Below are positions 1 to 64,000 of a stretch of DNA of 64,000 nucleotides, piece by piece. Each line of letters starts with the position of its first letter. The stretch's first letter is position 1. The stretch comes from Deltaproteobacteria bacterium (lineage in GTDB: Bacteria > Desulfobacterota > Binatia > Binatales > Binataceae), in assembly GCA_021780225.1 (NCBI GenBank), contig JAJXZF010000030.1:1-64000 (forward strand), in the 5' to 3' direction. A model generated the notes under the pieces. That model ran no database searches. It was not told the origin of the DNA and was given only the letters and a program-made list of their open reading frames with translations. The position numbers were made by a program, and so were the translations under genes.

Positions 1-460
1 GCGTCCTCGACCAGACCGACGAGGATTGGGACGCCGTAATCGAAACCAACCTCACCGCCGCGTTCCGGCTGTCCCGGATGGCCGCGCGGTCGATGTCCGC
101 GCGTGGCGGCGGCGGCAAAATCATCAATATTGGAAGCGAATACTCGCTCTTCGGCAATCCGATCGCCCATTCCTACCCGGCCAGCAAGGGCGCTTTGATC
201 CAGCTCACCAAATCGATGGCGGTCGAACTGGCTCCGCACAATATTCAGGTCAATGCGTCGTGCCCGGATGGATCGAGAGCGACATGACCGCGCCGATGAA
301 GTCGCGGCCGTTTTATCAGGAAGTTATCCGCCGCACTCCGGCCGGCTGGCTCGGCACGCCCGCCGAATGCGCGGGCACCGCGATTTTTCTCGCTTCGGCG
401 GCCGCGGATTTTGTCGCCGGCGCCACGCTTTTTGTCGACGGCGGCTATTCGATCAAGTAA
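1..460 (+). pseudogene. Short-chain dehydrogenase/reductase, 5'-truncated by window edge, frameshifted
   Basis: This is the C-terminal two thirds of an SDR oxidoreductase (NAD(P)-dependent, classical type). Positions 3 to about 257 read in one frame and show the NLTAAF helix, the active-site serine strand (INIGSE) and the YPASK catalytic Tyr/Lys motif. From about 257 the protein continues in another frame (VVPGWIESDM, then the closing FVDGGY motif). The two frames join perfectly if one base is restored at about 257-258, between the codons for NA and VVPGW. The break is therefore a single-base deletion: either a sequencing error or a recent inactivation. The start lies outside the window and the substrate cannot be read from this part. 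Confidence 0.85.
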
Positions 461-496
461 TCGGAATCGGCGCTGGACGATCGCGCGGCCGTCGTC

Positions 497-519
497 ATGG
501 CCGGGCGTGACCCGGCCAT
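497..519. repeat. REP-like GC-rich hairpin
   Basis: A perfect 9-bp stem (497-505 with 511-519) and a 5-base loop lie between the SDR and hldE. The core resembles the GGCCGGG/CCCGGCC-type hairpins found inside the MITE-like repeats at 42.6, 53.1 and 61.2 kb and at 54.5 kb. It could also terminate the SDR transcript, but no T-run follows. Confidence 0.5.
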
Positions 520-572
520 CCAATCGCGCGGACGGACGATTCCGCGAAGAAATTGTTAACGATCGCCCGGCG

Positions 573-2183
573 ATGCCGTATTATCGCGTTCCGATGGCCT
601 CGCGCATGCCCAAAAAATCGTCGTCCGCATCGCCGGTCCCGGCCGCCGCGTCCCGCCCGCTCGCGATGCCCGAATTGAAGCCGCTCAAAATTCTGGTCGC
701 CGGCGAAGTGATTCTCGATCGTTATTTGTGGGGCGACGTCGAACGGATTTCCCCCGAAGCTCCAATTCCCGTGCTGCGGGTCAACCGGCGGGAAGAAAAA
801 CCCGGCAACGCGGGCTTCGTGATGGCGTCGCTGCGCGCCCTTGGCGCGCGTCCGAGCGCGCTCAGCGTGGTCGGCGCCGATCGCAACGGCGCGATGCTGC
901 GCGAGATTTTTCACGACCTCGGCGTCGAGACCCGCGCGCTCGCCGTCGATCCGAATCGCCCGACGATCGTCAAGGAGCGGATGCTCGGTTCGGTGCAGTC
1001 CGCCAATCGCGCCACCCAGCAGTTGCTGCGCGTCGATGAGGAAGACGCAAGCCCGATATCGGCCGTGCGCGAGCGCGCGTTGATCGCCAGCGCCAACAGC
1101 GAGCTCAAGCGCACCGACGGCGTGCTGGTTTCCGATATCAACAAGGGCCTGCTCACCCCCGCGCTGCTGCGCGCGATAATCGACGGCGCCGCGCGGCGCG
1201 CGGTTCCGGTAATCGTCGATCCGCGCCTGACCGACGACTTTTCGATCTACCGCGGAGCCACGGCGCTCACGCCCAACCGCTACGAAACCGAACGCGCCAC
1301 GGGCATCCGATTGAAAGATCGCTCCGCGTGGCGGGCGGCGGCGGAGAAACTCGTTCGCGATCTGAATCTGCGCGCCTGCCTGATCACGCTCGATCGCGAC
1401 GGGATGTATCTCGCCGAGCGCGACGGCGCCGACGCTTATATCCCGACCACCCCGCGCGACGTTTACGACGTGACCGGAGCCGGCGACGTCGTGCTGACTT
1501 TCTTCGGCCTGCTCGCGATCGCCGGCCTGACCTTTCCGTCCGCCGCCGCGCTCGCCAATCTCGCGGCGGGAATCGAAGTCGGGCGTATCGGCGCCGAGAT
1601 CGTCACGGCTGACGATCTGGCCGCCGCGCTTCAGCCGGCCCAGAACGGCTACGAGAAGAAAATCGTCTCGGCGGAAGAACTCGCCGGCGCGCTGGCGCGC
1701 GAACGCCGCGCCGGCCGGAAAATCGCCTTCACTAACGGATGCTTCGACCTGCTGCACGCGGGGCATCTGCAAATTCTCAACTTCGCCCGCGCTCAAGGCG
1801 ACGTTCTGGTGGTCGGCCTCAACAGCGACCGCAGCGTGCGCGCGCTCAAGGGCGCCGGACGCCCGGTTCAGCCCGCCGCCGACCGCGCCCATCTGCTTGC
1901 CGCGCTCGAGATGGTCGATTACGTGGTTGTCTTCGATGAAACCCGCGCGGAGAAAATAATCCGGGCCGCCCGCCCTGATGTGCTGGTCAAGGGCGAGGAT
2001 TACGCCGGCCAGAAAATCGACGGTCAGGATTTTGTCGAGGGCCGTGGCGGCCGCGTCGCGCTGGCGCCCCTGCTCGAAGGCCACAGCACCACCGCGACGC
2101 TCGGCCGTATCCGCCCGGCGCCCGACAACCAGCACGATCGCCGTCCCGCCTCGCGCCGCATCGATCCGTCATCCAAAACCTGA
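573..2183 (+). CDS. hldE: Bifunctional D-glycero-beta-D-manno-heptose-7-phosphate kinase / heptose-1-phosphate adenylyltransferase
   Basis: Makes ADP-heptose precursor for the LPS inner core in the cytoplasm. The N-terminal ribokinase-type domain (about residues 35-345) begins with a KILVAGEVILDRY strand and carries the DVTGAGD anion-hole and catalytic-base motif near residue 303. The C-terminal nucleotidyltransferase domain starts near residue 385 with FTNGCFDLLHAGH, the HxGH-type motif, and ends with GHSTTATLGRI. About 536 residues is slightly longer than typical HldE (about 475) because of an N-terminal and a short C-terminal tail. In-frame ATGs lie at 573, 594, 606 and 666 and none has a clear Shine-Dalgarno sequence, so the start is uncertain. 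It is convergent with murJ, with only 20 bp between the stop codons. Confidence 0.95.
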   Translation: MPYYRVPMASRMPKKSSSASPVPAAASRPLAMPELKPLKILVAGEVILDRYLWGDVERISPEAPIPVLRVNRREEKPGNAGFVMASLRALGARPSALSVVGADRNGAMLREIFHDLGVETRALAVDPNRPTIVKERMLGSVQSANRATQQLLRVDEEDASPISAVRERALIASANSELKRTDGVLVSDINKGLLTPALLRAIIDGAARRAVPVIVDPRLTDDFSIYRGATALTPNRYETERATGIRLKDRSAWRAAAEKLVRDLNLRACLITLDRDGMYLAERDGADAYIPTTPRDVYDVTGAGDVVLTFFGLLAIAGLTFPSAAALANLAAGIEVGRIGAEIVTADDLAAALQPAQNGYEKKIVSAEELAGALARERRAGRKIAFTNGCFDLLHAGHLQILNFARAQGDVLVVGLNSDRSVRALKGAGRPVQPAADRAHLLAALEMVDYVVVFDETRAEKIIRAARPDVLVKGEDYAGQKIDGQDFVEGRGGRVALAPLLEGHSTTATLGRIRPAPDNQHDRRPASRRIDPSSKT

Positions 2184-2203
2184 ATCGATCGATTTCTTGA
2201 TGA

Positions 2204-3784
2204 TCAGTCGCGGCTGCCTGAGCCGAGACGGCCATGGGCGTAATTCTTCAGCCGGTCGAGTTCTGGATCGCGCGCCAGCGCCGCCAGTCCCAGATAGACG
2301 AGGCCGAAAACTCCAATGACGACGAGCGACGACAGCCGTCCGCGCGAGCCTGTCAGATACCATACGCCAATCGCCGCGCCGCCCGCCCCGAGCGCCATCG
2401 CCCACAGCCGAATCAAATAGCCCATCTGGATTCCGGTCCATCCGATTAGCAGATTGAGCCGCCGCCGCAGCATCGCGTATTCCACCCACGACGCGAGTCC
2501 CGCCGACGCCGTAAGCCCGACCACGCCCCATCGCTGGGGTATTCCAAGCAGATGCGGCAGCGGAATCGCGCACAGATAGCCGAAGGCAAAGGTCAGGCTG
2601 ACCCGCACCACGCCGTAGCGAAACGGCGTTTTGGCGTCTAACAGCGCATAGAACGCGGAGATGTATAGCCGGGCGCGTGCGCCCGACAGCATCCCGATCG
2701 ACATCCCCGCGACCGTCGCCCAGACATAAAGCGAATCGCGCCGCGTGAACTCGCCCGATTGAAACAGCAGCGCGACGATCCGGTCGCCAATCAGGATGAA
2801 GGCGACGCAGGACGGCACGATCATGAACGCGATTTGCCGAAGCCCGCCGTCGAGCCGCCGCCGCAGCACTTCAGCAACGCCGTCGCTGCCGGCTGCGGTC
2901 AACCGCGACATCGAGGGCAGTTCCGCCGCCGCCACCGACATTCCGAACAGGCTGACCGGCAGGATGTAAAGAATTTGCGCGTAATTGATCGCCGCGACCG
3001 CGCCGGTCGGCAGCAGGCTGGCAAGCAGGTTATCGACGTAGCCGCTTACCTGCGCGACCCCGCGGCCCATCACCACCGGACCGAAATTCCGCATCACCTC
3101 GCCCAGCGGCTTGCGCACGCGCCGGAAACTGAGGCGCGCACGGCCCATCAGCGGCATCATCTGCGGCAACTGCAGCATGATTTGCAGGCCCGCGCCGCCC
3201 ACCGACGCCCACGCCGCGTCGATCGCGAGCCGCTCCTGCGTGGCGCGCGGCCCATACCATACGAGCGCCGCGATTATCACGAGGTTCCATCCCACCGGCG
3301 CCGCGTAAGAGGCGAAGAACCGATGGTGGCTGTTGAGCACGCCCAGGCACCATGCCGACATCACCAGCAATCCCGCGCCGGGGAACAGGATTTGGACCAG
3401 CCGGATCGTCAGCCGGCGGGTCTCGCCGTGGAAGCCCGGAGCGATCGCGTCGATCATCCAGGGCGCCGCATAGACGCCCAGCAGCACGAAGATCGCGACC
3501 GCCAGCGCCAGGGCGGCGCCCACCGCCCACGCCAGCAGGTCGGCGGTTTCCTCGTCGCCCTCGCCCAGCAGTTTGCTGTAAACCGGGATGAACGACGCCG
3601 AAAGCACGCCCTCGCCGAACAGGTTCTGAAGGATATTGGGGATGCGGAAGCCGGCCTTGAAAGCGTCGGCGGCGGCGGAATTGCCGAGGAAATGGGCGAA
3701 GATGCTTTCCCTGACGAGTCCGGCGATCCGGCTCAGCAGAATTCCCGCCGCGACCAATCCGGCCAGGTTCGAGCTGTAGCGCAT
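2204..3784 (-). CDS. murJ: Lipid II flippase MurJ (MviN)
   Basis: Integral membrane flippase of the MOP exporter superfamily that moves lipid II across the inner membrane for peptidoglycan synthesis. The 526-residue length matches the family. The N-terminus has the signature run with ILSRIAGLVRE, then ADAFKAGFRIPN and FGEGVLSASFIPVY, which includes the functional arginine and loop residues of MurJ. Many hydrophobic segments follow, consistent with 14 transmembrane helices. The gene stands alone on the minus strand beside hldE, so two envelope genes lie together. I see no sign of truncation. Confidence 0.95.
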   Translation of the reverse strand: MRYSSNLAGLVAAGILLSRIAGLVRESIFAHFLGNSAAADAFKAGFRIPNILQNLFGEGVLSASFIPVYSKLLGEGDEETADLLAWAVGAALALAVAIFVLLGVYAAPWMIDAIAPGFHGETRRLTIRLVQILFPGAGLLVMSAWCLGVLNSHHRFFASYAAPVGWNLVIIAALVWYGPRATQERLAIDAAWASVGGAGLQIMLQLPQMMPLMGRARLSFRRVRKPLGEVMRNFGPVVMGRGVAQVSGYVDNLLASLLPTGAVAAINYAQILYILPVSLFGMSVAAAELPSMSRLTAAGSDGVAEVLRRRLDGGLRQIAFMIVPSCVAFILIGDRIVALLFQSGEFTRRDSLYVWATVAGMSIGMLSGARARLYISAFYALLDAKTPFRYGVVRVSLTFAFGYLCAIPLPHLLGIPQRWGVVGLTASAGLASWVEYAMLRRRLNLLIGWTGIQMGYLIRLWAMALGAGGAAIGVWYLTGSRGRLSSLVVIGVFGLVYLGLAALARDPELDRLKNYAHGRLGSGSRD

Positions 3785-3941
3785 CTCGCGCCCGCCGGTC
3801 CGGGCCGGCGCGGCGGATGCGGCGGCATCTTCCTCACGTGAACGATAGGTGGCGACGGCCGGTGCTCTCCTCGCGAAACGGTCGCGCCCAAGTATAGCGG
3901 CCCCCGCCCCGCCTTACAGCCTTCCCGCCCGCGCCCGTCGT

Positions 3942-4262
3942 CTATGGCTTTGGCGTTCGCCGTTCGGTTTTTATCAATTTGCCGTTTTCGTAGTAATCCA
4001 CGCTGTCGGCGGCGCCGCAGCCGTCCGGATCGTGCTCCACCATCGCCAGCTTGCCATTCCGAAAGATTTCGATCGTTTCCGGCTTGCCGTCGAAGTTGTC
4101 ATCCAGCGTAACGCGCGACAACTGTCCGTGATTATAGATTTCGATCAGGTCGGCGCGACCGTCGTGATTCCGGTCATAAGTGGCCGTGGGCGCCGGCCGG
4201 TGCGCGCAACCCGTCAAGAGCATGACCGCCAAACCGCATAACAGTAGGGGTGCGCGCCGCAC
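3942..4262 (-). CDS. Small lipoprotein with calcium-loop-like repeats
   Basis: A 106-residue protein with a lipoprotein signal peptide and lipobox LTGC at about residues 16-19, so it is probably anchored to a membrane facing the periplasm. The mature part holds repeated acidic loops (DRNHDGRAD, DDNFDGKPE, HDPDGC) of the DxNxDG type seen in EF-hand-like and thrombospondin type 3 calcium-binding repeats. They alternate with strands of the form EIYNHGQL, EIFRNGKL and DYYENGKL, so the fold is probably a small repeat protein. No enzymatic motif is seen. It is transcribed divergently from the barrel gene at 4819. The exact role is unknown; Ca2+ binding is inferred from the loops alone. Confidence 0.75.
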   Translation of the reverse strand: MRRAPLLLCGLAVMLLTGCAHRPAPTATYDRNHDGRADLIEIYNHGQLSRVTLDDNFDGKPETIEIFRNGKLAMVEHDPDGCGAADSVDYYENGKLIKTERRTPKP

Positions 4263-4818
4263 GCCAATTTTCTTTATTTCAAGTGGAGCATTGCCGCAAG
4301 CGTGGCCGCTCCTGTTGGCGCTGTCGATTTTGGCGGCGCCCCTTCACAATCTTCGCCCGCGCGAATCCGCCGCGCTGCTCAAACCGCTTCTGGTCGAGGA
4401 CTTGCGGCCGCTTGGCGCCAATTATCAGACTGCCGCGCCTAATCAGCCAACCTTGGCGCTCGCCGTTAACGGCTCCGACCGTTTTTGCTGTTTGCTCACG
4501 CGGACGAGATTCGCCCTGTCCCTGACTCCCGGTTGGCTGCCGGCGATATTCCGGCGTCCGCCCGGCGCGTTCGCGTTCGCCGCGTCGCATTCGTCTCGCG
4601 CGCCTCCCAGCGCTCACAGCTTTTCACGACTCTGAAATAACGTTTTTCGCCGTTGACCGGCGGAGCGCCGCGAGCCGTATGTTCGCGGCCCGCGCCGGCT
4701 GATTTGACGACGACGCTCGCCATTTTGACGCGGGCGCGGCGCCGCTGCCTGTGAAAGAAGTTTTGCGGCCGACGGCAAGGCGCTCCACCGGCAAGTGTGA
4801 GCCTCGAATGTGATGATT
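4263..4818. other. Intergenic region without a recognisable gene
   Basis: About 550 bases lie between the divergent lipoprotein gene (minus) and the barrel gene (plus). Short open frames exist on both strands but none has a recognisable domain, a plausible ribosome-binding site or a signal peptide. The promoters of both flanking genes should lie here. I could not assign a -35/-10 pair with confidence. Confidence 0.6.
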
Positions 4819-5808
4819 ATGAAAACGTATGGTTTGGCGCTTGCCATGAGTATAGCGGCGTTGGCGGTCAACTCCGCCGCTCACGCCTGGGACGTGACCA
4901 CCAGCGGGCCCAATTTCACCGGCACGGCCGAAGTCGAGCCTGCGGGTTCGATGTATGTCGAGCCGTGGCTCTATTACTACCTGCAACCGGGTCAAAGGAG
5001 CGGCACGCTGGCGATGCCGCAGAGGTTCGCTTTAGGAATCGGCTACATGAGCGAACTCGACGTGTATCCCAATTTCCTGCTCAATTCGACCAGCGCTCCC
5101 GCCGCCGCCCCGGCCGATCCGCCGGGCAAGCCCGCGATCCAGTCCGATCCGGGCAAGTCCGCGACCCACTTTGGAGTGGGCAATTTTCACCTCGAGTTCA
5201 AGCATCAATTTGTCGTCGATCACGACACCAGGCGTCTCCTTGCGCTTCCCGCGATTTCGCTCAAATCGATTCTGTACGTGCCAACCGGCAATTATCGCAA
5301 CCTGAGCCCCAGCGCCCTGGGCGCCGACCAGTTTGGCAACGGCACGTGGAACGAAGGCTTGGGCCTGCTGATACGGAAACGATTCAAACCGTTCGAGTTG
5401 TACTTTGAATTCGACGATATCGTCGAAAATCCCACCAGAGTCGGCGGCGGCTACACCTTCAACAACGGCATCATGCAGACGCCTTTCGGACATTCCCAGC
5501 GCATGGTTGACGGCAACTTACTGTATTACGCCGGCGCGTTCGAACATGTGCTGAACGATTACTGGGGGTTGGGCTACACGGCGGAGTTCGTGGGGCAGTC
5601 GCAAAGCGGGCGCAATCTTTTTTTTGGCCGGGCCAACGCTCCGGCCTGGTCGTATCTGTGGGCGGTTCCGGGATTTGAATTCACCTGGCCGACTAACGTC
5701 ACCTGGGGCGCCGGCGTTGGGCTGCCGGTTTACAGTTGGCAGTATCCAACGACTATCACGCCGCTGTTTACCGTAACTTTTTATTTCGGCCGGCCACGCG
5801 GCGAATGA
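4819..5808 (+). CDS. Exported beta-barrel outer-membrane protein of unknown specificity
   Basis: A 329-residue protein with a clear Sec signal peptide (MKTYGLALAM..., cleavage after SAAHA). The mature chain alternates aromatic and polar residues in about ten to twelve amphipathic strands and ends in a strand (TVTFYFG) close to the usual C-terminal aromatic barrel signature. It resembles the transporter-type barrels often annotated as MetA-pathway or DUF3187-like proteins, but I cannot name the family. In-frame starts occur at 4810 (GTG), 4813 and 4819 (ATG); 4819 gives the best signal peptide. Its neighbours do not suggest a substrate. Confidence 0.7.
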   Translation: MKTYGLALAMSIAALAVNSAAHAWDVTTSGPNFTGTAEVEPAGSMYVEPWLYYYLQPGQRSGTLAMPQRFALGIGYMSELDVYPNFLLNSTSAPAAAPADPPGKPAIQSDPGKSATHFGVGNFHLEFKHQFVVDHDTRRLLALPAISLKSILYVPTGNYRNLSPSALGADQFGNGTWNEGLGLLIRKRFKPFELYFEFDDIVENPTRVGGGYTFNNGIMQTPFGHSQRMVDGNLLYYAGAFEHVLNDYWGLGYTAEFVGQSQSGRNLFFGRANAPAWSYLWAVPGFEFTWPTNVTWGAGVGLPVYSWQYPTTITPLFTVTFYFGRPRGE

Positions 5809-6116
5809 ATGTTGTATGTATATGGAGCGAGCGAGTCTGTCGTCCTGAGCGCGCGGCACGGCCGGTCCGTCAGCGGCGATTCTTGCCGCCGCTGGATCGG
5901 CCTACGGCCATGCTGGGGAAACTCCGCACAAGCCGGCTTGTCATTATGAACGGAGCGCGGCGGAGCGAAGAATCACGGGATTCTTCGCTCCGCCGCGGAA
6001 GGACAAAACGCCGCTTATGATCGATGATTTTGAATTTGGCGGGATTCCGAACCGGCCGCTCTCCGGAAAAACCTTATCGTGCTCATATTGACCATGCGGA
6101 CTTGCGCGGCGCTGTC
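5809..6116. other. Convergent intergenic region with a long hairpin
   Basis: About 308 bases lie between the convergent barrel gene and the alcohol dehydrogenase gene. No gene is visible. The main feature is the 19-bp-stem hairpin at 5956-5997, annotated separately. Upstream of it, text such as GTCGTCCTGAGCG (near 5839) and GTCATTATGAACGGAGC (near 5939) looks like a decayed copy of the dispersed GTCATTCTGAGCG repeat also seen at 54.4 kb. Confidence 0.55.
5956..5997. repeat. Palindromic repeat with perfect 19-bp stem
   Basis: Perfect inverted repeat: 5956-5974 pairs with 5979-5997 around the loop ACGG. The arm ends in GAGCGAAGAATC, the core of a dispersed bacterial repeat, and the same GAAGAATC core recurs at 54.45 kb. 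Lying between two convergent genes, it could act as a bidirectional transcription terminator although there is no T-run. Confidence 0.7.
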
Positions 6117-7208
6117 CTACGGCTTCAGGACGATGTGGATCGCATCCTCGTTCGGGATCTGGCCCGCCAGCAGCTTGATCGCGTATTCGGCTTTGGCGAG
6201 AGGCAGCGTGTGCGTGTGCATCTTTTCGAGCGGGTAGCGTCCCGACTCGATCAGGCGGATTGCCGGCCCATACCCCTTGAAATCAACGCCAAGCGCGCCC
6301 TGCACCCTGACCTCTTTGAAGATGATTTTGTCGCTGGCCAGGTTGGGGACCGGCTTGGCTTTGACGCCGGCCAGCATGACCGTGCCGGATCGTTTAACCA
6401 TGTCGATGGCCTGAACGACTGTCTGCGGCGAATAGGCCGCGACGTCGACGACGACGTCCGCGCCCTGTCCGCGCGTGATCTCCTTGACCGCTTCGACAGG
6501 ATCTTGCGCGTCAACGTCGATGGTGTGTGTGGCGCCGAACGCCTTGGCCAATTCCAGCTTCTTCTTGTCGCGGGCGAGTCCGGTGACAATAATCCGCTCA
6601 GCGCCGGCCTCGCGCGTGGCGATCACGCTGGCCAGACCGCGCTGGCCCGGTCCGATGATGACGACGGTGTCGCCGATTCCCGTGCCGGGCATTTGTACCG
6701 CCCAGCGGATCCCCGCGCCCAGCGGATTGAACATCACCGCGACTTCGGCGGGCAGCGATTTGGATACCTTATGCAAGACCGTATGCGGATCGAGGTACAT
6801 GTATTCCGCATAACCGCCCCACAAGGCCGGCGGGACGTCGACCGGCGTGTAGCCGTATGCGGACATGCGTCCCTTTCCAGTGCACAGCCGGTAGCTTCCC
6901 GCCAGACATTGCTTGCAAAAGCCGCACGGCAGGAGAACTTCCACCGCGACCCGGTCGCCTTCCTCGACGCCCCAGCGCTTGGCCGCGACGCGGCCCACCT
7001 TTTCGATTATTCCGAGCGGTTCATGGCCCGGTATCACGGGCCCCGCGAGGTTGATCGCGCCTTCGTACTGCTCGTAATCGCTGCCGCATATGCCGCATAC
7101 CTCCAACTTGAGCAGTCCTTCCTCAGGCCCCACCTCGGGAATCGGATATTCGCGCGCCTCCAGTTTCCGCGGGCCGGTCTGAACAATCGCTTGCGCCTGC
7201 TGAGCCAT
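6117..7208 (-). CDS. Zinc-dependent medium-chain alcohol dehydrogenase
   Basis: NAD(P)-dependent MDR-family dehydrogenase of 363 residues. The catalytic zinc ligands are visible as CGICGSD (Cys near residue 38) and PGHEPLG (His-Glu). The structural zinc lobe has four cysteines in CGFCKQC...LC (about residues 97-110). A Rossmann segment (VVIIGPGQRG, about 180-190) follows. It is close to threonine/sorbitol/alcohol dehydrogenase types, and the substrate cannot be read from sequence. The start at 7208 lies 13 bp downstream of the thioesterase stop, so the two minus-strand genes probably form an operon and may share a small-molecule degradation route. Confidence 0.9.
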   Translation of the reverse strand: MAQQAQAIVQTGPRKLEAREYPIPEVGPEEGLLKLEVCGICGSDYEQYEGAINLAGPVIPGHEPLGIIEKVGRVAAKRWGVEEGDRVAVEVLLPCGFCKQCLAGSYRLCTGKGRMSAYGYTPVDVPPALWGGYAEYMYLDPHTVLHKVSKSLPAEVAVMFNPLGAGIRWAVQMPGTGIGDTVVIIGPGQRGLASVIATREAGAERIIVTGLARDKKKLELAKAFGATHTIDVDAQDPVEAVKEITRGQGADVVVDVAAYSPQTVVQAIDMVKRSGTVMLAGVKAKPVPNLASDKIIFKEVRVQGALGVDFKGYGPAIRLIESGRYPLEKMHTHTLPLAKAEYAIKLLAGQIPNEDAIHIVLKP

Positions 7209-7221
7209 AAAGCCTGTCTCC

Positions 7222-8091
7222 TTATTCCGGCAATACGATCCGGTAAATCACGGAGCCGAGCGCGACCGGAGTGCCGCTGGTTGCGACGACCTCGACTCGG
7301 TTGAAGAAAATTTCCTTGCGGCGGGTGATGGTTCGAGCGTGGGCGATAACGTCCTGTCCGGCTGCCGCCGCGGAGAAATTGACGTCTATTGAGACGGTCG
7401 AAACACGCATCCCGGCCGTCGGCGTGATGTTGGACCATGCGGCCATCGCGCCCGCCGTATCCACCAACGCTCCGACGACTCCTTCGTGGAGCGCCCCCCC
7501 GCCGTCGGCGAGGTCGTCGCGATAGGGCAGAAGCACTCTCGCGTGGCCGCCTTTCATGCTTTTGATCTCTATCCCGGCGGCGCTGATGTAGCTCGATCCG
7601 CCCATCGACTTCGCGAACGGCGGGGGCGTGTCGTCAAGATCCTTGTCGCTGGGCAGGGGCGCAGGAGCGGCTTCCGGTCCGGCGACGGTCCTGAAGATCG
7701 AGATGCCGGTGGCGAGCGGTTTTCCTTCCTGGTTCGCGACCGTACAGCGAACGTGGCTGAGTTCTTTTCCGCGTCTCAACACGACGCCTTCGGCAGCGAT
7801 GTCCTCGCCCACCGCCGACGACAAGTAGACAACGTTCAGTTCGATCGTGCTCGCGGTAAAAGTCGCGCCCAATTCGGCTTGCGACAGGGCCGCCGCCCGC
7901 CCCGCGATTCCCAGCGCCGACGAAACCACACCGCCGTGGACTTGGCGCCCCGGATTGCTGATCTCGTCTCGATAGGGCAGCTTGAACGCGACTTTGCCCG
8001 GCTGGATGACCGCTGTTTGCAGGCCCAGGAACCGGCAATACGGTTCGTGGATGCTGGATTCCGCAACTCGCAAAGCAGAGTTATCCGTCAT
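7222..8091 (-). CDS. Tandem hot-dog fold thioesterase (PaaI/4HBT-like)
   Basis: A 289-residue protein made of two PaaI-type hot-dog domains in tandem, roughly residues 1-145 and 155-289. Both carry the family's HGG or HEG turn before a long hydrophobic helix: QVHGGVVSSALG in the first, LHEGVVGALVDTAG in the second. The second domain keeps the acidic DTAG element of the catalytic helix. The role is probably acyl-CoA thioester hydrolysis. The start at 8091 is fixed by a GGAGG ribosome site six bases upstream of the ATG; an open frame extends further upstream to 8238 but has no such site. It is probably cotranscribed with the downstream dehydrogenase gene. Confidence 0.85.
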   Translation of the reverse strand: MTDNSALRVAESSIHEPYCRFLGLQTAVIQPGKVAFKLPYRDEISNPGRQVHGGVVSSALGIAGRAAALSQAELGATFTASTIELNVVYLSSAVGEDIAAEGVVLRRGKELSHVRCTVANQEGKPLATGISIFRTVAGPEAAPAPLPSDKDLDDTPPPFAKSMGGSSYISAAGIEIKSMKGGHARVLLPYRDDLADGGGALHEGVVGALVDTAGAMAAWSNITPTAGMRVSTVSIDVNFSAAAAGQDVIAHARTITRRKEIFFNRVEVVATSGTPVALGSVIYRIVLPE

Positions 8092-8617
8092 TTTTTTCCT
8101 CCGGGGCCGGCATTGTCGCGCCGACATGCATCGAGAAAACCGCGAGATTCGCTTCCTTCGGATACCGGGGTCATTCGCCGGCGCCCCCGCGCTGCCACTG
8201 GCCACCGGCTTGACCGGCGGCCCTTCGATCAGTTCCACAGAGCTTGTTGGGCCAAGCGCGCTCTTTTTCCGCGATGCCGGCCGCGTCTCTTGCGCAAACA
8301 GGCGCGGACCACTCGTCCGTTTGAATGCCGACTCGGTCCCGCATGTTAATCACGTTAAAGACGATCAGGGCGCCAGCGCGCAAGAGTTGACGGAGCGCCA
8401 CGAATCTTCGGCGTTCGTAGTTTGGGTTTTTCCGCCTCGCGTTCTCAAGCCGCAATCCGCGCGGCCCGGCTGTTCGCGGCGCCGGTGCGGAGTCCGGCCT
8501 GTTCGGCGCGAGGCCCGCAAAGCAGGCCGAGCGAAGCGGTGGTACCGATTGGGCGCCACGGGACACCAAGCGGCGCCGTCGGACGCTATCTGGACGTGAT
8601 ATGATCTTGCGATCGCG
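8092..8617. other. Divergent intergenic region, no gene seen
   Basis: About 525 bases separate the thioesterase gene (minus) from hemW (plus). It holds no convincing coding sequence, RNA gene or strong hairpin. A short stretch near 8520-8545 (GCCGAGCGAAGCG) resembles the dispersed GAGCGAAG repeat core. Promoters for both flanking transcripts should be here. Confidence 0.5.
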
Positions 8618-9772
8618 ATGGCTTTTTCGTTGTACGTCCATATTCCCTGGTGTCGTGCCAAATGCCCGTATTGCGACTTCAATTCGCATGCGGCGGCGGC
8701 GTGGCCAGAGGACGAGTACGTCGCGGCGCTGATCGCGGAGATGCGCGCGCGATCGGCTAATCCAGCCTTTGCCGGGCAAAAAATCGCCACGATATTTTTT
8801 GGCGGCGGCACGCCGTCGTTGTTCGACCCGCGCTCGATCGCCGCAATCCTCGAAGCCGCCGCGGATCGATTCGGCCTCGAAGCGGACGCCGAAATCACGC
8901 TCGAGGCGAACCCCGGCACGGTCGATTCGCCTAAATTGGCCGGATTCCGCGCGGCTGGAGTTAATCGAATCAGCTTTGGCGCGCAATCCTTCAATCCTGA
9001 AACGCTGCGCTTTCTGGGCCGGATTCATGGTCCCGACGAAACTCGCACCGCCGTCCGCGCCGCTCGTCGCGCCGGCTTTTCCCGGCTCAATCTGGACATG
9101 ATCTTTGCCGTGCCCGGCCAGTCCGTCGCGGACATCATGGCGGACCTCGACGCCACTTGCGCGCTCGAGCCCGACCACGTCTCGGCCTACAACCTGACGT
9201 TCGAGGAAGGGACCGCGTTTTTCACCGAGATGCGTCGCGGGCGGATTCGGCCGCTGCCGTCGGACGAGCAGGCCGCGATGTATGCCGCGGTGCGCGAGAC
9301 GCTGCCGTCGCGTGGTTACGCGATGTATGAAATATCCAATTATGCGCGGCCGGGCGAAGAATCGCGCCACAATCTGACCTACTGGCGCGCCGAAAGTTAT
9401 CTCGGCATCGGCGCCGGCGCGCACAGCTTCGCCCGCGACGCGGCTGGCCCCGGCGGCCGGCGATGGTGGAACGAGCGGATGCCGGCGAAGTATATCGACG
9501 CGGTTCGGAAAGACGGCATGGCCGAGACCGGCGGCGAGGCGATCGATTCACGCACTGCGGCGAGCGAATTTGTCTTTCTTAACCTGCGCTTGCGCGAAGG
9601 CTTTGCGCACGGCCAATTCTTCCGCCGTTTTGGATGCTCGCCCGACGAAGTCTTTGGCCGCCAGATTGAGCGCTTGGCCGCTGACGGCCTGCTCGCAGAC
9701 GACCACAGCCGTATCCGTCTTACCGAGCGCGGATTGGAAATGGCCGATTCGGTCTTCGCCGAATTCGTCTAA
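8618..9772 (+). CDS. hemW: Radical SAM heme chaperone HemW
   Basis: A 384-residue radical SAM protein of the coproporphyrinogen III oxidase-like family. The [4Fe-4S] motif is CRAKCPYC near residues 13-20, in the CPYCDF context usual for HemW. It is followed by FFGGGTPS (SAM-binding) and ITLEANPGT. The C-terminal part (ASEFVFLNLRLREGF and a wHTH-like end) matches the HemN C-terminal domain. HemW is thought to deliver heme rather than oxidise coproporphyrinogen; the short length and absence of the HemN N-terminal extension favour HemW. It is convergent with lysS, with a 15-bp gap. Confidence 0.9.
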   Translation: MAFSLYVHIPWCRAKCPYCDFNSHAAAAWPEDEYVAALIAEMRARSANPAFAGQKIATIFFGGGTPSLFDPRSIAAILEAAADRFGLEADAEITLEANPGTVDSPKLAGFRAAGVNRISFGAQSFNPETLRFLGRIHGPDETRTAVRAARRAGFSRLNLDMIFAVPGQSVADIMADLDATCALEPDHVSAYNLTFEEGTAFFTEMRRGRIRPLPSDEQAAMYAAVRETLPSRGYAMYEISNYARPGEESRHNLTYWRAESYLGIGAGAHSFARDAAGPGGRRWWNERMPAKYIDAVRKDGMAETGGEAIDSRTAASEFVFLNLRLREGFAHGQFFRRFGCSPDEVFGRQIERLAADGLLADDHSRIRLTERGLEMADSVFAEFV

Positions 9773-9787
9773 TCCATCCTGAGCCGG

Positions 9788-11395
9788 TCAAACTCCGGAA
9801 AGCGCGCCGTTGAGCATCGCGACGATATCGGCGGGCCCGCGCAATCGCACGTAAGGGCCGAGCCGCGGCCCGCGTTCCTTGCCGAGCAGTACGCGATAGA
9901 GCAGGGTGAAGACCTTGCCCGGCTTGTCGTAATGAGCGCGGCCGATTTCATAGATTTCCCGCTCGATTTCCTCGGCGCTCGCGTTCGGATTCGCCGCCAG
10001 ACAGTCGCGCAGCCGCGCCAGTTGTATTCGTTCCTCATCGGTCTGCGGTTTGTAAAAATCCAACAGCGGCGCGACGAAGTCGTCATAGAAGTTCAACGCG
10101 CACTCGACCAGCGTATGCACCAGCCGACGGGTGTCGTCGTCTTGTTCGATCTTGTGGTCGTAACGAGTGAGATATTCCCAAATCAGTGCGCGATCCTTGC
10201 TTCCAATCGCCGGCACCACCGCCATCAGCAAGCCGAACGTCAGGTCGGAATCGAACCTGCGGGGGCTGTCGCTTTGCAAAACGAACTGGAGCGGCGAATT
10301 GCGCCGCGCCGCGTCGTCCATCCGGTTCCATTCGCGCAGCGCCTCAAGATATTCATCGACGTATTGCGGAATCGCTTCAAGAAAGAGCTTGCGCGCGCGC
10401 CGCGGATTGAGAATCAAGAAATATTTGAGCACCTCGATCGGCGCGTAACGCCGCCACTGCTCGACGCCGACGCCGCGTCCGACCGATTTGGAGACCTTGT
10501 GCCCCTCCTCATCGAGGTACATCTCGAACGGGAAGCCGAGCGGCGGCCTGCCGCCGAGGATTTTCACGATTTGCCCGGACAAGCGCGCCGAATCGATCAG
10601 GTCTTTGCCGTAGAGTTCGTAATCGACCGCCAGCACATGCCATCGCAGCGCCCAATCGACCTTCCATTGCGCCTTGGCGTTGCCGCCGAGCGCGCTCACT
10701 TCGCCCTTGAAGCCGCATCCGTGCGCCCCGCCGAAGCTGCGCTCGCACGAAATCGCGACGGCGCCGCGCGCGGGAAAATAGGCCGTGACGAGAGTCGAAT
10801 TGATTTGGCCGCAGCGCGGACAGAGCGGCATCACCGGCGACCATCCGACGCGATTTTCCGGCCGGAGCGTCGGCGCTACGACCCGAATAATCTCCTGATG
10901 CCGTTCGAGCACGAGTTTGAGCGCTGCGTCGAAGCCGCCGCTCGAATACATCGCGCTCGACCGAATTAGTTCATATTCGACCTCGACCGGCGCCAGAAAG
11001 GTTCCGAGCAGCGCGACCATGTGCGAGGCGAAGCTGTCGTGGCAATCGCCGAACGGATCGGGAATGCGCGAGACCGGCTGGCCCAGCCATTGCGCATAGG
11101 AGTCGCGGTTCGGGATATTTTCAGGCGCCTTGCGCAGGCCATCCATGTCGTCGATGAAGACGATGAATCGATCCGGGCGGCCGTCGCCATAGAGCGTGCG
11201 AAACGCCTGGCGGACGTACGACGGCCGCAGCACTTCGCCCATCGTGCCCAGATGGGGCAAACCTGATGGACCGAAGCCGCTCTCGAACGCCACCGGGTGC
11301 GCCGGATCGTAAGCGGAAACGCGCTCGGCGAGCTTGCGCGCCTCCTCGTAAGGCCAAAGATCAGAACCAGGTTCAGTGCGGGGCGCCGATGCCAT
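9788..11395 (-). CDS. lysS: Lysyl-tRNA synthetase, class I
   Basis: Charges tRNA-Lys. At 535 residues it is a class I (archaeal-type, LysK) enzyme and not the common class II LysS. The HIGH-equivalent is GPSGLPHLGT (about residues 42-51) and the KMSKS-equivalent is KVSKSVGRG (near residue 285). A four-cysteine cluster lies between them (CPRCG and a later Cys pair around residues 192-226). Class I LysRS is sporadic in bacteria (alphaproteobacteria, spirochaetes, some other lineages), so it is a useful taxonomic hint. The upstream zinc-ribbon gene ends 3 bp before its ATG, so the two are cotranscribed. Confidence 0.93.
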   Translation of the reverse strand: MASAPRTEPGSDLWPYEEARKLAERVSAYDPAHPVAFESGFGPSGLPHLGTMGEVLRPSYVRQAFRTLYGDGRPDRFIVFIDDMDGLRKAPENIPNRDSYAQWLGQPVSRIPDPFGDCHDSFASHMVALLGTFLAPVEVEYELIRSSAMYSSGGFDAALKLVLERHQEIIRVVAPTLRPENRVGWSPVMPLCPRCGQINSTLVTAYFPARGAVAISCERSFGGAHGCGFKGEVSALGGNAKAQWKVDWALRWHVLAVDYELYGKDLIDSARLSGQIVKILGGRPPLGFPFEMYLDEEGHKVSKSVGRGVGVEQWRRYAPIEVLKYFLILNPRRARKLFLEAIPQYVDEYLEALREWNRMDDAARRNSPLQFVLQSDSPRRFDSDLTFGLLMAVVPAIGSKDRALIWEYLTRYDHKIEQDDDTRRLVHTLVECALNFYDDFVAPLLDFYKPQTDEERIQLARLRDCLAANPNASAEEIEREIYEIGRAHYDKPGKVFTLLYRVLLGKERGPRLGPYVRLRGPADIVAMLNGALSGV

Positions 11396-11398
11396 CCT

Positions 11399-11611
11399 TT
11401 ACTGTCTTCCTTTGAGTACGCGCGCGACGGCTTCGTGGACCCACGGATCGATTTGCAGGTCGCGCGATTTTTCCGAGGCCAGCCTGAGCTTAACCCCGCA
11501 ATTGGCGCAAATATAGGCGGTGTCGGCGAATCCGCCGCGGTCTTCAATGCTGATCCGCAGCAACCATTCGCCCGCCGGGCGCCGGCAAATCTGACATTTT
11601 TCTTCGCTCAT
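11399..11611 (-). CDS. Small zinc-ribbon protein upstream of lysS
   Basis: A 70-residue protein with two cysteine pairs, CQIC near residues 5-8 and CANC near residues 35-38, spaced as in a zinc ribbon. No further domain is present. The gene ends 3 bp before the lysS start, giving tight coupling with lysyl-tRNA synthetase. Its function is unknown; a nucleic-acid or tRNA-related role is only suggested by the context. Confidence 0.75.
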   Translation of the reverse strand: MSEEKCQICRRPAGEWLLRISIEDRGGFADTAYICANCGVKLRLASEKSRDLQIDPWVHEAVARVLKGRQ

Positions 11612-11841
11612 CGGAGGCCGTTCGATTCGTGTATGCTAGAAGTTCAAGAAACCGGAAAAACGTCGTTGCTTCGCGTTCCGGCGGTGTGTTAGATGCAAAA
11701 AACCGTATGCGCTCGCGGGTTGACGAAACGCCCAATGGCGGATTTTCCCGCTCCTTCAGTTTAGAAGCGATAGCGGTTCGCCGCTAGCGGGTCGTCGATC
11801 GAAGCGCGACCGATAAGGGCGGGGCTCGCCGCTCCAGTTCG

Positions 11842-12879
11842 ATGGATCAGTCACTGACAAAACAGAAGGTCAAGGAGTTGCGCGCGATGGTCGCGGAGGG
11901 CGACCGGGTCGCGATAGTGCTGCAGGACGATCCCGATCCCGACGCCATGTCGAGCGCGATCGCGCTGCGCGCGCTGCTCGGCCGCAACAAGCTGACCACG
12001 CCGATTTTCGCCTTCAAACCGGTGACGCGGCCGGAAAACCGCACGATGATGCATCTGCTGGAAATCGCGGTTTCGGATCCGGCTCCGGGCGAACTCCAGA
12101 ATTTCGACAAAATCGCCATGGTCGATGTCGAGCCGCCCTATTTCGAGGACAAGCTGCCGCGCGCCGATATCGTCATCGACCATCATCCCGGCTACCAGAC
12201 TGGTCTCGCCGCGTTCGAGGACATTCGCGTCGGTTACGGCGCGACGGCGACGATCATGACCGAATATCTCCTGAGCGCGGGCGAGCATATCAGCGAGCGG
12301 CTGGCGACGGCTCTTTTGTACGGAATACGCAGCGATACTTTGGCGCTTTCGCGGCGCGTGACCGAAGCCGATATCGAGGCCTTTACCCATCTCTATCCGC
12401 TGGCCAATTACAACCTGCTCAAGCTGATCGATCGGCCCGAGTTGCCGGTCAGTTTCGCGCATGTCCTGGCGCGGGTGATGCGCCGGATGGAGGTGCGCGA
12501 CGGTCTCGTCGCAATCCATCTCGGACCGGTCGAGCGCGACGATTTGATCGTCCAGATGGCGGATTTCTGCCTGCAGTTCGAGGGCGTGGAGATGGCCGCG
12601 GTCTCGGGCAAGTTGGACCGAAAACTCGCGATAGCCGTGCGCACGCACGGTATCGGGCGCGCCAATGCCGGCGAGACCGTCAAGCGGTTGTTCGGCGAGA
12701 TCGGCAGCGCCGGCGGCCATCGCAACATGGCCAAGGCCGTCATTCCGCTGACCGCCTGGCGCAACCGCGAAAAGACCACGCGCGACAAAGCGATCGAGGC
12801 TCGGCTGCGCGAGCTTTTCGCGGCGGCCATGGCCGGAGCGGACGAAACCGCGGCTGCGCTCGCGCGCGACGGCGCGTGA
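11842..12879 (+). CDS. DHH/DHHA1 phosphoesterase (NrnA-like)
   Basis: A 345-residue DHH-superfamily phosphoesterase. Motif I is the DPDPDAM segment (about residues 31-37), motif II the MVDVE strand, and motif III is DHHPG near residue 113, giving the usual two-metal site. The C-terminal DHHA1 domain has GSAGGHRNMA (about residues 293-302), the substrate-phosphate loop. Family members degrade nanoRNA, pAp or cyclic-di-nucleotide products. Which of these this protein hydrolyses cannot be decided from sequence. It is a stand-alone gene, divergent from lysS. Confidence 0.88.
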   Translation: MDQSLTKQKVKELRAMVAEGDRVAIVLQDDPDPDAMSSAIALRALLGRNKLTTPIFAFKPVTRPENRTMMHLLEIAVSDPAPGELQNFDKIAMVDVEPPYFEDKLPRADIVIDHHPGYQTGLAAFEDIRVGYGATATIMTEYLLSAGEHISERLATALLYGIRSDTLALSRRVTEADIEAFTHLYPLANYNLLKLIDRPELPVSFAHVLARVMRRMEVRDGLVAIHLGPVERDDLIVQMADFCLQFEGVEMAAVSGKLDRKLAIAVRTHGIGRANAGETVKRLFGEIGSAGGHRNMAKAVIPLTAWRNREKTTRDKAIEARLRELFAAAMAGADETAAALARDGA

Positions 12880-12955
12880 GCGGCCCTCGCGGACCGCGTT
12901 TGGCCCGCGCCGGGAGCCGGCGATGCTATACTCTCGGCCGCAGGCGCGTTCGGCG

Positions 12956-13636
12956 ATGAACCACGCGAAATTGCTGATGGTCGAAGATGAATCGCGGCTG
13001 GCCGCCAATTTGCGCCGCGGTCTCGAAGAGCTTTGCATCGAGGTGACGATCGCGGATGGTGCGAAAGCGGCGGCGGCGGCGCTCGAGCGCGCCGGCTTCG
13101 ACGCGATCGTGCTCGATCTGCAACTGCCCGACTGCGACGGCCTCGACCTGCTGCGCGCGCTGCGTGCGCGCGGCGTCGCGATTCCGGTTTTAATCCTGAC
13201 CGCCCGCGGCGCGCTTGAAGAACGGGTCGCGGGGCTGGAGGCGGGGGCCGACGACTACCTGGCCAAGCCATTCGCGTTCGCCGAACTGGCCGCCCGCATT
13301 CGCGCGCTGATCAGGCGCGGACGGATGCCGCCCGCGGCGCCGATTCGCGTCGCGGACCTCGAATTCGATCCGATTCGCCGCCGCCTGCGCGGCGCCGACG
13401 GCGAAATTCCGCTCTCGCCGAAGGAACTGATGCTGATCGAGTTGCTGATGCGCCATGCCGGCGCGCCCGTCGCGCGCGCCGCCATCAGCGACGTTCTATG
13501 CGGACCGGAGTACAACGAATTCACCAACGTGATCGAAGTGTTCGTCAACCGCCTGCGCGAGAAGATCGATCGCACGCGCCCGGCGCCGCTGATCGTCACG
13601 GTGCGCGGCGTCGGTTACATGATGCGCGCGGAGTAG
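12956..13636 (+). CDS. OmpR-family response regulator
   Basis: A 226-residue two-component regulator. The receiver domain (residues 1-115) has the acidic pair in MVEDE, the phosphoacceptor Asp in IVLDLQLPD, the Thr in ILTARG and the Lys in DYLAKPFAF. A winged-helix DNA-binding domain (about residues 125-222) ends in TVRGVGYMM, the OmpR/PhoB signature. The start at 12956 is preferred over an upstream in-frame ATG at 12923 because the receiver begins immediately after it. It precedes its kinase by 18 bp and then the efflux operon, which it probably controls. Confidence 0.92.
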   Translation: MNHAKLLMVEDESRLAANLRRGLEELCIEVTIADGAKAAAAALERAGFDAIVLDLQLPDCDGLDLLRALRARGVAIPVLILTARGALEERVAGLEAGADDYLAKPFAFAELAARIRALIRRGRMPPAAPIRVADLEFDPIRRRLRGADGEIPLSPKELMLIELLMRHAGAPVARAAISDVLCGPEYNEFTNVIEVFVNRLREKIDRTRPAPLIVTVRGVGYMMRAE

Positions 13637-13654
13637 CCGATCGCGTCCGCCGCG

Positions 13655-15028
13655 ATGACGATTCGGCTCAGATTGACGCTCTACTGGGCGGCGGTGCTGG
13701 CGGTCGCGCTCGCCGGCGCCGGCGTATGCGTTTACGTCATCTTCGCCCGGCTTGAGCTGCGCGAGTTCGACCGCGTGCTGGCCGAGGAGGCGGACACGAC
13801 CGCCGGCGCGCTGGCGCGAACCGGTTCCTCCAGCGCCGGCGCGATCCTTGAGCATCTCAGCGCCGAGCGCGATCTGTCGCCGCATCGGCGGGTGCGGTTA
13901 ATCGGCGCCGGCGGGCGGGCGCTTTTCGATTTCGGCGATCTCCGGGCCGATCTGCCGGCCGCGGCCGGCGCCGCCAGCGGCACGATCGCGAAAGGCGGGC
14001 GCCGCGGATTTCGTTACGCGATCGTGCGATTCAATCTGGACGGCCGCGGCGTATGGCTGCAGGACGGCGCCGACGCGCAGGCCGTGCGCGCCACGAGCGC
14101 GCGCCTGCGCGCCAGCCTGACGTTGATATTGCCGCTGCTGCTTGCCGGATGCGCGCTGGGCGGATGGTGGCTGGCGGGACGCGCGCTCGTGCCGATCAAG
14201 GATTTGAGCGCGCGGCTCGGCGCGATCGGACCGGGCGATCTCTCGGCGCGGCTCGATCCCGGGCGGGCGCGCGATGAAATCGCGCGGCTGGCCGGCGCGA
14301 TGAACGAGTTGCTGGCGCGAGTCGAAACCGCGTCGCGCCGGGAGCGGCGTTTTATCGCCGACGCGGCGCACGAGATGCGCACGCCGCTTGCCGTGCTGCG
14401 CACCGGACTGGAGATCGCGCTCGGCCGCGATCGGCCGGCGGCTGAATACGCCGACGCGCTGCGCGCCGCGCTCGACGAAACCTTGGGCCTCTGCGCGATG
14501 GCCGACGATTTGCTGGAATTGGCGCGGCTGGACAGCGCCGGGATGCGTGCGGCGGCGCCGGTGGATCTCGCCGCGCTGGCGCGCGGCGCGCTGGCTGCGC
14601 TGGCGCCGCTGGCGGGCGCACGTCGGCTGAGCTTTTCCGCGCCGCCGGACGCATCGGCGATCGTCATGGGCGATCGCGAGCAGCTGCGGCGCGTGATCGT
14701 CAATTTGCTCGACAACGCGGTCAAGTTCACCGCCGACGACGGCGCGATCTCGATTGCCGTCGCCAGCCGCGACCGGCGCGCGCGGCTGATGGTGCGCGAC
14801 GACGGTCCCGGCATACCCGACACGGAGTTGCCGCGCATTTTCGACCGCTTTTATCGCGGGCGATCGCGGGCGGCGCCGGGCGGCGGGCTTGGTCTGAGCC
14901 TCTGCCGCGAAATTGCGGAGCATCACGGCGGCGATCTGGTCGCGGAGAACGATTCGGAAGGCGGCGCGCGCTTCACGCTCGACCTTCCGCTCGGCCGCTC
15001 CGCGCCGCTGCGCGGAACGGAAGCTTAA
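13655..15028 (+). CDS. Sensor histidine kinase, EnvZ/CusS-like
   Basis: A 457-residue inner-membrane sensor kinase. The order is: TM1 (about residues 7-30), a periplasmic sensor of about 120 residues, TM2 (about 155-175), HAMP, then the HisKA domain with the phospho-His in ADAAHEMRTPL (near residue 242). The HATPase domain follows, with N box NLLDNAVKF, G1 DDGPGIPD, the F-box and G2 GGGLGLSL. It pairs with the OmpR regulator directly upstream and the efflux operon downstream. The signal is unknown; the arrangement resembles metal- or envelope-stress-sensing Cus/Czc/Mdt systems. Confidence 0.92.
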   Translation: MTIRLRLTLYWAAVLAVALAGAGVCVYVIFARLELREFDRVLAEEADTTAGALARTGSSSAGAILEHLSAERDLSPHRRVRLIGAGGRALFDFGDLRADLPAAAGAASGTIAKGGRRGFRYAIVRFNLDGRGVWLQDGADAQAVRATSARLRASLTLILPLLLAGCALGGWWLAGRALVPIKDLSARLGAIGPGDLSARLDPGRARDEIARLAGAMNELLARVETASRRERRFIADAAHEMRTPLAVLRTGLEIALGRDRPAAEYADALRAALDETLGLCAMADDLLELARLDSAGMRAAAPVDLAALARGALAALAPLAGARRLSFSAPPDASAIVMGDREQLRRVIVNLLDNAVKFTADDGAISIAVASRDRRARLMVRDDGPGIPDTELPRIFDRFYRGRSRAAPGGGLGLSLCREIAEHHGGDLVAENDSEGGARFTLDLPLGRSAPLRGTEA

Positions 15029-15075
15029 CGTTTGTTAATTAGGCCGGCGGCTGGCGCGGCGCTACGATTCCCGCC

Positions 15076-16347
15076 ATGCGCACGGGGGAATTCTTGCGAA
15101 TGGCGGCCGTCGTTTTGGCGGCCGTGAGGCTGGCCGCGGGCGCGCCGCGGGCGCATGCGGACGAAACGCTGACGCTCGGCGGAGCGATCGCTCGCGCGCT
15201 TGCATTCGCGCCGTCGCTGGCGGCGCAGGCGGCGGCCAGCGATATCGCCGCCGCCGATGTCGGCGCGGCGCGCGCCCCGCTGTTGCCGAATATTTCGGCC
15301 GGCGGCGAATACATGCAGGAGCCGGGCTACGATCCGGTCGTGACCAATCGCGGCCAGACCGATTTGCTGCTTTCGCTGAACTACACCGCGTTCGACGGCG
15401 GCCGGCGGATGGCCCAGTTGCGCGCCGCCCGCTATGCTGCCGAGGCCGCGCGGCTCGGCGTCGCCGCGATGCGCGCGCAGATCGTGTTCGACGCCCGCGT
15501 CGCCTATTTCGATCTCGCGCGGGCGCGTGCGGAACGCTCGGAGCTCCAAGACGATCGCGCGCGGCTCGACCGCTACGTCGCGATCGTCGAGGCGCTGCGG
15601 CGCAGCGGCCGCGCGATTCCCAACGACGTTTTGCGGATCCGCACCGCGCGCGACGCGACGGCGATTCAGGAGGCCGGCGCCGTCCAGCAGGTGCATCATG
15701 CGTCGATCGTGCTGGGCTCGCTGATCGGCGAGTTCGATCGCGACGACCTGCCGATCGCGCCGTTGACCACGCCGCCCCGGCCTGCGCCGCCGGGCGATCC
15801 GGCCGCGAGCCCCGCTTATCGCGCCGCCGAGCGGCAGGTCGAAGCGGCGCAAATGACGCTTGAAGCGGCGCGCAAGGAACGGATGCCGACCTTCACGATC
15901 GCGCTTACTTCGGGCTATCTCGGCATCGATCCGCCGAACACTTTTCAGCATCGGCTGGGCGCGTCGTACGACGGCGGATTCAACGTGCCGATTTTTTCCG
16001 GCGGCCTGATCCGGTCGCATATCGACGCGGCGGGCGCGGCCGAGCGGCAGGCGATCGCGCTGCGCAACGCGGTCAAGGTCGCCGTGATGCGCGACGTGAA
16101 CGACGCCCGCGAACGCTACGAAGACACGCGCAAACAACTCGCTCTCATTCAGTCGTCGGAAACCACCGCCGCCGACGCTTTCGCGCTCGATTGGACCCGC
16201 TTTTTGGGCGGCGGCGCGGCCAGGATGCTTGAAGTGGTGGATGCGTTCAACCAAACGCAGGCGCTGCGCGTCGCCGCCGTCGAGCAAACCTTCGTCGCCC
16301 GTCAGGCGGTGGCGCAGGCGGCGTTGGCGCTTGGACAAGCGCAATGA
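15076..16347 (+). CDS. TolC-family outer-membrane efflux protein
   Basis: A 423-residue outer-membrane channel with a signal peptide (MAAVVLAAVRLAAGAPRAHA region) and two OEP repeats rich in long amphipathic helices (for example the YAAEAARLGVAAMRAQIVFDARVAYFDLARARAE-type heptads; residues about 115-150 and 330-420). The NISAGGEY and LLSLNYTAFDGG strands match the TolC barrel entry. It is the first gene of the efflux operon, and its stop overlaps the adaptor start by 4 bp (ATGA), indicating translational coupling. Confidence 0.88.
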   Translation: MRTGEFLRMAAVVLAAVRLAAGAPRAHADETLTLGGAIARALAFAPSLAAQAAASDIAAADVGAARAPLLPNISAGGEYMQEPGYDPVVTNRGQTDLLLSLNYTAFDGGRRMAQLRAARYAAEAARLGVAAMRAQIVFDARVAYFDLARARAERSELQDDRARLDRYVAIVEALRRSGRAIPNDVLRIRTARDATAIQEAGAVQQVHHASIVLGSLIGEFDRDDLPIAPLTTPPRPAPPGDPAASPAYRAAERQVEAAQMTLEAARKERMPTFTIALTSGYLGIDPPNTFQHRLGASYDGGFNVPIFSGGLIRSHIDAAGAAERQAIALRNAVKVAVMRDVNDARERYEDTRKQLALIQSSETTAADAFALDWTRFLGGGAARMLEVVDAFNQTQALRVAAVEQTFVARQAVAQAALALGQAQ

Positions 16348-17369
16348 CCGGAGGAAATGGCTTGGCGGAAATTCCATCGGGCCGGACATTCCGCCTGGCG
16401 GCGGCGCTGGCGCTGGCGATCGCGATCGCCGGATGCGGCGGCGCGGGATCGGATTCGGATGAAGCGCAAGCGCCGCAATCCCCCTCCGTCGTGATGGCGG
16501 TGACGGGCGCGCGCGTGCGCGTCGCTCCGATCGTGCGGCAAATCCGGATGCTTGGCGTGACCGCGGCGATTCGGCAGGTTTCGCTGCGCGCGCCGACCGC
16601 CGGCCGCGTCGTCGGATTCAAACTCCAGGTGGGCGATCGGGTCAGGCGCGGCGAGGTCGTCGCGCACATCGTCAGCCGCGAAGTCGAAGCGGCGCAGAAC
16701 GGCCTCGCGGTGGCGCGCCGGTTTGACCCGGTCGGCGCCGCAGCGCTGTCGGCTGCCGTCAAGCGGCATTCCGAAGGTCCCGGGGTGGCCGTGGTCGCGG
16801 CGGCGGACGGAATCGTCGCTGATCGGATGGTCAGCAGCGGGCAGTTGGTCAATGACATGGACCAGCTCGCAACCCTGATCGATCCGCGCGACATCCACGT
16901 TGAAGCGCAGGTTCCGGCGAACGAGATGGCGGCGATTCGTCCGGGGATGTCTGCACAAGTGACTTCCCCGATCGCGCCCGGCGCAATCTTTGACGCGCGC
17001 GTCAGCGCGCTCGCGCCGAACATGGCGTCGATGGGCGCGACCGAACCGGTATGGTTGGAATTCACCGGCGGCCGGCGTATCGCCCAGGCCAACGCTCCGC
17101 TTGAAGTCTCGTTGACGATGACGGCGGCGGAAAACGCGATCGTCGTTCCCCGTGCGGCGCTGTTCGAGGACGCCGCGACCCGCGTGCATTACGTCTTTGT
17201 CGCCGGCGCGGACGGCCGGGCGCATCGCACGCCCGTCACGGTTGGAATCGTCGCGGACGGCATGGTTCAGGCGCTTGCGGGCGTCACGCCGGGAGAGACG
17301 GTGATCACCTCGGGCGGGTACGCGCTTTCTGACGGCCTGCGCGTGACGCTGGCGCAGGATTCGCAATGA
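16344..17369 (+). CDS. RND efflux periplasmic adaptor (HlyD/MFP family), lipoprotein
   Basis: A 341-residue membrane-fusion protein with a lipobox (IAGC, near residue 30) for lipid anchoring in the inner membrane. The lipoyl/barrel-sandwich half-motifs are visible as LRAPTAGRVVGFKLQVGD (about residues 76-93) and VAAADGIVADRMVSSGQ (about 153-169). The helical hairpin between them is very short. A beta-barrel domain with VWLEF and a membrane-proximal domain follow. It overlaps both neighbours by 4 bp and links the inner-membrane pump to the TolC-like channel. Confidence 0.9.
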   Translation: MTGGNGLAEIPSGRTFRLAAALALAIAIAGCGGAGSDSDEAQAPQSPSVVMAVTGARVRVAPIVRQIRMLGVTAAIRQVSLRAPTAGRVVGFKLQVGDRVRRGEVVAHIVSREVEAAQNGLAVARRFDPVGAAALSAAVKRHSEGPGVAVVAAADGIVADRMVSSGQLVNDMDQLATLIDPRDIHVEAQVPANEMAAIRPGMSAQVTSPIAPGAIFDARVSALAPNMASMGATEPVWLEFTGGRRIAQANAPLEVSLTMTAAENAIVVPRAALFEDAATRVHYVFVAGADGRAHRTPVTVGIVADGMVQALAGVTPGETVITSGGYALSDGLRVTLAQDSQ

Positions 17370-20300
17370 CCCGCAGCAACTCGATTCTCGCGATTTTCGC
17401 GGTCGTTACGGCGGCCGCGCTGGGCGTGATTCTGGCGATGCGGATTCCGAGCGCGGTCTTTCCGGAAATGCAGTTCAATCGCGCGATCGTGATGGCCGAT
17501 GCGGGCGATCTGCCGGTCGAGCAGATGATGGTCGCGGTGACGCGCCCGCTGGAAGAGGCGGCCTACGGCGCGATCGGCGTGACCCGGGTGCGCTCGACGA
17601 CCACGCGCGGCAGCTCCGAAATCGACGTCGCCTTCGCGTCGAACGCAAGCCCGCTCACGAGTTTCGAGATGCTCCAGGCCGCGCTCAACGAGGCGCGCGT
17701 TCAGTTGCCGGCCGGCGCCAGCGTGCAGACGCGCCTGCTGACCACCGGCACGTTTCCGATCGTCGATATCAGCGTGGCCTCGCGCACGCGCGATCTCGCC
17801 AGCCTGACCGATATCGCGCGCTACGACCTCGTTCCGACGCTGCATCGGATTCCCGGCGTTTACCGGGTCGAGACGGTCGGCGCGAAATATCGCGAATATG
17901 TCGTGCAGCTCGATCCGAACAAGCTGCTGCAGCGCAAACTCACGCCGGCCGGCGTGGTCGCGGGGCTTGCGCACGCCAACGTGATCGAATCCGCCGGGCG
18001 CGTGATGGATGCGCATCGGATGATGCTGGCGGTGGTCAGCACCGATCTGCATGACGCCGATCAGATCGCGGCGCTGCCGATCGCCAGCCTCGACGGGCAG
18101 CCGGTTTACGTGCGCGATCTCGCGACCGTCGTCGAAGGTATCCGTGAGGACTATATCCGCACCTCGTGCGAAAACGGCCCGGCGGTGCTGGTGGGCGTAT
18201 CGCGCCAGCCCGACGGCAGCACGATCGGAATCTCGTCGCACGTCCACACGCTCCTGAAGAACTTTCGCGCGCGTTATCCGGACGCGAAATTCTCGCTCTC
18301 CTACGATCAGGCGGGACTGGTCGCCCAGTCGGTCAAGAGCGTGCGCGACGCGATCGTGATCGGTCTGGCGCTCGCCGTCGCCGTGGTTTTCGGTTTTACG
18401 ATGAGCGCGGCCAGCGCCGCGATCGCGGCCATCGTCGTGCCCTGCACCATCGCGATCACTTTCGCGCTGATGGCGGCGGCGGGCATGACGTTCAACATGA
18501 TGACGCTGGGCGGCCTCGCCGCCGGGATCGGCCTCTTTATCGACGACGCGATCGTCGTGATCGAGGCGGTGCATCGCGCACACGCCGAAAACCGCGATCC
18601 GGCGGCGGCGGTTTCCGCGGCGATCGGCGAATTGGGCCGTCCGCTGACCGCTTCGACGGCGACGGTCGTGGTCGTATTCGCGCCGCTGATTTTTCTGACC
18701 GGCGTGACCGGGGTTTTCTTTCGGGCGCTGGCGTTGACGCTGGGCGGCGGCCTGCTGGTGTCGCTGCTGCTCGCGCTCTATTTCACTCCGGCGCTGGAAT
18801 CGCTGCTGCAACCGTTGCGGCGTCCGGCGCATGCTTCGGGCCGGATTTTCGAAGCGATGCGGTCGCTCTACGTCGCAAGCCTCAAGCCGTTCCTGCGCCT
18901 GCCCGCGCTCGGCTTGATCGCGGCGCTGGTATCGATCGCCGCGGCCTGGACGCTTTATCACGCCGTCGGGGTCGATTACCTGCCGGCGATGGACGAAGGC
19001 GCCTTCGTGCTCGATTACATGACGCCGCCGGAAAGCACGCTGCACGACACCGACGCGCTGATTCACAAGATTACCGCCGTGCTGCGCGCCACGCCCGAAG
19101 TCGTCGCCTATTCGCGGCGGACCGGCACGCAACTCGGATTTTTCCTGACCGAATCGAACCGGGGCGACATGTCGGTCCGCCTGACCTCGCGCCGCTCGCG
19201 CGGCATCAATGCAATAATCGATTCGACGCGCGCACGGATTCTCGCGACCGTGCCGGGCGTGCGGATTGAGTTCTCGCAGGTGTTGCAGGATTTAATCGGC
19301 GATTTGTCGGGCACGCCCGAGCCGATCGAAGTGAAGGTTTTTGGCGCCGATCAGGCTTCGATCGAAGCGACCGCGCACAAAATCGCCGATCTGATCCGGC
19401 CGCTTCCCGGCGTCGTCGACGTGTTCGACGGTCTGACCGAAAGCCTGCCCGAGCAGGAAATTCTCGTCGACGAGGCGGCCGCGGAGCGCTACGGGCTGAA
19501 TCCTGACGATATTCGGACGCAACTCAAGGCGGCGGTGCAGGGTACGGTCGCGACCTATCTGCGCGTCGGCGATCAGTTGCGCGGCGTGCGCGTCCGCTAT
19601 CCCGACGAATACCACACCGACCTCGCCGCATTTGCGCGAGTCATGCTGCAAACGCCCGGCAGCGGGCGCGTGCCGTTGTCAAATCTGGTCACGATGCGCT
19701 GGTTGGGCAAGAGCGTCGAACTCGATCGCGAGCGGTTGCGCCCGGTCGTGCACGTCACCGCGCGTGTCGAGGGGATCGATCTCGGCGCTGCAATCGGCGA
19801 GGTCAAGGCGCGCCTGCGCGGATTGACGCTGCCGGCCGGCGTCACGCTGGAATATGGCGGACTTTACGCGCAGCAGCAGCGCGCGTTTCATCAATTGACG
19901 ATGGTGCTGCTTGCGGGAGTTGTCGCGACATTCATCATCCTGCTCTGGGAATTCGCCCGCTTCGCGCCCGCGATCGCGGTGCTCGCGGGCGCCGCCTCAT
20001 GTCTGGTCGGCAGCTTCGCGGCGCTGATGGTCGCGGGCGTTACGCTCAATATTTCGTCTTTCATGGGCCTGATCATGGTGATTGGGATTTCGGCGAAAAA
20101 CGGGATTCTGCTGCTCGATCACGCCGAGCGCGACCTGACCGCCGGAGTCGAGCCAAGAACCGCGCTGATCACGGCGGCGCGGATGCGGCTGCGGCCGATT
20201 CTGATGACCACGCTGGCGACGATCGCCGGTTTGGCGCCGCTCGCTCTCGGTTTGGGCGCGGGCGCCAAAATTCAACAGCCGCTCGCGCTGGCGGTGATTG

Positions 20301-20413
20301 GGGGACTCGCGGTTTCGTTGCTCTTGGCGACGCCGGTCGCGGTCGGAGTTTTCCTGATGAGCCATCCGCGGGCGTGGGACGCGCCGGACGGCGACGGTTC
20401 GTTCAGCGGTTAG
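17366..20413 (+). CDS. RND efflux transporter, HAE1-like
   Basis: A 1015-residue inner-membrane proton-driven pump. The two-fold repeat is clear: TM1 at the N-terminus, a periplasmic docking/pore domain, TM2-6 (residues about 330-470), a second periplasmic loop, then TM7-12. The TM4 proton-relay motif is LFIDDAIVVIE, the double-Asp form typical of HAE-type drug pumps rather than the single-Asp form of metal (HME) pumps. TM10 has the conserved Lys in GISAKNGILL. The substrate is unknown. It is the third gene of the operon, downstream of its own two-component system. Confidence 0.92.
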   Translation: MTRSNSILAIFAVVTAAALGVILAMRIPSAVFPEMQFNRAIVMADAGDLPVEQMMVAVTRPLEEAAYGAIGVTRVRSTTTRGSSEIDVAFASNASPLTSFEMLQAALNEARVQLPAGASVQTRLLTTGTFPIVDISVASRTRDLASLTDIARYDLVPTLHRIPGVYRVETVGAKYREYVVQLDPNKLLQRKLTPAGVVAGLAHANVIESAGRVMDAHRMMLAVVSTDLHDADQIAALPIASLDGQPVYVRDLATVVEGIREDYIRTSCENGPAVLVGVSRQPDGSTIGISSHVHTLLKNFRARYPDAKFSLSYDQAGLVAQSVKSVRDAIVIGLALAVAVVFGFTMSAASAAIAAIVVPCTIAITFALMAAAGMTFNMMTLGGLAAGIGLFIDDAIVVIEAVHRAHAENRDPAAAVSAAIGELGRPLTASTATVVVVFAPLIFLTGVTGVFFRALALTLGGGLLVSLLLALYFTPALESLLQPLRRPAHASGRIFEAMRSLYVASLKPFLRLPALGLIAALVSIAAAWTLYHAVGVDYLPAMDEGAFVLDYMTPPESTLHDTDALIHKITAVLRATPEVVAYSRRTGTQLGFFLTESNRGDMSVRLTSRRSRGINAIIDSTRARILATVPGVRIEFSQVLQDLIGDLSGTPEPIEVKVFGADQASIEATAHKIADLIRPLPGVVDVFDGLTESLPEQEILVDEAAAERYGLNPDDIRTQLKAAVQGTVATYLRVGDQLRGVRVRYPDEYHTDLAAFARVMLQTPGSGRVPLSNLVTMRWLGKSVELDRERLRPVVHVTARVEGIDLGAAIGEVKARLRGLTLPAGVTLEYGGLYAQQQRAFHQLTMVLLAGVVATFIILLWEFARFAPAIAVLAGAASCLVGSFAALMVAGVTLNISSFMGLIMVIGISAKNGILLLDHAERDLTAGVEPRTALITAARMRLRPILMTTLATIAGLAPLALGLGAGAKIQQPLALAVIGGLAVSLLLATPVAVGVFLMSHPRAWDAPDGDGSFSG

Positions 20414-20482
20414 GAGCGAAAATGACGATTCGCCTCGCGCGCGCCGTTTACCGCGCGGCCGCCAACCCATATCGTAGTCGAT

Positions 20483-20755
20483 GTGAAGGCGGTGGAAGCG
20501 ACGCTTGAAATCAAAAATCGTTTGGGACTCCATCTGCGGGCGGCCTCGGTGCTCGCGCAGACGGCAAAACAATTCGAGTCCGCGATAACTTTGCGGATTG
20601 GGGAACACACGGCGAATGCGCGCAGCGTTACGCAATTGATCATGCTCGGCGCCGCGCAGGGAACGAAGGTTAAGGTGGCGATCGAGGGCGCCGACGCGAC
20701 CGCGGCGGCGGGCGCGATCAGGAATTTATTCGAGAACGGATTCGGCGAGGATTAA
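20483..20755 (+). CDS. ptsH: HPr-family phosphocarrier protein
   Basis: A 90-residue HPr/NPr-like protein with the phosphorylatable His in NRLGLHLRAAS (residue 17). The second conserved region ARSVTQLIMLGA contains a Ser where the HprK-regulated Ser46 lies. The best start is GTG at 20483. An ATG at 20422 with a good GGAG site opens a 28-codon frame that overlaps this start and could be a leader peptide coupling translation. The remaining nitrogen-PTS genes (ptsN, rapZ, rpoN) lie 6 kb away on the other strand. No enzyme I or HprK is in the window. Confidence 0.85.
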   Translation: MKAVEATLEIKNRLGLHLRAASVLAQTAKQFESAITLRIGEHTANARSVTQLIMLGAAQGTKVKVAIEGADATAAAGAIRNLFENGFGED

Positions 20756-20789
20756 GGCCCGGATCGCGCGCATCTCGCGCTCGCAAATC

Positions 20790-20818
20790 TTGACCGAGCC
20801 ATTAAATATCATTATAAA
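20790..20818 (+). promoter_or_regulatory. Strong sigma-70-type promoter of metK-ahcY
   Basis: TTGACC at 20790-20795 and TATAAA at 20813-20818 are separated by exactly 17 bases, in the only markedly AT-rich stretch of the region. Transcription should start near 20825, leaving a leader of about 165 nt before the metK ATG. Confidence 0.7.
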
Positions 20819-20824
20819 ACTTTA

Positions 20825-20990
20825 TTCGTATTTTAAGATTTTTGAGGATTTTTCGCCGAGTCATACGGCTTGGCGATTTCGTGCCTGAGCACTTGCGAAT
20901 AGCCTGTCGAAAGCCTGGCCGCTTATCGCGTGGCGCGTTTTCCGCGCGCGCACATCGCTGATTGCTACCTTTCCAAGGAGCTAATTGTTA
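20825..20990 (+). promoter_or_regulatory. Long structured 5' leader of metK
   Basis: The region between the predicted transcription start and the metK start contains an 8-bp stem (20853-20860 with 20869-20876) and GC-rich pairing around 20930-20955. The ribosome site AAGGAG (20975-20980) lies 10 bases before the ATG. Length and position would suit a SAM- or SAH-responsive element, but I could not match it to SAM-I, SAM-II or SAH consensus features. It is recorded as a leader of unknown function. Confidence 0.35.
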
Positions 20991-22178
20991 ATGCCGCTCA
21001 AAGAATTTCTGTTTACCTCGGAATCGGTCAACGAGGGCCATCCCGACAAAATGTGCGACCAGATCTCCGACGCGGTGCTGGACGCGCTGATTGCCGAAGA
21101 TCCGCATTCGCGCGTCGCGCTCGAAACCCTGGTCAAGACCGGCCTGATCGTGATGGCCGGCGAGATTACGTCGCGGCATCAGCCCGATTATGTGAAAATC
21201 GCGCGCGATACCGCGGTCAAGATCGGCTATGACAACGACGACACCGGCTTCAACGGCAGGATGTGCACCGTGATGACCGCGATCGAGCCGCAGTCCGTGG
21301 ATATTTCGCAGGGCGTGACCGAAGGCGAGGGCTTGTTCAAGGAGCAGGGCGCCGGCGATCAGGGCTTGATGTTCGGCTTCGCTTGCGACGAAACGCCGGA
21401 AATGATGCCGCTGCCGATTTCGCTGGCGCATCGTTTGATGGAGAACCTGACCACGTTGCGCAAGCAGAAGAAACTCAACTTCCTCCGTCCGGACGGCAAG
21501 AGCCAGGTCACCGTGCGCTACGTCGATGGGCGGCCGGTCGCCGTGGACGCGGTGGTCGTTTCGACCCAGCACAGTCCCGACGCCGCTCACGGCCAGATCC
21601 GTGAGGCGGTCATCGAAGAGCTGATCAAGCCGACGATTCCCGCGCATTTCATGAGCAAATCGACGACGATTCACGTCAATCCGACCGGCAGTTTCGTGAT
21701 TGGCGGGCCGCACGGCGACTGCGGACTGACCGGGCGCAAAATTATCGTCGATACCTATGGCGGCTACGGCCGCCACGGCGGCGGCGCGTTTTCGGGCAAG
21801 GATCCGAGCAAGGTCGATCGCTCGGCCTGCTACATGGCCCGTTATGTCGCGAAAAACGTGGTTGCGGCCGGCCTCGCCAAGAAATGCGAAATTCAGGTCG
21901 CCTATGCGATCGGCGTCGCCGAGCCCGTTTCGATTTTGATCGACACCTTCGACACCGGCGCGGTTCCCGATCACAAACTTTCGACCACCCTGCGGGAGTT
22001 GTTTGACTTCCGGCCCGCCGGAATTATCCGCACCTTGCAGCTCAAGCGGCCGATTTATCAGCCCACCGCCGCCTACGGCCATTTCGGCCGGCCGGCGGAA
22101 AACGGCCTGTTTCCATGGGAAAAGACCGATATGGCCGAACAACTCCGCGCGGCTTTCGGACTCGGCTCGGACCGTTGA
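20991..22178 (+). CDS. metK: S-adenosylmethionine synthetase
   Basis: Converts methionine and ATP into S-adenosylmethionine in the cytoplasm. The 395-residue protein has all three MetK segments: [14 protein letters not shown] at the start (with His and Asp for ATP/Mg), the loop [15 protein letters not shown], and [16 protein letters not shown] with the phosphate-binding lysines. The ATG at 20991 has an AAGGAG site; the open frame begins at a TTG two codons earlier. ahcY follows after 23 bp, so the two methyl-cycle genes are cotranscribed from the promoter at 20790. Confidence 0.97.
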
Positions 22179-22201
22179 GCGGTTCTCAGGAGAAGATTCA
22201 G

Positions 22202-23476
22202 ATGTCACCCGCGAAAAGCGCCGAACACGACGTGCGCGACCTTGGCCTTGCCGAGATCGGGCGCAAGCGTATCGAATGGGCGGACCGGCAGATGCCGGTG
22301 CTTCGCAATATCCGCGAACGTTTCGCCAAAGAGCAGCCGCTCAAGGGTCAGCGGCTTGGCGCATGCCTCCATATCACCTGCGAAACCGCGAATCTGCTGC
22401 GCGCGCTCAAAGCCGGCGGCGCCGAAGTTTTCTGCTGCGCGAGCAATCCGCTTTCGACCCAGGACGACGTCGCCGCCGCGCTGGTCTCCGCCTACGGCAT
22501 TCCCGCCTACGCGATTCATGACGAAGACCGCGACACCTACTACGGCCATCTCCGCGCCGTGCTGGGCCGCCGTCCAACGATCACGATGGACGACGGCGCC
22601 GACCTCGTGAGCCTGCTGCACACCGAATTCCGCGAACACGCGACCGCGGTCCGCGCGAGCATGGAAGAGACCACCACCGGCGTGATCCGGCTGCGCGCGA
22701 TGGAACAGGACGGCGCGCTGAAGATTCCGGTCGTCGCGGTCAACGATGCGCAGACCAAGCATCTGTTCGACAACCGCTACGGCACCGGACAGTCCACGAT
22801 GGACGGCGTGATCCGCGCGACCGGCGTTTTGATCGCCGGATCGGTGGTCGTCGTCGCCGGTTACGGATGGTGCGGGCGTGGAATCGCTTCGCGCGCCCGC
22901 GGACTTGGCGCCGACGTAATCGTTACCGAAGTCGATCCGGTGCGCGCGCTCGAAGCCGCGATGGACGGTTTGCGCGTGATGCCGATGGCCGAGGCCGCGA
23001 AAATCGGCGACATTTTTATCAGCGCCACCGGCGACCGTTCGGTGCTCAATCCGTCGCACTTCAACTTGATGAAAGATGGCGCGATTCTCTGCAATTCCGG
23101 CCACTTCGACGTCGAGATCGATATCGCTTATCTGAACGATTCGGCGAAGAAGATCGACCGCAACGTGACCAATCACGTTGACGCCTATTTGCTCGCCAAC
23201 GGCCGCACGCTGTTCATCCTCGGCCAAGGCCGCCTGGTGAACCTTGCCTGCGCCGAAGGCCATCCCGCGCAAGTGATGGACATGAGTTTCGCGACGCAGG
23301 CGCTGGCCGCACGCTGGACCGCCAACAGCGCCGCGCTGTCGGTCAAGGTGCACGACGTGCCCAAGGCGATCGACGAAGAAGTCGCCGGCCTGAAGTTGGC
23401 CGCGATGGGAATCCGGATCGACACGCTCTCGGAAGAACAGAAGAAGTATCTTTCGAGCTGGCAATCCGGCACCTGA
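22202..23476 (+). CDS. ahcY: S-adenosyl-L-homocysteine hydrolase
   Basis: Hydrolyses SAH to adenosine and homocysteine, relieving product inhibition of methyltransferases. The 424-residue chain shows the substrate motif [20 protein letters not shown] with the catalytic Lys and Asp, and the NAD-binding loop GYGWCGRG (near residue 220) followed by [10 protein letters not shown]. The C-terminal segment around [10 protein letters not shown] matches the family; the usual C-terminal KPxxYRY-like end is replaced by QKKYLSSW. The start at 22202 has a GGAGA ribosome site. It is the second gene after metK and is followed by a strong terminator. Confidence 0.96.
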
Positions 23477-23500
23477 GCCGGCTTCCGAAAACTCGCGGAA

Positions 23501-23536
23501 AAAACGGACGGACGCGATCGCGCGCCCGTCCGTTTT
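23501..23536. terminator. Bidirectional intrinsic terminator
   Basis: A perfect 11-bp stem (23501-23511 with 23526-23536) has an A-tract on its left and a T-tract on its right. It can end both ahcY (plus) and the TVP38-like gene (minus), which converge here. Confidence 0.85.
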
Positions 23537-23594
23537 CATTATTAGCTTTTATTTGCCCGATCCGCGCGGGCGCGTCGGAAGCGGAATTTTTCCT

Positions 23595-24311
23595 TCAAGT
23601 TGGATCGTCGATTTCGACCGGAACCTTTTTCCAGCGGCGATAACCCTCGCCGGCGGCGAAGCAGCAAAATATCGCGCCGACCGCCAAGAAAAAGCGCGGC
23701 TGGGTCGGATGCCACAAGGCGTCGCCCAGGACCGCGAACAGAATCGTTCCCGGCACCATGCCGATTGCGCTCGCCCAAAAATAGTCGCGAAAATCGATCG
23801 GAGAAGCGCCGGCCAGCAAGTTGAGCGCGTTATACGGAATCACCGGCACAATTCGCAGATACAGGATGATGTAAAATCCATTGCGCGCCAGCTTTTCGAG
23901 CAATTTGCGGAACCGATCGCCGATTACGCTTTCGACGAATGACCGGCCGAGAAAGCGGCCCGCCCCGAACGCGATTAGCGCGCCCAGGTCGGCTCCAATC
24001 ATCGACCACACCGCGCCCCATAGCGCGCCGAAGGCCAGCCCGCCCGCGATCGTCATCACGGCGCCGGGCACCAGAAATGACGGCCCAAACGCATACAGTC
24101 CGATATAGGCGAGGGGTCCCCACAGACCCCACGCCTGCACTTCCGATTTGATCAAACGCGGATTTTCAAACCACTCGGCATGAGCCGCCAGCAGATAAAC
24201 CGAGCCGCCAATGATTAGCGCGATACCCGCGATGCGGGCGATCGTCAGTGCGCGCGAAGGCGGCCTCGGGGATTGTTTCGGAGTTGCAGGAATCTTGGAT
24301 ACCGCAGCCAT
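23595..24311 (-). CDS. TVP38/TMEM64 (DedA-superfamily) membrane protein
   Basis: A 238-residue polytopic inner-membrane protein. Hydrophobic helices start near residue 24. The family core is present: GPSFLVPGAVMTIAGGLAFG, then GADLGALIAFGAGRFLGR and LRIVPVIPYNALNLLAGAS, with the GRF and F/L-R-x-x-P elements of SNARE-associated/VTT domains. Members act as lipid scramblases or flux proteins; no specific substrate can be assigned. The gene converges on ahcY across the terminator at 23501-23536. Confidence 0.85.
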   Translation of the reverse strand: MAAVSKIPATPKQSPRPPSRALTIARIAGIALIIGGSVYLLAAHAEWFENPRLIKSEVQAWGLWGPLAYIGLYAFGPSFLVPGAVMTIAGGLAFGALWGAVWSMIGADLGALIAFGAGRFLGRSFVESVIGDRFRKLLEKLARNGFYIILYLRIVPVIPYNALNLLAGASPIDFRDYFWASAIGMVPGTILFAVLGDALWHPTQPRFFLAVGAIFCCFAAGEGYRRWKKVPVEIDDPT

Positions 24312-24422
24312 ATATCGTCAACGATGATATTGGCCGCGCCGATTTGTGACAAGTTGAGTGTCGAGAGATCGCCGCGCTTATTTCAGGCCAATTCGAGAAC
24401 GGAATGGAGAAAACGTGCAGAC

Positions 24423-24845
24423 CTATAGTCGCCGCTTGTTGGCGATCGCGACGAAGTTCTCAAGCGACACGATCGAAACACGATCTGCTTTGGCAAGAAA
24501 GCGGTGTAGATCGCCGCTAAGGTAGAAATCGCGAAGCTTCCATCCCAGCCCACCTAAAACAAGGTATCCTCGCTCATAGGTGTCGGGCTTCTGGTTGATG
24601 GCTTGAGCGAGACAGATAACCTCGAATGGAACTTTTTGCTCCGCAGTGCCCGAAGTTTGCTGCCACTTCATCGAGATCAGAAAGCGCCTATTCCGCTGAT
24701 CGGCGGCAAGTACGTCCACAATATGTTTGCCGCCGCCTAAACGGATTCCAATGTTAACTTGAGTTTCGTAAGTGTACCCGCCGCGCCTGAGCGCAGGCAG
24801 AACCATGGCTTCAAGAACACCGCCCGTCCGGGTGTCACGACCCAT
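24423..24845 (-). CDS. PD-(D/E)XK nuclease, probable type II restriction endonuclease
   Basis: A 140-residue protein with a minimal restriction-nuclease core: Asp44 in HIVDVLAAD, then SMKWQQ at residues 58-63, where Lys60 is the catalytic lysine and the usual Glu/Asp two residues earlier is Ser. Glu12 in the first helix could complete the metal site. TAEQKVPFEV follows, a conserved helix of this nuclease family. The gene overlaps the upstream adenine methylase gene by 11 bp. Base composition and codon use are visibly more AT-rich than in neighbouring genes, suggesting acquisition by transfer. Specificity is unknown and would match the methylase. Confidence 0.75.
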   Translation of the reverse strand: MGRDTRTGGVLEAMVLPALRRGGYTYETQVNIGIRLGGGKHIVDVLAADQRNRRFLISMKWQQTSGTAEQKVPFEVICLAQAINQKPDTYERGYLVLGGLGWKLRDFYLSGDLHRFLAKADRVSIVSLENFVAIANKRRL

Positions 24846-25662
24846 CGAGGCCGGTACCTTTCAGAGCCAAGACCTCCGCCGCTGGTTTGCGGTCGCCGGT
24901 GCAATTGATCATGCGTGGCGCGCTTAGGATAGTCAGATGGAATCCAAGAGAAGCATAAAGCTCAAGAATACGATCGGTAGCTTGATTCGACAACGCGACC
25001 GGTCCCGGATGGCGTGCGAGCCATTCAGCCAACCGCACCTGCTCGGCCCATCCGAAACGTTCCTTGGAATATTGCGTGAACTCTACGTCGTAAGGAGGAT
25101 CTGCATATACGAAATCATCTCTCTCAACCGAGATTTCTTCGAAATCTCCCGTGTTAAATTCCCATCCAGCAAATGCGGTCTGATAGACAGAGAGATCGCG
25201 TTCGTAATTGATTTGTTTGTGTCTGCCGAACGGTACATTAAATAAGCCGTCCGCGTTGAATCGGCATAAACCGTTGTAACCTGTTCGGTTGAGATAGAAA
25301 AAGAGAGAGGCCGCTTCCGCCGAATCTTCGTTTCCAGCCGAAATGAGTTGATTAAAACGATCGCGGTGCTGGTAATAGATGGCGGAATCGTTGCGCATTG
25401 GTATCTCAAGCCGGAGCCCGCGCTTCAACCATCGATAGAGATTTACCGGATGCGGATTGATGTCGCTTAGCAGGGCGCGTTCGGGCCGCAATCCGAGCGC
25501 TACCGCCAAACCGCCGCAAAACGGCTCGACCAACCGTCGACGATGGTGCCCACGCCAAAGTTTACGGAGATGAGGGACAAGCCAGCGTTTTCCGCCCGCC
25601 CACTTCAACGGAGGTTTTACCACCTCCACAACCCCTTCAAAGCCATCCAGCGCTGCTGCCAT
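24835..25662 (-). CDS. D12-class N6-adenine DNA methyltransferase (Dam-like)
   Basis: A 275-residue DNA adenine methylase. Motif X is PLKWAGGKRW (about residues 18-27), motif I is VEPFCGG (45-51), the SDIN acidic residue follows, and the catalytic motif IV is DPPY at 188-191. FxxYLNRTGYNGL (about 122-132) is the Dam-family target-recognition entry. The ATG at 25662 is preferred to the TTG one codon upstream. It overlaps the nuclease gene by 11 bp, forming a compact type II restriction-modification unit with reduced GC. Dam-like D12 enzymes often modify GATC, but that specificity is not proven here. Confidence 0.9.
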   Translation of the reverse strand: MAAALDGFEGVVEVVKPPLKWAGGKRWLVPHLRKLWRGHHRRRLVEPFCGGLAVALGLRPERALLSDINPHPVNLYRWLKRGLRLEIPMRNDSAIYYQHRDRFNQLISAGNEDSAEAASLFFYLNRTGYNGLCRFNADGLFNVPFGRHKQINYERDLSVYQTAFAGWEFNTGDFEEISVERDDFVYADPPYDVEFTQYSKERFGWAEQVRLAEWLARHPGPVALSNQATDRILELYASLGFHLTILSAPRMINCTGDRKPAAEVLALKGTGLDGS

Positions 25663-25854
25663 CAAGATTAATTTATACTATGGCGCGAGAAAAATTGACA
25701 TGCGCCGTACGTTGCCCAATTGCGTATCAAGCACTTAGAACCTGCCCTGGACGGCGGCCGGGGGTTTGTGATCGCGGCGGCGGCCGGACTAGATTCGCGA
25801 TCGTGAATCAGGGCGCGGGCGCGCGCTCAATTTCGGCAAAAGGAACGTGAGGCG

Positions 25855-26637
25855 ATGCAGGATCTGAAAGACAAGGTCGCGATTATCACCGGCGGCGGCT
25901 ATGGCATCGGCAAGGAAATCGCCCTTGCGTACGCCCGGCACGGGATGAAGCTGGCGCTGGCGGCGCGCTCCGAGGGGCCGCTCGCCGAAACCCGCGCCGC
26001 GCTCGAAAAGCTGGGCGCTGGCGCTTTGACGATCCGCACCGACGTTTCCAAAGAGGCCGATTGCGCCCGGATGGTCGAGCAGACGGTCAAGGCCTTTGGC
26101 CGGGTCGATATTCTCGTCAACAACGCCGGGATCGCGGGGCCGACCAAGCGCCTGACCGAGATGACGCTCGCCGAATGGCAGGAGGTCATCGATATCAATC
26201 TGACCGGCGCATGGCTGGCCTCGCGCGCGGCGCTGCCCGGGATGGCGAAGCAAAAGAGCGGCAACATCCTGATGATCTCCTCGGGCGCGGGCCGGCGCGG
26301 CTATCCGCTGCGCTCGCCCTATGCTTCCTCGAAGTGGGCGATGATCGGGCTTACGCAAACCCTGGCGGGAGAATGGGGTCCGGCCGACGTTCGCGTGAAT
26401 TGCATCTGTCCGGGAGCGGTCGAGGGCGACCGGATCGAACGCGTGATGCATGCGCGCGCGGAGGCGCTCGGCGTGCCCTATGAGCAGATTCGCAAGGGGT
26501 TCGAATCCGGGGCGGCGTTGCAGCGAATTGTGACCGAGGCCGAAGTCGCGCGCGTCGCGACGTTCCTGGTCAGCGAGCTTGCGGCGGGCGTGACCGGCCA
26601 GACGATTAACGTTGACGCCGGCAGCATCATGAATTGA
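25855..26637 (+). CDS. Short-chain dehydrogenase/reductase
   Basis: A 260-residue classical SDR. The cofactor loop is GGGYGIGKE (residues 13-21), then NNAGIAG, the catalytic Ser in MISSGAG, and the YASSK Tyr/Lys pair near residue 156. A C-terminal TINVDAG closes the fold as in FabG-like enzymes. The substrate is unknown. It stands alone between the restriction-modification pair and rapZ, convergent with rapZ. Confidence 0.9.
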   Translation: MQDLKDKVAIITGGGYGIGKEIALAYARHGMKLALAARSEGPLAETRAALEKLGAGALTIRTDVSKEADCARMVEQTVKAFGRVDILVNNAGIAGPTKRLTEMTLAEWQEVIDINLTGAWLASRAALPGMAKQKSGNILMISSGAGRRGYPLRSPYASSKWAMIGLTQTLAGEWGPADVRVNCICPGAVEGDRIERVMHARAEALGVPYEQIRKGFESGAALQRIVTEAEVARVATFLVSELAAGVTGQTINVDAGSIMN

Positions 26638-26669
26638 TTGCTTCCGCGGCGGCGCGGCGGGGGCCGCGG

Positions 26670-27551
26670 TCAGCGCGAGATGTCGTGATCGCGCACGGTC
26701 GCGTCGTAGCCCGCATCCGCCAGACGATCGCGCAATGCGCGCGCCAGGACGGGCGAGCGATGGCGTCCGCCGGTGCATCCAAGGCCGATCGTCAGATAGC
26801 TTTTACCCTCCCGCTGGTAGAGCGGCAGCAAAAAATCGAGCAGTTCGCCAGCGCGCGCCACGAAGCTCCGCGCCTCCGCGCGCGCCATCACATACTCGCG
26901 CACCGGCGCGTCGAGACCGCTCAGCGGTTTCAGCTCGGGCACGAAAAACGGGTTCGGAATGAAGCGCACGTCGAACATCAGATCGAGTCCGACCGGATGG
27001 CCGTACTTGTAGCCGAACGAGACCAGCGCGATCGCCATCCGCGCGCGTCCGGCCGCGCTCATCACGGCTGCGGCCACCACTTCACGCAATTCGTGCACGG
27101 TTAACGTCGTGGTGTCGATGATGCGATTGGCGCGCTCGCGGATTTCGGCGAGCGCCAGCCGCTCGCGGCGGATGCTGTCGGCGACGCTGAGGCCGCTTTC
27201 CGCCAGCGGATGGGGCCGGCGGGTTTCCGAGTAGCGCCGGGCGAGGACTTCGTCCGAGGCGTCGAGAAAGACGATTTCGGGGCGGTTGCCGGCTTGTTCA
27301 AGCTCGGCGAGCGCCTGCGGCCATTGGGGAAAAAAGATTCGTTCGCGGGCGTCGATGCCGAGCGCGACATTGGCGATCGGCGGCGCGTGCGCGGCGGCGA
27401 GGCGCGCGACGGTCGGCGCCAGCGCGACCGGCAGATTATCGACGCAATAAAAACCGAGGTCTTCGAGCACGCGCATCGCGGAGGCGTGTCCGGAACCCGA
27501 GACGCCGGTGACGATAATTACCCGCGCCGCCCCGCCGTCTTGCGATTCCAT
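26670..27551 (-). CDS. rapZ: RNase adapter RapZ / nucleotide-binding protein, atypical Walker A
   Basis: A 293-residue RapZ-family protein, in enterobacteria an adapter that binds GlmZ/GlmY RNAs and controls glucosamine-6-phosphate synthase. LEDLGFYCVDNLP (about residues 29-41) and the C-terminal GCTGGRHRSP (about 264-273) are unmistakable. The P-loop reads GVSGSGHAS at residues 16-24: His22 replaces the Walker Lys and Ala23 the Ser/Thr, so ATP binding may be altered. It is the last gene of the rpoN-hpf-ptsN-rapZ series on the minus strand, 63 bp after ptsN. The usual hprK between hpf and rapZ is absent. Confidence 0.93.
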   Translation of the reverse strand: MESQDGGAARVIIVTGVSGSGHASAMRVLEDLGFYCVDNLPVALAPTVARLAAAHAPPIANVALGIDARERIFFPQWPQALAELEQAGNRPEIVFLDASDEVLARRYSETRRPHPLAESGLSVADSIRRERLALAEIRERANRIIDTTTLTVHELREVVAAAVMSAAGRARMAIALVSFGYKYGHPVGLDLMFDVRFIPNPFFVPELKPLSGLDAPVREYVMARAEARSFVARAGELLDFLLPLYQREGKSYLTIGLGCTGGRHRSPVLARALRDRLADAGYDATVRDHDISR

Positions 27552-27614
27552 CGCCCGAATTGCGTCAGCGCGCCGGTTGGCGGATGATCGCGCGAATTTC
27601 CCGTACGCGGAGGT

Positions 27615-28076
27615 TCAATAGCGTCCGTCCTCTTCGACGATCAGCCGATAAATCTCGTCAGCTTCGCCCGCCGCGAGCAATCTGTCGCGAAAAGCGTTGT
27701 CCTTGAACAGGCGTGAAACCCGCGCCAGCGCTTTCAAATGAAGGCTGGTGGAATCTTCGGGCGCCACCAGCACGAAAAACAGCCGCGTGGGTCCGCCGTC
27801 AAGGGATTCGAAATCGACGCCGGTGCGATGCCGTCCGAACGCGCCGAGGATCTTGGATACGCCGCGCACCTTGCCGTGCGGTATCGCGATGCCGTCTCCG
27901 ATCGCGGTCGAACCGAGCCGTTCGCGTTCCGCGAGCACGGCGGCAAGGTCGGCGGATTTCATCGCCGGATATTGCGCGGCGAAGCATCCCGCCAATTCAT
28001 TAAGGATCTCGGCCTTGGTGGTTCCCTTAAGGTCCGGCAGCACCATCTCGGGGCTGAGGATTTCGGTGATTTTCAT
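27615..28076 (-). CDS. ptsN: Nitrogen-PTS EIIA component PtsN
   Basis: A 153-residue PTS EIIA of the fructose/nitrogen type. The phosphoacceptor His lies in IGDGIAIPHGK (near residue 66), followed by FGRHRTGVDFESLDG and the FVLVAPEDS strand. The start at 28076 (MKITEILSPE) is chosen over an upstream open frame because the domain begins there and it lies 13 bp after the hpf stop. The partner phosphocarrier is probably the HPr-like gene at 20483. Context with rpoN and hpf supports the regulatory PTS-Ntr role rather than sugar transport. Confidence 0.92.
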   Translation of the reverse strand: MKITEILSPEMVLPDLKGTTKAEILNELAGCFAAQYPAMKSADLAAVLAERERLGSTAIGDGIAIPHGKVRGVSKILGAFGRHRTGVDFESLDGGPTRLFFVLVAPEDSTSLHLKALARVSRLFKDNAFRDRLLAAGEADEIYRLIVEEDGRY

Positions 28077-28089
28077 CGCATCAGGCGCG

Positions 28090-28530
28090 TTAGTCGCCGG
28101 AAGGCCGCCCGGATTGGGCGGCGCTGAGAATTTCGCCGGCCGACAGCGCGCGCACTTTCTTGGTTTTGGATTTTCCCAGATGGGTTTTGAGCTGGCGGCC
28201 AAGCTTGTCCGCGAGCAGATCGATTACCGCGTAAAGATCTTTGGTCTCTTCCGCGGCGGTCACGGCCAAACGGCCCGATTTAAGCGTAACTTCCCCGTGC
28301 TGGCGGTATTTGTCAACCGTCAGGATCAGATGCGCTTCGGACGGCTGCTTCAGCAGCTTGCCGACATGTGCGAACTTTCGCTCCGCATAGGCCCGCAGCG
28401 CGTCGGAGGAATCGACGTGGCGAAAAGTCACGCTTACCGCCGGCGGCGGCAGCTTCGCCTTGCGCGCGGCCGTCCGCGCTTTGCGTTCGACCGCGCGGCT
28501 GCGTTTGCCTTTGGTGGTTTTGCGTTCCAT
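28090..28530 (-). CDS. hpf: Ribosome hibernation-promoting factor (short form)
   Basis: A 146-residue HPF/RaiA-type protein. The dsRBD-like core runs from SVTFRHVDSSDALRAYAERKF (about residues 33-53) through HLILTVDKYRQHGEVTL and DLYAVIDLLADKLGRQLKTH, the rRNA-contacting helix. An extra basic N-terminal tail of about 30 residues precedes it. The long-HPF C-terminal dimerisation domain is missing. The ATG at 28530 is chosen; a GTG at 28554 is an alternative start. It is positioned between rpoN and ptsN, the standard order in proteobacteria. Confidence 0.92.
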   Translation of the reverse strand: MERKTTKGKRSRAVERKARTAARKAKLPPPAVSVTFRHVDSSDALRAYAERKFAHVGKLLKQPSEAHLILTVDKYRQHGEVTLKSGRLAVTAAEETKDLYAVIDLLADKLGRQLKTHLGKSKTKKVRALSAGEILSAAQSGRPSGD

Positions 28531-28564
28531 ATCGATTAACGCCCCTTCCTCCACCCGATTGCCG

Positions 28565-30130
28565 TCACGCCAGCCGTTTGCGCCGGCTTGACGGCAAAAT
28601 TCCCAGCGCCTGCCGATATTTCGCCACGGTTCGCCGGGCGATATTGATTTGATCTTTGCGCAGGATTTCGGCGATCGACTGATCGGAGAGCGGCTCGCCC
28701 GAACCCTCGCCGGCGACCAGCGTGCGAATCTTCTCCTTGACGGTTTCGGCGCTTACGTCTTCGCCATCGGCGGCCTTCACGCCCGAGGTGAAGAAAAACT
28801 TGAGCTCGAAGATGCCCTGGGGCGTGTGCGCGTACTTGTTCGCCGTGGCGCGGCTGATGGTCGATTCGTGCATGCCGATATCCTCGGCCACGTCCTTCAG
28901 CACCAGCGGCTTGAGCTGGCTGACGCCGTGCTCGAAGAAGGCGCGCTGAAATTTGACGATCGAGTTGGCGACTTTGAAGATGGTCTGCTGGCGCTGGTAG
29001 ATCGACTTCACCAGCCATCGCGCCGAGCGCATCCGCTCCTGCAGATACTCGCGCGTCTCCGCGCCGGCGCTCTCGTCATTCATCACGCGCTGATAGTAAT
29101 TCGCGAGCCTGAGCCGCGGCACCGCGCTTTCGTTGAGCGTGACCATGAAATCGTCGCCGACTTTCTGAATATAGACGTCGGGGACGATATAGGCCGGCTC
29201 CTGCCCGGCGTAATCGCGGCCCGGTTTGGGTTCGAGCAGCGAAATGACTTTGGCGGCCGCGCCCACCGAGTCAAGCGGTATGCCGAGGGTGCGCGCGATT
29301 TCGTTGTAACGATGCTTTTCGAGCAGATCGAGATGGTTCAGCACGATGCGCGCGGCGACCGACTCTTCCATCCCGAGGTTGCCGAGCTGGGCGTACAGGC
29401 ATTCCCGCAGATTGCGCGCCCCGACGCCCGGCGGATCAAGCCGCTGAATCCGCTTGAGCACGCGTTCGACTGGTTCGGCGCCGCATTCCAGTTGCGCCGC
29501 CAGTTCGTCGATCGGAGTTTCGAGGTAACCGTCATCGTTGAGATTGTAGATGATGGTGGCGCCGATGCGCTGCTCGGCTTCATCGAGGTTCGACAGCCTG
29601 AGCTGCCACATCAGATGGTCTTCGAGCGAAGTCTTGCGGGTGAGGGTGTTTTCGAGCGTGTTGCGGCGCTCGTCGTCGGGATCGCCGGCGTCGCCGTCTT
29701 GCCAATTATTGGAATAATTCTCGAAATACTCGCGCCAATCGAGCTTGTCGAGGCGGCTCAATTCGCGCAGCTCGACGGCGGCGTCGGGAGCTTCGGTGGC
29801 GACGGTTTCGACCGGCCGATCCTCGGTCGCGGGCTCCCATTCCGATTCGCCGTTGGCCAGCGCCGCCGGTTCGTCGGGTTCGGCGGCGAGCGGCTCGCCG
29901 TCCGCGGGCGCGGGTTCGTTGGTTTCGTCGTTTTCGCGGTTCGCCGCGGCTTCGGACACGCTGTGGTCGAGCGGTTCGAGCATCGGATTCGAATCGAGCT
30001 CGCTCTGCACCACCGCTTCGAGTTCAGGGAGGGACAGTTGCAGGATTTTAATCGCCTGCTGCAACTGCGGCGTCATCACGAGCTGCTGGCGCAGCCGCAG
30101 GTCCTGTCCAAGTTTTACTTCAAGCGCCAT
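28565..30130 (-). CDS. rpoN: RNA polymerase sigma-54 factor
   Basis: A 521-residue sigma-54. Region I is the Gln/Leu-rich activator-interacting segment (LRQQLVMTPQLQQAIKIL, about residues 12-29), region II is a long acidic linker rich in Glu/Pro/Ala (about 60-130), and region III holds the core-binding part, the HTH and the RpoN box ARRTVAKYR near the C-terminus. It directs transcription at -24/-12 promoters with enhancer-binding ATPases, none of which is in the window. The start codon directly abuts the lptA stop, so lptB, normally located between them, is missing. Confidence 0.95.
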   Translation of the reverse strand: MALEVKLGQDLRLRQQLVMTPQLQQAIKILQLSLPELEAVVQSELDSNPMLEPLDHSVSEAAANRENDETNEPAPADGEPLAAEPDEPAALANGESEWEPATEDRPVETVATEAPDAAVELRELSRLDKLDWREYFENYSNNWQDGDAGDPDDERRNTLENTLTRKTSLEDHLMWQLRLSNLDEAEQRIGATIIYNLNDDGYLETPIDELAAQLECGAEPVERVLKRIQRLDPPGVGARNLRECLYAQLGNLGMEESVAARIVLNHLDLLEKHRYNEIARTLGIPLDSVGAAAKVISLLEPKPGRDYAGQEPAYIVPDVYIQKVGDDFMVTLNESAVPRLRLANYYQRVMNDESAGAETREYLQERMRSARWLVKSIYQRQQTIFKVANSIVKFQRAFFEHGVSQLKPLVLKDVAEDIGMHESTISRATANKYAHTPQGIFELKFFFTSGVKAADGEDVSAETVKEKIRTLVAGEGSGEPLSDQSIAEILRKDQINIARRTVAKYRQALGILPSSRRKRLA

Positions 30131-30925
30131 TTACTTATTGCCGGCGGGATCGGCCGCGGTATTGGAGCCGCTGGCGGCGGTCGCGCCTGCGCCGGTCTGG
30201 CCGCCGCTATTATCCTGACTTTTCCCCTCGCGAGGGAAGATCACCGCCTTGGGATGTTCAACTTCGCTCTTTCCGGTTTGCAGGAAGACGGTGATTTTGG
30301 TGCCCGCGATCTGATCGCGCCCGTCGTGAACGACCGGGCTGCCGGTCAGAACCATCGTATGCTTGGTCTCGTCAAGGACGGCGTGGTCGCCGGTGGCCCA
30401 TCGCTGGCCCTGGCTCATCCGCACGTCGCCGTCCGCGACCATTTCCTGCACTTGATGGAAATCCTTGCCGTATTTCACCTGGAGCGTCTTGCTGGTGAGT
30501 TCGCTGCCCGACTGCACGGCGTGGACATGGCCGGTGAAGACGATGGTGTTGCCTTTGTAATCCAGATTGAGCTGGTCCGAGTTGATATCGATCGGGCCGT
30601 GATTCGACTTGCCCTCGAAACCTGCGAACGGCGCATCGACCGTATCGCCGGCCTGGTCCGAGGGTTTTTTCACCGTGGCCGCATCTTGCGCGGCGGACGC
30701 GGCATGGCCCGTCGCCGTACGCCGCGGCGTAGTTGTCGCCTCAGGCAAACGATTCGCCGGCGCGGCGCCGCCAAGCGCTTTGTCAGGCACGGTGACTTCG
30801 CCGGCCGGTGGAGGTTGATCGAACGCGCGCGCCGCCGGCTGGCGCCATCCCTGCGCCGCCAGAACGACGGCGGAAGCAATCGCGATCGCGGCGACGGCCG
30901 TTACTCTCTCACGACACTTTGGCAT
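30131..30925 (-). CDS. lptA: LPS transport periplasmic protein LptA
   Basis: A 264-residue exported protein forming the periplasmic bridge that carries LPS to LptD. An N-terminal signal/anchor is followed by a low-complexity Ala/Pro/Thr linker to about residue 100. The OstA-N jellyroll then begins with PIDINSDQLNLDYKGNTIVFTG and repeats strands such as GDVRMSQGQRWATGDHAVLD. The C-terminal tail is Gly/Ala/Ser-rich. It overlaps lptC by 17 bp and abuts rpoN, indicating one transcript. It is longer than E. coli LptA because of the linker and tail. Confidence 0.88.
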   Translation of the reverse strand: MPKCRERVTAVAAIAIASAVVLAAQGWRQPAARAFDQPPPAGEVTVPDKALGGAAPANRLPEATTTPRRTATGHAASAAQDAATVKKPSDQAGDTVDAPFAGFEGKSNHGPIDINSDQLNLDYKGNTIVFTGHVHAVQSGSELTSKTLQVKYGKDFHQVQEMVADGDVRMSQGQRWATGDHAVLDETKHTMVLTGSPVVHDGRDQIAGTKITVFLQTGKSEVEHPKAVIFPREGKSQDNSGGQTGAGATAASGSNTAADPAGNK

Positions 30926-31508
30926 GGGGGGTTTTCTTGGCCGGCACGATTTCGGTGCTTACCTGCTTGAGCAACTGAAACACTTCGGTCTTGGGATGGC
31001 CGGTCAGGCCGATGCCCTTCACGGTGAGACCTTCGCCGACGATTGTGACCGGCCCCGGCGCCGTCAATTGATCCGAATCGGGCGTGAAGAGCGCGCTGTC
31101 GGTGGTCAGCACGAAATCGCCGTAATGAACTATCACGCCGCCGCTCATTTCGGCCTGACGAACGTGCTCGCCGTCGAGCTTGATTTCCGCGTGAGGCGCC
31201 GTGAGGGTCAATTGTTTTCCGTCCTTTGCGACCATCTCAAGGTTCGCATGGTCCAGCTTGATTCCGGTCTTATCGACCGAGTAGTTGCCGTTGACGGCTT
31301 TGAGGACCCATTCATTTTGCGCCCCTTTGAGTTCGGTCCAATGAAAATTGTGCTCATGCGCCATCGCGTCCGGCCGCATCCCGGCCGGGCGCAGGATTTT
31401 ATCCTCGGGTTTGCGATGGCGCACGACGATCACGGTGAAAATCAGGATGGCGGCCAATGCGACGCTTCCTGCCATCGCGAGCGCCTTGGCTATACGCCTT
31501 GGACTCAT
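30909..31508 (-). CDS. lptC: LPS export protein LptC
   Basis: A 199-residue bitopic protein with one N-terminal transmembrane helix (about residues 12-29) and a periplasmic jellyroll. The strands NGNYSVDKTGIKLDHANLEM, LTLTAPHAEIKLD, MSGGVIVHYGDFVLTTDSALF and KGIGLTGHP give the LptC/YrbK pattern. In the LptBFGC complex it hands LPS to LptA. It overlaps lptA by 17 bp. A 219-bp gap separates it from kdsA, where kdsD and kdsC are usually found in related clusters. Confidence 0.88.
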   Translation of the reverse strand: MSPRRIAKALAMAGSVALAAILIFTVIVVRHRKPEDKILRPAGMRPDAMAHEHNFHWTELKGAQNEWVLKAVNGNYSVDKTGIKLDHANLEMVAKDGKQLTLTAPHAEIKLDGEHVRQAEMSGGVIVHYGDFVLTTDSALFTPDSDQLTAPGPVTIVGEGLTVKGIGLTGHPKTEVFQLLKQVSTEIVPAKKTPHAKVS

Positions 31509-31727
31509 CGGCTTGTCTTAACCAACTAACGCTATCAAGGGGACGCACATTGGTAAACCGACTTCGCTTCCCCAAATCGCCGATCGATTAACCGGAACGC
31601 CGCGGCCGTTCGTCCTGCGGACGCGGCTCGGCTCGCAACGCCATGCATCGATTCTAAAGCTAATCACCGCGGCGGCGGTATGGCCAGCGCGGTGTTCGAG
31701 GGCGGACGGTCTGCGAAAAACGGCCGG

Positions 31728-34225
<2,498 letters not shown>

Positions 34226-34978
34226 CTATTGCGCGTTTCGCGCGGCCGCGTTCGCCAGCTCCAAATCCTCGGGCGTGTCCACTTCGAGCGACGGCGCGGC
34301 CGATTCCACCACCCGAATCCGATAGCCGTGCTCGAGCGCGCGTAGCTGTTCCAGCTTTTCGATTCCTTCCAGAATTCCGGGTTCGAGCGACGCGAACCGC
34401 AGCAGAAAATCGCGGCGATAGCCGTAAACTCCAATATGCCGCAGGGCGGCGGCCGGAATTTCCGCGCCGTCGCGCGGCCATGGAATCGAGCTGCGCGAAA
34501 AGTAGAGCGCGTCGCCGTTCTTTCCGCACACCACCTTGACCTTGTTCGGATTGCGCCATTCCGCGAGATTGGCGATCGGCGCCGCCAACGTCGCCATCGC
34601 CAGCGCCGCGTCGGCCGCCATCGCGGCGCTCAGCGCGTCGAGGTCGGCGGGCGCGATAAACGGCTGGTCGCCCTGCACGTTCAAATAGATCTCGGCAGGG
34701 ACCCGCCGCGCCACTTCGGCGATTCGATCGGTGCCGCTCTGATGCGCTGGCGAGGTCATTTCGGCCTCCCCGCCCGCTGCGCGCACGGCCCGCGCGATGC
34801 GCTCGTCGTCGGTGGCGACGATCACCCGTGCGAGCGATTCCGCGCGGCGCGCCTGCCGCATCACGCGCACGATCATCGGCGCGCCGCCGATCTCGCGGAG
34901 CGCCTTGCCGGGCAGCCGCGTCGAGTCGTAGCGCGCCGGAATTATCGCGATCGCCGGCACCGGCTCACGTTCCTTCAT
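34226..34978 (-). CDS. kdsB: 3-deoxy-manno-octulosonate cytidylyltransferase (CMP-Kdo synthetase)
   Basis: Activates Kdo with CTP for LPS assembly. In 250 residues it shows IIPARYDSTRLPGKAL (nucleotide loop), IVATDDERI, TSPAHQSGTDRIAEV and LNVQGDQPFI, all diagnostic of KdsB. The YGYRRDFLLRFASLEPG helix and SLEVDTPEDLE end complete the fold. It is the first gene of the kdsB-pyrG-kdsA operon on the minus strand. Confidence 0.96.
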   Translation of the reverse strand: MKEREPVPAIAIIPARYDSTRLPGKALREIGGAPMIVRVMRQARRAESLARVIVATDDERIARAVRAAGGEAEMTSPAHQSGTDRIAEVARRVPAEIYLNVQGDQPFIAPADLDALSAAMAADAALAMATLAAPIANLAEWRNPNKVKVVCGKNGDALYFSRSSIPWPRDGAEIPAAALRHIGVYGYRRDFLLRFASLEPGILEGIEKLEQLRALEHGYRIRVVESAAPSLEVDTPEDLELANAAARNAQ

Positions 34979-35148
34979 TCGATGTGGGGAAAAATGACCG
35001 CAGGGGCACGATCAACGGTACCCGCCGCCGCTCGCCATTGTCAATTCATCATGAATTTTTCGGCGCCTGATCCGAGGCGAATCTCCACAAGCCGCGCGGC
35101 GCCCTCGCGCACGCGCGAGGTTTCCCGTAACCTTGCGGCGGCACGAGG

Positions 35149-35556
35149 ATGACCGCGAAGTTCTATTTTGCAGCAATTGCGGTTGGAGCGGCGCTGGCGA
35201 TCGGATGGCTGGTTTGGCTGCTGGCCGCGCGCGCCTATCTGCGCGCCGCCAAGTCCACGCCCGGAGCGACGCTTTCGATTATCCAGGTCGCGGTGGTGCT
35301 TGCCCTGATGCTGGCCGGCTATCGCGCGACCGATTGGGCGATTGCGCGGTTCGGCTTCGACCCGGCCACGGCGCCAAGCGCGGCGATGACGTTCCGGCGC
35401 GTCTGGATTCTCACGCTTGGCGCCGGAATGGTCGCGAGCATCCAGATTTTTTTGGATATCCGCAGGATGGCGGCGCCGCCGCCGCGCCAGCCGCGTGCTC
35501 AAGCGCGGCGCCGCGGCCGGCTGGTCGCGCCGCTCAACCGCCGCCGGCGCCGTTAA
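35149..35556 (+). CDS. Small membrane protein of unknown function
   Basis: A 135-residue protein with three predicted transmembrane helices (about residues 5-27, 43-62 and 86-104) and a strongly basic, proline/arginine-rich cytoplasmic tail. No family was recognised. It is divergent from kdsB and 110 bp upstream of a thioesterase gene on the same strand. Codon use matches the core genome, so it is probably a real gene. Confidence 0.6.
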   Translation: MTAKFYFAAIAVGAALAIGWLVWLLAARAYLRAAKSTPGATLSIIQVAVVLALMLAGYRATDWAIARFGFDPATAPSAAMTFRRVWILTLGAGMVASIQIFLDIRRMAAPPPRQPRAQARRRGRLVAPLNRRRRR

Positions 35557-35666
35557 CGCGGCGCAAGAATTTCGCCCTAAGCGACCGCCGTCCGAGGTGG
35601 CGCGCGGCGCGAATTTCCTTACAATAAATCCAGCCATGTCTGCTTTACGCTTCTGGATGTACCCCC

Positions 35667-36110
35667 GTGGCTGACGCGAAACCGCGCGCGCCGTTGAACG
35701 ATTTGAATCGGCTGATTCGCGAGAATCGTGTCGCCGACTATCCGTCGCCGAATCTCGCGCTCGGGATGGCGCCGGTCGAATTCGGATCGGGAACGTCGCG
35801 ATGGCGCTGGCAGGTCCAACCCGCCGTTGCGCTGAATCCGTTCGGCACGGTGCAGGGCGGCTATATCGCCGTGTTCATCGATGAACTGCTCTCCACCGCG
35901 ATCGCGTCGGTGCTGGAAAACGATGAGTGGGCGATGACCGCCGAATTCAAGATAAATTTCCTGCGTCCGCTCGCGCCCGGCCCAATCGACGGGAACGCGC
36001 GCGTAATCAGGCGCAGCCGGACGCTCGCCTTTCTCGACGCCGAAGCCGCCGGCGCCGACGGCAATGTCGCCGTGACCGCGTCTTCGACCTGGGCGGTTGT
36101 GCGGCGTTGA
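35667..36110 (+). CDS. PaaI-family hot-dog thioesterase
   Basis: A 147-residue single hot-dog domain protein. The signature helix is VQGGYIAVFIDELLSTAI (about residues 61-78), with the catalytic acidic residue in the helix (Asp/Glu) and the following strand MTAEFKINFLRPL. It probably hydrolyses an acyl-CoA thioester. The start is GTG at 35667. It is smaller than the tandem hot-dog protein at 7222 and not its obvious paralogue partner. No operon partner points to a substrate. Confidence 0.85.
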   Translation: MADAKPRAPLNDLNRLIRENRVADYPSPNLALGMAPVEFGSGTSRWRWQVQPAVALNPFGTVQGGYIAVFIDELLSTAIASVLENDEWAMTAEFKINFLRPLAPGPIDGNARVIRRSRTLAFLDAEAAGADGNVAVTASSTWAVVRR

Positions 36111-36236
36111 CGCGGAACCGCCGGGATTGGAAGCTGAGGCTTCGCTTTATTGACCGAAAATCGGGCGATCGATATAAACGCTGCGCGCGGCGCTCGCATG
36201 AGCTTTCCGCCGGCGCATTAAACATCGAGGGTGGTC

Positions 36237-36905
36237 ATGTCTGAAACGTCGCATAGCAACAATCCGGTCGCGGCGCTTGATTCCGTGGCGCGGGAATTCA
36301 GCCTGCTGAAGCATCCGTTTTATCAACAATGGACCGCCGGCGAACTGGCCCCGGAGCGTTTGCGCAACTACGCCGCGCAATATTATCGGCACGTGGCCGC
36401 GTTTCCCCGCTACCTGAGCGCGCTGCATTCCCGATGCGGCGATTTACCGACGCGCCAGACGCTGCTGGAGAATCTGATTGAAGAGGAGGCGGGCGCGGAA
36501 AATCATCCGGAGCTGTGGTTGCGCTTCGCCGCGGCGCTCGGGTTGACGCGCGAAGAGGTGCTGGCCGCCAACCCCCTGCCGGCGGCCGACGCGCTGGTGG
36601 AGACCTTCACCCATCTGACCCGCGAGGCGCCGCTCGCGGCCGGGCTGGCCGCGCTCTACGTTTACGAATCGCAGGTGGCGGAGGTCGCCGCCGTCAAAAT
36701 CGACGGCCTCAAACGCTTCTACGGAATCGCGGACGAAGCCGGCCTGAAATTCTTTGCCGTTCATCGCGAGGCCGACGTTCATCATGCCCGCGCGATCGCG
36801 AGCCTGATCGAACGCCACACCGAAACGGCGCAGGACGCCCGCATGATGCTGGAAGCGGGCGGCGCGGCGCTCAAGGCGGTGTGGAATCTGCTCGACCGCG
36901 TTTGA
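36237..36905 (+). CDS. CADD-type diiron/Fe-Mn oxygenase, probable self-sacrificing pABA synthase
   Basis: A 222-residue heme-oxygenase-like (TENA/PqqC fold) protein of the CADD family. In Chlamydia, CADD makes p-aminobenzoate from its own Tyr27 and Lys152 at a dimetal site. With a uniform +2 offset all reported residues are present here: metal ligands Glu83, His90, Glu144, His176, Asp180 and His183; sacrificial Tyr29 (in HPFYQQW) and Lys154 (in AVKIDGL); and Tyr45. FFAVHREADVHHARA carries the last three ligands. The start is ATG 36237; a GTG two codons upstream is possible. bioB follows 75 bp downstream on the same strand. Function is inferred from residue conservation and family knowledge. 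Confidence 0.85.
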   Translation: MSETSHSNNPVAALDSVAREFSLLKHPFYQQWTAGELAPERLRNYAAQYYRHVAAFPRYLSALHSRCGDLPTRQTLLENLIEEEAGAENHPELWLRFAAALGLTREEVLAANPLPAADALVETFTHLTREAPLAAGLAALYVYESQVAEVAAVKIDGLKRFYGIADEAGLKFFAVHREADVHHARAIASLIERHTETAQDARMMLEAGGAALKAVWNLLDRV

Positions 36906-36980
36906 AAGCGGCTGCGGCGCCGAATCCTTTCGTATCGCAGGCGGCAGCCACGGATCGCCGCTCGGAAACGGGAAGCGTAG

Positions 36981-37979
36981 ATGGAATTTCTTGACCTGCA
37001 ACTGACCGAACTTGCCGATCGCGCGCTCGCGGGCGGCGAGCTCCAACGCGCCGAGGCGTTGGCGATTCTGAACTGCCCCGACGGCCGGCTGCCCGAGCTG
37101 CTGGCGGCGACGCTCAAGGTGCGCGAAGCGGCGTTCGGCCGCCGCGTCAAAATCTGCATCCTGCGCAACGCGCAGAGCGGCATCTGTCCGGAGGATTGCG
37201 GCTACTGCTCGCAATCCCGCGTCTCGCGCGCGGACATTCCCGTTTACAAGATGCAGACCGTCGAGGAATTGCACGAGGGCGCGCGCCGCGCCGTCGCCAG
37301 CGGCGCCCGCCGCTATTGCATGGTTGGCAGCATGCGCGGACCCGCCGCGCGCGATATCGCCCATCTCGAGCAGGCCTGCCGGCGAATTCGCGCCGATTAT
37401 CCGGACTTGGAGCTGTGCCTCTCGATGGGCCTGATGGAGCGCGATCAGGCCGAACGGCTCAAAACCGCCGGCGCCGGATGGATCAATCACAACCTCAACA
37501 CCAGCCGCCGCTTTTATCCTGAAATCTGCACCACGCATACCTGGGACGACCGCGTCCGCACGATCGAAAACGTGCGCGCCGCGGGCCTCTCGGTATGCTC
37601 GGGCGGAATTATCGGGATGGGCGAGACCGACGAGGACGTGGTCGATCTCGCCTTCGCCACGCGGCGTATCGCGGCCGATTCCGTGCCCGTCAATTTCCTT
37701 CAACCGATTCCCGGAACGCCGCTCGAACATGCCGCGCGGCTCACGCCCGAGCGATGCCTCAAGGCGGCGTGCCTGTTCCGGCTGTTGAATCCGCGCAGCG
37801 AAGTCCGCGCCGCGGGCGGCCGCGAGCTGAATCTCGGCGCGCGCCAGGGCGAAATCTTCAACGCCGTCAATTCGATTTTCGTCAACGGCTATCTGACCAC
37901 CAGCGGATGGGCCTACGAGCGGACGCGAGAGCTGATCGAAAGCGCGGGTTTCGAGGTCGAGCCGCCCGCCGGCGCCTGA
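36981..37979 (+). CDS. bioB: Biotin synthase
   Basis: Inserts sulfur into dethiobiotin. The 332-residue radical SAM enzyme has the [4Fe-4S] motif CPEDCGYC (about residues 71-78) and the [2Fe-2S] ligands expected near MVGSMRG and in later strands. CSGGIIGMGET and VPVNFLQPIPGTPLE are strongly conserved BioB segments. No other biotin gene lies in the window. It follows the CADD-like gene by 75 bp and precedes a methyltransferase; that grouping is probably one transcript. Confidence 0.95.
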   Translation: MEFLDLQLTELADRALAGGELQRAEALAILNCPDGRLPELLAATLKVREAAFGRRVKICILRNAQSGICPEDCGYCSQSRVSRADIPVYKMQTVEELHEGARRAVASGARRYCMVGSMRGPAARDIAHLEQACRRIRADYPDLELCLSMGLMERDQAERLKTAGAGWINHNLNTSRRFYPEICTTHTWDDRVRTIENVRAAGLSVCSGGIIGMGETDEDVVDLAFATRRIAADSVPVNFLQPIPGTPLEHAARLTPERCLKAACLFRLLNPRSEVRAAGGRELNLGARQGEIFNAVNSIFVNGYLTTSGWAYERTRELIESAGFEVEPPAGA

Positions 37980-38014
37980 CTGGAAATCCTGTACGGCGGC
38001 CGGCCGTTTTGGCT

Positions 38015-39097
38015 ATGGTCGCGGCCATGGCGCAGGAAAATTTCGATCGTTCGCGGGCGGCCGCGCTCGCCCGTCAGGTGGGAACCGATTTCGGCGCGGC
38101 GCTCGCCGTGGCGCTGGCCTTTATCGGCGACCGGCTCGGATTGTTCAAGCTGATGGCCGCGGGCGAGGCGCTGACGCCCACGGAAATCGCCGCGCGTGCC
38201 GGACTCAACGAACGCTACGTGCGCGAATGGGCGGCGACGATGGCCGCGGCCGGCTATCTCGACTATCGGCCCGGCGACGGGACTTTCCGGATGGCGCCGG
38301 AGCAGGCGATGGTGCTGGCGCGCGAGGACAACACCTTTTTCACCGGCGGAGCCTTTCAGTACGCCGTCGCCTGCTATCGGCAGATCGGCAAACTGAGCGA
38401 CGCCTTCCGCAACGGCGGCGGCGTGCCGTTTGTCGATTTCGGCCCCGACATTGTCGAGGCGATCGAGCGGCTCTTCCATTGCGGCTACGAGGCGTGGGTC
38501 GCCGGCCAATGGATTCCCGCCGTTCCCGGCCTCAAGGCGAAACTCGACGCCGGGGCGGACGCGGCGGAGGTCGGATGCGGCGCCGGCCAGTGTATCGTGC
38601 CGGTCGCGATGGCCTTTCCTCAGTCGCGTTTCACCGGCTTCGACGTTGACGCCGCGTCGCTCGAACGCGCGCGGGCGAAAGCCGCGCAAACGGGCGCCGG
38701 CGATCGCCTGACCTTCTTTCAGACGCCGGCCGAGAAAATTCCCGACGCCGGCCGCTTCGACCTCGCGATGGCTTTCAACTGTATCCACGACATGGCGAAT
38801 CCGCGCGGCGCGCTCGCCGGAATCCGGCGCGCGCTCAAGCCGGGCGGAGTCCTGATGTGGTCGGAGGCGGAAGCGTCAGACCGGCTCGAAGAAAATCTCA
38901 CGCCAGCGGGCCGCACGATGTATGGCGCGAGCGCGATGCATTGCATGACGGTGTCGCTGGCGCAGGGCGGCGAAGGCTTGGGCGCCGTAATCGGCCCGCA
39001 ACTCGCGCGCGAACTGGCGCTGGAGGCGGGCTTTGCGAGCTTCGCGCGTTTGCCGGTGAAAAACCCGTTTCATCAGGTTTTCGTCGCCCGCAAATAA
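38015..39097 (+). CDS. Class I SAM-dependent methyltransferase with N-terminal winged helix
   Basis: A 360-residue protein. The N-terminal wHTH (about residues 30-90; TPTEIAARAGLNERYVREW, then GYLDY) resembles the dimerisation domain of small-molecule O/C-methyltransferases. The Rossmann methyltransferase domain begins at about 180 with AAEVGCGAGQCIV (motif I), continues FTGFDVDAASLERA (motif II), then FNCIHDMANP and LKPGGVLMWSE. A chosen start at 38015 competes with ATG 38027. The substrate is unknown. It is immediately downstream of bioB and separated from the convergent PAP2 gene by 22 bp. Confidence 0.88.
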   Translation: MVAAMAQENFDRSRAAALARQVGTDFGAALAVALAFIGDRLGLFKLMAAGEALTPTEIAARAGLNERYVREWAATMAAAGYLDYRPGDGTFRMAPEQAMVLAREDNTFFTGGAFQYAVACYRQIGKLSDAFRNGGGVPFVDFGPDIVEAIERLFHCGYEAWVAGQWIPAVPGLKAKLDAGADAAEVGCGAGQCIVPVAMAFPQSRFTGFDVDAASLERARAKAAQTGAGDRLTFFQTPAEKIPDAGRFDLAMAFNCIHDMANPRGALAGIRRALKPGGVLMWSEAEASDRLEENLTPAGRTMYGASAMHCMTVSLAQGGEGLGAVIGPQLARELALEAGFASFARLPVKNPFHQVFVARK

Positions 39098-39119
39098 TCG
39101 CGCCGGCTGCCGACAACGG

Positions 39120-39776
39120 CTACGAAGCGGATCGTTCAGCGGCGGGCGCCGCATTGACGGCGGCCGGGTTTGGCCGCGCCAACGGCATCAGCACGCCGAT
39201 CCATACGAATCCCATCAGGTAGGCCGCCCAGAGATCGCTCGGCCAATGCGCGCCGAGCACGATTCGCGCGCACGCTCCGATTATCAGCGCGAGTTTGACC
39301 AGCACGACAATCAACAGCTTCAGCGCGAACCGCGGGCGCGTCCACGCCAGCACGCCGATATAACCGAAAGTCGCCATGTAGATCAGACCGAAGATCGACG
39401 GAAAGGCGTAGCCCTTGGGATGGCCCACGACGTGAATTAAATCCGCCGCCGGACGCGGCTGCGCGATATGCGGCGAAAGCCACGCGCCGAAAGCCCAAAG
39501 CCCGAAGAATACCGGCAGCGCCGTCAACGCGGCCCGCCAGCCGTCGAGCGCCCACGCCGCGATCATCGTCAGGCCCAACAGCGCGAAGCACCATGGCTGG
39601 TCGGCGGTTTTCGTGATCCATCGCGCCCATCCGGCCGGCCCCGCGAGCGCGGACTGCACGGCCCTGGCGATCGCCAGATCGGTCGGAAAATAGGGCATGC
39701 GCGCGGCGGCGACACAGACGATCGCGCTGGCGATCGCGCCGCAGACTATCAGCACAAGGGATTTGGCCGTGTACAT
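39120..39776 (-). CDS. PAP2-superfamily membrane phosphatase-like protein with altered motif C2
   Basis: A 218-residue polytopic membrane protein with about six transmembrane helices. Motif C1 is partly visible in AQPRPAAD (Arg108-Pro109) and motif C3 as ARIVLGAHWPSD with the catalytic His and Asp. Motif C2, normally PSGH, reads PSIF at residues 126-129, so the general-acid His is missing. It may be inactive or use another donor. PAP2 enzymes dephosphorylate undecaprenyl pyrophosphate, phosphatidate or lipid A. The gene starts 3 bp after the stop of the ECF sigma gene. Confidence 0.75.
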   Translation of the reverse strand: MYTAKSLVLIVCGAIASAIVCVAAARMPYFPTDLAIARAVQSALAGPAGWARWITKTADQPWCFALLGLTMIAAWALDGWRAALTALPVFFGLWAFGAWLSPHIAQPRPAADLIHVVGHPKGYAFPSIFGLIYMATFGYIGVLAWTRPRFALKLLIVVLVKLALIIGACARIVLGAHWPSDLWAAYLMGFVWIGVLMPLARPNPAAVNAAPAAERSAS

Positions 39777-39779
39777 ATC

Positions 39780-41042
39780 TCACACCGTCTGGCGATCCAC
39801 TTCAGCGGCTTTCGCGCGCGCTTCAGCGAGGCGGCGTTCGAGGAAGCGGCGCTCGGGCGCGCCGCCGACCGATTCAAGCGCCGCCGCATAGGCCTCGATC
39901 GCTTCGGCCCATCGCCCGAGCCGGCGCAGCAGGTCCGCGCGAGTGGCCGGGAGCAGATAGTAGCCGCGCAACTCGCCGCGCGCTTCGATCTGGTCGAGCA
40001 GCGCGAGGCCGGCGGCCGGCCCGTCGGCCATCGCGACCGCGGCCGCATGATTCAACTCGACCACCGGCGACGGCGCCGCCGCAAGCAGCCTGCGGTAAAG
40101 CGCCGCGATCCGCGGCCAGTCGGTGTCGGCCGCACTGGCGGCGCGCATGTGCACGGCGGCGATCGCGGCCTGGAGCGCGTACGGTCCGCCGCGATCGCCC
40201 GCAGCGGCGAGCTCGCGCAACCCCTCGGCGGTTTTCGTCCGATCCCAGAGCGCGCGATTCTGCGCTTCGAGCAGCACCAGATCGCCCGCGCGATCGACCC
40301 GCGCGCCGCGCCGCGCGTCATGCAGCAGCATCAGCGCGAGCAATCCGTGCGGCTCCGCTTCTGCGGGCATCAGCGCGGCCAGCATCCGGCCCAGCCGAAT
40401 CGCTTCCGCGCACAAGTCGGCGCGCAGCAGCGCCTCGCCCCGGCTGGCCGCGTAACCTTCGTTGAAGACGAGATAGATTACCGCCATCGCGGCCGCCAGC
40501 CGTTCGCCCATCGCGTCCGGCGGCGGAACCTCGTAAGGAATTTTCGCCGCGCTGATTTTGCGTTTGGCGCGCACCAGCCGCTGCGCCATCGTCGGCGCCG
40601 GCGTCAGGAAGGCGCGTGCGATTTCGTCGGTCGCAAGACCGCAAAGCGTGCGCAGCGCCAGCGCCACTTGCGCCTCGGGAGCAAGCGCGGGATGGCAGCA
40701 GGTGAAGATCAAGCGCAGGCGGTCGTCCGCCGCGCCGTCGTCTTGCGTCGCGTCGGCGGAATCGAGCCGTTCGTTTTGCTGGAAAGCGAGAACCTCGCCG
40801 AGCCGATCGGCGAAGCGCGTGCCGCGCCGCATCCGATCGATCGCCTTGTGCCGCGCCGCGCCGATAATCCACGCCCGCGGATTGCGCGGCGCTCCCTCGC
40901 GCGGCCACTGCTCGAGCGCGGCGGCGAAAGCCTCCTGCGTCACGTCTTCGGCGAGATCGAAATCTCCCACCAGCCGAATCAGCGTGGCGAGGATCCGGCC
41001 GAATTCCTCGCGGTAAAGCCGCTCTATGCCGCCGTCGCTCAT
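39780..41042 (-). CDS. ECF sigma factor, ECF42-like with C-terminal SnoaL/TPR-type extension
   Basis: A 420-residue extracytoplasmic-function sigma factor. Sigma2 ([33 protein letters not shown], about residues 9-41) and sigma4 ([17 protein letters not shown], about 130-146) are followed by a long alpha-helical extension of about 240 residues with TPR-like repeats. [12 protein letters not shown] and IYLVFNEGY are typical of the ECF42 group. No anti-sigma factor is next to it. ECF42 genes are usually linked to DGPF-domain genes, and one lies 51 bp upstream. It probably regulates that gene. Confidence 0.9.
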
Positions 41043-41093
41043 CCCGGCGCCGTCCAGCGGGAGCTTATCCCGCCCGGCGGCGCCGGGCCAGCC

Positions 41094-41435
41094 TCACATC
41101 GCCCAGACCGGCCGGACTTCGATCGAGCCGAAACGCGCGCCGGGGATTCGCGCGGCGATCGCGACGGCTTCGTCGAGGTTCGCCGCTTCGACCAGATAGT
41201 AGCCGCCGAGTTGCTCCTTGGTTTCGGCGTAGGGGCCGTCGATGGTCAGCGTTTTGCCCTCGCGCACGCGCACGGTCGTGGCGGTGGCGGCGGGCTGCAG
41301 GCGGTCGCCGGCCTTGAACTTTCCGGCCTTCACGATTTCCTGCGTGAAAGTCATGTATTCGCCGAGCACGCGGTTCATTTCCTCGGGCTCCGGCCGCCGG
41401 CTCTCGTCCTGATAGATGAGCAGCATGTATTGCAT
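41094..41435 (-). CDS. YCII/DGPF-domain protein linked to ECF42 sigma factor
   Basis: A 113-residue protein of the YCII-related DGPF family, with the name-giving motif in TIDGPYAETKEQLGGYYLVEA (residues about 64-84) and an N-terminal MQYMLLIYQDE strand. DGPF proteins are the conserved genomic partners of ECF42 sigma factors; their biochemical role is not known. The gene directly precedes the sigma gene, so the two form one regulatory module. Confidence 0.9.
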   Translation of the reverse strand: MQYMLLIYQDESRRPEPEEMNRVLGEYMTFTQEIVKAGKFKAGDRLQPAATATTVRVREGKTLTIDGPYAETKEQLGGYYLVEAANLDEAVAIAARIPGARFGSIEVRPVWAM

Positions 41436-41542
41436 CGTTCGCCTCCTGCGGATGTTGCGAGATTACATCGGGTAGTCGAACGGCGCCCGGCCGGATCGAC
41501 ATCGGAGCGGGTCGGAGGCGAGAAGTTGCGGGCAGATGCAAA

Positions 41543-41570
41543 ACGGGCGCGAGATTGCTCCCGCGCCCGT
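41543..41570 (-). terminator. Hairpin followed by T-run on the minus strand
   Basis: A perfect 9-bp stem (41543-41551 with 41562-41570) and a 10-base loop; on the minus strand it is followed by TTT. It lies just downstream of the stop codon of the gene remnant at 41596, whose transcript it would have ended. Confidence 0.6.
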
Positions 41571-41595
41571 CCGATCCGTCGTGAACAAAAGCGCC

Positions 41596-41766
41596 TTACG
41601 GCGTGTATGAACCCGAACCGGACCCGGCGTTGGCGCCGAAATATCCGTAGCCGCCGGTTGTGGTGGTATTGGTGAGCAATTTGAAGGTGAAATTGTCGGT
41701 TTCGGTCCCCGAGACGTTGGCATATTTGCCGGTTCCGCCGAAGGGCGGCGCCCGGGTCCGGGAATT
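41596..41766 (-). pseudogene. Remnant C-terminus of an unidentified protein
   Basis: On the minus strand an open frame of about 57 codons ends with TAA at 41596-41598. It reads like real protein (NVSGTETDNFTFKLL, then a Thr-run and a GGYGYFGANAG glycine-rich end) but has no start codon and is preceded by an in-frame TGA. Upstream sequence is unrelated to a protein. A terminator follows it. It looks like the surviving tail of a deleted gene. No family is recognised; the low-complexity end would suit a secreted or surface protein. Confidence 0.4.
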
Positions 41767-41873
41767 AATTGCGGAAAAACTCCGTCATGCCGGATTGCGC
41801 TTGACTCGGCGCGGACAATTCGGAAGCATCGCGCGACCAGCCCATCGCTCGGAAAGGGGAACTGCGATTCCAG

Positions 41874-42413
41874 ATGAAATCCTTAAGAATTCCGGCCACT
41901 GTCGCCGCCTTGGTCTGCTGCCTCGCGCTGACGGCGCCTGTGCATGCTCAGGATCAGTCGTCAGCGCCCGCCAAAGCCCAACATCACGCACCGACGCAAA
42001 AGCAGCTCGATATCACGGCCGCGCGCGCCGAACGCAAGGCGATCGTCGGTCAGAACATGGATCTAACCGCGGCGGAAGCAAAGGCGTTCTGGCCGCTTTA
42101 CGACCAATATGAAGCGAAGATGGATAAAATCGAGGACCGCCATATCCGCGAGGTCCGGGATTTCGCGCGCCACTACTCGAACCTGACGGAAGCGGACGCG
42201 AAGAAAAAGCTCGACGAGACGGTCGCGATCGCGCAGGCCCGCATCGACGTGCAAAGGGATTTCATTCCCAAATTCCGGGCGATAATGTCGCAGGTGAAGG
42301 TGACGCGGTTTTTCCAGATCGACAACAAGCTGCACGCCTTGGTGCAGTGCCAGATTGCGCAGATGGTGCCGTTGGCGCGATCGAATGGATCGTCCGAAAG
42401 CGGAGCCCTTTAA
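41874..42413 (+). CDS. Exported helical protein of unknown function
   Basis: A 179-residue protein with a Sec signal peptide (cleavage after VHAQD region, about residue 25). The mature part is almost entirely helical and charged: ARAERKAIVGQNMDLTAAEAKAFWPLYDQYEAKMD, then KVTRFFQIDNKLHALVQCQIAQMVPL. The WPLYDQY and FFQIDNKL pattern recurs in many uncharacterised proteobacterial periplasmic proteins with a loose likeness to Spy/CpxP chaperones. A strong hairpin terminator follows at 42510. No enzymatic motif is visible. Confidence 0.75.
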   Translation: MKSLRIPATVAALVCCLALTAPVHAQDQSSAPAKAQHHAPTQKQLDITAARAERKAIVGQNMDLTAAEAKAFWPLYDQYEAKMDKIEDRHIREVRDFARHYSNLTEADAKKKLDETVAIAQARIDVQRDFIPKFRAIMSQVKVTRFFQIDNKLHALVQCQIAQMVPLARSNGSSESGAL

Positions 42414-42509
42414 TTCAATTGATTTTGGTGCGGCTTGCTTCGGCCGCCTGAACGAGAAAGGCGCCGCGCCGCTGAAAATTGCGCAGAATTTGCTGTATCG
42501 GAATCAAAC

Positions 42510-42547
42510 AAGGCCGCTCGAACCCCTGCGGAGGTTCGGGCGGCCTT
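42510..42547 (+). terminator. Rho-independent terminator of the helical exported protein gene
   Basis: A 15-bp stem with one G-T wobble (42510-42524 with 42533-42547) and an 8-base loop lies about 95 bp after the stop codon. It is followed by TGCTTTCC. The stem begins with AAGGCC, giving flanking A and T residues. Confidence 0.75.
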
Positions 42548-42589
42548 TGCTTTCCAAGGGATGCGGGAAGACGCGGCGCCGCGCGGCTA

Positions 42590-42791
42590 GTGTGGCGTCC
42601 TCTAAATAAGTTTGCACTCCGCGTCTGTCTTGCGCTCGGCGTGGATGCCCGGATCAAGTCCGGGCATGACAAGGTCGGTGCGTCATTGCCGGGCCCGAAC
42701 CCGGCAATCCATCCCTTGCCGCCCCGCGCCGGGCGACCTGCGCGCCGAGCTGATCAGGCGTCAGGTGGAAGTTATTTGCGGGACGCGACAC
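42590..42791 (+). repeat. MITE-like element, copy 1 (complete, 202 bp)
   Basis: The ends are inverted repeats (GTGTGGCGTCC at the left; its complement with one mismatch at the right), and the element is flanked on both sides by TA. Inside are two hairpins: TGCCCGGA/TCCGGGCA near 42645-42667 and ATTGCCGGG/CCCGGCAAT near 42684-42708. TA flanks and such ends are typical of IS630/Tc1-mariner-derived non-autonomous elements. It has no transposase; frames inside it are not genes. Copies 2 and 3 are at 53144 and 61217. Confidence 0.8.
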
Positions 42792-42922
42792 TAGCGGGCG
42801 GCGCGCCGGATTCGCGTCCGGCGCATCTTGCGCAGGCGCGCTTTGACCTGACCCGGATCGGTGCGGCGCTTGCGTGCGAGTTTGTGATTGCGGCGGTTAC
42901 GTTGTCGCGATGCGGGCGTCAT
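42791..42922 (-). CDS. Tiny basic protein (43 aa), stop codon formed at MITE junction
   Basis: A 43-residue frame starts at ATG 42922 with a well-placed GGAG ribosome site (CAGGAGCAATC before the ATG). About half the residues are Arg, Lys or His (for example NRRNHKLARKRR and RLRKMRRTRIRR), so it would bind nucleic acid. The stop codon TAG (42791-42793) is made of the flanking TA and the last base of the adjacent repeat element. Either the element inserted in the natural stop or the protein was once longer. The function is unknown. Confidence 0.5.
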   Translation of the reverse strand: MTPASRQRNRRNHKLARKRRTDPGQVKARLRKMRRTRIRRAAR

Positions 42923-42964
42923 GATTGCTCCTGCGAATCTTTATTTGGAATCGGACATCGTAGC

Positions 42965-44200
42965 CTATTGAGCGTCGGAACGCACGGTGGTCGCGCTGAG
43001 CGTCGCCGGCGCCGCTCCGACCGCGACCGGCGAATATACGTCAACCTTCGTCAATAATTCGGATCCGTCCATGACCGCGACTTTGCCGAGCAAAGTTCCG
43101 GCGGGCAACGGCCCGGTGACGACGCTTGGGCCTTCGTAATCGTAGCGAATATCGGCCGGCGAGCGCTTCGGCATCAGCAGCGACAGGTTGCTCTCGGGCA
43201 CCGGGTGGATGGTGCGGCCGTTGCCGAGTTGCACGACCGCGGGCAGCGTCTGTCCCACGTGCAGGACTTCGACCTTTTCAAAGTTGTTGAAACCCCAATC
43301 CAGCAATTTGGCGCTCTGGATAAACCGCTCGGGATTGTTCGGGGCGCCGAGCACGACCGAAATCAGGCGCATGTCGCCGCGCTTCGCCGTCGCGGTCAGA
43401 TTGAAACCCGCTTCGTAGGTAAAGCCGGTCTTGAGCCCGTCGCATCCGTAATAGTGGCCGATAAGATGGTTGGTGTTGTGAAGGAACGCGACGCCGCCGT
43501 CGAACTCGGCCATCTGGAGCGAGGACCATTGGAGCAGATCTGTGGTATGGATCAGCGCCCGCGCCAGGGTCGCGAGATCGAGCGCGGTCGTCCGATCGAC
43601 GTCATGCATCGGCCGCGGCGGCAAACCGTCCACGGTTTCGTAATGGGTGTCGGTCATGCCGAGTCGCGCGGCTTGCGCATTCATCAGCCGCACCGCGCCC
43701 TCGATAGAACCGCCGCCGACGGTTTCGCCGATCGCGACCGCGGCGTCATTCGCCGATTTTATCAGCGCCGCCTTCATCAGCTCGCCGAGCGGATAAACCT
43801 GCCCCTCGCGCAGGCCGAGCCGCGACCCAGTGGTCATCGCGGATTTATATGAGATCCGCACCGGCGTAGTGTACGAAAGCCGCCCGGATTTGATTGCATC
43901 GACCGTGACCAGCAGCAGCATCATTTTCGCCATCGACGCCGGCGGCCATGCAAGATTCGGATTCACCGCGTAGAGGACGCGGCCGGTGTCGGCGTCTTCG
44001 AGCAGCGCCGCGTGGTACATCACGGCCGGCGCATGATGGGTTCGGCGATGGCGATAGTGATGATGATGGCGATGGGGGCTATGGTAACGCGACCAATACG
44101 TCGCGTGTGCCGCCGACGCGGCCGCCAGCAGCGCCGCCATCACGATTGCGAACAGACCGGCGCAAAGCCGGCCCACGGCCTTCCTGCGATTATCCGCCAC
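42965..44200 (-). CDS. D-alanyl-D-alanine carboxypeptidase (DacA/PBP5-like)
   Basis: A 411-residue periplasmic peptidoglycan carboxypeptidase. The active-site motifs are SMAK (SxxK, near residue 90), SAN (SxN, near 149) and KTG in DGLKTGFT (near 256). The PBP5 C-terminal domain and amphipathic region follow. After the signal peptide (about residues 10-33) comes an unusual histidine- and arginine-rich stretch of about 20 residues (HRHHHHYRHRR core) before the enzyme domain. It trims the fifth residue of the peptide stem. It may be cotranscribed with the TPR gene upstream. Confidence 0.92.
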   Translation of the reverse strand: MADNRRKAVGRLCAGLFAIVMAALLAAASAAHATYWSRYHSPHRHHHHYRHRRTHHAPAVMYHAALLEDADTGRVLYAVNPNLAWPPASMAKMMLLLVTVDAIKSGRLSYTTPVRISYKSAMTTGSRLGLREGQVYPLGELMKAALIKSANDAAVAIGETVGGGSIEGAVRLMNAQAARLGMTDTHYETVDGLPPRPMHDVDRTTALDLATLARALIHTTDLLQWSSLQMAEFDGGVAFLHNTNHLIGHYYGCDGLKTGFTYEAGFNLTATAKRGDMRLISVVLGAPNNPERFIQSAKLLDWGFNNFEKVEVLHVGQTLPAVVQLGNGRTIHPVPESNLSLLMPKRSPADIRYDYEGPSVVTGPLPAGTLLGKVAVMDGSELLTKVDVYSPVAVGAAPATLSATTVRSDAQ

Positions 44201-44244
44201 CTCATCCCCTCCACGAGCGCTCGCCGGCGCGTCCGTGCGCGGCG

Positions 44245-44964
44245 TCAGGGCGCATGCGCCAAACCCGTCAGGCGCGGCGGCCCTTTAACCTCGCCACGTT
44301 CGATTTTTTCGAGAATCGCGAGATTCGCACGCGCCGGCTCGTACTGCGGATTGGCGTTGGCCAACGCGGTCCATTCGTCATGGGCGCGTGCAAAATCTCC
44401 CTGTTCGGCATAGATAACGCCCAACTGGTTGCGCGCGTCGATTTGGCCCGGATCGAGCTTGAGCGACAACAGCATCTCCTGCTGCGCATCGTTGTACATC
44501 CCGAGCCGCTCATAGGCCAGCGCGAGATTGAAATGAGTCTCCGGATGGTAGGGGCCGAGCAATTCCGCCAGCCGCAACACCGCCATCGCGTCGCCATAGC
44601 GGCCTTCCTCAAGGTAAAGCAGCCCCATGTTGAGAAACAGCCGCCAATCGCTCAGGCCGAGATCGACCGCCTTTTGGTAATCGGCCAGTTCATTCTGATG
44701 GTCGCCGGTCATGCCGAAAGCAAAACCGAGATGGTAATAGGCGAGCGCGTTGTTCGGATGTTGATGGATGACAATCTCATGGCGGCGAATCGCGGCGGGA
44801 TAGTCTTCCATGCCCAAATAGTAGTCCGCGAGCGGGTCGCAGACTTGATCGTCGGTTTCGCGGGCCGCCCGCACCACAGTTGGAGATAAACCCATCAGCA
44901 GCGCGACGGCCAACGCCATAGCGAAGAACAGCCGGGCGGCGCGAGTGGGCGATGACTCAGGCAA
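44245..44964 (-). CDS. Exported TPR-repeat protein
   Basis: A 239-residue protein with a signal peptide (about residues 10-33) and about five TPR units, each in the YYHLGFAFGMTGDHQNELADYQKAV style, from residue 45 to 225. TPR proteins mediate protein-protein contacts; there is no catalytic motif. It lies 44 bp upstream of the carboxypeptidase gene, so it may serve in cell-wall remodelling. Confidence 0.82.
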   Translation of the reverse strand: MPESSPTRAARLFFAMALAVALLMGLSPTVVRAARETDDQVCDPLADYYLGMEDYPAAIRRHEIVIHQHPNNALAYYHLGFAFGMTGDHQNELADYQKAVDLGLSDWRLFLNMGLLYLEEGRYGDAMAVLRLAELLGPYHPETHFNLALAYERLGMYNDAQQEMLLSLKLDPGQIDARNQLGVIYAEQGDFARAHDEWTALANANPQYEPARANLAILEKIERGEVKGPPRLTGLAHAP

Positions 44965-45166
44965 GAATCCGGCCCGTGTCGAACTCCTGAGCGCGGGCGA
45001 AAGAAGCTTAGCGCAATTTCAATGGCTGCAAAAGCGATTTTGCCGAACGATGTCAAATTGGGCGCAAGAACGCCCGCAAGGCCGCGACCCGCAACCATTT
45101 ACGGTTCGGTATCGCGGCCTGTGCGGACGTATGACTAACTGACGGCGTTAGCGGCGTACAACGCGA

Positions 45167-45424
45167 TCAGGAAGCGGCGGGCGACGCGGCCGGCGCAGCC
45201 ATGCCGCCTTCAGCCGCCGCAGCTTTGTGGTGATGCATGTGGTGATGCATGTGATGATGCATCACATGATGCACATGATGGTGCACGTGATGCTTCATCG
45301 GCGCCGCGGTCTCGGCCGCCGGGGCCGCCGGCGAAGTCTCCGCCGCCGGTGACTGAGCAAAGGCGGGCGCCGCTATCGCGCTCGCGAACAATGCCGCCGT
45401 CAGAATCGAAACGGTGCGTTTCAT
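45167..45424 (-). CDS. Exported histidine-rich protein
   Basis: An 85-residue protein with a signal peptide (MKRTVSILTAALFASAIAAPAFA region) and, after an Ala/Pro/Glu segment, a central block with alternating HHHVHHVMHHHMHHH-type repeats, then an Ala/Pro tail. It would bind transition metals such as Ni, Zn, Cu or Co, or buffer the periplasm. The ATG at 45424 has an AGGAG site. It is close to the carboxypeptidase gene that also carries a His-rich segment. Confidence 0.8.
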   Translation of the reverse strand: MKRTVSILTAALFASAIAAPAFAQSPAAETSPAAPAAETAAPMKHHVHHHVHHVMHHHMHHHMHHHKAAAAEGGMAAPAASPAAS

Positions 45425-45671
45425 CTCTATCTCCTCTTTTCTCGGTTCCTCACGGCCCCTCCGGGGACCGCTCCGATCTGTTCCAAATGCCAAGGCCGTG
45501 CCATCACGACCGCCCGCTGCAAACGCCGTAGAATAAAGACGTTTTCGTCAAAACGCCAGCATACAATGACTTATTACGTGCAATCGACGACGATTTACGT
45601 TGAACTCCCCCCACGGTCGTTTCGGACACCGCCTCGGACGCGCCGGGCAGAACTGATTGCTCCGTGCGCGA

Positions 45672-46517
45672 TTAGCCGCCGTATCGCGCGCGCTTAAGCT
45701 GCCAATAGAGCAAAAATAAGTCTTTGAAGGCTCCTATGATTGACGCGACGCTGTTTCCTCCCTGCACGCCGGCAACGCGCGGCAGATGCGTAACGTCAAC
45801 TTCAGCGATGCGCGCGTTGCGCCCCGCCAGACGCGCCATCAGTTCGGTCGTGATCATCGCACTGTTCGAATGCAGGTCGAGGTTCGCAACGACGTCGCGC
45901 CGGAACAGCTTGAAACCGCAATCCATATCCGTGACCGAAAGTCCGAACAGGATCCGGGACAGGATGGTCCAAGCCTTGCCGTTGAACCGTCTGACCACAT
46001 GGTCGGCGCGTCGCGCCCGCCGCCCGATTACGACATCGTAATTCGGAATCAGCGCGGTCAGCAGCCGCATCTCGGACGGATCGAACTGGCCGTCGCCGTC
46101 AGCCAGCAGGATGAAAGGTTGGCGGGCGGTGCGAAAGCCGGTGATCATCGCCGCTCCGTAGCCCTGGTTGACGGCGTGGCGCTCAAGCCTGACGTGGGAA
46201 TCTTCGGCGGCAAGCCGCCCGGCAATCTCGGCGGTGCGATCCCGGCTGCCGTCATCGACCACGATTACTTCAAAATCTTCGGCGATTTTCGGCGCTTCGG
46301 CCAAAAAGCCGCGCACCACCCGCTCGACGTTGCCCGCTTCGTTGTACGACGGCAAAAAAATGGTCAGGCCGCTTAATTTCGCGGGCCACGTCACCGCCGC
46401 TTCATTCGGCTGGCCGCCGTTTTCCGCTCCCGACGCGGCCGCCGACGGACGAGCGCTCGCTGCGGCTTCGGCAACGGTCATGAAGGGTTCGTTATGATCC
46501 GTATGATCCGTGGGCAC
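45672..46517 (-). CDS. Glycosyltransferase family 2 (DPM1/polyprenyl-phosphate type)
   Basis: A 281-residue GT-A glycosyltransferase. TIFLPSYNEAGNV, VIVVDDGSRDRT (nucleotide Asp) and LLADGDGQFDPSE (metal-binding DxD region) are diagnostic of dolichol/polyprenyl-phosphate mannosyl- or glucosyltransferase-like GT2 enzymes. No C-terminal membrane helices are present. The start is uncertain: 46517 or an ATG 12 codons downstream at 46481. A product such as an undecaprenyl-linked sugar is inferred. Confidence 0.88.
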   Translation of the reverse strand: MPTDHTDHNEPFMTVAEAAASARPSAAASGAENGGQPNEAAVTWPAKLSGLTIFLPSYNEAGNVERVVRGFLAEAPKIAEDFEVIVVDDGSRDRTAEIAGRLAAEDSHVRLERHAVNQGYGAAMITGFRTARQPFILLADGDGQFDPSEMRLLTALIPNYDVVIGRRARRADHVVRRFNGKAWTILSRILFGLSVTDMDCGFKLFRRDVVANLDLHSNSAMITTELMARLAGRNARIAEVDVTHLPRVAGVQGGNSVASIIGAFKDLFLLYWQLKRARYGG

Positions 46518-46553
46518 GTCAGGAGTTGGAAGCCAAAGGCGCGCGAAGCTCGT

Positions 46554-47030
46554 TCAGTCGCCAATCTCGCGATAACCGCCTCTGAAGAATAGAAGCGGTT
46601 TGCTTTCGGTGATTTCAGCTTGTTGAACTTCGCCCAAGTAGATCGTGTGATCGCCGCCATCATATGCCGCGTATAGCTTGCACTCAATATAGGCCAATGC
46701 GCCATTGAGGATTGGCGCGCCATTGGCCCCGACTCGGTACGCGACGCCTTCGAATTTATTGCCGCCGCTGACCGCGAATTTGCGCGAAAGCGATTCCTGG
46801 TCGGAGGCCAGGATATTAACCGTGAAGACGCGGCTTTCTTCGAAGGAACCGTAGCTTTCAGCCTTTTTGTCGACCGAAATCAGGCAGAGCGGCGGATCGA
46901 GCGAAACTGAAGAAAAGGCATTGGCCGTCAGCCCATGCATCTGGCCGTCTTTGTTGAGCGTGGTGATAACGGTTACGCCGGTGGCGAAATGGCCCATCAC
47001 CCGGCGCAATTCATTCCTGTCGATCGGCAT
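46554..47030 (-). CDS. Flavin reductase-like domain protein (first of two)
   Basis: A 158-residue FMN-binding flavin reductase of the HpaC/DIM6 family. FATGVTVITTLNKDGQMHGLTANAFSSVSLDPPL (about residues 15-49) is the flavin-binding signature, and GDHTIYLGEV marks the C-terminal strand. Such proteins supply reduced flavin to two-component monooxygenases; no monooxygenase is adjacent. The start has a GGGAG site. The neighbouring transposon (47095-48741) separates it from a second, distantly related flavin reductase gene. Confidence 0.9.
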   Translation of the reverse strand: MPIDRNELRRVMGHFATGVTVITTLNKDGQMHGLTANAFSSVSLDPPLCLISVDKKAESYGSFEESRVFTVNILASDQESLSRKFAVSGGNKFEGVAYRVGANGAPILNGALAYIECKLYAAYDGGDHTIYLGEVQQAEITESKPLLFFRGGYREIGD

Positions 47031-47177
47031 CGCACGACTCCCGCATCAGGTCGGCGCAGGATGCTAGCAGAGGCTTTCAGCGCGGGTCAAATTAGGGCAA
47101 GAATATACTTGACGGACCAAAGAAGGTCTGCTAAGCTTTTTCGGGGATGACGACGAATCAACAAAGCGAGGTTCGCT

Positions 47178-48035
47178 ATGAGCCTCGCTTACGGTGCGTT
47201 CCAGCACCTGTGCGGCAGCCTGTTTCTGAAGGCAGGCAGTAACGTGTCGATGCTAACTGCCTACTGCGATGAGAGCGGGACCGACGAAAAGAATCGGGTA
47301 GCGGTTGTTGCAGGTTATATAGGTCAGGTTTCGGAATGGCGCGAGTTTGAAAAACAATGGGTCCCAGTTTTAAAGAAGAGACCGTATCGCGTTTCGATGA
47401 TGCATCGCGCCGATTTGGAAACTTGGCACGGTGAATTCACGGAAGATAAGGGGTGGGACCCGAATCGTAGAAAGTCTTTTTTAAGAGAACTCCACCCGAT
47501 CATAAAATCGCGCACTAAGGTCGCGCTAGGTACGGCTGTCATCAAGAAGGATTGGGCGGAAGTAATGCCTTCTTGGCTGCGCCGCTTTTTTGGTGGTGTG
47601 TACGGCTGGTGCGCACACGAATGCCTAGTCGCATCGCGAGTCTGGTGCGAACGTCCAAATAGAGGCTACCGCCATCCGATAGAGTGGATATTTGAAAAAG
47701 GCGCGGTAGGTCAAGGTCAAGTAGCTGCGATGTTTACGGAGCTAGAGGCGCACCCAATCTACAGCAAAGAATATCGGATTGGGCCGTGGTCTTTCGCTTG
47801 TAAAAACGTAGTGCCGCTACAGGCTGCCGATACTCTTGCATATGAGATATTTAAGCAAGTTGAAAACCAAATCGTCGATGGTGGTGAACGCCCAGTTCGC
47901 TTCTCGACTAAAGACTTAATCCGTCCACAAGACGCGCCTTACTTGAAGTATTGGGATAAGGCCCGATTGGGCGAGTGGCTCAGCGAGAATATGCGAAGAG
48001 GGACCCTGGATAATATTAAGAAGGCTTGGGCGTGA
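47178..48035 (+). CDS. DUF3800-domain protein, transposon cargo
   Basis: A 285-residue protein (261 if ATG 47250 is used). The domain begins at YCDESGT, the acidic DESG signature of DUF3800, and carries further conserved acidic or His residues in MMHRADLE (about residue 75) and a C-terminal PLQAADTLAYEI motif. The pattern of spaced acidic residues suggests an RNase H-like nuclease fold; activity is inferred. The upstream start 47178 overlaps a short hairpin. A small gene starts 5 bp after its stop. Members are often seen on mobile elements. Confidence 0.85.
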   Translation: MSLAYGAFQHLCGSLFLKAGSNVSMLTAYCDESGTDEKNRVAVVAGYIGQVSEWREFEKQWVPVLKKRPYRVSMMHRADLETWHGEFTEDKGWDPNRRKSFLRELHPIIKSRTKVALGTAVIKKDWAEVMPSWLRRFFGGVYGWCAHECLVASRVWCERPNRGYRHPIEWIFEKGAVGQGQVAAMFTELEAHPIYSKEYRIGPWSFACKNVVPLQAADTLAYEIFKQVENQIVDGGERPVRFSTKDLIRPQDAPYLKYWDKARLGEWLSENMRRGTLDNIKKAWA

Positions 48036-48040
48036 GATTT

Positions 48041-48230
48041 ATGAAATCCCCAACAGTTCACGAATACGACGAAAGCCCCAAGGCGAAGTCGCGCTTCGAG
48101 AATGCTGTCAAAAAAATCCTAAACGTTTCGCGAGAGGAAATGGAACGTCGCGAGAAGGAATATCAAAAACAGCAAGCTTTAAAGCCCAAGCGCGGGCCGA
48201 AGCCTAAGACTTCCGCGAATCTTCTCCGCA
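48041..48230 (+). CDS. Small charged protein cotranscribed with DUF3800 gene, 3' end fused to transposon debris
   Basis: From ATG 48041, 5 bp after the DUF3800 stop, about 60 residues of strongly charged helical protein are read (SPTVHEYDESPKAKSRFENA, then SREEMERREKEYQKQQ and a basic PKRGPKPK tail). The open frame continues to 48712, but the remaining codons are antisense to the transposase remnant, so the original 3' end was lost at about 48215-48235. The pairing with DUF3800 suggests a partner or antitoxin-like regulator; this is inference. Confidence 0.55.
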
Positions 48231-48691
48231 CGCTTGCTGCGATGCATGTTGCGGGACTTGCCGCCGATCATGCTTTCATCTACTTCAACGTGACCGGACA
48301 GCTTGCCGCCCTTTTCGTCCTGCATAGCCAAACGGATGCGATGGAGCATGAACCAGGCGGTCTTCTGAGTAACGCCAAGAGCGCGATGGAGTTCCCAAGA
48401 ACTAATCCCGTTCTTGTCATTGACGATCATCCAGACGGCAGGAAGCCACTTATCCAGACCGAGCGGGCTTTCCTCAAAGATAGTCCCAGTCTTGAGACTG
48501 AACTTTGGGCTTTCGTGCTTGGCGTAACACTTCCAAACGCGGGCTTTCTCCAGATACTTCACATGCCCAGAGCCGCAGCGCGGACAAACTACTTCGCCGT
48601 CTGGCCAGCGCAATTCGACCATGAATTTGTGGCAGTTCTCGTAATTCTGAAAGAAGGAGACGGCCTGAATCAGAGCGCTTCCAAGTTCCAT
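48179..48691 (-). pseudogene. Truncated IS1595-family transposase
   Basis: A 170-residue frame: zinc ribbon (VVCPRCGSG ... VWKCYAKHE, about residues 35-62), the FEESPLGLDKWL helix, then the start of the DDE-like ISXO2 catalytic domain (HVEVDESMIGGK, first catalytic Asp). After KRAEKI, at about 48235, the sequence ceases to resemble a transposase and stops at 48179. The remaining acidic residues of the catalytic domain are gone, so the protein is inactive. It belongs to the transposon bounded at 47095 and 48741. Confidence 0.85.
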
Positions 48692-48766
48692 AACTTAGAG
48701 AGTAGCAACTGAGATTTGGTCTGTCAAGTATATTTACGCCCAAATTAGCGTTCACGGTCAAACCCG

Positions 48767-49279
48767 TCACCATCCGGTGCGGTCGCGCGGCAGAACTTCT
48801 TTTCCGCCCAGATAGACGTAATCCAGATCAAGCGAGGTCAGGGGCCGCTCCGGTTTTCCGATTCGCACGCCAACCGGCGCGCCGACGAAAATCGTATGGT
48901 CGCCGGCGACCATCTGCGAATGCACCCGCGCTTCGATCGAGACCATCGCCAGCTCCAGCCACGGCATCTTGAGGTTTGGCGAAAGCACGTGCGGAATTTG
49001 CTCCAGATTGTCGGGCCGGCGCGCCGCGGCCGAATAGAAATAGTCCTCCAATTCCCTGCCGTGGGCGCCCACGACGTTCAGCGCGAACGCGCCCGCCCGC
49101 GCGATCATCCCGTTGGAAAAATGGCGATTATCCACCGCCGCCGTGAACAATGGCGGCTCCCCCGAGACCTGCGCCACCCACGACGACGACATGCCGTGGC
49201 GATGCGCGCCGCCGGCGACCGTCAACACGTAGATGCCGGTGGTCAGGCTGGCCAGCGCTCGCGCCAGATTCGAATCCAT
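48767..49279 (-). CDS. Flavin reductase-like domain protein (second of two)
   Basis: A 170-residue FMN-binding split-barrel protein of the flavin reductase/DIM6 type. LTTGIYVLTVAGGAHRHGMSSSWVAQVSGEPPL (about residues 12-44) and AGDHTIFVG near residue 127 are the family motifs. It is a divergent paralogue of the gene at 46554. The right end of the IS1595-type transposon lies only about 20 bp from its stop codon, so the insertion fell between the two reductase genes without damaging either. Confidence 0.88.
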   Translation of the reverse strand: MDSNLARALASLTTGIYVLTVAGGAHRHGMSSSWVAQVSGEPPLFTAAVDNRHFSNGMIARAGAFALNVVGAHGRELEDYFYSAAARRPDNLEQIPHVLSPNLKMPWLELAMVSIEARVHSQMVAGDHTIFVGAPVGVRIGKPERPLTSLDLDYVYLGGKEVLPRDRTGW

Positions 49280-49391
49280 CCAGAACGTCCCCTTTCGATC
49301 TAATTGCCGCTATCGGGAAGCCTGTTGGCAATTGACGGACGATCCAAGGCTTAACACAATATGACAGCCGAAACAGGGGCGGAGCGGACAG

Positions 49392-50183
49392 ATGCGCGGA
49401 GCGCGAGCGGCGATCGGAGCGATAACGGGTTTCCTGGCGTTGGCGGGATTGGCTGTGGCGGGCGACCTTCCGCCGCCGCCCGCGGCGCATGCATCGGGCG
49501 TCGCGGCGTCGCTGGTTGCCCTGCCGAACGTTCCGGCCGCGTCGGGCGACGCACGTCCGACGCCCGCGCTCGCCGCGCCGGCCGGCGCGATCTACAATTC
49601 GGCCGCGAGCGCGCCAAAGGTGAATTTGGCGGTGCTGACGCCGCCGCATCCCGCCGTCGCCGCGTCATCCACGCCAGCCGCCGGCGGGGCCGTGCCCGGG
49701 ATGCGCCTGTTTCTCGACGATCCGTCGTCCGCGACGCGCAATCCGATCAACTGGACCGTGCACGCCTGGAAGTCCCGCCATCTGCTGGAAGTTTACTATC
49801 GCGGTTATCTCTACCGGAGCTATCACGCGGTCTTCGGACGCAGCCGCTATGGCGGTCCGAAGGAATACGAAGGCGACCGGCGCACGCCGGAAGGCGATTA
49901 TCTGATTGTGTCGAAACGCCGCAGCTTGCGCTTTCGATGGTTCATGAAGATCAATTATCCGAACGAGCAGGATCGCGCGGAATACGACCACATGCGCGCC
50001 GACGGCGATCTGCCGCGCGGCGTTCGCGAAGGCGGCAGCGTCGGCATCCACGGCACCGACAATCCGATTCTCAACGAGGGCGACGTCGATTGGACCACCG
50101 GATGCATCTCGGTGGACAACGCCGATATCCGCGAGCTCGAAAGCCTTCTGCCGGTCGGCACGCTCGTGATAATCAAGCCTTGA
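49392..50183 (+). CDS. L,D-transpeptidase (YkuD domain)
   Basis: A 263-residue exported protein. A signal peptide (about residues 5-24) precedes an Ala/Pro-rich linker to about residue 95. The YkuD domain has the catalytic motif spread over VGIHGTDNP (near residue 218) and DWTTGCISVDNADI (nucleophile Cys near 237). It forms 3-3 peptidoglycan cross-links or attaches proteins to the wall. It is divergent from the flavin reductase gene. Confidence 0.9.
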   Translation: MRGARAAIGAITGFLALAGLAVAGDLPPPPAAHASGVAASLVALPNVPAASGDARPTPALAAPAGAIYNSAASAPKVNLAVLTPPHPAVAASSTPAAGGAVPGMRLFLDDPSSATRNPINWTVHAWKSRHLLEVYYRGYLYRSYHAVFGRSRYGGPKEYEGDRRTPEGDYLIVSKRRSLRFRWFMKINYPNEQDRAEYDHMRADGDLPRGVREGGSVGIHGTDNPILNEGDVDWTTGCISVDNADIRELESLLPVGTLVIIKP

Positions 50184-50272
50184 AACAGCCGCCGCGCCTC
50201 TGAAGCTGAATACCGCGGGCGGCAATCCCCGGCGCGTCCGGACAGGGCGCGCCGCGCTGGAAGGAGCACGCA

Positions 50273-51454
50273 ATGGAAGCGCCGGCGGGCGAATTCAATT
50301 TCACCAAACTGGAACGCGTGGTTTTCGGTCCGGGCAAAATCGCAACGCTCGGCCGCGAGCTCGAGCGCCGCGGCTTGCAGCGCGCCGTAATCGCGACCGG
50401 CAAGTCGCTGGGCAAATCGAAGCTGCTCGAGCGCGTGACCGGCGCGCTCGGCAACCGCTGCGCCGCGGTTTACAAGGGCTGCGCCCAGCACGTTCCAGCG
50501 GCGACCGTGCGCGAGCTGGCGGCGGAGATGCGCCGCGTGGACGCCGACGCGGTGATCAGCTTCGGCGGCGGCAGCCCGATCGACACCGCCAAAGTCGCCG
50601 CGGCTTCGATTCTGAGCGGCGGCGACGCCACCTCCGCCGCGCGCGGACTGGAATTTTCCGGCGGAATCGGCGGCGACGGCCGCGACCTAATCCATTTCGC
50701 CGTGCCGACCACGCTCTCGGCCGGCGAATACACCCCCGTCGGCGGCGTGACGGACGAGCCGAGCCGGGTCAAAAACGGCGTAATCGACGCGCGCCTGCAA
50801 CCGCGCGTGGTGCTCAACGATCCCGAACTCACGGTCGAAACGCCGGATTGGCTCTGGGTCGCCACCGGGATGCGCGCCTTCGATCACGCGGTCGAAGCGG
50901 CCTACTCGATTCGCCATCAGATGCTGACCGACGCGCTCGCCGCCAAGTCGATCGCGCTGCTGGTCGAGCATCTGCCGGCCTCGATCAAGACCAAAGGCGC
51001 GGAATCGGTGGCGCATCGCGGAAACTGCCAGATGGCGGCGTGGTTTTCGATTTTCGGCGGGATGAACACGCGCTTCGGCGTCTCGCACGCGCTCGGCCAT
51101 CAGATCGGCCCCAAGTGGGACGTTCCGCACGGCGTAACGTCGTGCATCACGATGCCGCACGTGATGCGCTTCATGGCGGGCATCGCGCCGGAGCGTTTCG
51201 CGCCGATCGCCGAGGGGTTGAGCGTCGAATTCGATGCGGCGAATCCGCGTCCGGGCGCGCTCGCATGCGCCGAGCGGGTCGAAAAGTTCATCCGCCAGTT
51301 CGACGTTCCGCACTCGCTGCACGAGGCCGGCGTGAAACGCCACGAGCTGGCCGAAATCGCCGACACGGTGCTGCACGAAGTCGAGCATTCGAAGGTGGTC
51401 GATCGGCCGGTCAATCGCGAGGAGATCGTCTCGTTGCTGGAAATGGCCTACTGA
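50273..51454 (+). CDS. Iron-containing alcohol dehydrogenase
   Basis: A 393-residue group III Fe-dependent dehydrogenase. The NAD-binding SFGGGSPIDTAK (about residues 97-108) and the metal site TGMRAFDHAVEA, then the HALGHQIG His motif (about 273-280), identify the family. The N-terminal FNFTKLERVVFGPG is typical of maleylacetate reductase/lactaldehyde dehydrogenase-like subgroups. The substrate cannot be decided. The gene ends 22 bp before the duplicated phosphatase fragment that marks the left edge of the nuclease island. Confidence 0.9.
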   Translation: MEAPAGEFNFTKLERVVFGPGKIATLGRELERRGLQRAVIATGKSLGKSKLLERVTGALGNRCAAVYKGCAQHVPAATVRELAAEMRRVDADAVISFGGGSPIDTAKVAAASILSGGDATSAARGLEFSGGIGGDGRDLIHFAVPTTLSAGEYTPVGGVTDEPSRVKNGVIDARLQPRVVLNDPELTVETPDWLWVATGMRAFDHAVEAAYSIRHQMLTDALAAKSIALLVEHLPASIKTKGAESVAHRGNCQMAAWFSIFGGMNTRFGVSHALGHQIGPKWDVPHGVTSCITMPHVMRFMAGIAPERFAPIAEGLSVEFDAANPRPGALACAERVEKFIRQFDVPHSLHEAGVKRHELAEIADTVLHEVEHSKVVDRPVNREEIVSLLEMAY

Positions 51455-51476
51455 TTCGGATTTGGGGATCGCCGCC

Positions 51477-51514
51477 GCTCAGCGGTTGTACACGCCGGCG
51501 GCGGCGACCCTGCC
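51477..51514. repeat. Duplicated 3' fragment of the dual-specificity phosphatase gene (left copy)
   Basis: 21 bp (51477-51497) are identical to 52736-52756, where they encode the last codons and stop of the phosphatase on the minus strand. The match continues on both sides with small gaps (GCCGCCG on one side, GCGGCGGCGA on the other). The two copies bracket the 1.26-kb nuclease pair in direct orientation. Confidence 0.8.
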
Positions 51515-51627
51515 AAACCGCGCCGAAAGGATCGGTCGGCGAGCGCCCAACCCTTGCTCCGCAACACCGCCGTTTGACTCCACCGACTCCGTTCAGAACG
51601 GAATGTCACTTGTTCCGAGATCCTCCT

Positions 51628-52140
51628 ATGGACCACTACCCCGATCTTCTACTTCCACAATCGACTGAGCGGATAATGTTGCCTTCCGGGCTTGAAGTGG
51701 ACGTGCCCAAGACCCCGGCTGTCTTTCGCCAATGGATCAGCCCGCTTCCGTCCGATACCTGCAATAAAAAGCCAATTTTAGAATTTAATGGTGAAATGAC
51801 ATTCGCGGAGCTTGCCATCCTGCGTATTTTTGAGCGCGACGGTTGGGAAGGCCGCTGGATTGACAGTTTCGGCAACAAGTATCGGATCGGCTATTGGGGC
51901 GGGAACACTACGAAAGATTTGCCGGCCCGGCAGACAGCGATTCCCTCATGGGATTCGATTCGAGCATTAACGAGCCGCAGGAGCGGATGTTTTGACGTAT
52001 TCTGCTGGCGCGATAGCTCCGTCATTTTCGCGGAGGCCAAGTGGAGGGCGCATGACACGATCCGGCGATCTCAGCGGCAATGGCTTGAAAACGCGCTCGA
52101 TGCGGGTATTCCGCTGAACTCATTGTTGATTGTCGAGTGA
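51628..52140 (+). CDS. PD-(D/E)XK-type nuclease-like protein
   Basis: A 170-residue protein of unknown family with a credible nuclease core: Glu61 in a helix, Asp123 in CFDVFCW, then FAEAK with Glu136 and Lys138, and RSQRQWLENAL supplying a Gln-x-x-Trp helix as in VRR-NUC and Hjc-like folds. It is more AT-rich than neighbours. A TGA at 52138-52140 ends it, but the same frame stays open afterwards into the HNH gene. It may act in defence or in mobility of the island. The frame extends upstream of 51628 into unrelated sequence; ATG 51628 has a TCCTCC-type context but no good ribosome site. Confidence 0.6.
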   Translation: MDHYPDLLLPQSTERIMLPSGLEVDVPKTPAVFRQWISPLPSDTCNKKPILEFNGEMTFAELAILRIFERDGWEGRWIDSFGNKYRIGYWGGNTTKDLPARQTAIPSWDSIRALTSRRSGCFDVFCWRDSSVIFAEAKWRAHDTIRRSQRQWLENALDAGIPLNSLLIVE

Positions 52141-52191
52141 GGCTTCGATAATTCACGCGCCGGCAAGTCGCGGCCGCCGCTACCGAAGAAA

Positions 52192-52662
52192 TTGCAGTTA
52201 TCAGTATTCCGCCGCGACGGCTGGATGTGCCGCTGGTGCAATCGGCCCGTAATCTTCGCTCCGGTGATGAAATATCTGGAGCGCGAACTCAGAAATTCAG
52301 GCCGCGTCGAGCCGCTTTCCTACTATCAAGCGCATTGGACTCGCGACGGCGCCCCGCTACTGGATGAATTGGGCGCGGTTATCGACCATATCGAGGCCTT
52401 TTCCGCGGGCGGCGCGCACAGCATGGAAAACTTCGCGACGGCCTGCAACAAATGCAACGGTCAAAAAAGCGCGATGCCGATAGCGGAATGGAATAAGCGT
52501 TTTCAACGCAAACCCGTCAAGGGCAAAAACGGCGAGCCACAACACTGGGATGGCCTGTCAACGTTGTTTTTTCTATTCGCCGAACGTGATCGTAATGGAT
52601 TGACCGCTTGGGAAAGAGACTGGCTCAAAGCTCTCGGCGGAATGCGCGCCGATCGGTCCTAA
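52192..52662 (+). CDS. HNH endonuclease
   Basis: A 156-residue HNH nuclease. The zinc-knuckle cysteines are CRWC (residues 13-16) and CNKC (85-88), with the HNH core AVIDHIEAF (DH at 65-66) and HSMEN then N. The first possible start is TTG at 52192. Codons upstream (down to the TGA at 52138) still look like family sequence (RPPLPKK before the LQLSVFRRDGW), so the true N-terminus may begin without a standard start or by readthrough from the preceding nuclease frame. Low-GC, part of the island flanked by the duplicated phosphatase end. Confidence 0.85.
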   Translation: MQLSVFRRDGWMCRWCNRPVIFAPVMKYLERELRNSGRVEPLSYYQAHWTRDGAPLLDELGAVIDHIEAFSAGGAHSMENFATACNKCNGQKSAMPIAEWNKRFQRKPVKGKNGEPQHWDGLSTLFFLFAERDRNGLTAWERDWLKALGGMRADRS

Positions 52663-52735
52663 GCCGCTTTCTTCGATGTCCTAAGTTTTGTGCGACTCCG
52701 CGTATGTTCCCCGGCTGAGTGGTCGCGCCGCCGCG

Positions 52736-52756
52736 GCTCAGCGGTTGTACACGCCG
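52736..52756. repeat. Right copy of the 21-bp island-flanking direct repeat
   Basis: Identical to 51477-51497 and lying over the stop codon region of the phosphatase gene (the gene ends at 52738). The retained copy is functional coding sequence; the distant left copy is not. Confidence 0.8.
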
Positions 52757-53121
52757 AGCCAGCGGCGGCGATCCTCGATTATCGGGCGCCGCCGCTTGAG
52801 CAGCGCGTAGGCGTCGTCGAGCGACATCCCGCGCCGGCGCGTCAGGAACCACGCCACCGTCAGCGGCGCGCGCTCGCAGCCTTCTTCGCAATGCACCAGC
52901 ACGCGCAGCCCCAGCCCGAGCGCCGCATCGATCAGCGCCGCCGTGCTGTCGAGCGTGGCGCGGCCGTTGCGCAAAAACGGCAGCATCACGGCATGGGGCG
53001 GCTCGCCGTCGAAACGCTCCGGCAGCACCGAGATAATCATGCCAGCGAAACGCGCCGCGTCCTGCAAATCGCCGACGAAAAGATTTTCGATAATTTCGCT
53101 TGCGCCCCAGACCCGCGCCAT
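52738..53121 (-). CDS. Dual-specificity protein phosphatase-like
   Basis: A 127-residue phosphatase with the CX5R active site in VLVHCEEGCERAP (Cys near residue 77, Arg near 83) and LPFLRNG as the loop with the usual Asp region altered. The C-terminal helix DDAYALLKRRRP matches eukaryote-like dual-specificity phosphatases found in bacteria. Its 3' end is duplicated 1.26 kb away at 51477 and its 5' end (including the start codon) is duplicated at 53277, so both ends border insertions. Confidence 0.88.
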   Translation of the reverse strand: MARVWGASEIIENLFVGDLQDAARFAGMIISVLPERFDGEPPHAVMLPFLRNGRATLDSTAALIDAALGLGLRVLVHCEEGCERAPLTVAWFLTRRRGMSLDDAYALLKRRRPIIEDRRRWLGVYNR

Positions 53122-53141
53122 CCGCAGCCTCCGCGCCGCGC
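53112..53141. repeat. 30-bp direct repeat flanking MITE copy 2 (left)
   Basis: Identical to 53277-53306. It covers the phosphatase start codon (complement at 53119-53121) and the bases upstream. Together with the right copy it brackets the truncated MITE-like element. Confidence 0.85.
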
Positions 53142-53143
53142 TA

Positions 53144-53284
53144 GTGTGGCGTCCCTTGAATAAGTTTGCTTTCCGCGTCTATCTTGCGCTCCGCGTGGAT
53201 GCCCGGATCAAGTCCGGGCATGACCAGCGTTGTTCGTCATTGCCGGGCCCGGTCCCGGCAAGCCATCCCTGGCCGCCCCGCGCC
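53144..53284 (+). repeat. MITE-like element, copy 2 (right end missing)
   Basis: The left end GTGTGGCGTCCC preceded by TA and both internal hairpins match copy 1, but similarity stops after CCCCGCGCC at about 53284; the right inverted repeat is gone. The break coincides with the start of the duplicated 30-bp flank (53277-53306). It inserted just upstream of the phosphatase start codon and may affect its expression. Confidence 0.75.
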
Positions 53285-53306
53285 ATCCGCAGCCTCCGCG
53301 CCGCGC
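53277..53306. repeat. 30-bp direct repeat flanking MITE copy 2 (right)
   Basis: Second copy of 53112-53141. Its first bases (CCCGCGCC) belong to both the repeat element and the duplicated flank, suggesting that microhomology guided the recombination that removed the element's right end. Confidence 0.8.
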
Positions 53307-53318
53307 GATTCTAGCACG

Positions 53319-53826
53319 TCAGGCGTCGGGTTCGCCGTCGAAGTAGCCGACCTTCGCGCCGATGCGGAAAACTCCCTCGAAGGTGCGGCGCGTCTTGTCT
53401 CCGCCCGGCGCCGACCCGGCCATCACGCCGACTTTTCCCGAATCCGCGTAGTAAGGAGACTTCGGGTTCGATCATGGTCGAGAGGCACAGATAGACGAGC
53501 GGCGCGTCCGCCGTGTTCGCCAGCCGATGCGCGTGGGCGGCGCCCGCCGGCAGCGCGATAAAATCGCCGCGCCCGACCGCGAATTGCGCATCGCCGAGCG
53601 TGAGCGTTCCGGCGCCGTCGAGGATATAGATCGCTTCCTCGTTGGCGCTGTGGAAATGGCGCGGAAAGGCCGAAGCGCCGGGCGGAACTTCGTACAGGCT
53701 CGCGCCGAGCATCCGCGCGCCCGCCGCCGCGCCGAGCTGCTTGCGGCGAAAACGGAAGGCGCCGGTCGCGGGCGCTTCGACCCAGCCGAGGTCGGCCTGA
53801 TTGACGATCGCGCGGTGGCGGTTCAT
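53319..53826 (-). pseudogene. Cupin-domain protein with a single-base frameshift
   Basis: A single-domain cupin. From ATG 53826 the frame reads the jellyroll with GASAFPRHFHSANEEAIYILDG (metal-binding His/Glu motif 1, about residues 50-71) and AAHAHRLANT (motif 2). After STMIEPEVS the annotated frame loses similarity, whereas another frame continues YYADSGKVGVMAG ... TFEGVFRIGAKVGYFDGEPDA and stops at 53319. One extra A at about 53453 explains the shift. It may be a sequencing error or a real mutation; the full protein would be about 168 residues. Confidence 0.8.
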
Positions 53827-54005
53827 CGGGGCGCTCCTTCGTCAATAGTTGTAATCAAGATATATCTATTTAAATCAAGATAAATCAAGTATTAGAATAT
53901 GGCGCCGCCATTCGCGCGCACAATCGCTATGCTCAGGCGGCGCGGCTGGCGCGCTATGTAAACGCGCGCGGCGGCTTCACTCCCGGTGTTTGCGAGGTTC
54001 ACGCG

Positions 54006-54320
54006 ATGGCGCAATTCAAACGGACTATGAGCGCGGCCGTGCTGGCCGCCGGCCTGGCTTTCGGCATCCCGGCGCGCGCCCAGGCGCCGGGCGCGGCGGG
54101 CGCGTCCACTGCTGGCTCGATGCAATCGAAGCGGGCGCAGGTCGAAGCCGAACTCGAGGCGAATCCCTCGCTGGTCGACGATCCCAAATATCTCGCGGCC
54201 CATCCGCGGCTGGCCCGGATGCTGGAACGGCATCCCGAGGCCAAAGGGAAAATCAAAAAAGATCCGAAGAGGTTTTTCGAGACGATGAACCGCCGGCGGC
54301 GTCTTTTCGGCGGGATGTGA
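54006..54320 (+). CDS. Small exported protein of unknown function
   Basis: A 104-residue protein with a signal peptide (cleaved after about residue 25, ARAQA). The mature part is a charged helical segment (RAQVEAELEANPSLVDDPKYLAAHPRLARMLERHPEAKGK) with a motif of spaced prolines (NPSL, HPRL, HPEA) and a basic tail. Similar short proteins occur singly in many soil proteobacteria without known function. It precedes the palindromic repeat region at 54356. Confidence 0.65.
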   Translation: MAQFKRTMSAAVLAAGLAFGIPARAQAPGAAGASTAGSMQSKRAQVEAELEANPSLVDDPKYLAAHPRLARMLERHPEAKGKIKKDPKRFFETMNRRRRLFGGM

Positions 54321-54724
54321 GGGGTTTTCCGCATTTTGAGGCGCGGTTGAAGAACGCGGATTCTTCGCCTTGTCCTTCGCTACGCTCAGGACCAGCTCAG
54401 AATGACATGATGAAGCGTTTTGGTTGTCATTCTGAGCGAGGCCGCCGGGCGAAGAATCCCGCGCCGCCGTGATTTCTTTGTAAAGTTATCAATGGGACAT
54501 CGCACTAATCGTCATGCCGGGCCTGATCCGGGCGTCCATCGATATGGATTCGCGGGTCAAGCCCGCGAATGACGGCGCGGGCGTTTCTCGTTCGCGCGCG
54601 GCTGGCGCCGCGACTTTGCGGGCGCGGTAGGCGAGCGAGAAAGTCTCGCTCGTTCGCGCGCGGCTGGCGCCGTCCAGTCCGGCGGGCTAGGCTTTTGCCT
54701 ATCGCATGACTTCGGAGTTGCAGC
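54321..54724. other. Repeat-rich intergenic region
   Basis: About 400 bases without a gene. It contains the nested palindrome 54356-54462, a REP-like hairpin at 54548-54570 (9-bp stem) preceded by the related GTCATGCCGGGCCTGATCC text at 54511, and a 24-bp direct repeat at 54587-54610 and 54649-54672. These are related in style to the hairpins inside the MITE-like copies. Confidence 0.7.
54356..54462. repeat. Nested palindromic element
   Basis: Outer arms (54356-54369 and about 54447-54462, GATTCTTCGCC against GGCGAAGAATC) enclose a perfect 12-bp inner inverted repeat (54396-54407 with 54425-54436, CTCAGAATGACA). The GTCATTCTGAGCG core is a widely dispersed type of bacterial repeat; a decayed relative is at 5839-5997. 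Confidence 0.75.
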
Positions 54725-55141
54725 ATGGATGACCGCGAAGCGGCGCTCGCGGCGAACCGCGAATTCTATCGGGCGTTCGAGAGTCTCGAACTCGGCCGGA
54801 TGGAGCGCGTATGGCTGCGCGAGCCGAAAATCGTCTGCGTCCATCCGGGATGGCGGCGGCTGACCGGATGGGGGCCGGTGATGACGAGCTGGCAGCGGAT
54901 TTTCGCCGGCGCCTTCGAGATGACCTTCGATATCCGCGACCCCGGCGTCACGGTCGGCGGCGATCTCGCCGTCGTGCTGGTCGAGGAAAATCTCACCCAG
55001 CGCGGTTATGACGGGGTGATGCGCACGCAGGTGCTCGCCACCAACGTCTTTGAGCGGCGCGGCGGCGAGTGGCTGATGATTCTCCATCACGGGTCGCCGG
55101 TGATGGCGCCGGCGTCGGACGACGAACCGCCGCTGCAATGA
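54725..55141 (+). CDS. SnoaL-like/NTF2-fold protein
   Basis: A 138-residue protein of the SnoaL_3/DUF4440 type: a cone-shaped NTF2 fold. It begins with the helix ALAANREFYRAFESLELGRMERVWLREP, then CVHPGWRRLTGWGPV, and ends with TNVFERRGGEWLMILHHGSPV, the family's closing strands. Members bind small hydrophobic ligands or act as isomerases; no catalytic assignment is possible. Confidence 0.85.
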   Translation: MDDREAALAANREFYRAFESLELGRMERVWLREPKIVCVHPGWRRLTGWGPVMTSWQRIFAGAFEMTFDIRDPGVTVGGDLAVVLVEENLTQRGYDGVMRTQVLATNVFERRGGEWLMILHHGSPVMAPASDDEPPLQ

Positions 55142-55244
55142 TCGACACGAATGGTCGTATCTGGGTTTCGGGGATCTTAATCTTTGACAAAATAATTCTA
55201 CTTTAGATTCAATCCCAGCAATCTTTGCAACGGCGAGGTCTCGC

Positions 55245-55637
55245 ATGCGCATTCTGATTTGGCTTGTCCTTGCAATCGCCCTGGTCATTCTGATCAATTC
55301 GATTACCCGGAGCTGGGCTGGCAGTCACAACCAAGGCGATGGATGGAGGCTCGTCGGAACGGCTGGTAGAGCGGATTATTACAAATTCGTCCTGATAAAA
55401 CCCAATAGGCAAAGAGACCGAAAGGTGTACGATGACGCTATCAGGTATCTCTGTCCGAGCGACGATTACTGCTCCATTTTGTTTTGGTCGGAGCCAAAGT
55501 ACGTGCCGAAAAGTATGCCAATGACGGATTCACAAGCGAACCACGAAGTTGCGAATTATTGGAATAATCCAAACGGCGGCAATCAATTTCTGTGGAAGTG
55601 TGCGAAGGGAGATTCTCCAGATAGCTGCTTCGAATAA
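55245..55637 (+). CDS. Membrane-anchored protein of unknown function
   Basis: A 130-residue protein with one N-terminal hydrophobic segment (about residues 3-20, anchor or signal) and a soluble part with four cysteines (YLCPSDDYC, WKCAKGD, SCFE). No known domain. It is clearly more AT-rich than its neighbours and may be a recent acquisition. It lies alone between the SnoaL-like gene and the histidine phosphatase gene. Confidence 0.6.
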   Translation: MRILIWLVLAIALVILINSITRSWAGSHNQGDGWRLVGTAGRADYYKFVLIKPNRQRDRKVYDDAIRYLCPSDDYCSILFWSEPKYVPKSMPMTDSQANHEVANYWNNPNGGNQFLWKCAKGDSPDSCFE

Positions 55638-55664
55638 CTAGATTTTTAGCTTTCAATTTTGCTG

Positions 55665-57035
55665 ATGAAATGTCGCCCGCTGTTTGCCGGCTTAGCTCCT
55701 GGGATAGGCGGCGCGGCGCTGTTCGCGCTCGGCCTCGCGCTCTTCGCGACCGCGAATCCGGTTCGCGCGGCGGCGCCCGCGCCGCTGAATCCCGGCGCGA
55801 TCAATCTGGTTTTTGTTCCGTCGGCGGAAGCGAATCCCGCGACCGGCGCGCTGACGCCGCGCGGATTGAATCGCGCGCTCCGGCTCGGGCCATGGCTGGC
55901 GCATCTCAGCGGCGCGGCCGCGGACGGCATTTTCGCCCTCGCTCCAGCGACGCATCGGATTGGTTCCGGTGGCGATATTCCGGACATGGCGCCGCTCGCG
56001 ACGATCGAACCGTATGCGTTGCTCTACGACGCGCCCATCGCCGCATCGACGGCGCCGGTCTCGGCGGCAGCCTGCGCCAAACCGCCATGCCAGGGGATCG
56101 ATTACGCCGATAAGGACGGCGCGAACGAGGCGCTGGTCGAGCGAATTCTGAAGGCGCGCTTGCCCGGCATGTTCGTGTTCGCGGCGCCGCCCGAAACGCT
56201 CAATCTGATGATGCGGCGGACTGCCGCGGACGAAGGCTGGAAGCTCGCGATCGCGCCGTTCCAGGCGGACGATCATGAACGCATCGCGGCGCTTTCGCTC
56301 GCGCCGGGCGCGGCGACCGCGACCTTGCGCGAATACCGCGCGGACGTGGCGCCACCCTCCGCATATCCCGATTTCGGATTGCGTGGTGGCGGCGCCTGTC
56401 TTGAAGCGCCGAGCGCGATTTCGTCGGCCGCGCGCGGACTGAGACCGCCCGCCGGAGCAAATCGCGGCGAAACCGTCTATCTAATCCGCCACGCCGAGGC
56501 CCATCCGACGCCGCTCTTCGAGAACGGCAATCTGGTCTGTCAGGGCGAATGGCGCGCGATCGGCGCGGGACCGGCCCTGGTCAAAAAGATTGGACGTGTT
56601 CCCGATTTCGTTTACGCCTCCGATCCGTCGCAACCGATGCAAGCGCGGAGCGGCGGGGCGCGCTTTTCCTACGTCCGTCCGGCGTTGACGCTCGCGCCGT
56701 TCGCGACCGAATATGGCGCGCCGCTGCGGCTGGCGAGCGGTTTCAACTGGTGGGACGCGGAAGCGGCGGACAAGTTCTTTTTCTTTGGCGGCGCCGCGAG
56801 CCGCTTCAGCGGCAAGACCGTGCTGGTCGCGTGGGAACATCGCACGATTGGCCGGATTGTCGGCGCGTTGCTGCACGATTACGGACTCGATCCGGCGGAG
56901 CTGCCGCGATGGAACCGCAACGATTACGACACAATCTGGAAGGTGCGGCTCGACGAGCGCGGCGATCTGACGTTCGGCGTCGATTGCGAGGGAATTCCGA
57001 GCGGCTCGCTCCCTCCCGCCTGCCCGCTCGATTGA
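55665..57035 (+). CDS. Exported histidine phosphatase-superfamily protein
   Basis: A 456-residue protein with a signal peptide (about residues 5-32). Two halves are visible; the C-terminal half carries the phosphohistidine motif LIRHAEAHP (near residue 271) with the downstream Arg/His catalytic elements expected in branch-1 histidine phosphatases (VLVAWEHRTIG near 380). The N-terminal half resembles the same fold but lacks the RHG. ATG 55665 is preferred over an upstream TTG. Its last 140 bp are duplicated at 58426-58570. The substrate is unknown. Confidence 0.7.
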   Translation: MKCRPLFAGLAPGIGGAALFALGLALFATANPVRAAAPAPLNPGAINLVFVPSAEANPATGALTPRGLNRALRLGPWLAHLSGAAADGIFALAPATHRIGSGGDIPDMAPLATIEPYALLYDAPIAASTAPVSAAACAKPPCQGIDYADKDGANEALVERILKARLPGMFVFAAPPETLNLMMRRTAADEGWKLAIAPFQADDHERIAALSLAPGAATATLREYRADVAPPSAYPDFGLRGGGACLEAPSAISSAARGLRPPAGANRGETVYLIRHAEAHPTPLFENGNLVCQGEWRAIGAGPALVKKIGRVPDFVYASDPSQPMQARSGGARFSYVRPALTLAPFATEYGAPLRLASGFNWWDAEAADKFFFFGGAASRFSGKTVLVAWEHRTIGRIVGALLHDYGLDPAELPRWNRNDYDTIWKVRLDERGDLTFGVDCEGIPSGSLPPACPLD

Positions 57036-57045
57036 CCGCGCGCGC
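56893..57045. repeat. 3' end of histidine phosphatase gene, left copy of a duplicated segment
   Basis: This segment, in frame with the gene, is repeated at 58426-58570 with roughly nine of ten bases alike and a 4-bp deletion. The two copies flank the unknown three-gene cassette in direct orientation. Confidence 0.85.
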
Positions 57046-57205
57046 AACCGCTTGGATAGTGAAAAATTGCACCCTTATGCGAAGGTGTCGGCGACGCGAA
57101 ATTTGTCTGCAATGGAAAGGCGTTGGAAAACGCCCTGAACCCCGCCCTTGACAGGGTTGTTTAATTGATGCGACTCGTTTTGAATTACGATACTTGTTAA
57201 ATCAT

Positions 57206-57505
57206 ATGGCAGGCACTCAAAAAAATAACGGTCAGGCGCAAATTCAAATAGTTTGGGAAAATCTTTCCGAAACCCCCGTGATGGCGGCCAATACATTCTT
57301 GCTTCAGTATACGGGCCATGAATTTGTCCTAAGCATTGGGTTTGCCGTAGCTCCGGACTTTGCAAAGCCGGAGGACGCGGCTGGCACTCAAGAGATTCCG
57401 GCAAAAGCGATCGGACGAATTTGCCTGACGGCGTCGCGGTTGAACGAATTGGTCAGCATGTTTCAGCAGGCGCTCAGCGAAACGCAGTCGACGATCAAGC
57501 AATAA
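57206..57505 (+). CDS. DUF3467-like small protein
   Basis: A 99-residue protein with a beta-rich core (IVWENLSETPVMAANTFLLQYTGHEFVLSIGFAVAPDF) and a C-terminal helix (ICLTASRLNELVSMFQQAL) that matches the shape of DUF3467 proteins. The assignment is by pattern only. ATG 57206 is used; a TTG four codons upstream is possible. AT-rich compared with the flanks. It is the first of three consecutive genes in the cassette. Confidence 0.6.
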   Translation: MAGTQKNNGQAQIQIVWENLSETPVMAANTFLLQYTGHEFVLSIGFAVAPDFAKPEDAAGTQEIPAKAIGRICLTASRLNELVSMFQQALSETQSTIKQ

Positions 57506-57519
57506 GAGAGCGAGGAGTG

Positions 57520-58014
57520 ATGGAATCTATCCAGTCGTCAATCCCTCAGGCCGCGCTGTCGATCAAATCCACGGAAAAGGCGGAGGCGCGGGTTTTTCCA
57601 ATGCCTGTGGCGTGCGTCGCAATTACCGCGTACCTGTCGCATCCTCTCGCTTTGCACGCTGCGGATTGGCGGCAATCGACCCCACAGGTTCTGGTCGCAG
57701 GCCTGGCTTCGGGCCTCGATCAAAACCGGCAATATTGGAAAATCGCGGATAGCGACATACCCGACGCCGAGCCGTACCACGTGCTCGTTCCGATACCTGT
57801 AACATTGGTTCGGCATGGTTTGGATTTTACCGCCTCTTGGGACGAGGCTAACATTGCTATCGGCGGCGAGAGCTTTCGCGACGCTTTCCAAGCGCTTGTG
57901 CTTGAGTTGCTGGATGCATACGACCATTTCTCAACGAATCAATCGCAATTAGGCCTTGAGGCCGAGCGACAATTTGACCTCTTGAAGAAGCATCTCGTCC
58001 GTGTTGACCGCTGA
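57520..58014 (+). CDS. Protein of unknown function in three-gene cassette
   Basis: A 164-residue protein that begins 14 bp after the previous stop with a good GAGGAG site. Hydrophobic-polar N-terminal half, then an acidic helical C-terminal part (FRDAFQALVLELLDAYDHFS, LGLEAERQFDLLKKHL). No domain was recognised. The last 14 bp overlap the next gene. The acidic first gene overlapped by a small basic second gene is a layout seen in toxin-antitoxin pairs; this is inference only. Confidence 0.6.
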   Translation: MESIQSSIPQAALSIKSTEKAEARVFPMPVACVAITAYLSHPLALHAADWRQSTPQVLVAGLASGLDQNRQYWKIADSDIPDAEPYHVLVPIPVTLVRHGLDFTASWDEANIAIGGESFRDAFQALVLELLDAYDHFSTNQSQLGLEAERQFDLLKKHLVRVDR

Positions 58015-58264
58015 CCACGGCGAACAGATTGCGCGAAAACTTCAGGCGGATCGAGTGGAAAGCCGCCACGTCCGCATTTATGTGAAGTGGAACGGGAAAA
58101 TTGTGGCAAGCTATGGCATTCGGCGCGGTAGTCGCGAGCACGGCCACGATTTTATAGCCAAGCAATTATTCATTCGGACCCGCGAAGCTTTGGACTTGGC
58201 GCGCTGTCCGATGTCGCGAGACGAATATTTCCGTAAATTGCGGGACGCTGATCTTATAACCTGA
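58001..58264 (+). CDS. Small basic protein of unknown function in three-gene cassette
   Basis: An 87-residue basic protein; the start is GTG 58001 within the preceding gene. RHVRIYVKWNGKIVASYGIRRGSREHGHDFIAKQLF gives a compact beta-sheet with conserved-looking HGHDF, followed by ALDLARCPMSRDEYFRKLRDADLI. The motif LARCPMSxxEYF is one I have seen in uncharacterised small proteins but cannot attach to a family. A toxin or RNA-binding role is possible, not shown. Confidence 0.6.
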   Translation: MLTADHGEQIARKLQADRVESRHVRIYVKWNGKIVASYGIRRGSREHGHDFIAKQLFIRTREALDLARCPMSRDEYFRKLRDADLIT

Positions 58265-58425
58265 GTTTATCAAAAAGCTCAAGCTAAACGTGCGAGTCAA
58301 AGGGGCTAGGAGATATCCTAAGTCTTCCAAGCCAGAGCCAGTGGTCTAAAGACCCCAGCCATTATTTGCTTGAACCCGTCGCTGCGCCACGGCGCCCTCG
58401 TTGGATTTAGCTCTTTGAAGCAGTT

Positions 58426-58570
58426 CGGCGGCGCTGCCGCGATGGAACCGCAACGATTACGACACGATCTGGAAGGTGCGGCTCGACGCCCGCGGCGCTC
58501 TTGAATTCAGCGTCGATTGCGAAGGCATTCCAAGCGGCTCCCTCCCGCCTGCCCGCTCAATTGACCGCGC
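58426..58570. repeat. Second copy of the histidine phosphatase 3' end
   Basis: Matches 56893-57045 by alignment from CGGCGG-CTGCCGCGATGGAACC to the end of the coding region, with scattered substitutions and a 4-bp loss that would shift the frame. It is open in a frame that runs into the MetE-like gene, but is not part of that gene. It marks the right edge of the cassette. Confidence 0.85.
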
Positions 58571-58646
58571 GGCGGGGCGTTGGCTTGCCAAAGGCGGGCG
58601 GCAATTGGCACAGTGGCCGAATCTTCCCGATGTGCGAGGCTCGCCG

Positions 58647-59813
58647 ATGGCTGAAGCGAAATTGTTCCCGGTTACGACCGTGGGTTCCTGGACGCGCCCG
58701 GAATGGCTGATCCACGCGCTGCGCCGCCGTCAATCCGGAGAAATCTCCGCCGAAGAATTCAACCGCATCGCCGACGACGCCGTGTTGGCCGCGATCAAGT
58801 ATCAGGAGGACGCGGGCGTCGATATCGTCAGCGACGGCGAAACCCGCCGCGACAACTTCTACTCCTTCGTGGTCGAAAAGCTGGGCGGGATGCGCCTGAT
58901 GAAGCTTTCGCAGCTGCTCGATTTCGTCAAGGACCGCGCCGGCTTCGAAGAGATTCTGCGCGGGCTCGACGTTCCCGCCTTCGCGATCAAAAGCCCGATC
59001 GCGGTGGAGAAGGTGCGCGAGCGTGAAGACGGTATCTCGCTCGACGAAGCGCGTTTCCTGAAATCGCATACCCATCGCCAGACCAAGATGCCGATTCCGG
59101 GACCGTATCTGCTGACCCGGTCGAGCTGGTTCGAGGGACTGTCGGACAAGACCTATCCGACGCGCGAGGACCTGGCCAAGGACGTCGTGCGCATCCTGCG
59201 GCGCGAAGTGGTCGCGCTCAAGGAGCTGGGCGTCGATTTTATCCAGCTCGACGAGCCGTCGATTTCGCAGGTCGTTTATGGCGACGAAGCCGAGCAGACC
59301 TTCATGTGCGCGGCGCTCGGCTCGCGCAGCGATCCGACGACCGAGCTTGAGTTCGCGGTCCGGCTGGTGAACGAAACGGTCGATGGAATCGACGGGGTGC
59401 GCTTCGGCGTGCACGTTTGCCGCGGCAATTGGAGCCGCAAGGAAGACGTGCTGCTCAAGGGCAACTACGGCCCGCTGCTGCCGTGGCTGATGCGGATGAA
59501 CGTCGATCAGCTAGTGCTCGAGATGGCGACGCCGCGCGCCGGCGAGATCGAGGTTTTCAAAGAATATCGCAACGAAAAAGAGTTGGGGCTGGGCGTGTCG
59601 AATCCGCGCACGGATACGATCGAAAGCCCCAAAGAGATCGTCGGACGGGTCAAGCAAGTGCTCAAGTATTTCGATCCGGACAAGATTTTCCTCAATCCCG
59701 ATTGCGGTTTCGGCACTTTCGCCGAGCGTTGCGTGAATACGCCGGAGATCGCCTATCGCAAGCTCCAGTCGATCTCGGAAGCGGCCGAAATCCTGCGGCG
59801 CGAATACGCCTGA
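58647..59813 (+). CDS. MetE-like cobalamin-independent methionine synthase/CoM transferase-family protein
   Basis: A 388-residue TIM-barrel protein related to the C-terminal half of MetE and to short archaeal-type methyltransferases. TTVGSWTRPEWL, DIVSDGETRRDNF, QLDEPSISQ and the zinc ligands FGVHVCRGN (His, Cys) and FLNPDCGFGTF (Cys) are visible. It lacks the MetE N-terminal domain. Such short forms use methyl donors other than methyltetrahydropteroyl-polyglutamate, or act on other thiols. ATG 58647 is used; the open frame upstream is the duplicated phosphatase fragment. Confidence 0.88.
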   Translation: MAEAKLFPVTTVGSWTRPEWLIHALRRRQSGEISAEEFNRIADDAVLAAIKYQEDAGVDIVSDGETRRDNFYSFVVEKLGGMRLMKLSQLLDFVKDRAGFEEILRGLDVPAFAIKSPIAVEKVREREDGISLDEARFLKSHTHRQTKMPIPGPYLLTRSSWFEGLSDKTYPTREDLAKDVVRILRREVVALKELGVDFIQLDEPSISQVVYGDEAEQTFMCAALGSRSDPTTELEFAVRLVNETVDGIDGVRFGVHVCRGNWSRKEDVLLKGNYGPLLPWLMRMNVDQLVLEMATPRAGEIEVFKEYRNEKELGLGVSNPRTDTIESPKEIVGRVKQVLKYFDPDKIFLNPDCGFGTFAERCVNTPEIAYRKLQSISEAAEILRREYA

Positions 59814-59854
59814 GCATCGGCGGGCGCGGCTTTTCGTCAAGCGGAGAAACCATC

Positions 59855-60385
59855 ATGGCGGAAAAAGAATTGAACGGACTGCGAGTCGAAAAAATCACCG
59901 CGATCCTCGACTCGATGCGCGACGATCCGGAAGTGCTCAAGGCCGTCACCGGCCCGTGGAAGTCGCGCGTGGTGTGGCAGGGCGGCTTCAAGGCCAAGGC
60001 CTACATGCGCAAGCATACCGTGCAGATGGACGAGCCGGAGGGGCTCGACGCGGGCGATTCCGCGGCCAGCGCGCATGAGCAGTTGCTGTCGGCGATGGGA
60101 AGCTGTCTCACGGTCGGCTACGTGCTGAACGCGACGCGGCGGGGCGTCAAAATCCACGATCTCGAAATCGCGCTGGAAGGCAATTTCGACAATATCCTGA
60201 AGTGGGCGGGACACGCGCCGGACGGCAATCCCGCCTATCCTTCGGTAAAGGCGAAATGTTTCGTGCGCGCCGACGCCGATGAAAAGACCCTGCGCGAAAT
60301 CTGGCAGGCGGCGATCGACGGTTCGCCGGTGACCCAGACCGTCGCGCGGCCGACCAAAATTATCGCGGAATTCGAGAAGGTCTAG
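59855..60385 (+). CDS. OsmC-family protein
   Basis: A 176-residue OsmC/Ohr-fold protein. The two expected cysteines are present, one in SAMGSCLTVGYV (near residue 88) and the other in KAKCFVRAD (near 132). OsmC proteins reduce organic hydroperoxides, though many relatives of this subtype have other roles. ATG 59855 has a GGAG site. It lies 41 bp after the MetE-like gene and 8 bp before the sulfurtransferase gene, forming a probable sulfur-metabolism operon. Confidence 0.88.
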   Translation: MAEKELNGLRVEKITAILDSMRDDPEVLKAVTGPWKSRVVWQGGFKAKAYMRKHTVQMDEPEGLDAGDSAASAHEQLLSAMGSCLTVGYVLNATRRGVKIHDLEIALEGNFDNILKWAGHAPDGNPAYPSVKAKCFVRADADEKTLREIWQAAIDGSPVTQTVARPTKIIAEFEKV

Positions 60386-60393
60386 GCTCAACC

Positions 60394-61170
60394 GTGGCGA
60401 AACTGGTGACGGCGGATTGGGTCGCGGAGCGGCTCAATTCGCCGGAGTTCCGATTGGTCGATCCGCGCCGGCCGATGAAGTACCTGTCGGGTCATCTGCC
60501 GCGCGCGCTGAACGTCCCGATATACAAGACGTTTGGCGCCGACGGGCGGCTGATGGCGCCGGCTGAACTGGCGGAATTTATCGGCGGATGCGGGCTTGGC
60601 GACGGGCCGGCGCCGATAATCTACGATTCGCCGGAAGGCCAGAACGCCGCGATGCTCGCGTGGATAATCGAGTATCTGGGGCATCCGGAACCTTTCGTGA
60701 TGGACTGCTTTTTTGAGCATTGGAAGGCCCAGCAACGCGAAGTCGCGTATCGGCCCGTCGCAGGATCGAAGTCCGGCTTCGCTGTCGGCGCGAATCCGTC
60801 GCTTCGCGCGACTCTGACCGAGGTGCGCGACGCAAAGGGCGCGCGCCTGGTCGATTTTCGCAGCCGCGAGGAATTCACGGGCGAGCGCACGATGGCCGAC
60901 GATCCGCCGGGTCATCTGGCGGGCGCGGTCAACGTCGTGTGGCGCGACCTGAGCGAACCGCCGGAAAAAATATTGCACGATCAAGCGCGTCTCGAACGCA
61001 TTTTTGGCGATGCCGGGATCAAGCCGGGACAACCAGCGATCGCCTATTGCCGCAGCGGGCCGCGCGCGGCGCTCGGATACATGGCGTTGAAAGCGATCGG
61101 ATGCGACGTGCGCTTGTTCGACGGATCGTATGCTGAATGGAGCAAAGCCGGTCTGCCGGTTGAAAAGTGA
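60394..61170 (+). CDS. Sulfurtransferase with two rhodanese domains
   Basis: A 258-residue thiosulfate/mercaptopyruvate sulfurtransferase-type protein. The N-terminal rhodanese domain (WVAERLNSPEFRLVDPRRPMKYLSGHLP) lacks the active Cys; the C-terminal domain has the CH2A/CH2B elements LVDFRSREEF and GHLAGAVNV, and the catalytic Cys in IAYCRSGPRA. The start is GTG at 60394. It is the third gene with MetE-like and OsmC, suggesting handling of sulfur compounds. Confidence 0.9.
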   Translation: MAKLVTADWVAERLNSPEFRLVDPRRPMKYLSGHLPRALNVPIYKTFGADGRLMAPAELAEFIGGCGLGDGPAPIIYDSPEGQNAAMLAWIIEYLGHPEPFVMDCFFEHWKAQQREVAYRPVAGSKSGFAVGANPSLRATLTEVRDAKGARLVDFRSREEFTGERTMADDPPGHLAGAVNVVWRDLSEPPEKILHDQARLERIFGDAGIKPGQPAIAYCRSGPRAALGYMALKAIGCDVRLFDGSYAEWSKAGLPVEK

Positions 61171-61216
61171 CCGTACGCGGAAATTTTCGCGACTATTGAA
61201 ATTTCAATCCGCCTGA

Positions 61217-61418
61217 GTGTGGCGTCCCGCAAATAACTTCCACCTGACGCCTTATCAGCTCGGCGCGCAGATTGCCCATCGCGGGGCGGCCGGGGATGGA
61301 TTGCCGGGTCTGGGCCCGGCAATGACGAACGGAGTTGGTCATGCCCGGACTTGATCCGGGCATCCAGGCAGAGCGCAAGATAGACGCGGAGTGCAAACTT
61401 ATTCAGGGGACGCCACAC
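61217..61418 (-). repeat. MITE-like element, copy 3 (complete, 202 bp, inverted)
   Basis: The same element as at 42590, in opposite orientation and of identical length. Ends are GTGTGGCGTCCC and its exact complement. TA flanks the right side (61419-61420), GA the left. The frame of a neighbouring membrane-protein gene (minus) stops at the junction: TAG is formed by TA and the element's terminal base. Confidence 0.85.
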
Positions 61419-62038
61419 TAATCATTTTTAAATAAAGACAGCGCGAACATCGCGCCCGCCAGAAACATCGCGAGCGCCGGTCCCCCCAGCCCGACCATCG
61501 CGGCGCTCCATCCGTTGGTCGAAATCGCGCCTCGCATGATCGACCTGATCAAGCGGGAGGCGATGACGCCTTTGACGGCTCCGCCAACGCCGAACGTCCA
61601 GAGGCCGGCCAGCGCGGCGCGGGTCCGCCGGTACGCGATCGCGGCTCCGATCGCGCCCGCCGCGCCGAAGGCTATCGCCCCGCCGGCGGCGCCACGGATG
61701 AATTCGGCGGCGTCGGGATGATGCGGCGCGAGCCATGCTCCCAACGCGAAGACCAAATCGGCCGCGTCGTTGTGAATCGCCGGCCGCAGCGCAAAGGCGA
61801 TAGCAAACCCGCATGCGCATCCAAGACCGTCCACGGCGAATCCACCCAAGGCGCCCTCGGCCACGCTGGCGGCGACGGCCAGGATTGCAAACCAGATTTG
61901 GTTGAAGCCGCGATCGAAAAAGAATTGCGCGCCTGATACACCTGCGATCAGGTTGAAAACAGCGCCTGCGCCGAAACCTGCTCCGGCGAGTACGGCGCGG
62001 CGTGTGGGGAAGCGAATTGTTGGTTTGCGGAGGGTCAC
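61418..62038 (-). CDS. Polytopic membrane protein ending at MITE junction
   Basis: A 206-residue hydrophobic protein with about five or six Gly/Ala-rich transmembrane segments and no recognised family. The GTG start is at 62038. The stop codon TAG (61418-61420) consists of TA plus the first element base, so the C-terminus may have been shortened by the insertion or the element landed in the natural stop. It is divergent from rpoZ. The high Gly/Ala content resembles glycine-zipper or small transporter proteins. Confidence 0.65.
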   Translation of the reverse strand: MTLRKPTIRFPTRRAVLAGAGFGAGAVFNLIAGVSGAQFFFDRGFNQIWFAILAVAASVAEGALGGFAVDGLGCACGFAIAFALRPAIHNDAADLVFALGAWLAPHHPDAAEFIRGAAGGAIAFGAAGAIGAAIAYRRTRAALAGLWTFGVGGAVKGVIASRLIRSIMRGAISTNGWSAAMVGLGGPALAMFLAGAMFALSLFKND

Positions 62039-62146
62039 CAGCCGCGAATTTTGCCATCACGCGCGCATTGAGCAAGTCCCCCGGCCAATCGATGCGCTCC
62101 GCGCTTCGTTGACTTGGGCCGCGGATGGCCGGAAAATCTATGTACA

Positions 62147-62341
62147 ATGGCGCGAATAACCGTTGAAGATTGTCTGGAAACCATTCCCAACCGTTTTGAA
62201 CTGGTGTTGGCCGGCGCGCGCCGCGCGAAGCAATTGCTGAAAGGCGCGCGGCCGCTGGTCGAATCCGACAACAAGGAAGTCGTGACCGCATTGCGCGAAA
62301 TCGCGGCGACCAAAGTCACGATTGTCGAACCGGAGAGTTGA
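62147..62341 (+). CDS. rpoZ: RNA polymerase omega subunit
   Basis: A 64-residue omega subunit. [30 protein letters not shown] is the canonical start including the conserved Arg and Lys contacts to beta'. It stabilises the RNA polymerase core. The ATG at 62147 is used over an upstream ATG because of the family start. The gene is divergent from the membrane-protein gene and followed by rpoH after 144 bp. No spoT or gmk neighbours are present. Confidence 0.93.
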
Positions 62342-62485
62342 GCGCGGCCCGCACGCGGGCTTTAGCGGCGCATCCGCGCGAACCGCAGGGACGCGCATAT
62401 TCCAGATGCGAGTTGTGCATGCCGGAATAGAGACGGGCCACGCGATGGCGGGCTCGCGCGGCGCCGCGCCGCCCGGGTCATCCAA

Positions 62486-63529
62486 ATGACGCGGAAGGTC
62501 CGCAAACCACGGTCGCCCGCCAAGGCGCGGAGCGAGGAGCGTCCGCGCGCCGTCGCTAAGATTGGCGACGACGAACCGATCGAGGCGCAGGCCGAAGTTC
62601 TCGGCGTCGAAGACGAGGACGGCGGCGCCGAAGCGCCCGAACTTCACGCCGGCCACGAAACGCCGGGAGACCGCAGCGAACTTGTTCCCTTCGATCCGCT
62701 GGGCCGTTATCTGGCCGAGATCAGGCGCTTTCCCCTGCTCACGCGCGAACACGAACTGGAAATCGCCAAGCGCTACGCAAAATTTCGCGATCCCGAGGAC
62801 GCCTACCGGCTGGTGACGGCGAACTTGCGGCTGGTGGTGAAAATCGCGAACGAGTTCGCCCGCGCCACGCGCAATCTGCTCGACCTGATCCAGGAGGGCA
62901 ACGTCGGCCTGATGGAGGCGGTGAAACACTTCGATCCCGACGTTGGAATTCGCTTTCCGTCGTATGCCGTCTGGTGGGTGCGCGCCTATATCTACCGCTT
63001 TTTGATCAACAACTGGCGGCTGGTGAAGGTCGGCACGACGCAGGCGCAGCGCAAGCTGTTTTTCAATCTGCGCAAGGAAAGCGAGCGTCTGGAGGCCGAA
63101 GGTTTCGCGCCCGCGCCCAAGCTGCTGGCGCAACGAATGGGCGTGAAGGAGAGCGAAGTCCGCGAGATGCAGGAGCGGATGGCGCAGAGCGAAGTTTCGC
63201 TCGATCAGCCGGCCGGGCCGGACGACGAATCGAGCCTGATGGATGCGCTGGCCGATACCTCGCCGAATCCGGAAGAACGGGCGGCGAGCGACGAATTGCG
63301 CAACTTCGCGCGGACGCAGGTCGAGGAATTCGAGCGCACCCTGGAAGGGAAGGAACTCGAAATTTTCCGCCGCCGCCTGTTGTCGGAAGAGCCGCCGACC
63401 CTGCAGGAGATGGGCGGCGAGTTCGGACTGAGCCGCGAACGGGTGCGCCAAATCGAAAGCCGCCTCAAGCGGCGCTTCAAGGAATTCGTCAAGGCGCACG
63501 CCGCGGATCTCGAATCGCCCGGCGGTTGA
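62486..63529 (+). CDS. rpoH: RNA polymerase heat-shock sigma factor RpoH
   Basis: A 347-residue group 3 sigma-70 factor. Region 2 has [17 protein letters not shown] and the core-binding [23 protein letters not shown], and the -10 helix [21 protein letters not shown]. The RpoH box [10 protein letters not shown] identifies the heat-shock sigma. Region 4 ends with [21 protein letters not shown]. The N-terminus has an extra acidic 65-residue tail, unusual for RpoH. It likely controls chaperone and protease genes, none of which is in the window. Confidence 0.92.
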
Positions 63530-63534
63530 GGTTT

Positions 63535-63560
63535 AAGCGCCGCGATCGCGCGCGGCGCTT
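63535..63560 (+). terminator. Hairpin after rpoH
   Basis: A perfect 10-bp stem (63535-63544 with 63551-63560) begins 5 bases after the rpoH stop. The T-run after it is weak, so termination may be partial or it could stabilise the mRNA end. Confidence 0.55.
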
Positions 63561-63670
63561 GCGCTCAAGGCTTGTTTCGGGGAACGATCAGTAGGAGACT
63601 AGCGGCGCGTTCGGTTGATTGCGGTCATGGGGCCGCGGCGCCGCGCGCGAACCAGCGGGAGTTCAGCTCA

Positions 63671-64000
63671 ATGCCTCGACGGCTCGAGAGCTTTTTGGTC
63701 AGCGGATCGGGATCGCAAAACGGCCCCGTGCACGACGGCGGAGCGTTTCCGGAAAGTTTCGTCACGTCGCGCCTGCAGGATGCGATCAACTGGGCGCGCA
63801 AGTATTCGTTCTTCCCCTATCCGTTCGTGACCGCGTGTTGCGGGATGGAATATTTTTCGGTCGCGGGTCCGCGCTACGACCTCGACCGGTTCGGCGCGGC
63901 GCTGCCGCGCTTCACGCCGCGCCAGGCGGATCTTTTGTTCGTGGTCGGCACGATTACGCAACGCCAGGCGCCGATTCTGCGCCGCGTGTACGAACAGATG
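63671..64000 (+). CDS. nuoB: NADH-quinone oxidoreductase subunit B, 3'-truncated by window edge
   Basis: From ATG 63671, preceded by a GGAG site, 110 residues are read to the window edge. ARKYSFFPYPFVTACCGMEYFSV contains the tandem Cys pair of the N2 [4Fe-4S] cluster, and the following FGAALPRFTPRQADLLFVVGTITQRQAP is the strongly conserved NuoB continuation. The remaining Cys ligands lie outside. It is the first visible gene of a probable complex I operon; the usual nuoA is not upstream of it in the window. Confidence 0.93.
   Translation, partial: MPRRLESFLVSGSGSQNGPVHDGGAFPESFVTSRLQDAINWARKYSFFPYPFVTACCGMEYFSVAGPRYDLDRFGAALPRFTPRQADLLFVVGTITQRQAPILRRVYEQM

Follow-up and report, generated by a model that had tools for sequence, protein, structure and literature searches.

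The window analysed here, a 64 000 nt stretch of DNA from a member of the Binataceae, carries a gene whose predicted product of 222 aa is, by its sequence, a further member of the CADD/PabS group of self-sacrificing p-aminobenzoate (pABA) synthases, an enzyme type that was known beforehand. We consider it highly probable that the product is an O2-dependent dimetal oxidase of the heme-oxygenase-like fold which would make one pABA per polypeptide and most likely replaces PabAB and PabC in feeding dihydropteroate synthase (FolP). The evidence obtained here comprises the sequence, the predicted fold, the identity of the key residues, the absence of pabB and pabC and the presence of folP.

Two start codons are available to the ORF, GTG at 36231 and ATG at 36237, and the ATG, with GAGGGTGG immediately 5' of it, is preferred. 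The product scores 268.4 bits against the NCBIfam model TIGR04305 ('CADD family putative folate metabolism protein'; cut-off 200), and its nearest solved structures by sequence are 9pj4, CT610 (1rcw) and CtCADD (8va9), with E values of about 1e-52 to 1e-54 (phmmer E = 8e-54 for 9pj4, a 4-aminobenzoate synthase, and 3e-52 for 1rcw, CT610/CADD). The AlphaFold2 model (mean pLDDT 95.8) has a heme-oxygenase-like helical fold that superposes on CADD, with TM scores of 0.93 (query) and 0.96 (target) and an rmsd of 1.0 Å against the CtCADD structures 8va9, 8vag and 1rcw; the next-best fold matches are PqqC, UndA, TenA and BesC. The profile scores speak against identity with PqqC (62.3 bits, equivalog cut-off 240) and with TenA thiaminase II (20.6 bits, salvage TenA cut-off 130), and BesC was rejected on the same basis. 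An Rfam search of the entire window returned no matches.

Table 1. Location of the CADD-type gene, its key codons and its neighbours in the window
Feature	Coordinates	Strand	Basis
CADD-type self-sacrificing p-aminobenzoate synthase gene (predicted, 222 aa)	36237..36905	+	TIGR04305 score, phmmer, fold
Tyr29 codon, predicted sacrificial Tyr (CADD Tyr27, NePabS Tyr25)	36321..36323	+	alignments
Tyr45 codon (CADD Tyr43; NePabS Tyr41, essential)	36369..36371	+	alignments, PMC11965152
Tyr49 codon (NePabS Tyr45, putative radical relay)	36381..36383	+	alignments, PMC11965152
Glu83 codon, metal ligand	36483..36485	+	alignments
His90 codon, metal ligand	36504..36506	+	alignments
Tyr143 (metal-selecting site; CADD Tyr141, NePabS Phe148) and Glu144 (metal ligand) codons	36663..36668	+	alignments
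Lys154 codon, predicted amine donor (CADD Lys152, NePabS Lys159)	36696..36698	+	alignments
Phe172 codon, metal-selecting site (CADD Tyr170, NePabS Phe177)	36750..36752	+	alignments
His176, Asp180 and His183 codons, metal ligands	36762..36785	+	alignments
Hotdog-fold (PaaI-like) thioesterase, upstream neighbour	35667..36110	+	TIGR00369 43.9 bits, 4HBT
Biotin synthase bioB, downstream neighbour	36981..37979	+	TIGR00433 369 bits, tblastn

Residue positions were taken from the phmmer alignment to CT610, in which residue 13 of the query is paired with residue 11 of CT610 and no gap falls across any of the named residues, so that the offset of +2 to CADD is exact. The initial annotation had reported such a constant offset for Tyr29, Tyr45, Glu83, His90, Glu144, Lys154, His176, Asp180 and His183, and all nine indeed stand at the CADD positions, an agreement far above chance; alignment with CADD and the Nitrosomonas homologues, a check proposed in the same annotation, again places Tyr29 and Lys154 on the CADD positions. 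The dimetal ligand set is complete, with three histidines and three carboxylates, and the predicted sacrificial tyrosine and lysine are accompanied in the alignment by the tyrosine that is essential in NePabS (Tyr29, Lys154 and Tyr45, respectively).

Tyr29, Tyr45, Tyr49 and Lys154 are kept in 15 of 15 Binataceae CADDs (family alignment), and neither they nor the six ligands vary among 96 CADD-family proteins. The same residues are kept in 80 loci from a wider genome collection, the best 80 of at least 388 confirmed relatives recovered in a scan in which each species was represented by one genome. That scan relied on two peptide patterns, which included Tyr29 and Glu83, respectively, and the invariance of these two residues is therefore partly built in; Tyr45, His90, Glu144, Lys154, His176, Asp180 and His183 lie outside the patterns. 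The six metal ligands by themselves are no proof of CADD function, since most of the heme-oxygenase-like paralogues from related genomes, when aligned beside the CADDs, retain the E,H/E/H,D,H pattern. In these same-fold paralogues Tyr29 is replaced by Trp, Ile, Val or another residue, and Tyr45 mostly by Phe or Trp; none of those aligned beside the Binataceae CADDs has an equivalent of Lys154, and none has the full Tyr29/Tyr45/Lys154 set. Judged from the alignments, it is this set, rather than the generic metal ligands, that is diagnostic for CADD. A family of heme-oxygenase-like paralogues within the Binataceae (L085–L095, e.g. in G421, G408 and G424) scores about 125–140 bits to the CADD model and has nearly all the metal ligands, but reads Trp/Phe/Phe at the sacrificial sites and lacks the Lys there, and for that reason these CADD-like proteins were rejected as additional pABA synthases.

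Self-sacrificing pABA chemistry has been described for the proven enzymes (PMC11965152; review PMC13108848), and we infer every chemical step in the window protein from the biochemistry of CADD and NePabS. Our working hypothesis is that O2 would be activated at the dimetal site and a radical passed to Tyr29, the Cα–Cβ bond of which would be cleaved; oxidation to the carboxylate would take its oxygen from O2, Lys154 would be the amine source, and each protein molecule would yield a single pABA at the cost of its own Tyr and Lys, which would end as Gly and aminoadipate, respectively. Binatota genomes encode aerobic respiration (PMC8262859), which is consistent with the O2 requirement of the CADD reaction.

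The metal-selecting pair of residues allows a specific prediction. CADD has Tyr141/Tyr170 and uses Mn/Fe, NePabS has Phe148/Phe177 and uses Fe/Fe, and the NePabS F148Y variant takes both (PMC11965152). In the window protein the pair is Tyr143/Phe172, as in NePabS F148Y, and we therefore predict that it is cambialistic, accepting either Fe/Fe or Mn/Fe as the engineered variant does. Among the 96 CADD-family proteins the pair is Tyr/Phe in 69, Phe/Phe in 20 (all of them from Nitrosomonadaceae) and Tyr/Tyr in seven, so that the two studied enzymes represent minority states in this sample. A limited search of the CADD/PabS literature found no description of a natural Tyr/Phe enzyme, and natural enzymes with this pair are now in hand.

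Two homologues have proven biochemistry, CADD and NePabS (PMC11965152). NePabS of Nitrosomonas europaea (NE1434; PMC11965152) shares with the window protein the nine residues and the Tyr45/Tyr49/Trp94 aromatic set, and also a free-living aerobic host if, as we suppose, the window's host lives in that way; 9pj4, a close homologue of NePabS, is 46% identical to the window protein over 207 columns. Unlike the window protein, NePabS has Phe at both metal-selecting sites and carries an extra loop some 10 residues long. CADD of Chlamydia trachomatis (CT610; 1rcw, 8va9, 8vag) is 45% identical and has the same ligands and the equivalents of the sacrificial residues in Tyr27 and Lys152; it differs in its Tyr/Tyr pair and in being clustered with folate genes, whereas the window gene adjoins bioB. 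A second role in host cell death has been reported for CtCADD, and nothing in the window points to one.

The host is an uncultured member of the Candidatus Binatota (Binataceae), probably an aerobic soil bacterium and presumably free-living; Binatota prefer terrestrial and freshwater habitats (PMC8262859). That it bears LPS is based on inspection of nearby lptA/lptC-, kdsA- and kdsB-like ORFs. Its assembly (3.8 Mb in 118 contigs, 96.9% complete) was examined for the canonical pABA genes by profile searches, on which all gene absences given here for this genome rest. No PabB was found over the cut-off in the whole genome, the sole match being TrpE, and no PabC, the only class-IV aminotransferase (Aminotran_4) being IlvE (TIGR01122, 418 bits). 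FolP is present (282 bits). The search for pabB and pabC in the rest of the genome, which the initial annotation had recommended, thus found neither; the canonical route is not recognizable, and pABA is presumably needed. With Tyr29 and Lys154 on the CADD positions and PabB and PabC not found, the sequence offers neither a displaced sacrificial pair nor a complete pabABC route to set against the assignment. The pattern of folP with neither pabB nor pabC is to be read in the light of the family, in which many genomes have folP but no recognized pABA synthase. A literature search yielded nothing on how Binatota make folate.

In 41 genomes of the family that were compared, CADD over the cut-off is present in 15 and PabB over the cut-off in four, with both in none and neither in 22; the mutual exclusion is complete but carries little statistical weight, since sets of 15 and four among 41 genomes would fail to overlap with P = 0.15. 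None of the 15 CADD-bearing genomes has PabB over the cut-off or a second Aminotran_4 protein. All four PabB genomes have a PabC-like second class-IV aminotransferase, both of the two looked at have a PabA–PabB fusion, and none has a full CADD, one of them retaining a CADD relic. A quick tree places the Binataceae proteins in a single starred group, and CADD is therefore taken to be old in the family. Two events, a replacement and a loss, say more than the exclusion statistic. In the sister genus g2, G396 has CADD, and G149, G221, G264 and G398 have pabAB and pabC; G221, which has the PabA–PabB fusion (L045) and the PabC-like gene, also has the relic (L016 1498–1605/L223 3967–4073), 35 codons with 86% amino acid and 88% DNA identity to G396. 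By this sequence evidence CADD has been swapped for pabAB and pabC in genus g2, a natural replacement.

Loss has probably occurred as well. In G402, a congener of the window's host, the thioesterase and bioB genes are adjacent with about 40 bp between them and CADD is exactly absent (L222, G402:C16, 3771–3812, compared with 36110–36981 in the window). The DNA flanks of this empty site are 92–95% identical to G121 and 81–90% identical to the window; as G402 is closer to G121 than the window is, loss of CADD is likelier than two gains. No CADD, pabB or pabC was found elsewhere in G402. FolP is present in 38 of the 41 family genomes, including 21 of the 22 with neither route. These 22 (e.g. G379, G410, G418 and G421) have no CADD, no PabB over the cut-off and no PabC-type aminotransferase; some of the absences may be due to incomplete bins, although 19 of them are listed at ≥90% completeness. 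Given the unreplaced loss in G402 and the 22 route-less genomes, absence of the pab genes is not in itself proof that CADD feeds FolP, and in the Binataceae pABA may be salvaged or made by an unrecognized route, with CADD dispensable.

One possible explanation is accordingly that the CADD-fold enzyme makes pABA but is not its main or only source, pABA coming from soil by salvage or from an unrecognized route and CADD serving as a dispensable supplement. The clean, unreplaced loss in G402 and the folP-bearing genomes without either route are in its favour; against it, the strict conservation of the key residues in 15 of 15 Binataceae CADDs indicates that the gene is maintained where present, and the clear replacement by pabAB and pabC in four sister genomes suggests that the function matters. 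We regard this explanation as rather unlikely, though by no means negligible, and prefer CADD as the replacement of PabAB and PabC in the window's host. The cases of replacement (a relic in a genome with pabAB and pabC) and of loss (an empty site) make it possible to ask under which conditions a cell profits from an enzyme that works only once. As a joint proposal, which we consider less likely than not, Tyr/Phe enzymes may be the majority class of self-sacrificing pABA synthases and naturally cambialistic, the studied Tyr/Tyr and Phe/Phe enzymes being the exceptions, and the Binataceae may exchange CADD with the chorismate route or lose it, with a third, unrecognized source of pABA in about half of the family.

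Alternatively, chorismate might remain the source of pABA, with TrpE and TrpG of the host doubling as aminodeoxychorismate synthase and a non-homologous protein acting as the lyase. The host TrpG, which adjoins TrpE, does fall in the amphibolic TrpG/PabA family (TIGR00566), and TrpG is shared with PabB in other bacteria. TrpE itself, however, lies above the anthranilate synthase equivalog cut-off (TIGR00564, 576.7 bits against 517.7) and below that of the PabB model (295.6 against 328.4), and the host genome has no ADC-lyase-like class-IV aminotransferase besides IlvE, which together make this alternative distinctly improbable.

That the window gene lies next to bioB and away from folate genes counts somewhat against the preferred reading of a pABA synthase. 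The upstream thioesterase lies outside pABA synthesis as far as is known, and gene order varies within the genus. Linkage to bioB is limited to the window's genus plus a single other genus (G304), with variable gene order even there, and is a weak functional clue. The second PF03070 protein of the host genome is a true PqqC (L001, 332 bits, adjoining PqqB), which has the heme-oxygenase-like fold and shows weak similarity to the window protein (62 bits for the latter against the PqqC model); unlike CADD, it has neither the dimetal ligand set nor the Tyr/Lys residues. That the window protein is an oxidase of another substrate, for example one related to biotin or PQQ, and no pABA synthase, would fit the adjacent bioB in these two genera and the PqqC paralogue, but is highly improbable given that the bioB linkage is limited to a few close genomes, that the Tyr/Tyr/Lys set is invariant though needless for a plain substrate oxidase, and that TIGR04305 gives 268 bits against 62 for PqqC.

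The initial annotation was right in recognizing a CADD-type protein with all catalytic and sacrificial residues (TIGR04305, alignment and fold), and its main biochemical inference is very likely right; its premise of novelty, that this route is restricted to obligate intracellular species and a few nitrifiers, is wrong. The best 80 of the at least 388 relatives span about a dozen phyla, and Chloroflexi, Sphingomonas and Nitrosomonas had already been named as CADD/PabS carriers (PMC11965152). These 80 include Binatota, Cyanobacteria, Chloroflexota, Acidobacteriota, Verrucomicrobiota, Gemmatimonadota and Myxococcota, and also Bdellovibrionota, Neomarinimicrobiota, Ignavibacteria/Kapaibacteria, Actinobacteria MAGs, Nitrosomonadaceae and Rickettsiales. 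Among 45 CADD-bearing genomes across phyla, drawn from the best 80 relatives, PabB is over the cut-off in one, and in 15 no chorismate-binding enzyme of the PabB/TrpE superfamily was detected; the strongest chorismate-binding matches that were classified in the 45 are TrpE types, and several second matches at 100–176 bits lie outside this classification. This adds strong genomic evidence that making pABA with O2 and at the expense of the protein, far from being an oddity of parasites, is a general substitute for the chorismate route in bacteria of about a dozen phyla. The single PabB-positive genome (L182, G444) is a Chloroflexi MAG with a PabC-like aminotransferase beside PabB, a case either of genuine redundancy or of a bin of mixed origin.

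Linkage of CADD to folate genes extends beyond Chlamydia and Wolbachia. In Rickettsiales the gene adjoins folKP, folB or DHFR, some of these clusters including an F420-ligase-like gene too, while an Oligoflexia MAG has it next to folKP and folB, and a 'Deltaproteobacteria' MAG next to folKP (folate-clustered loci L114, L136, L149, L155, L164, L171, L142 and L116). In one member of the Nitrosomonadaceae, Hainich-H51-bin263-1, CADD occurs on two contigs (L130 and L132) with identical cores, as either an assembly duplicate or two copies of the gene.
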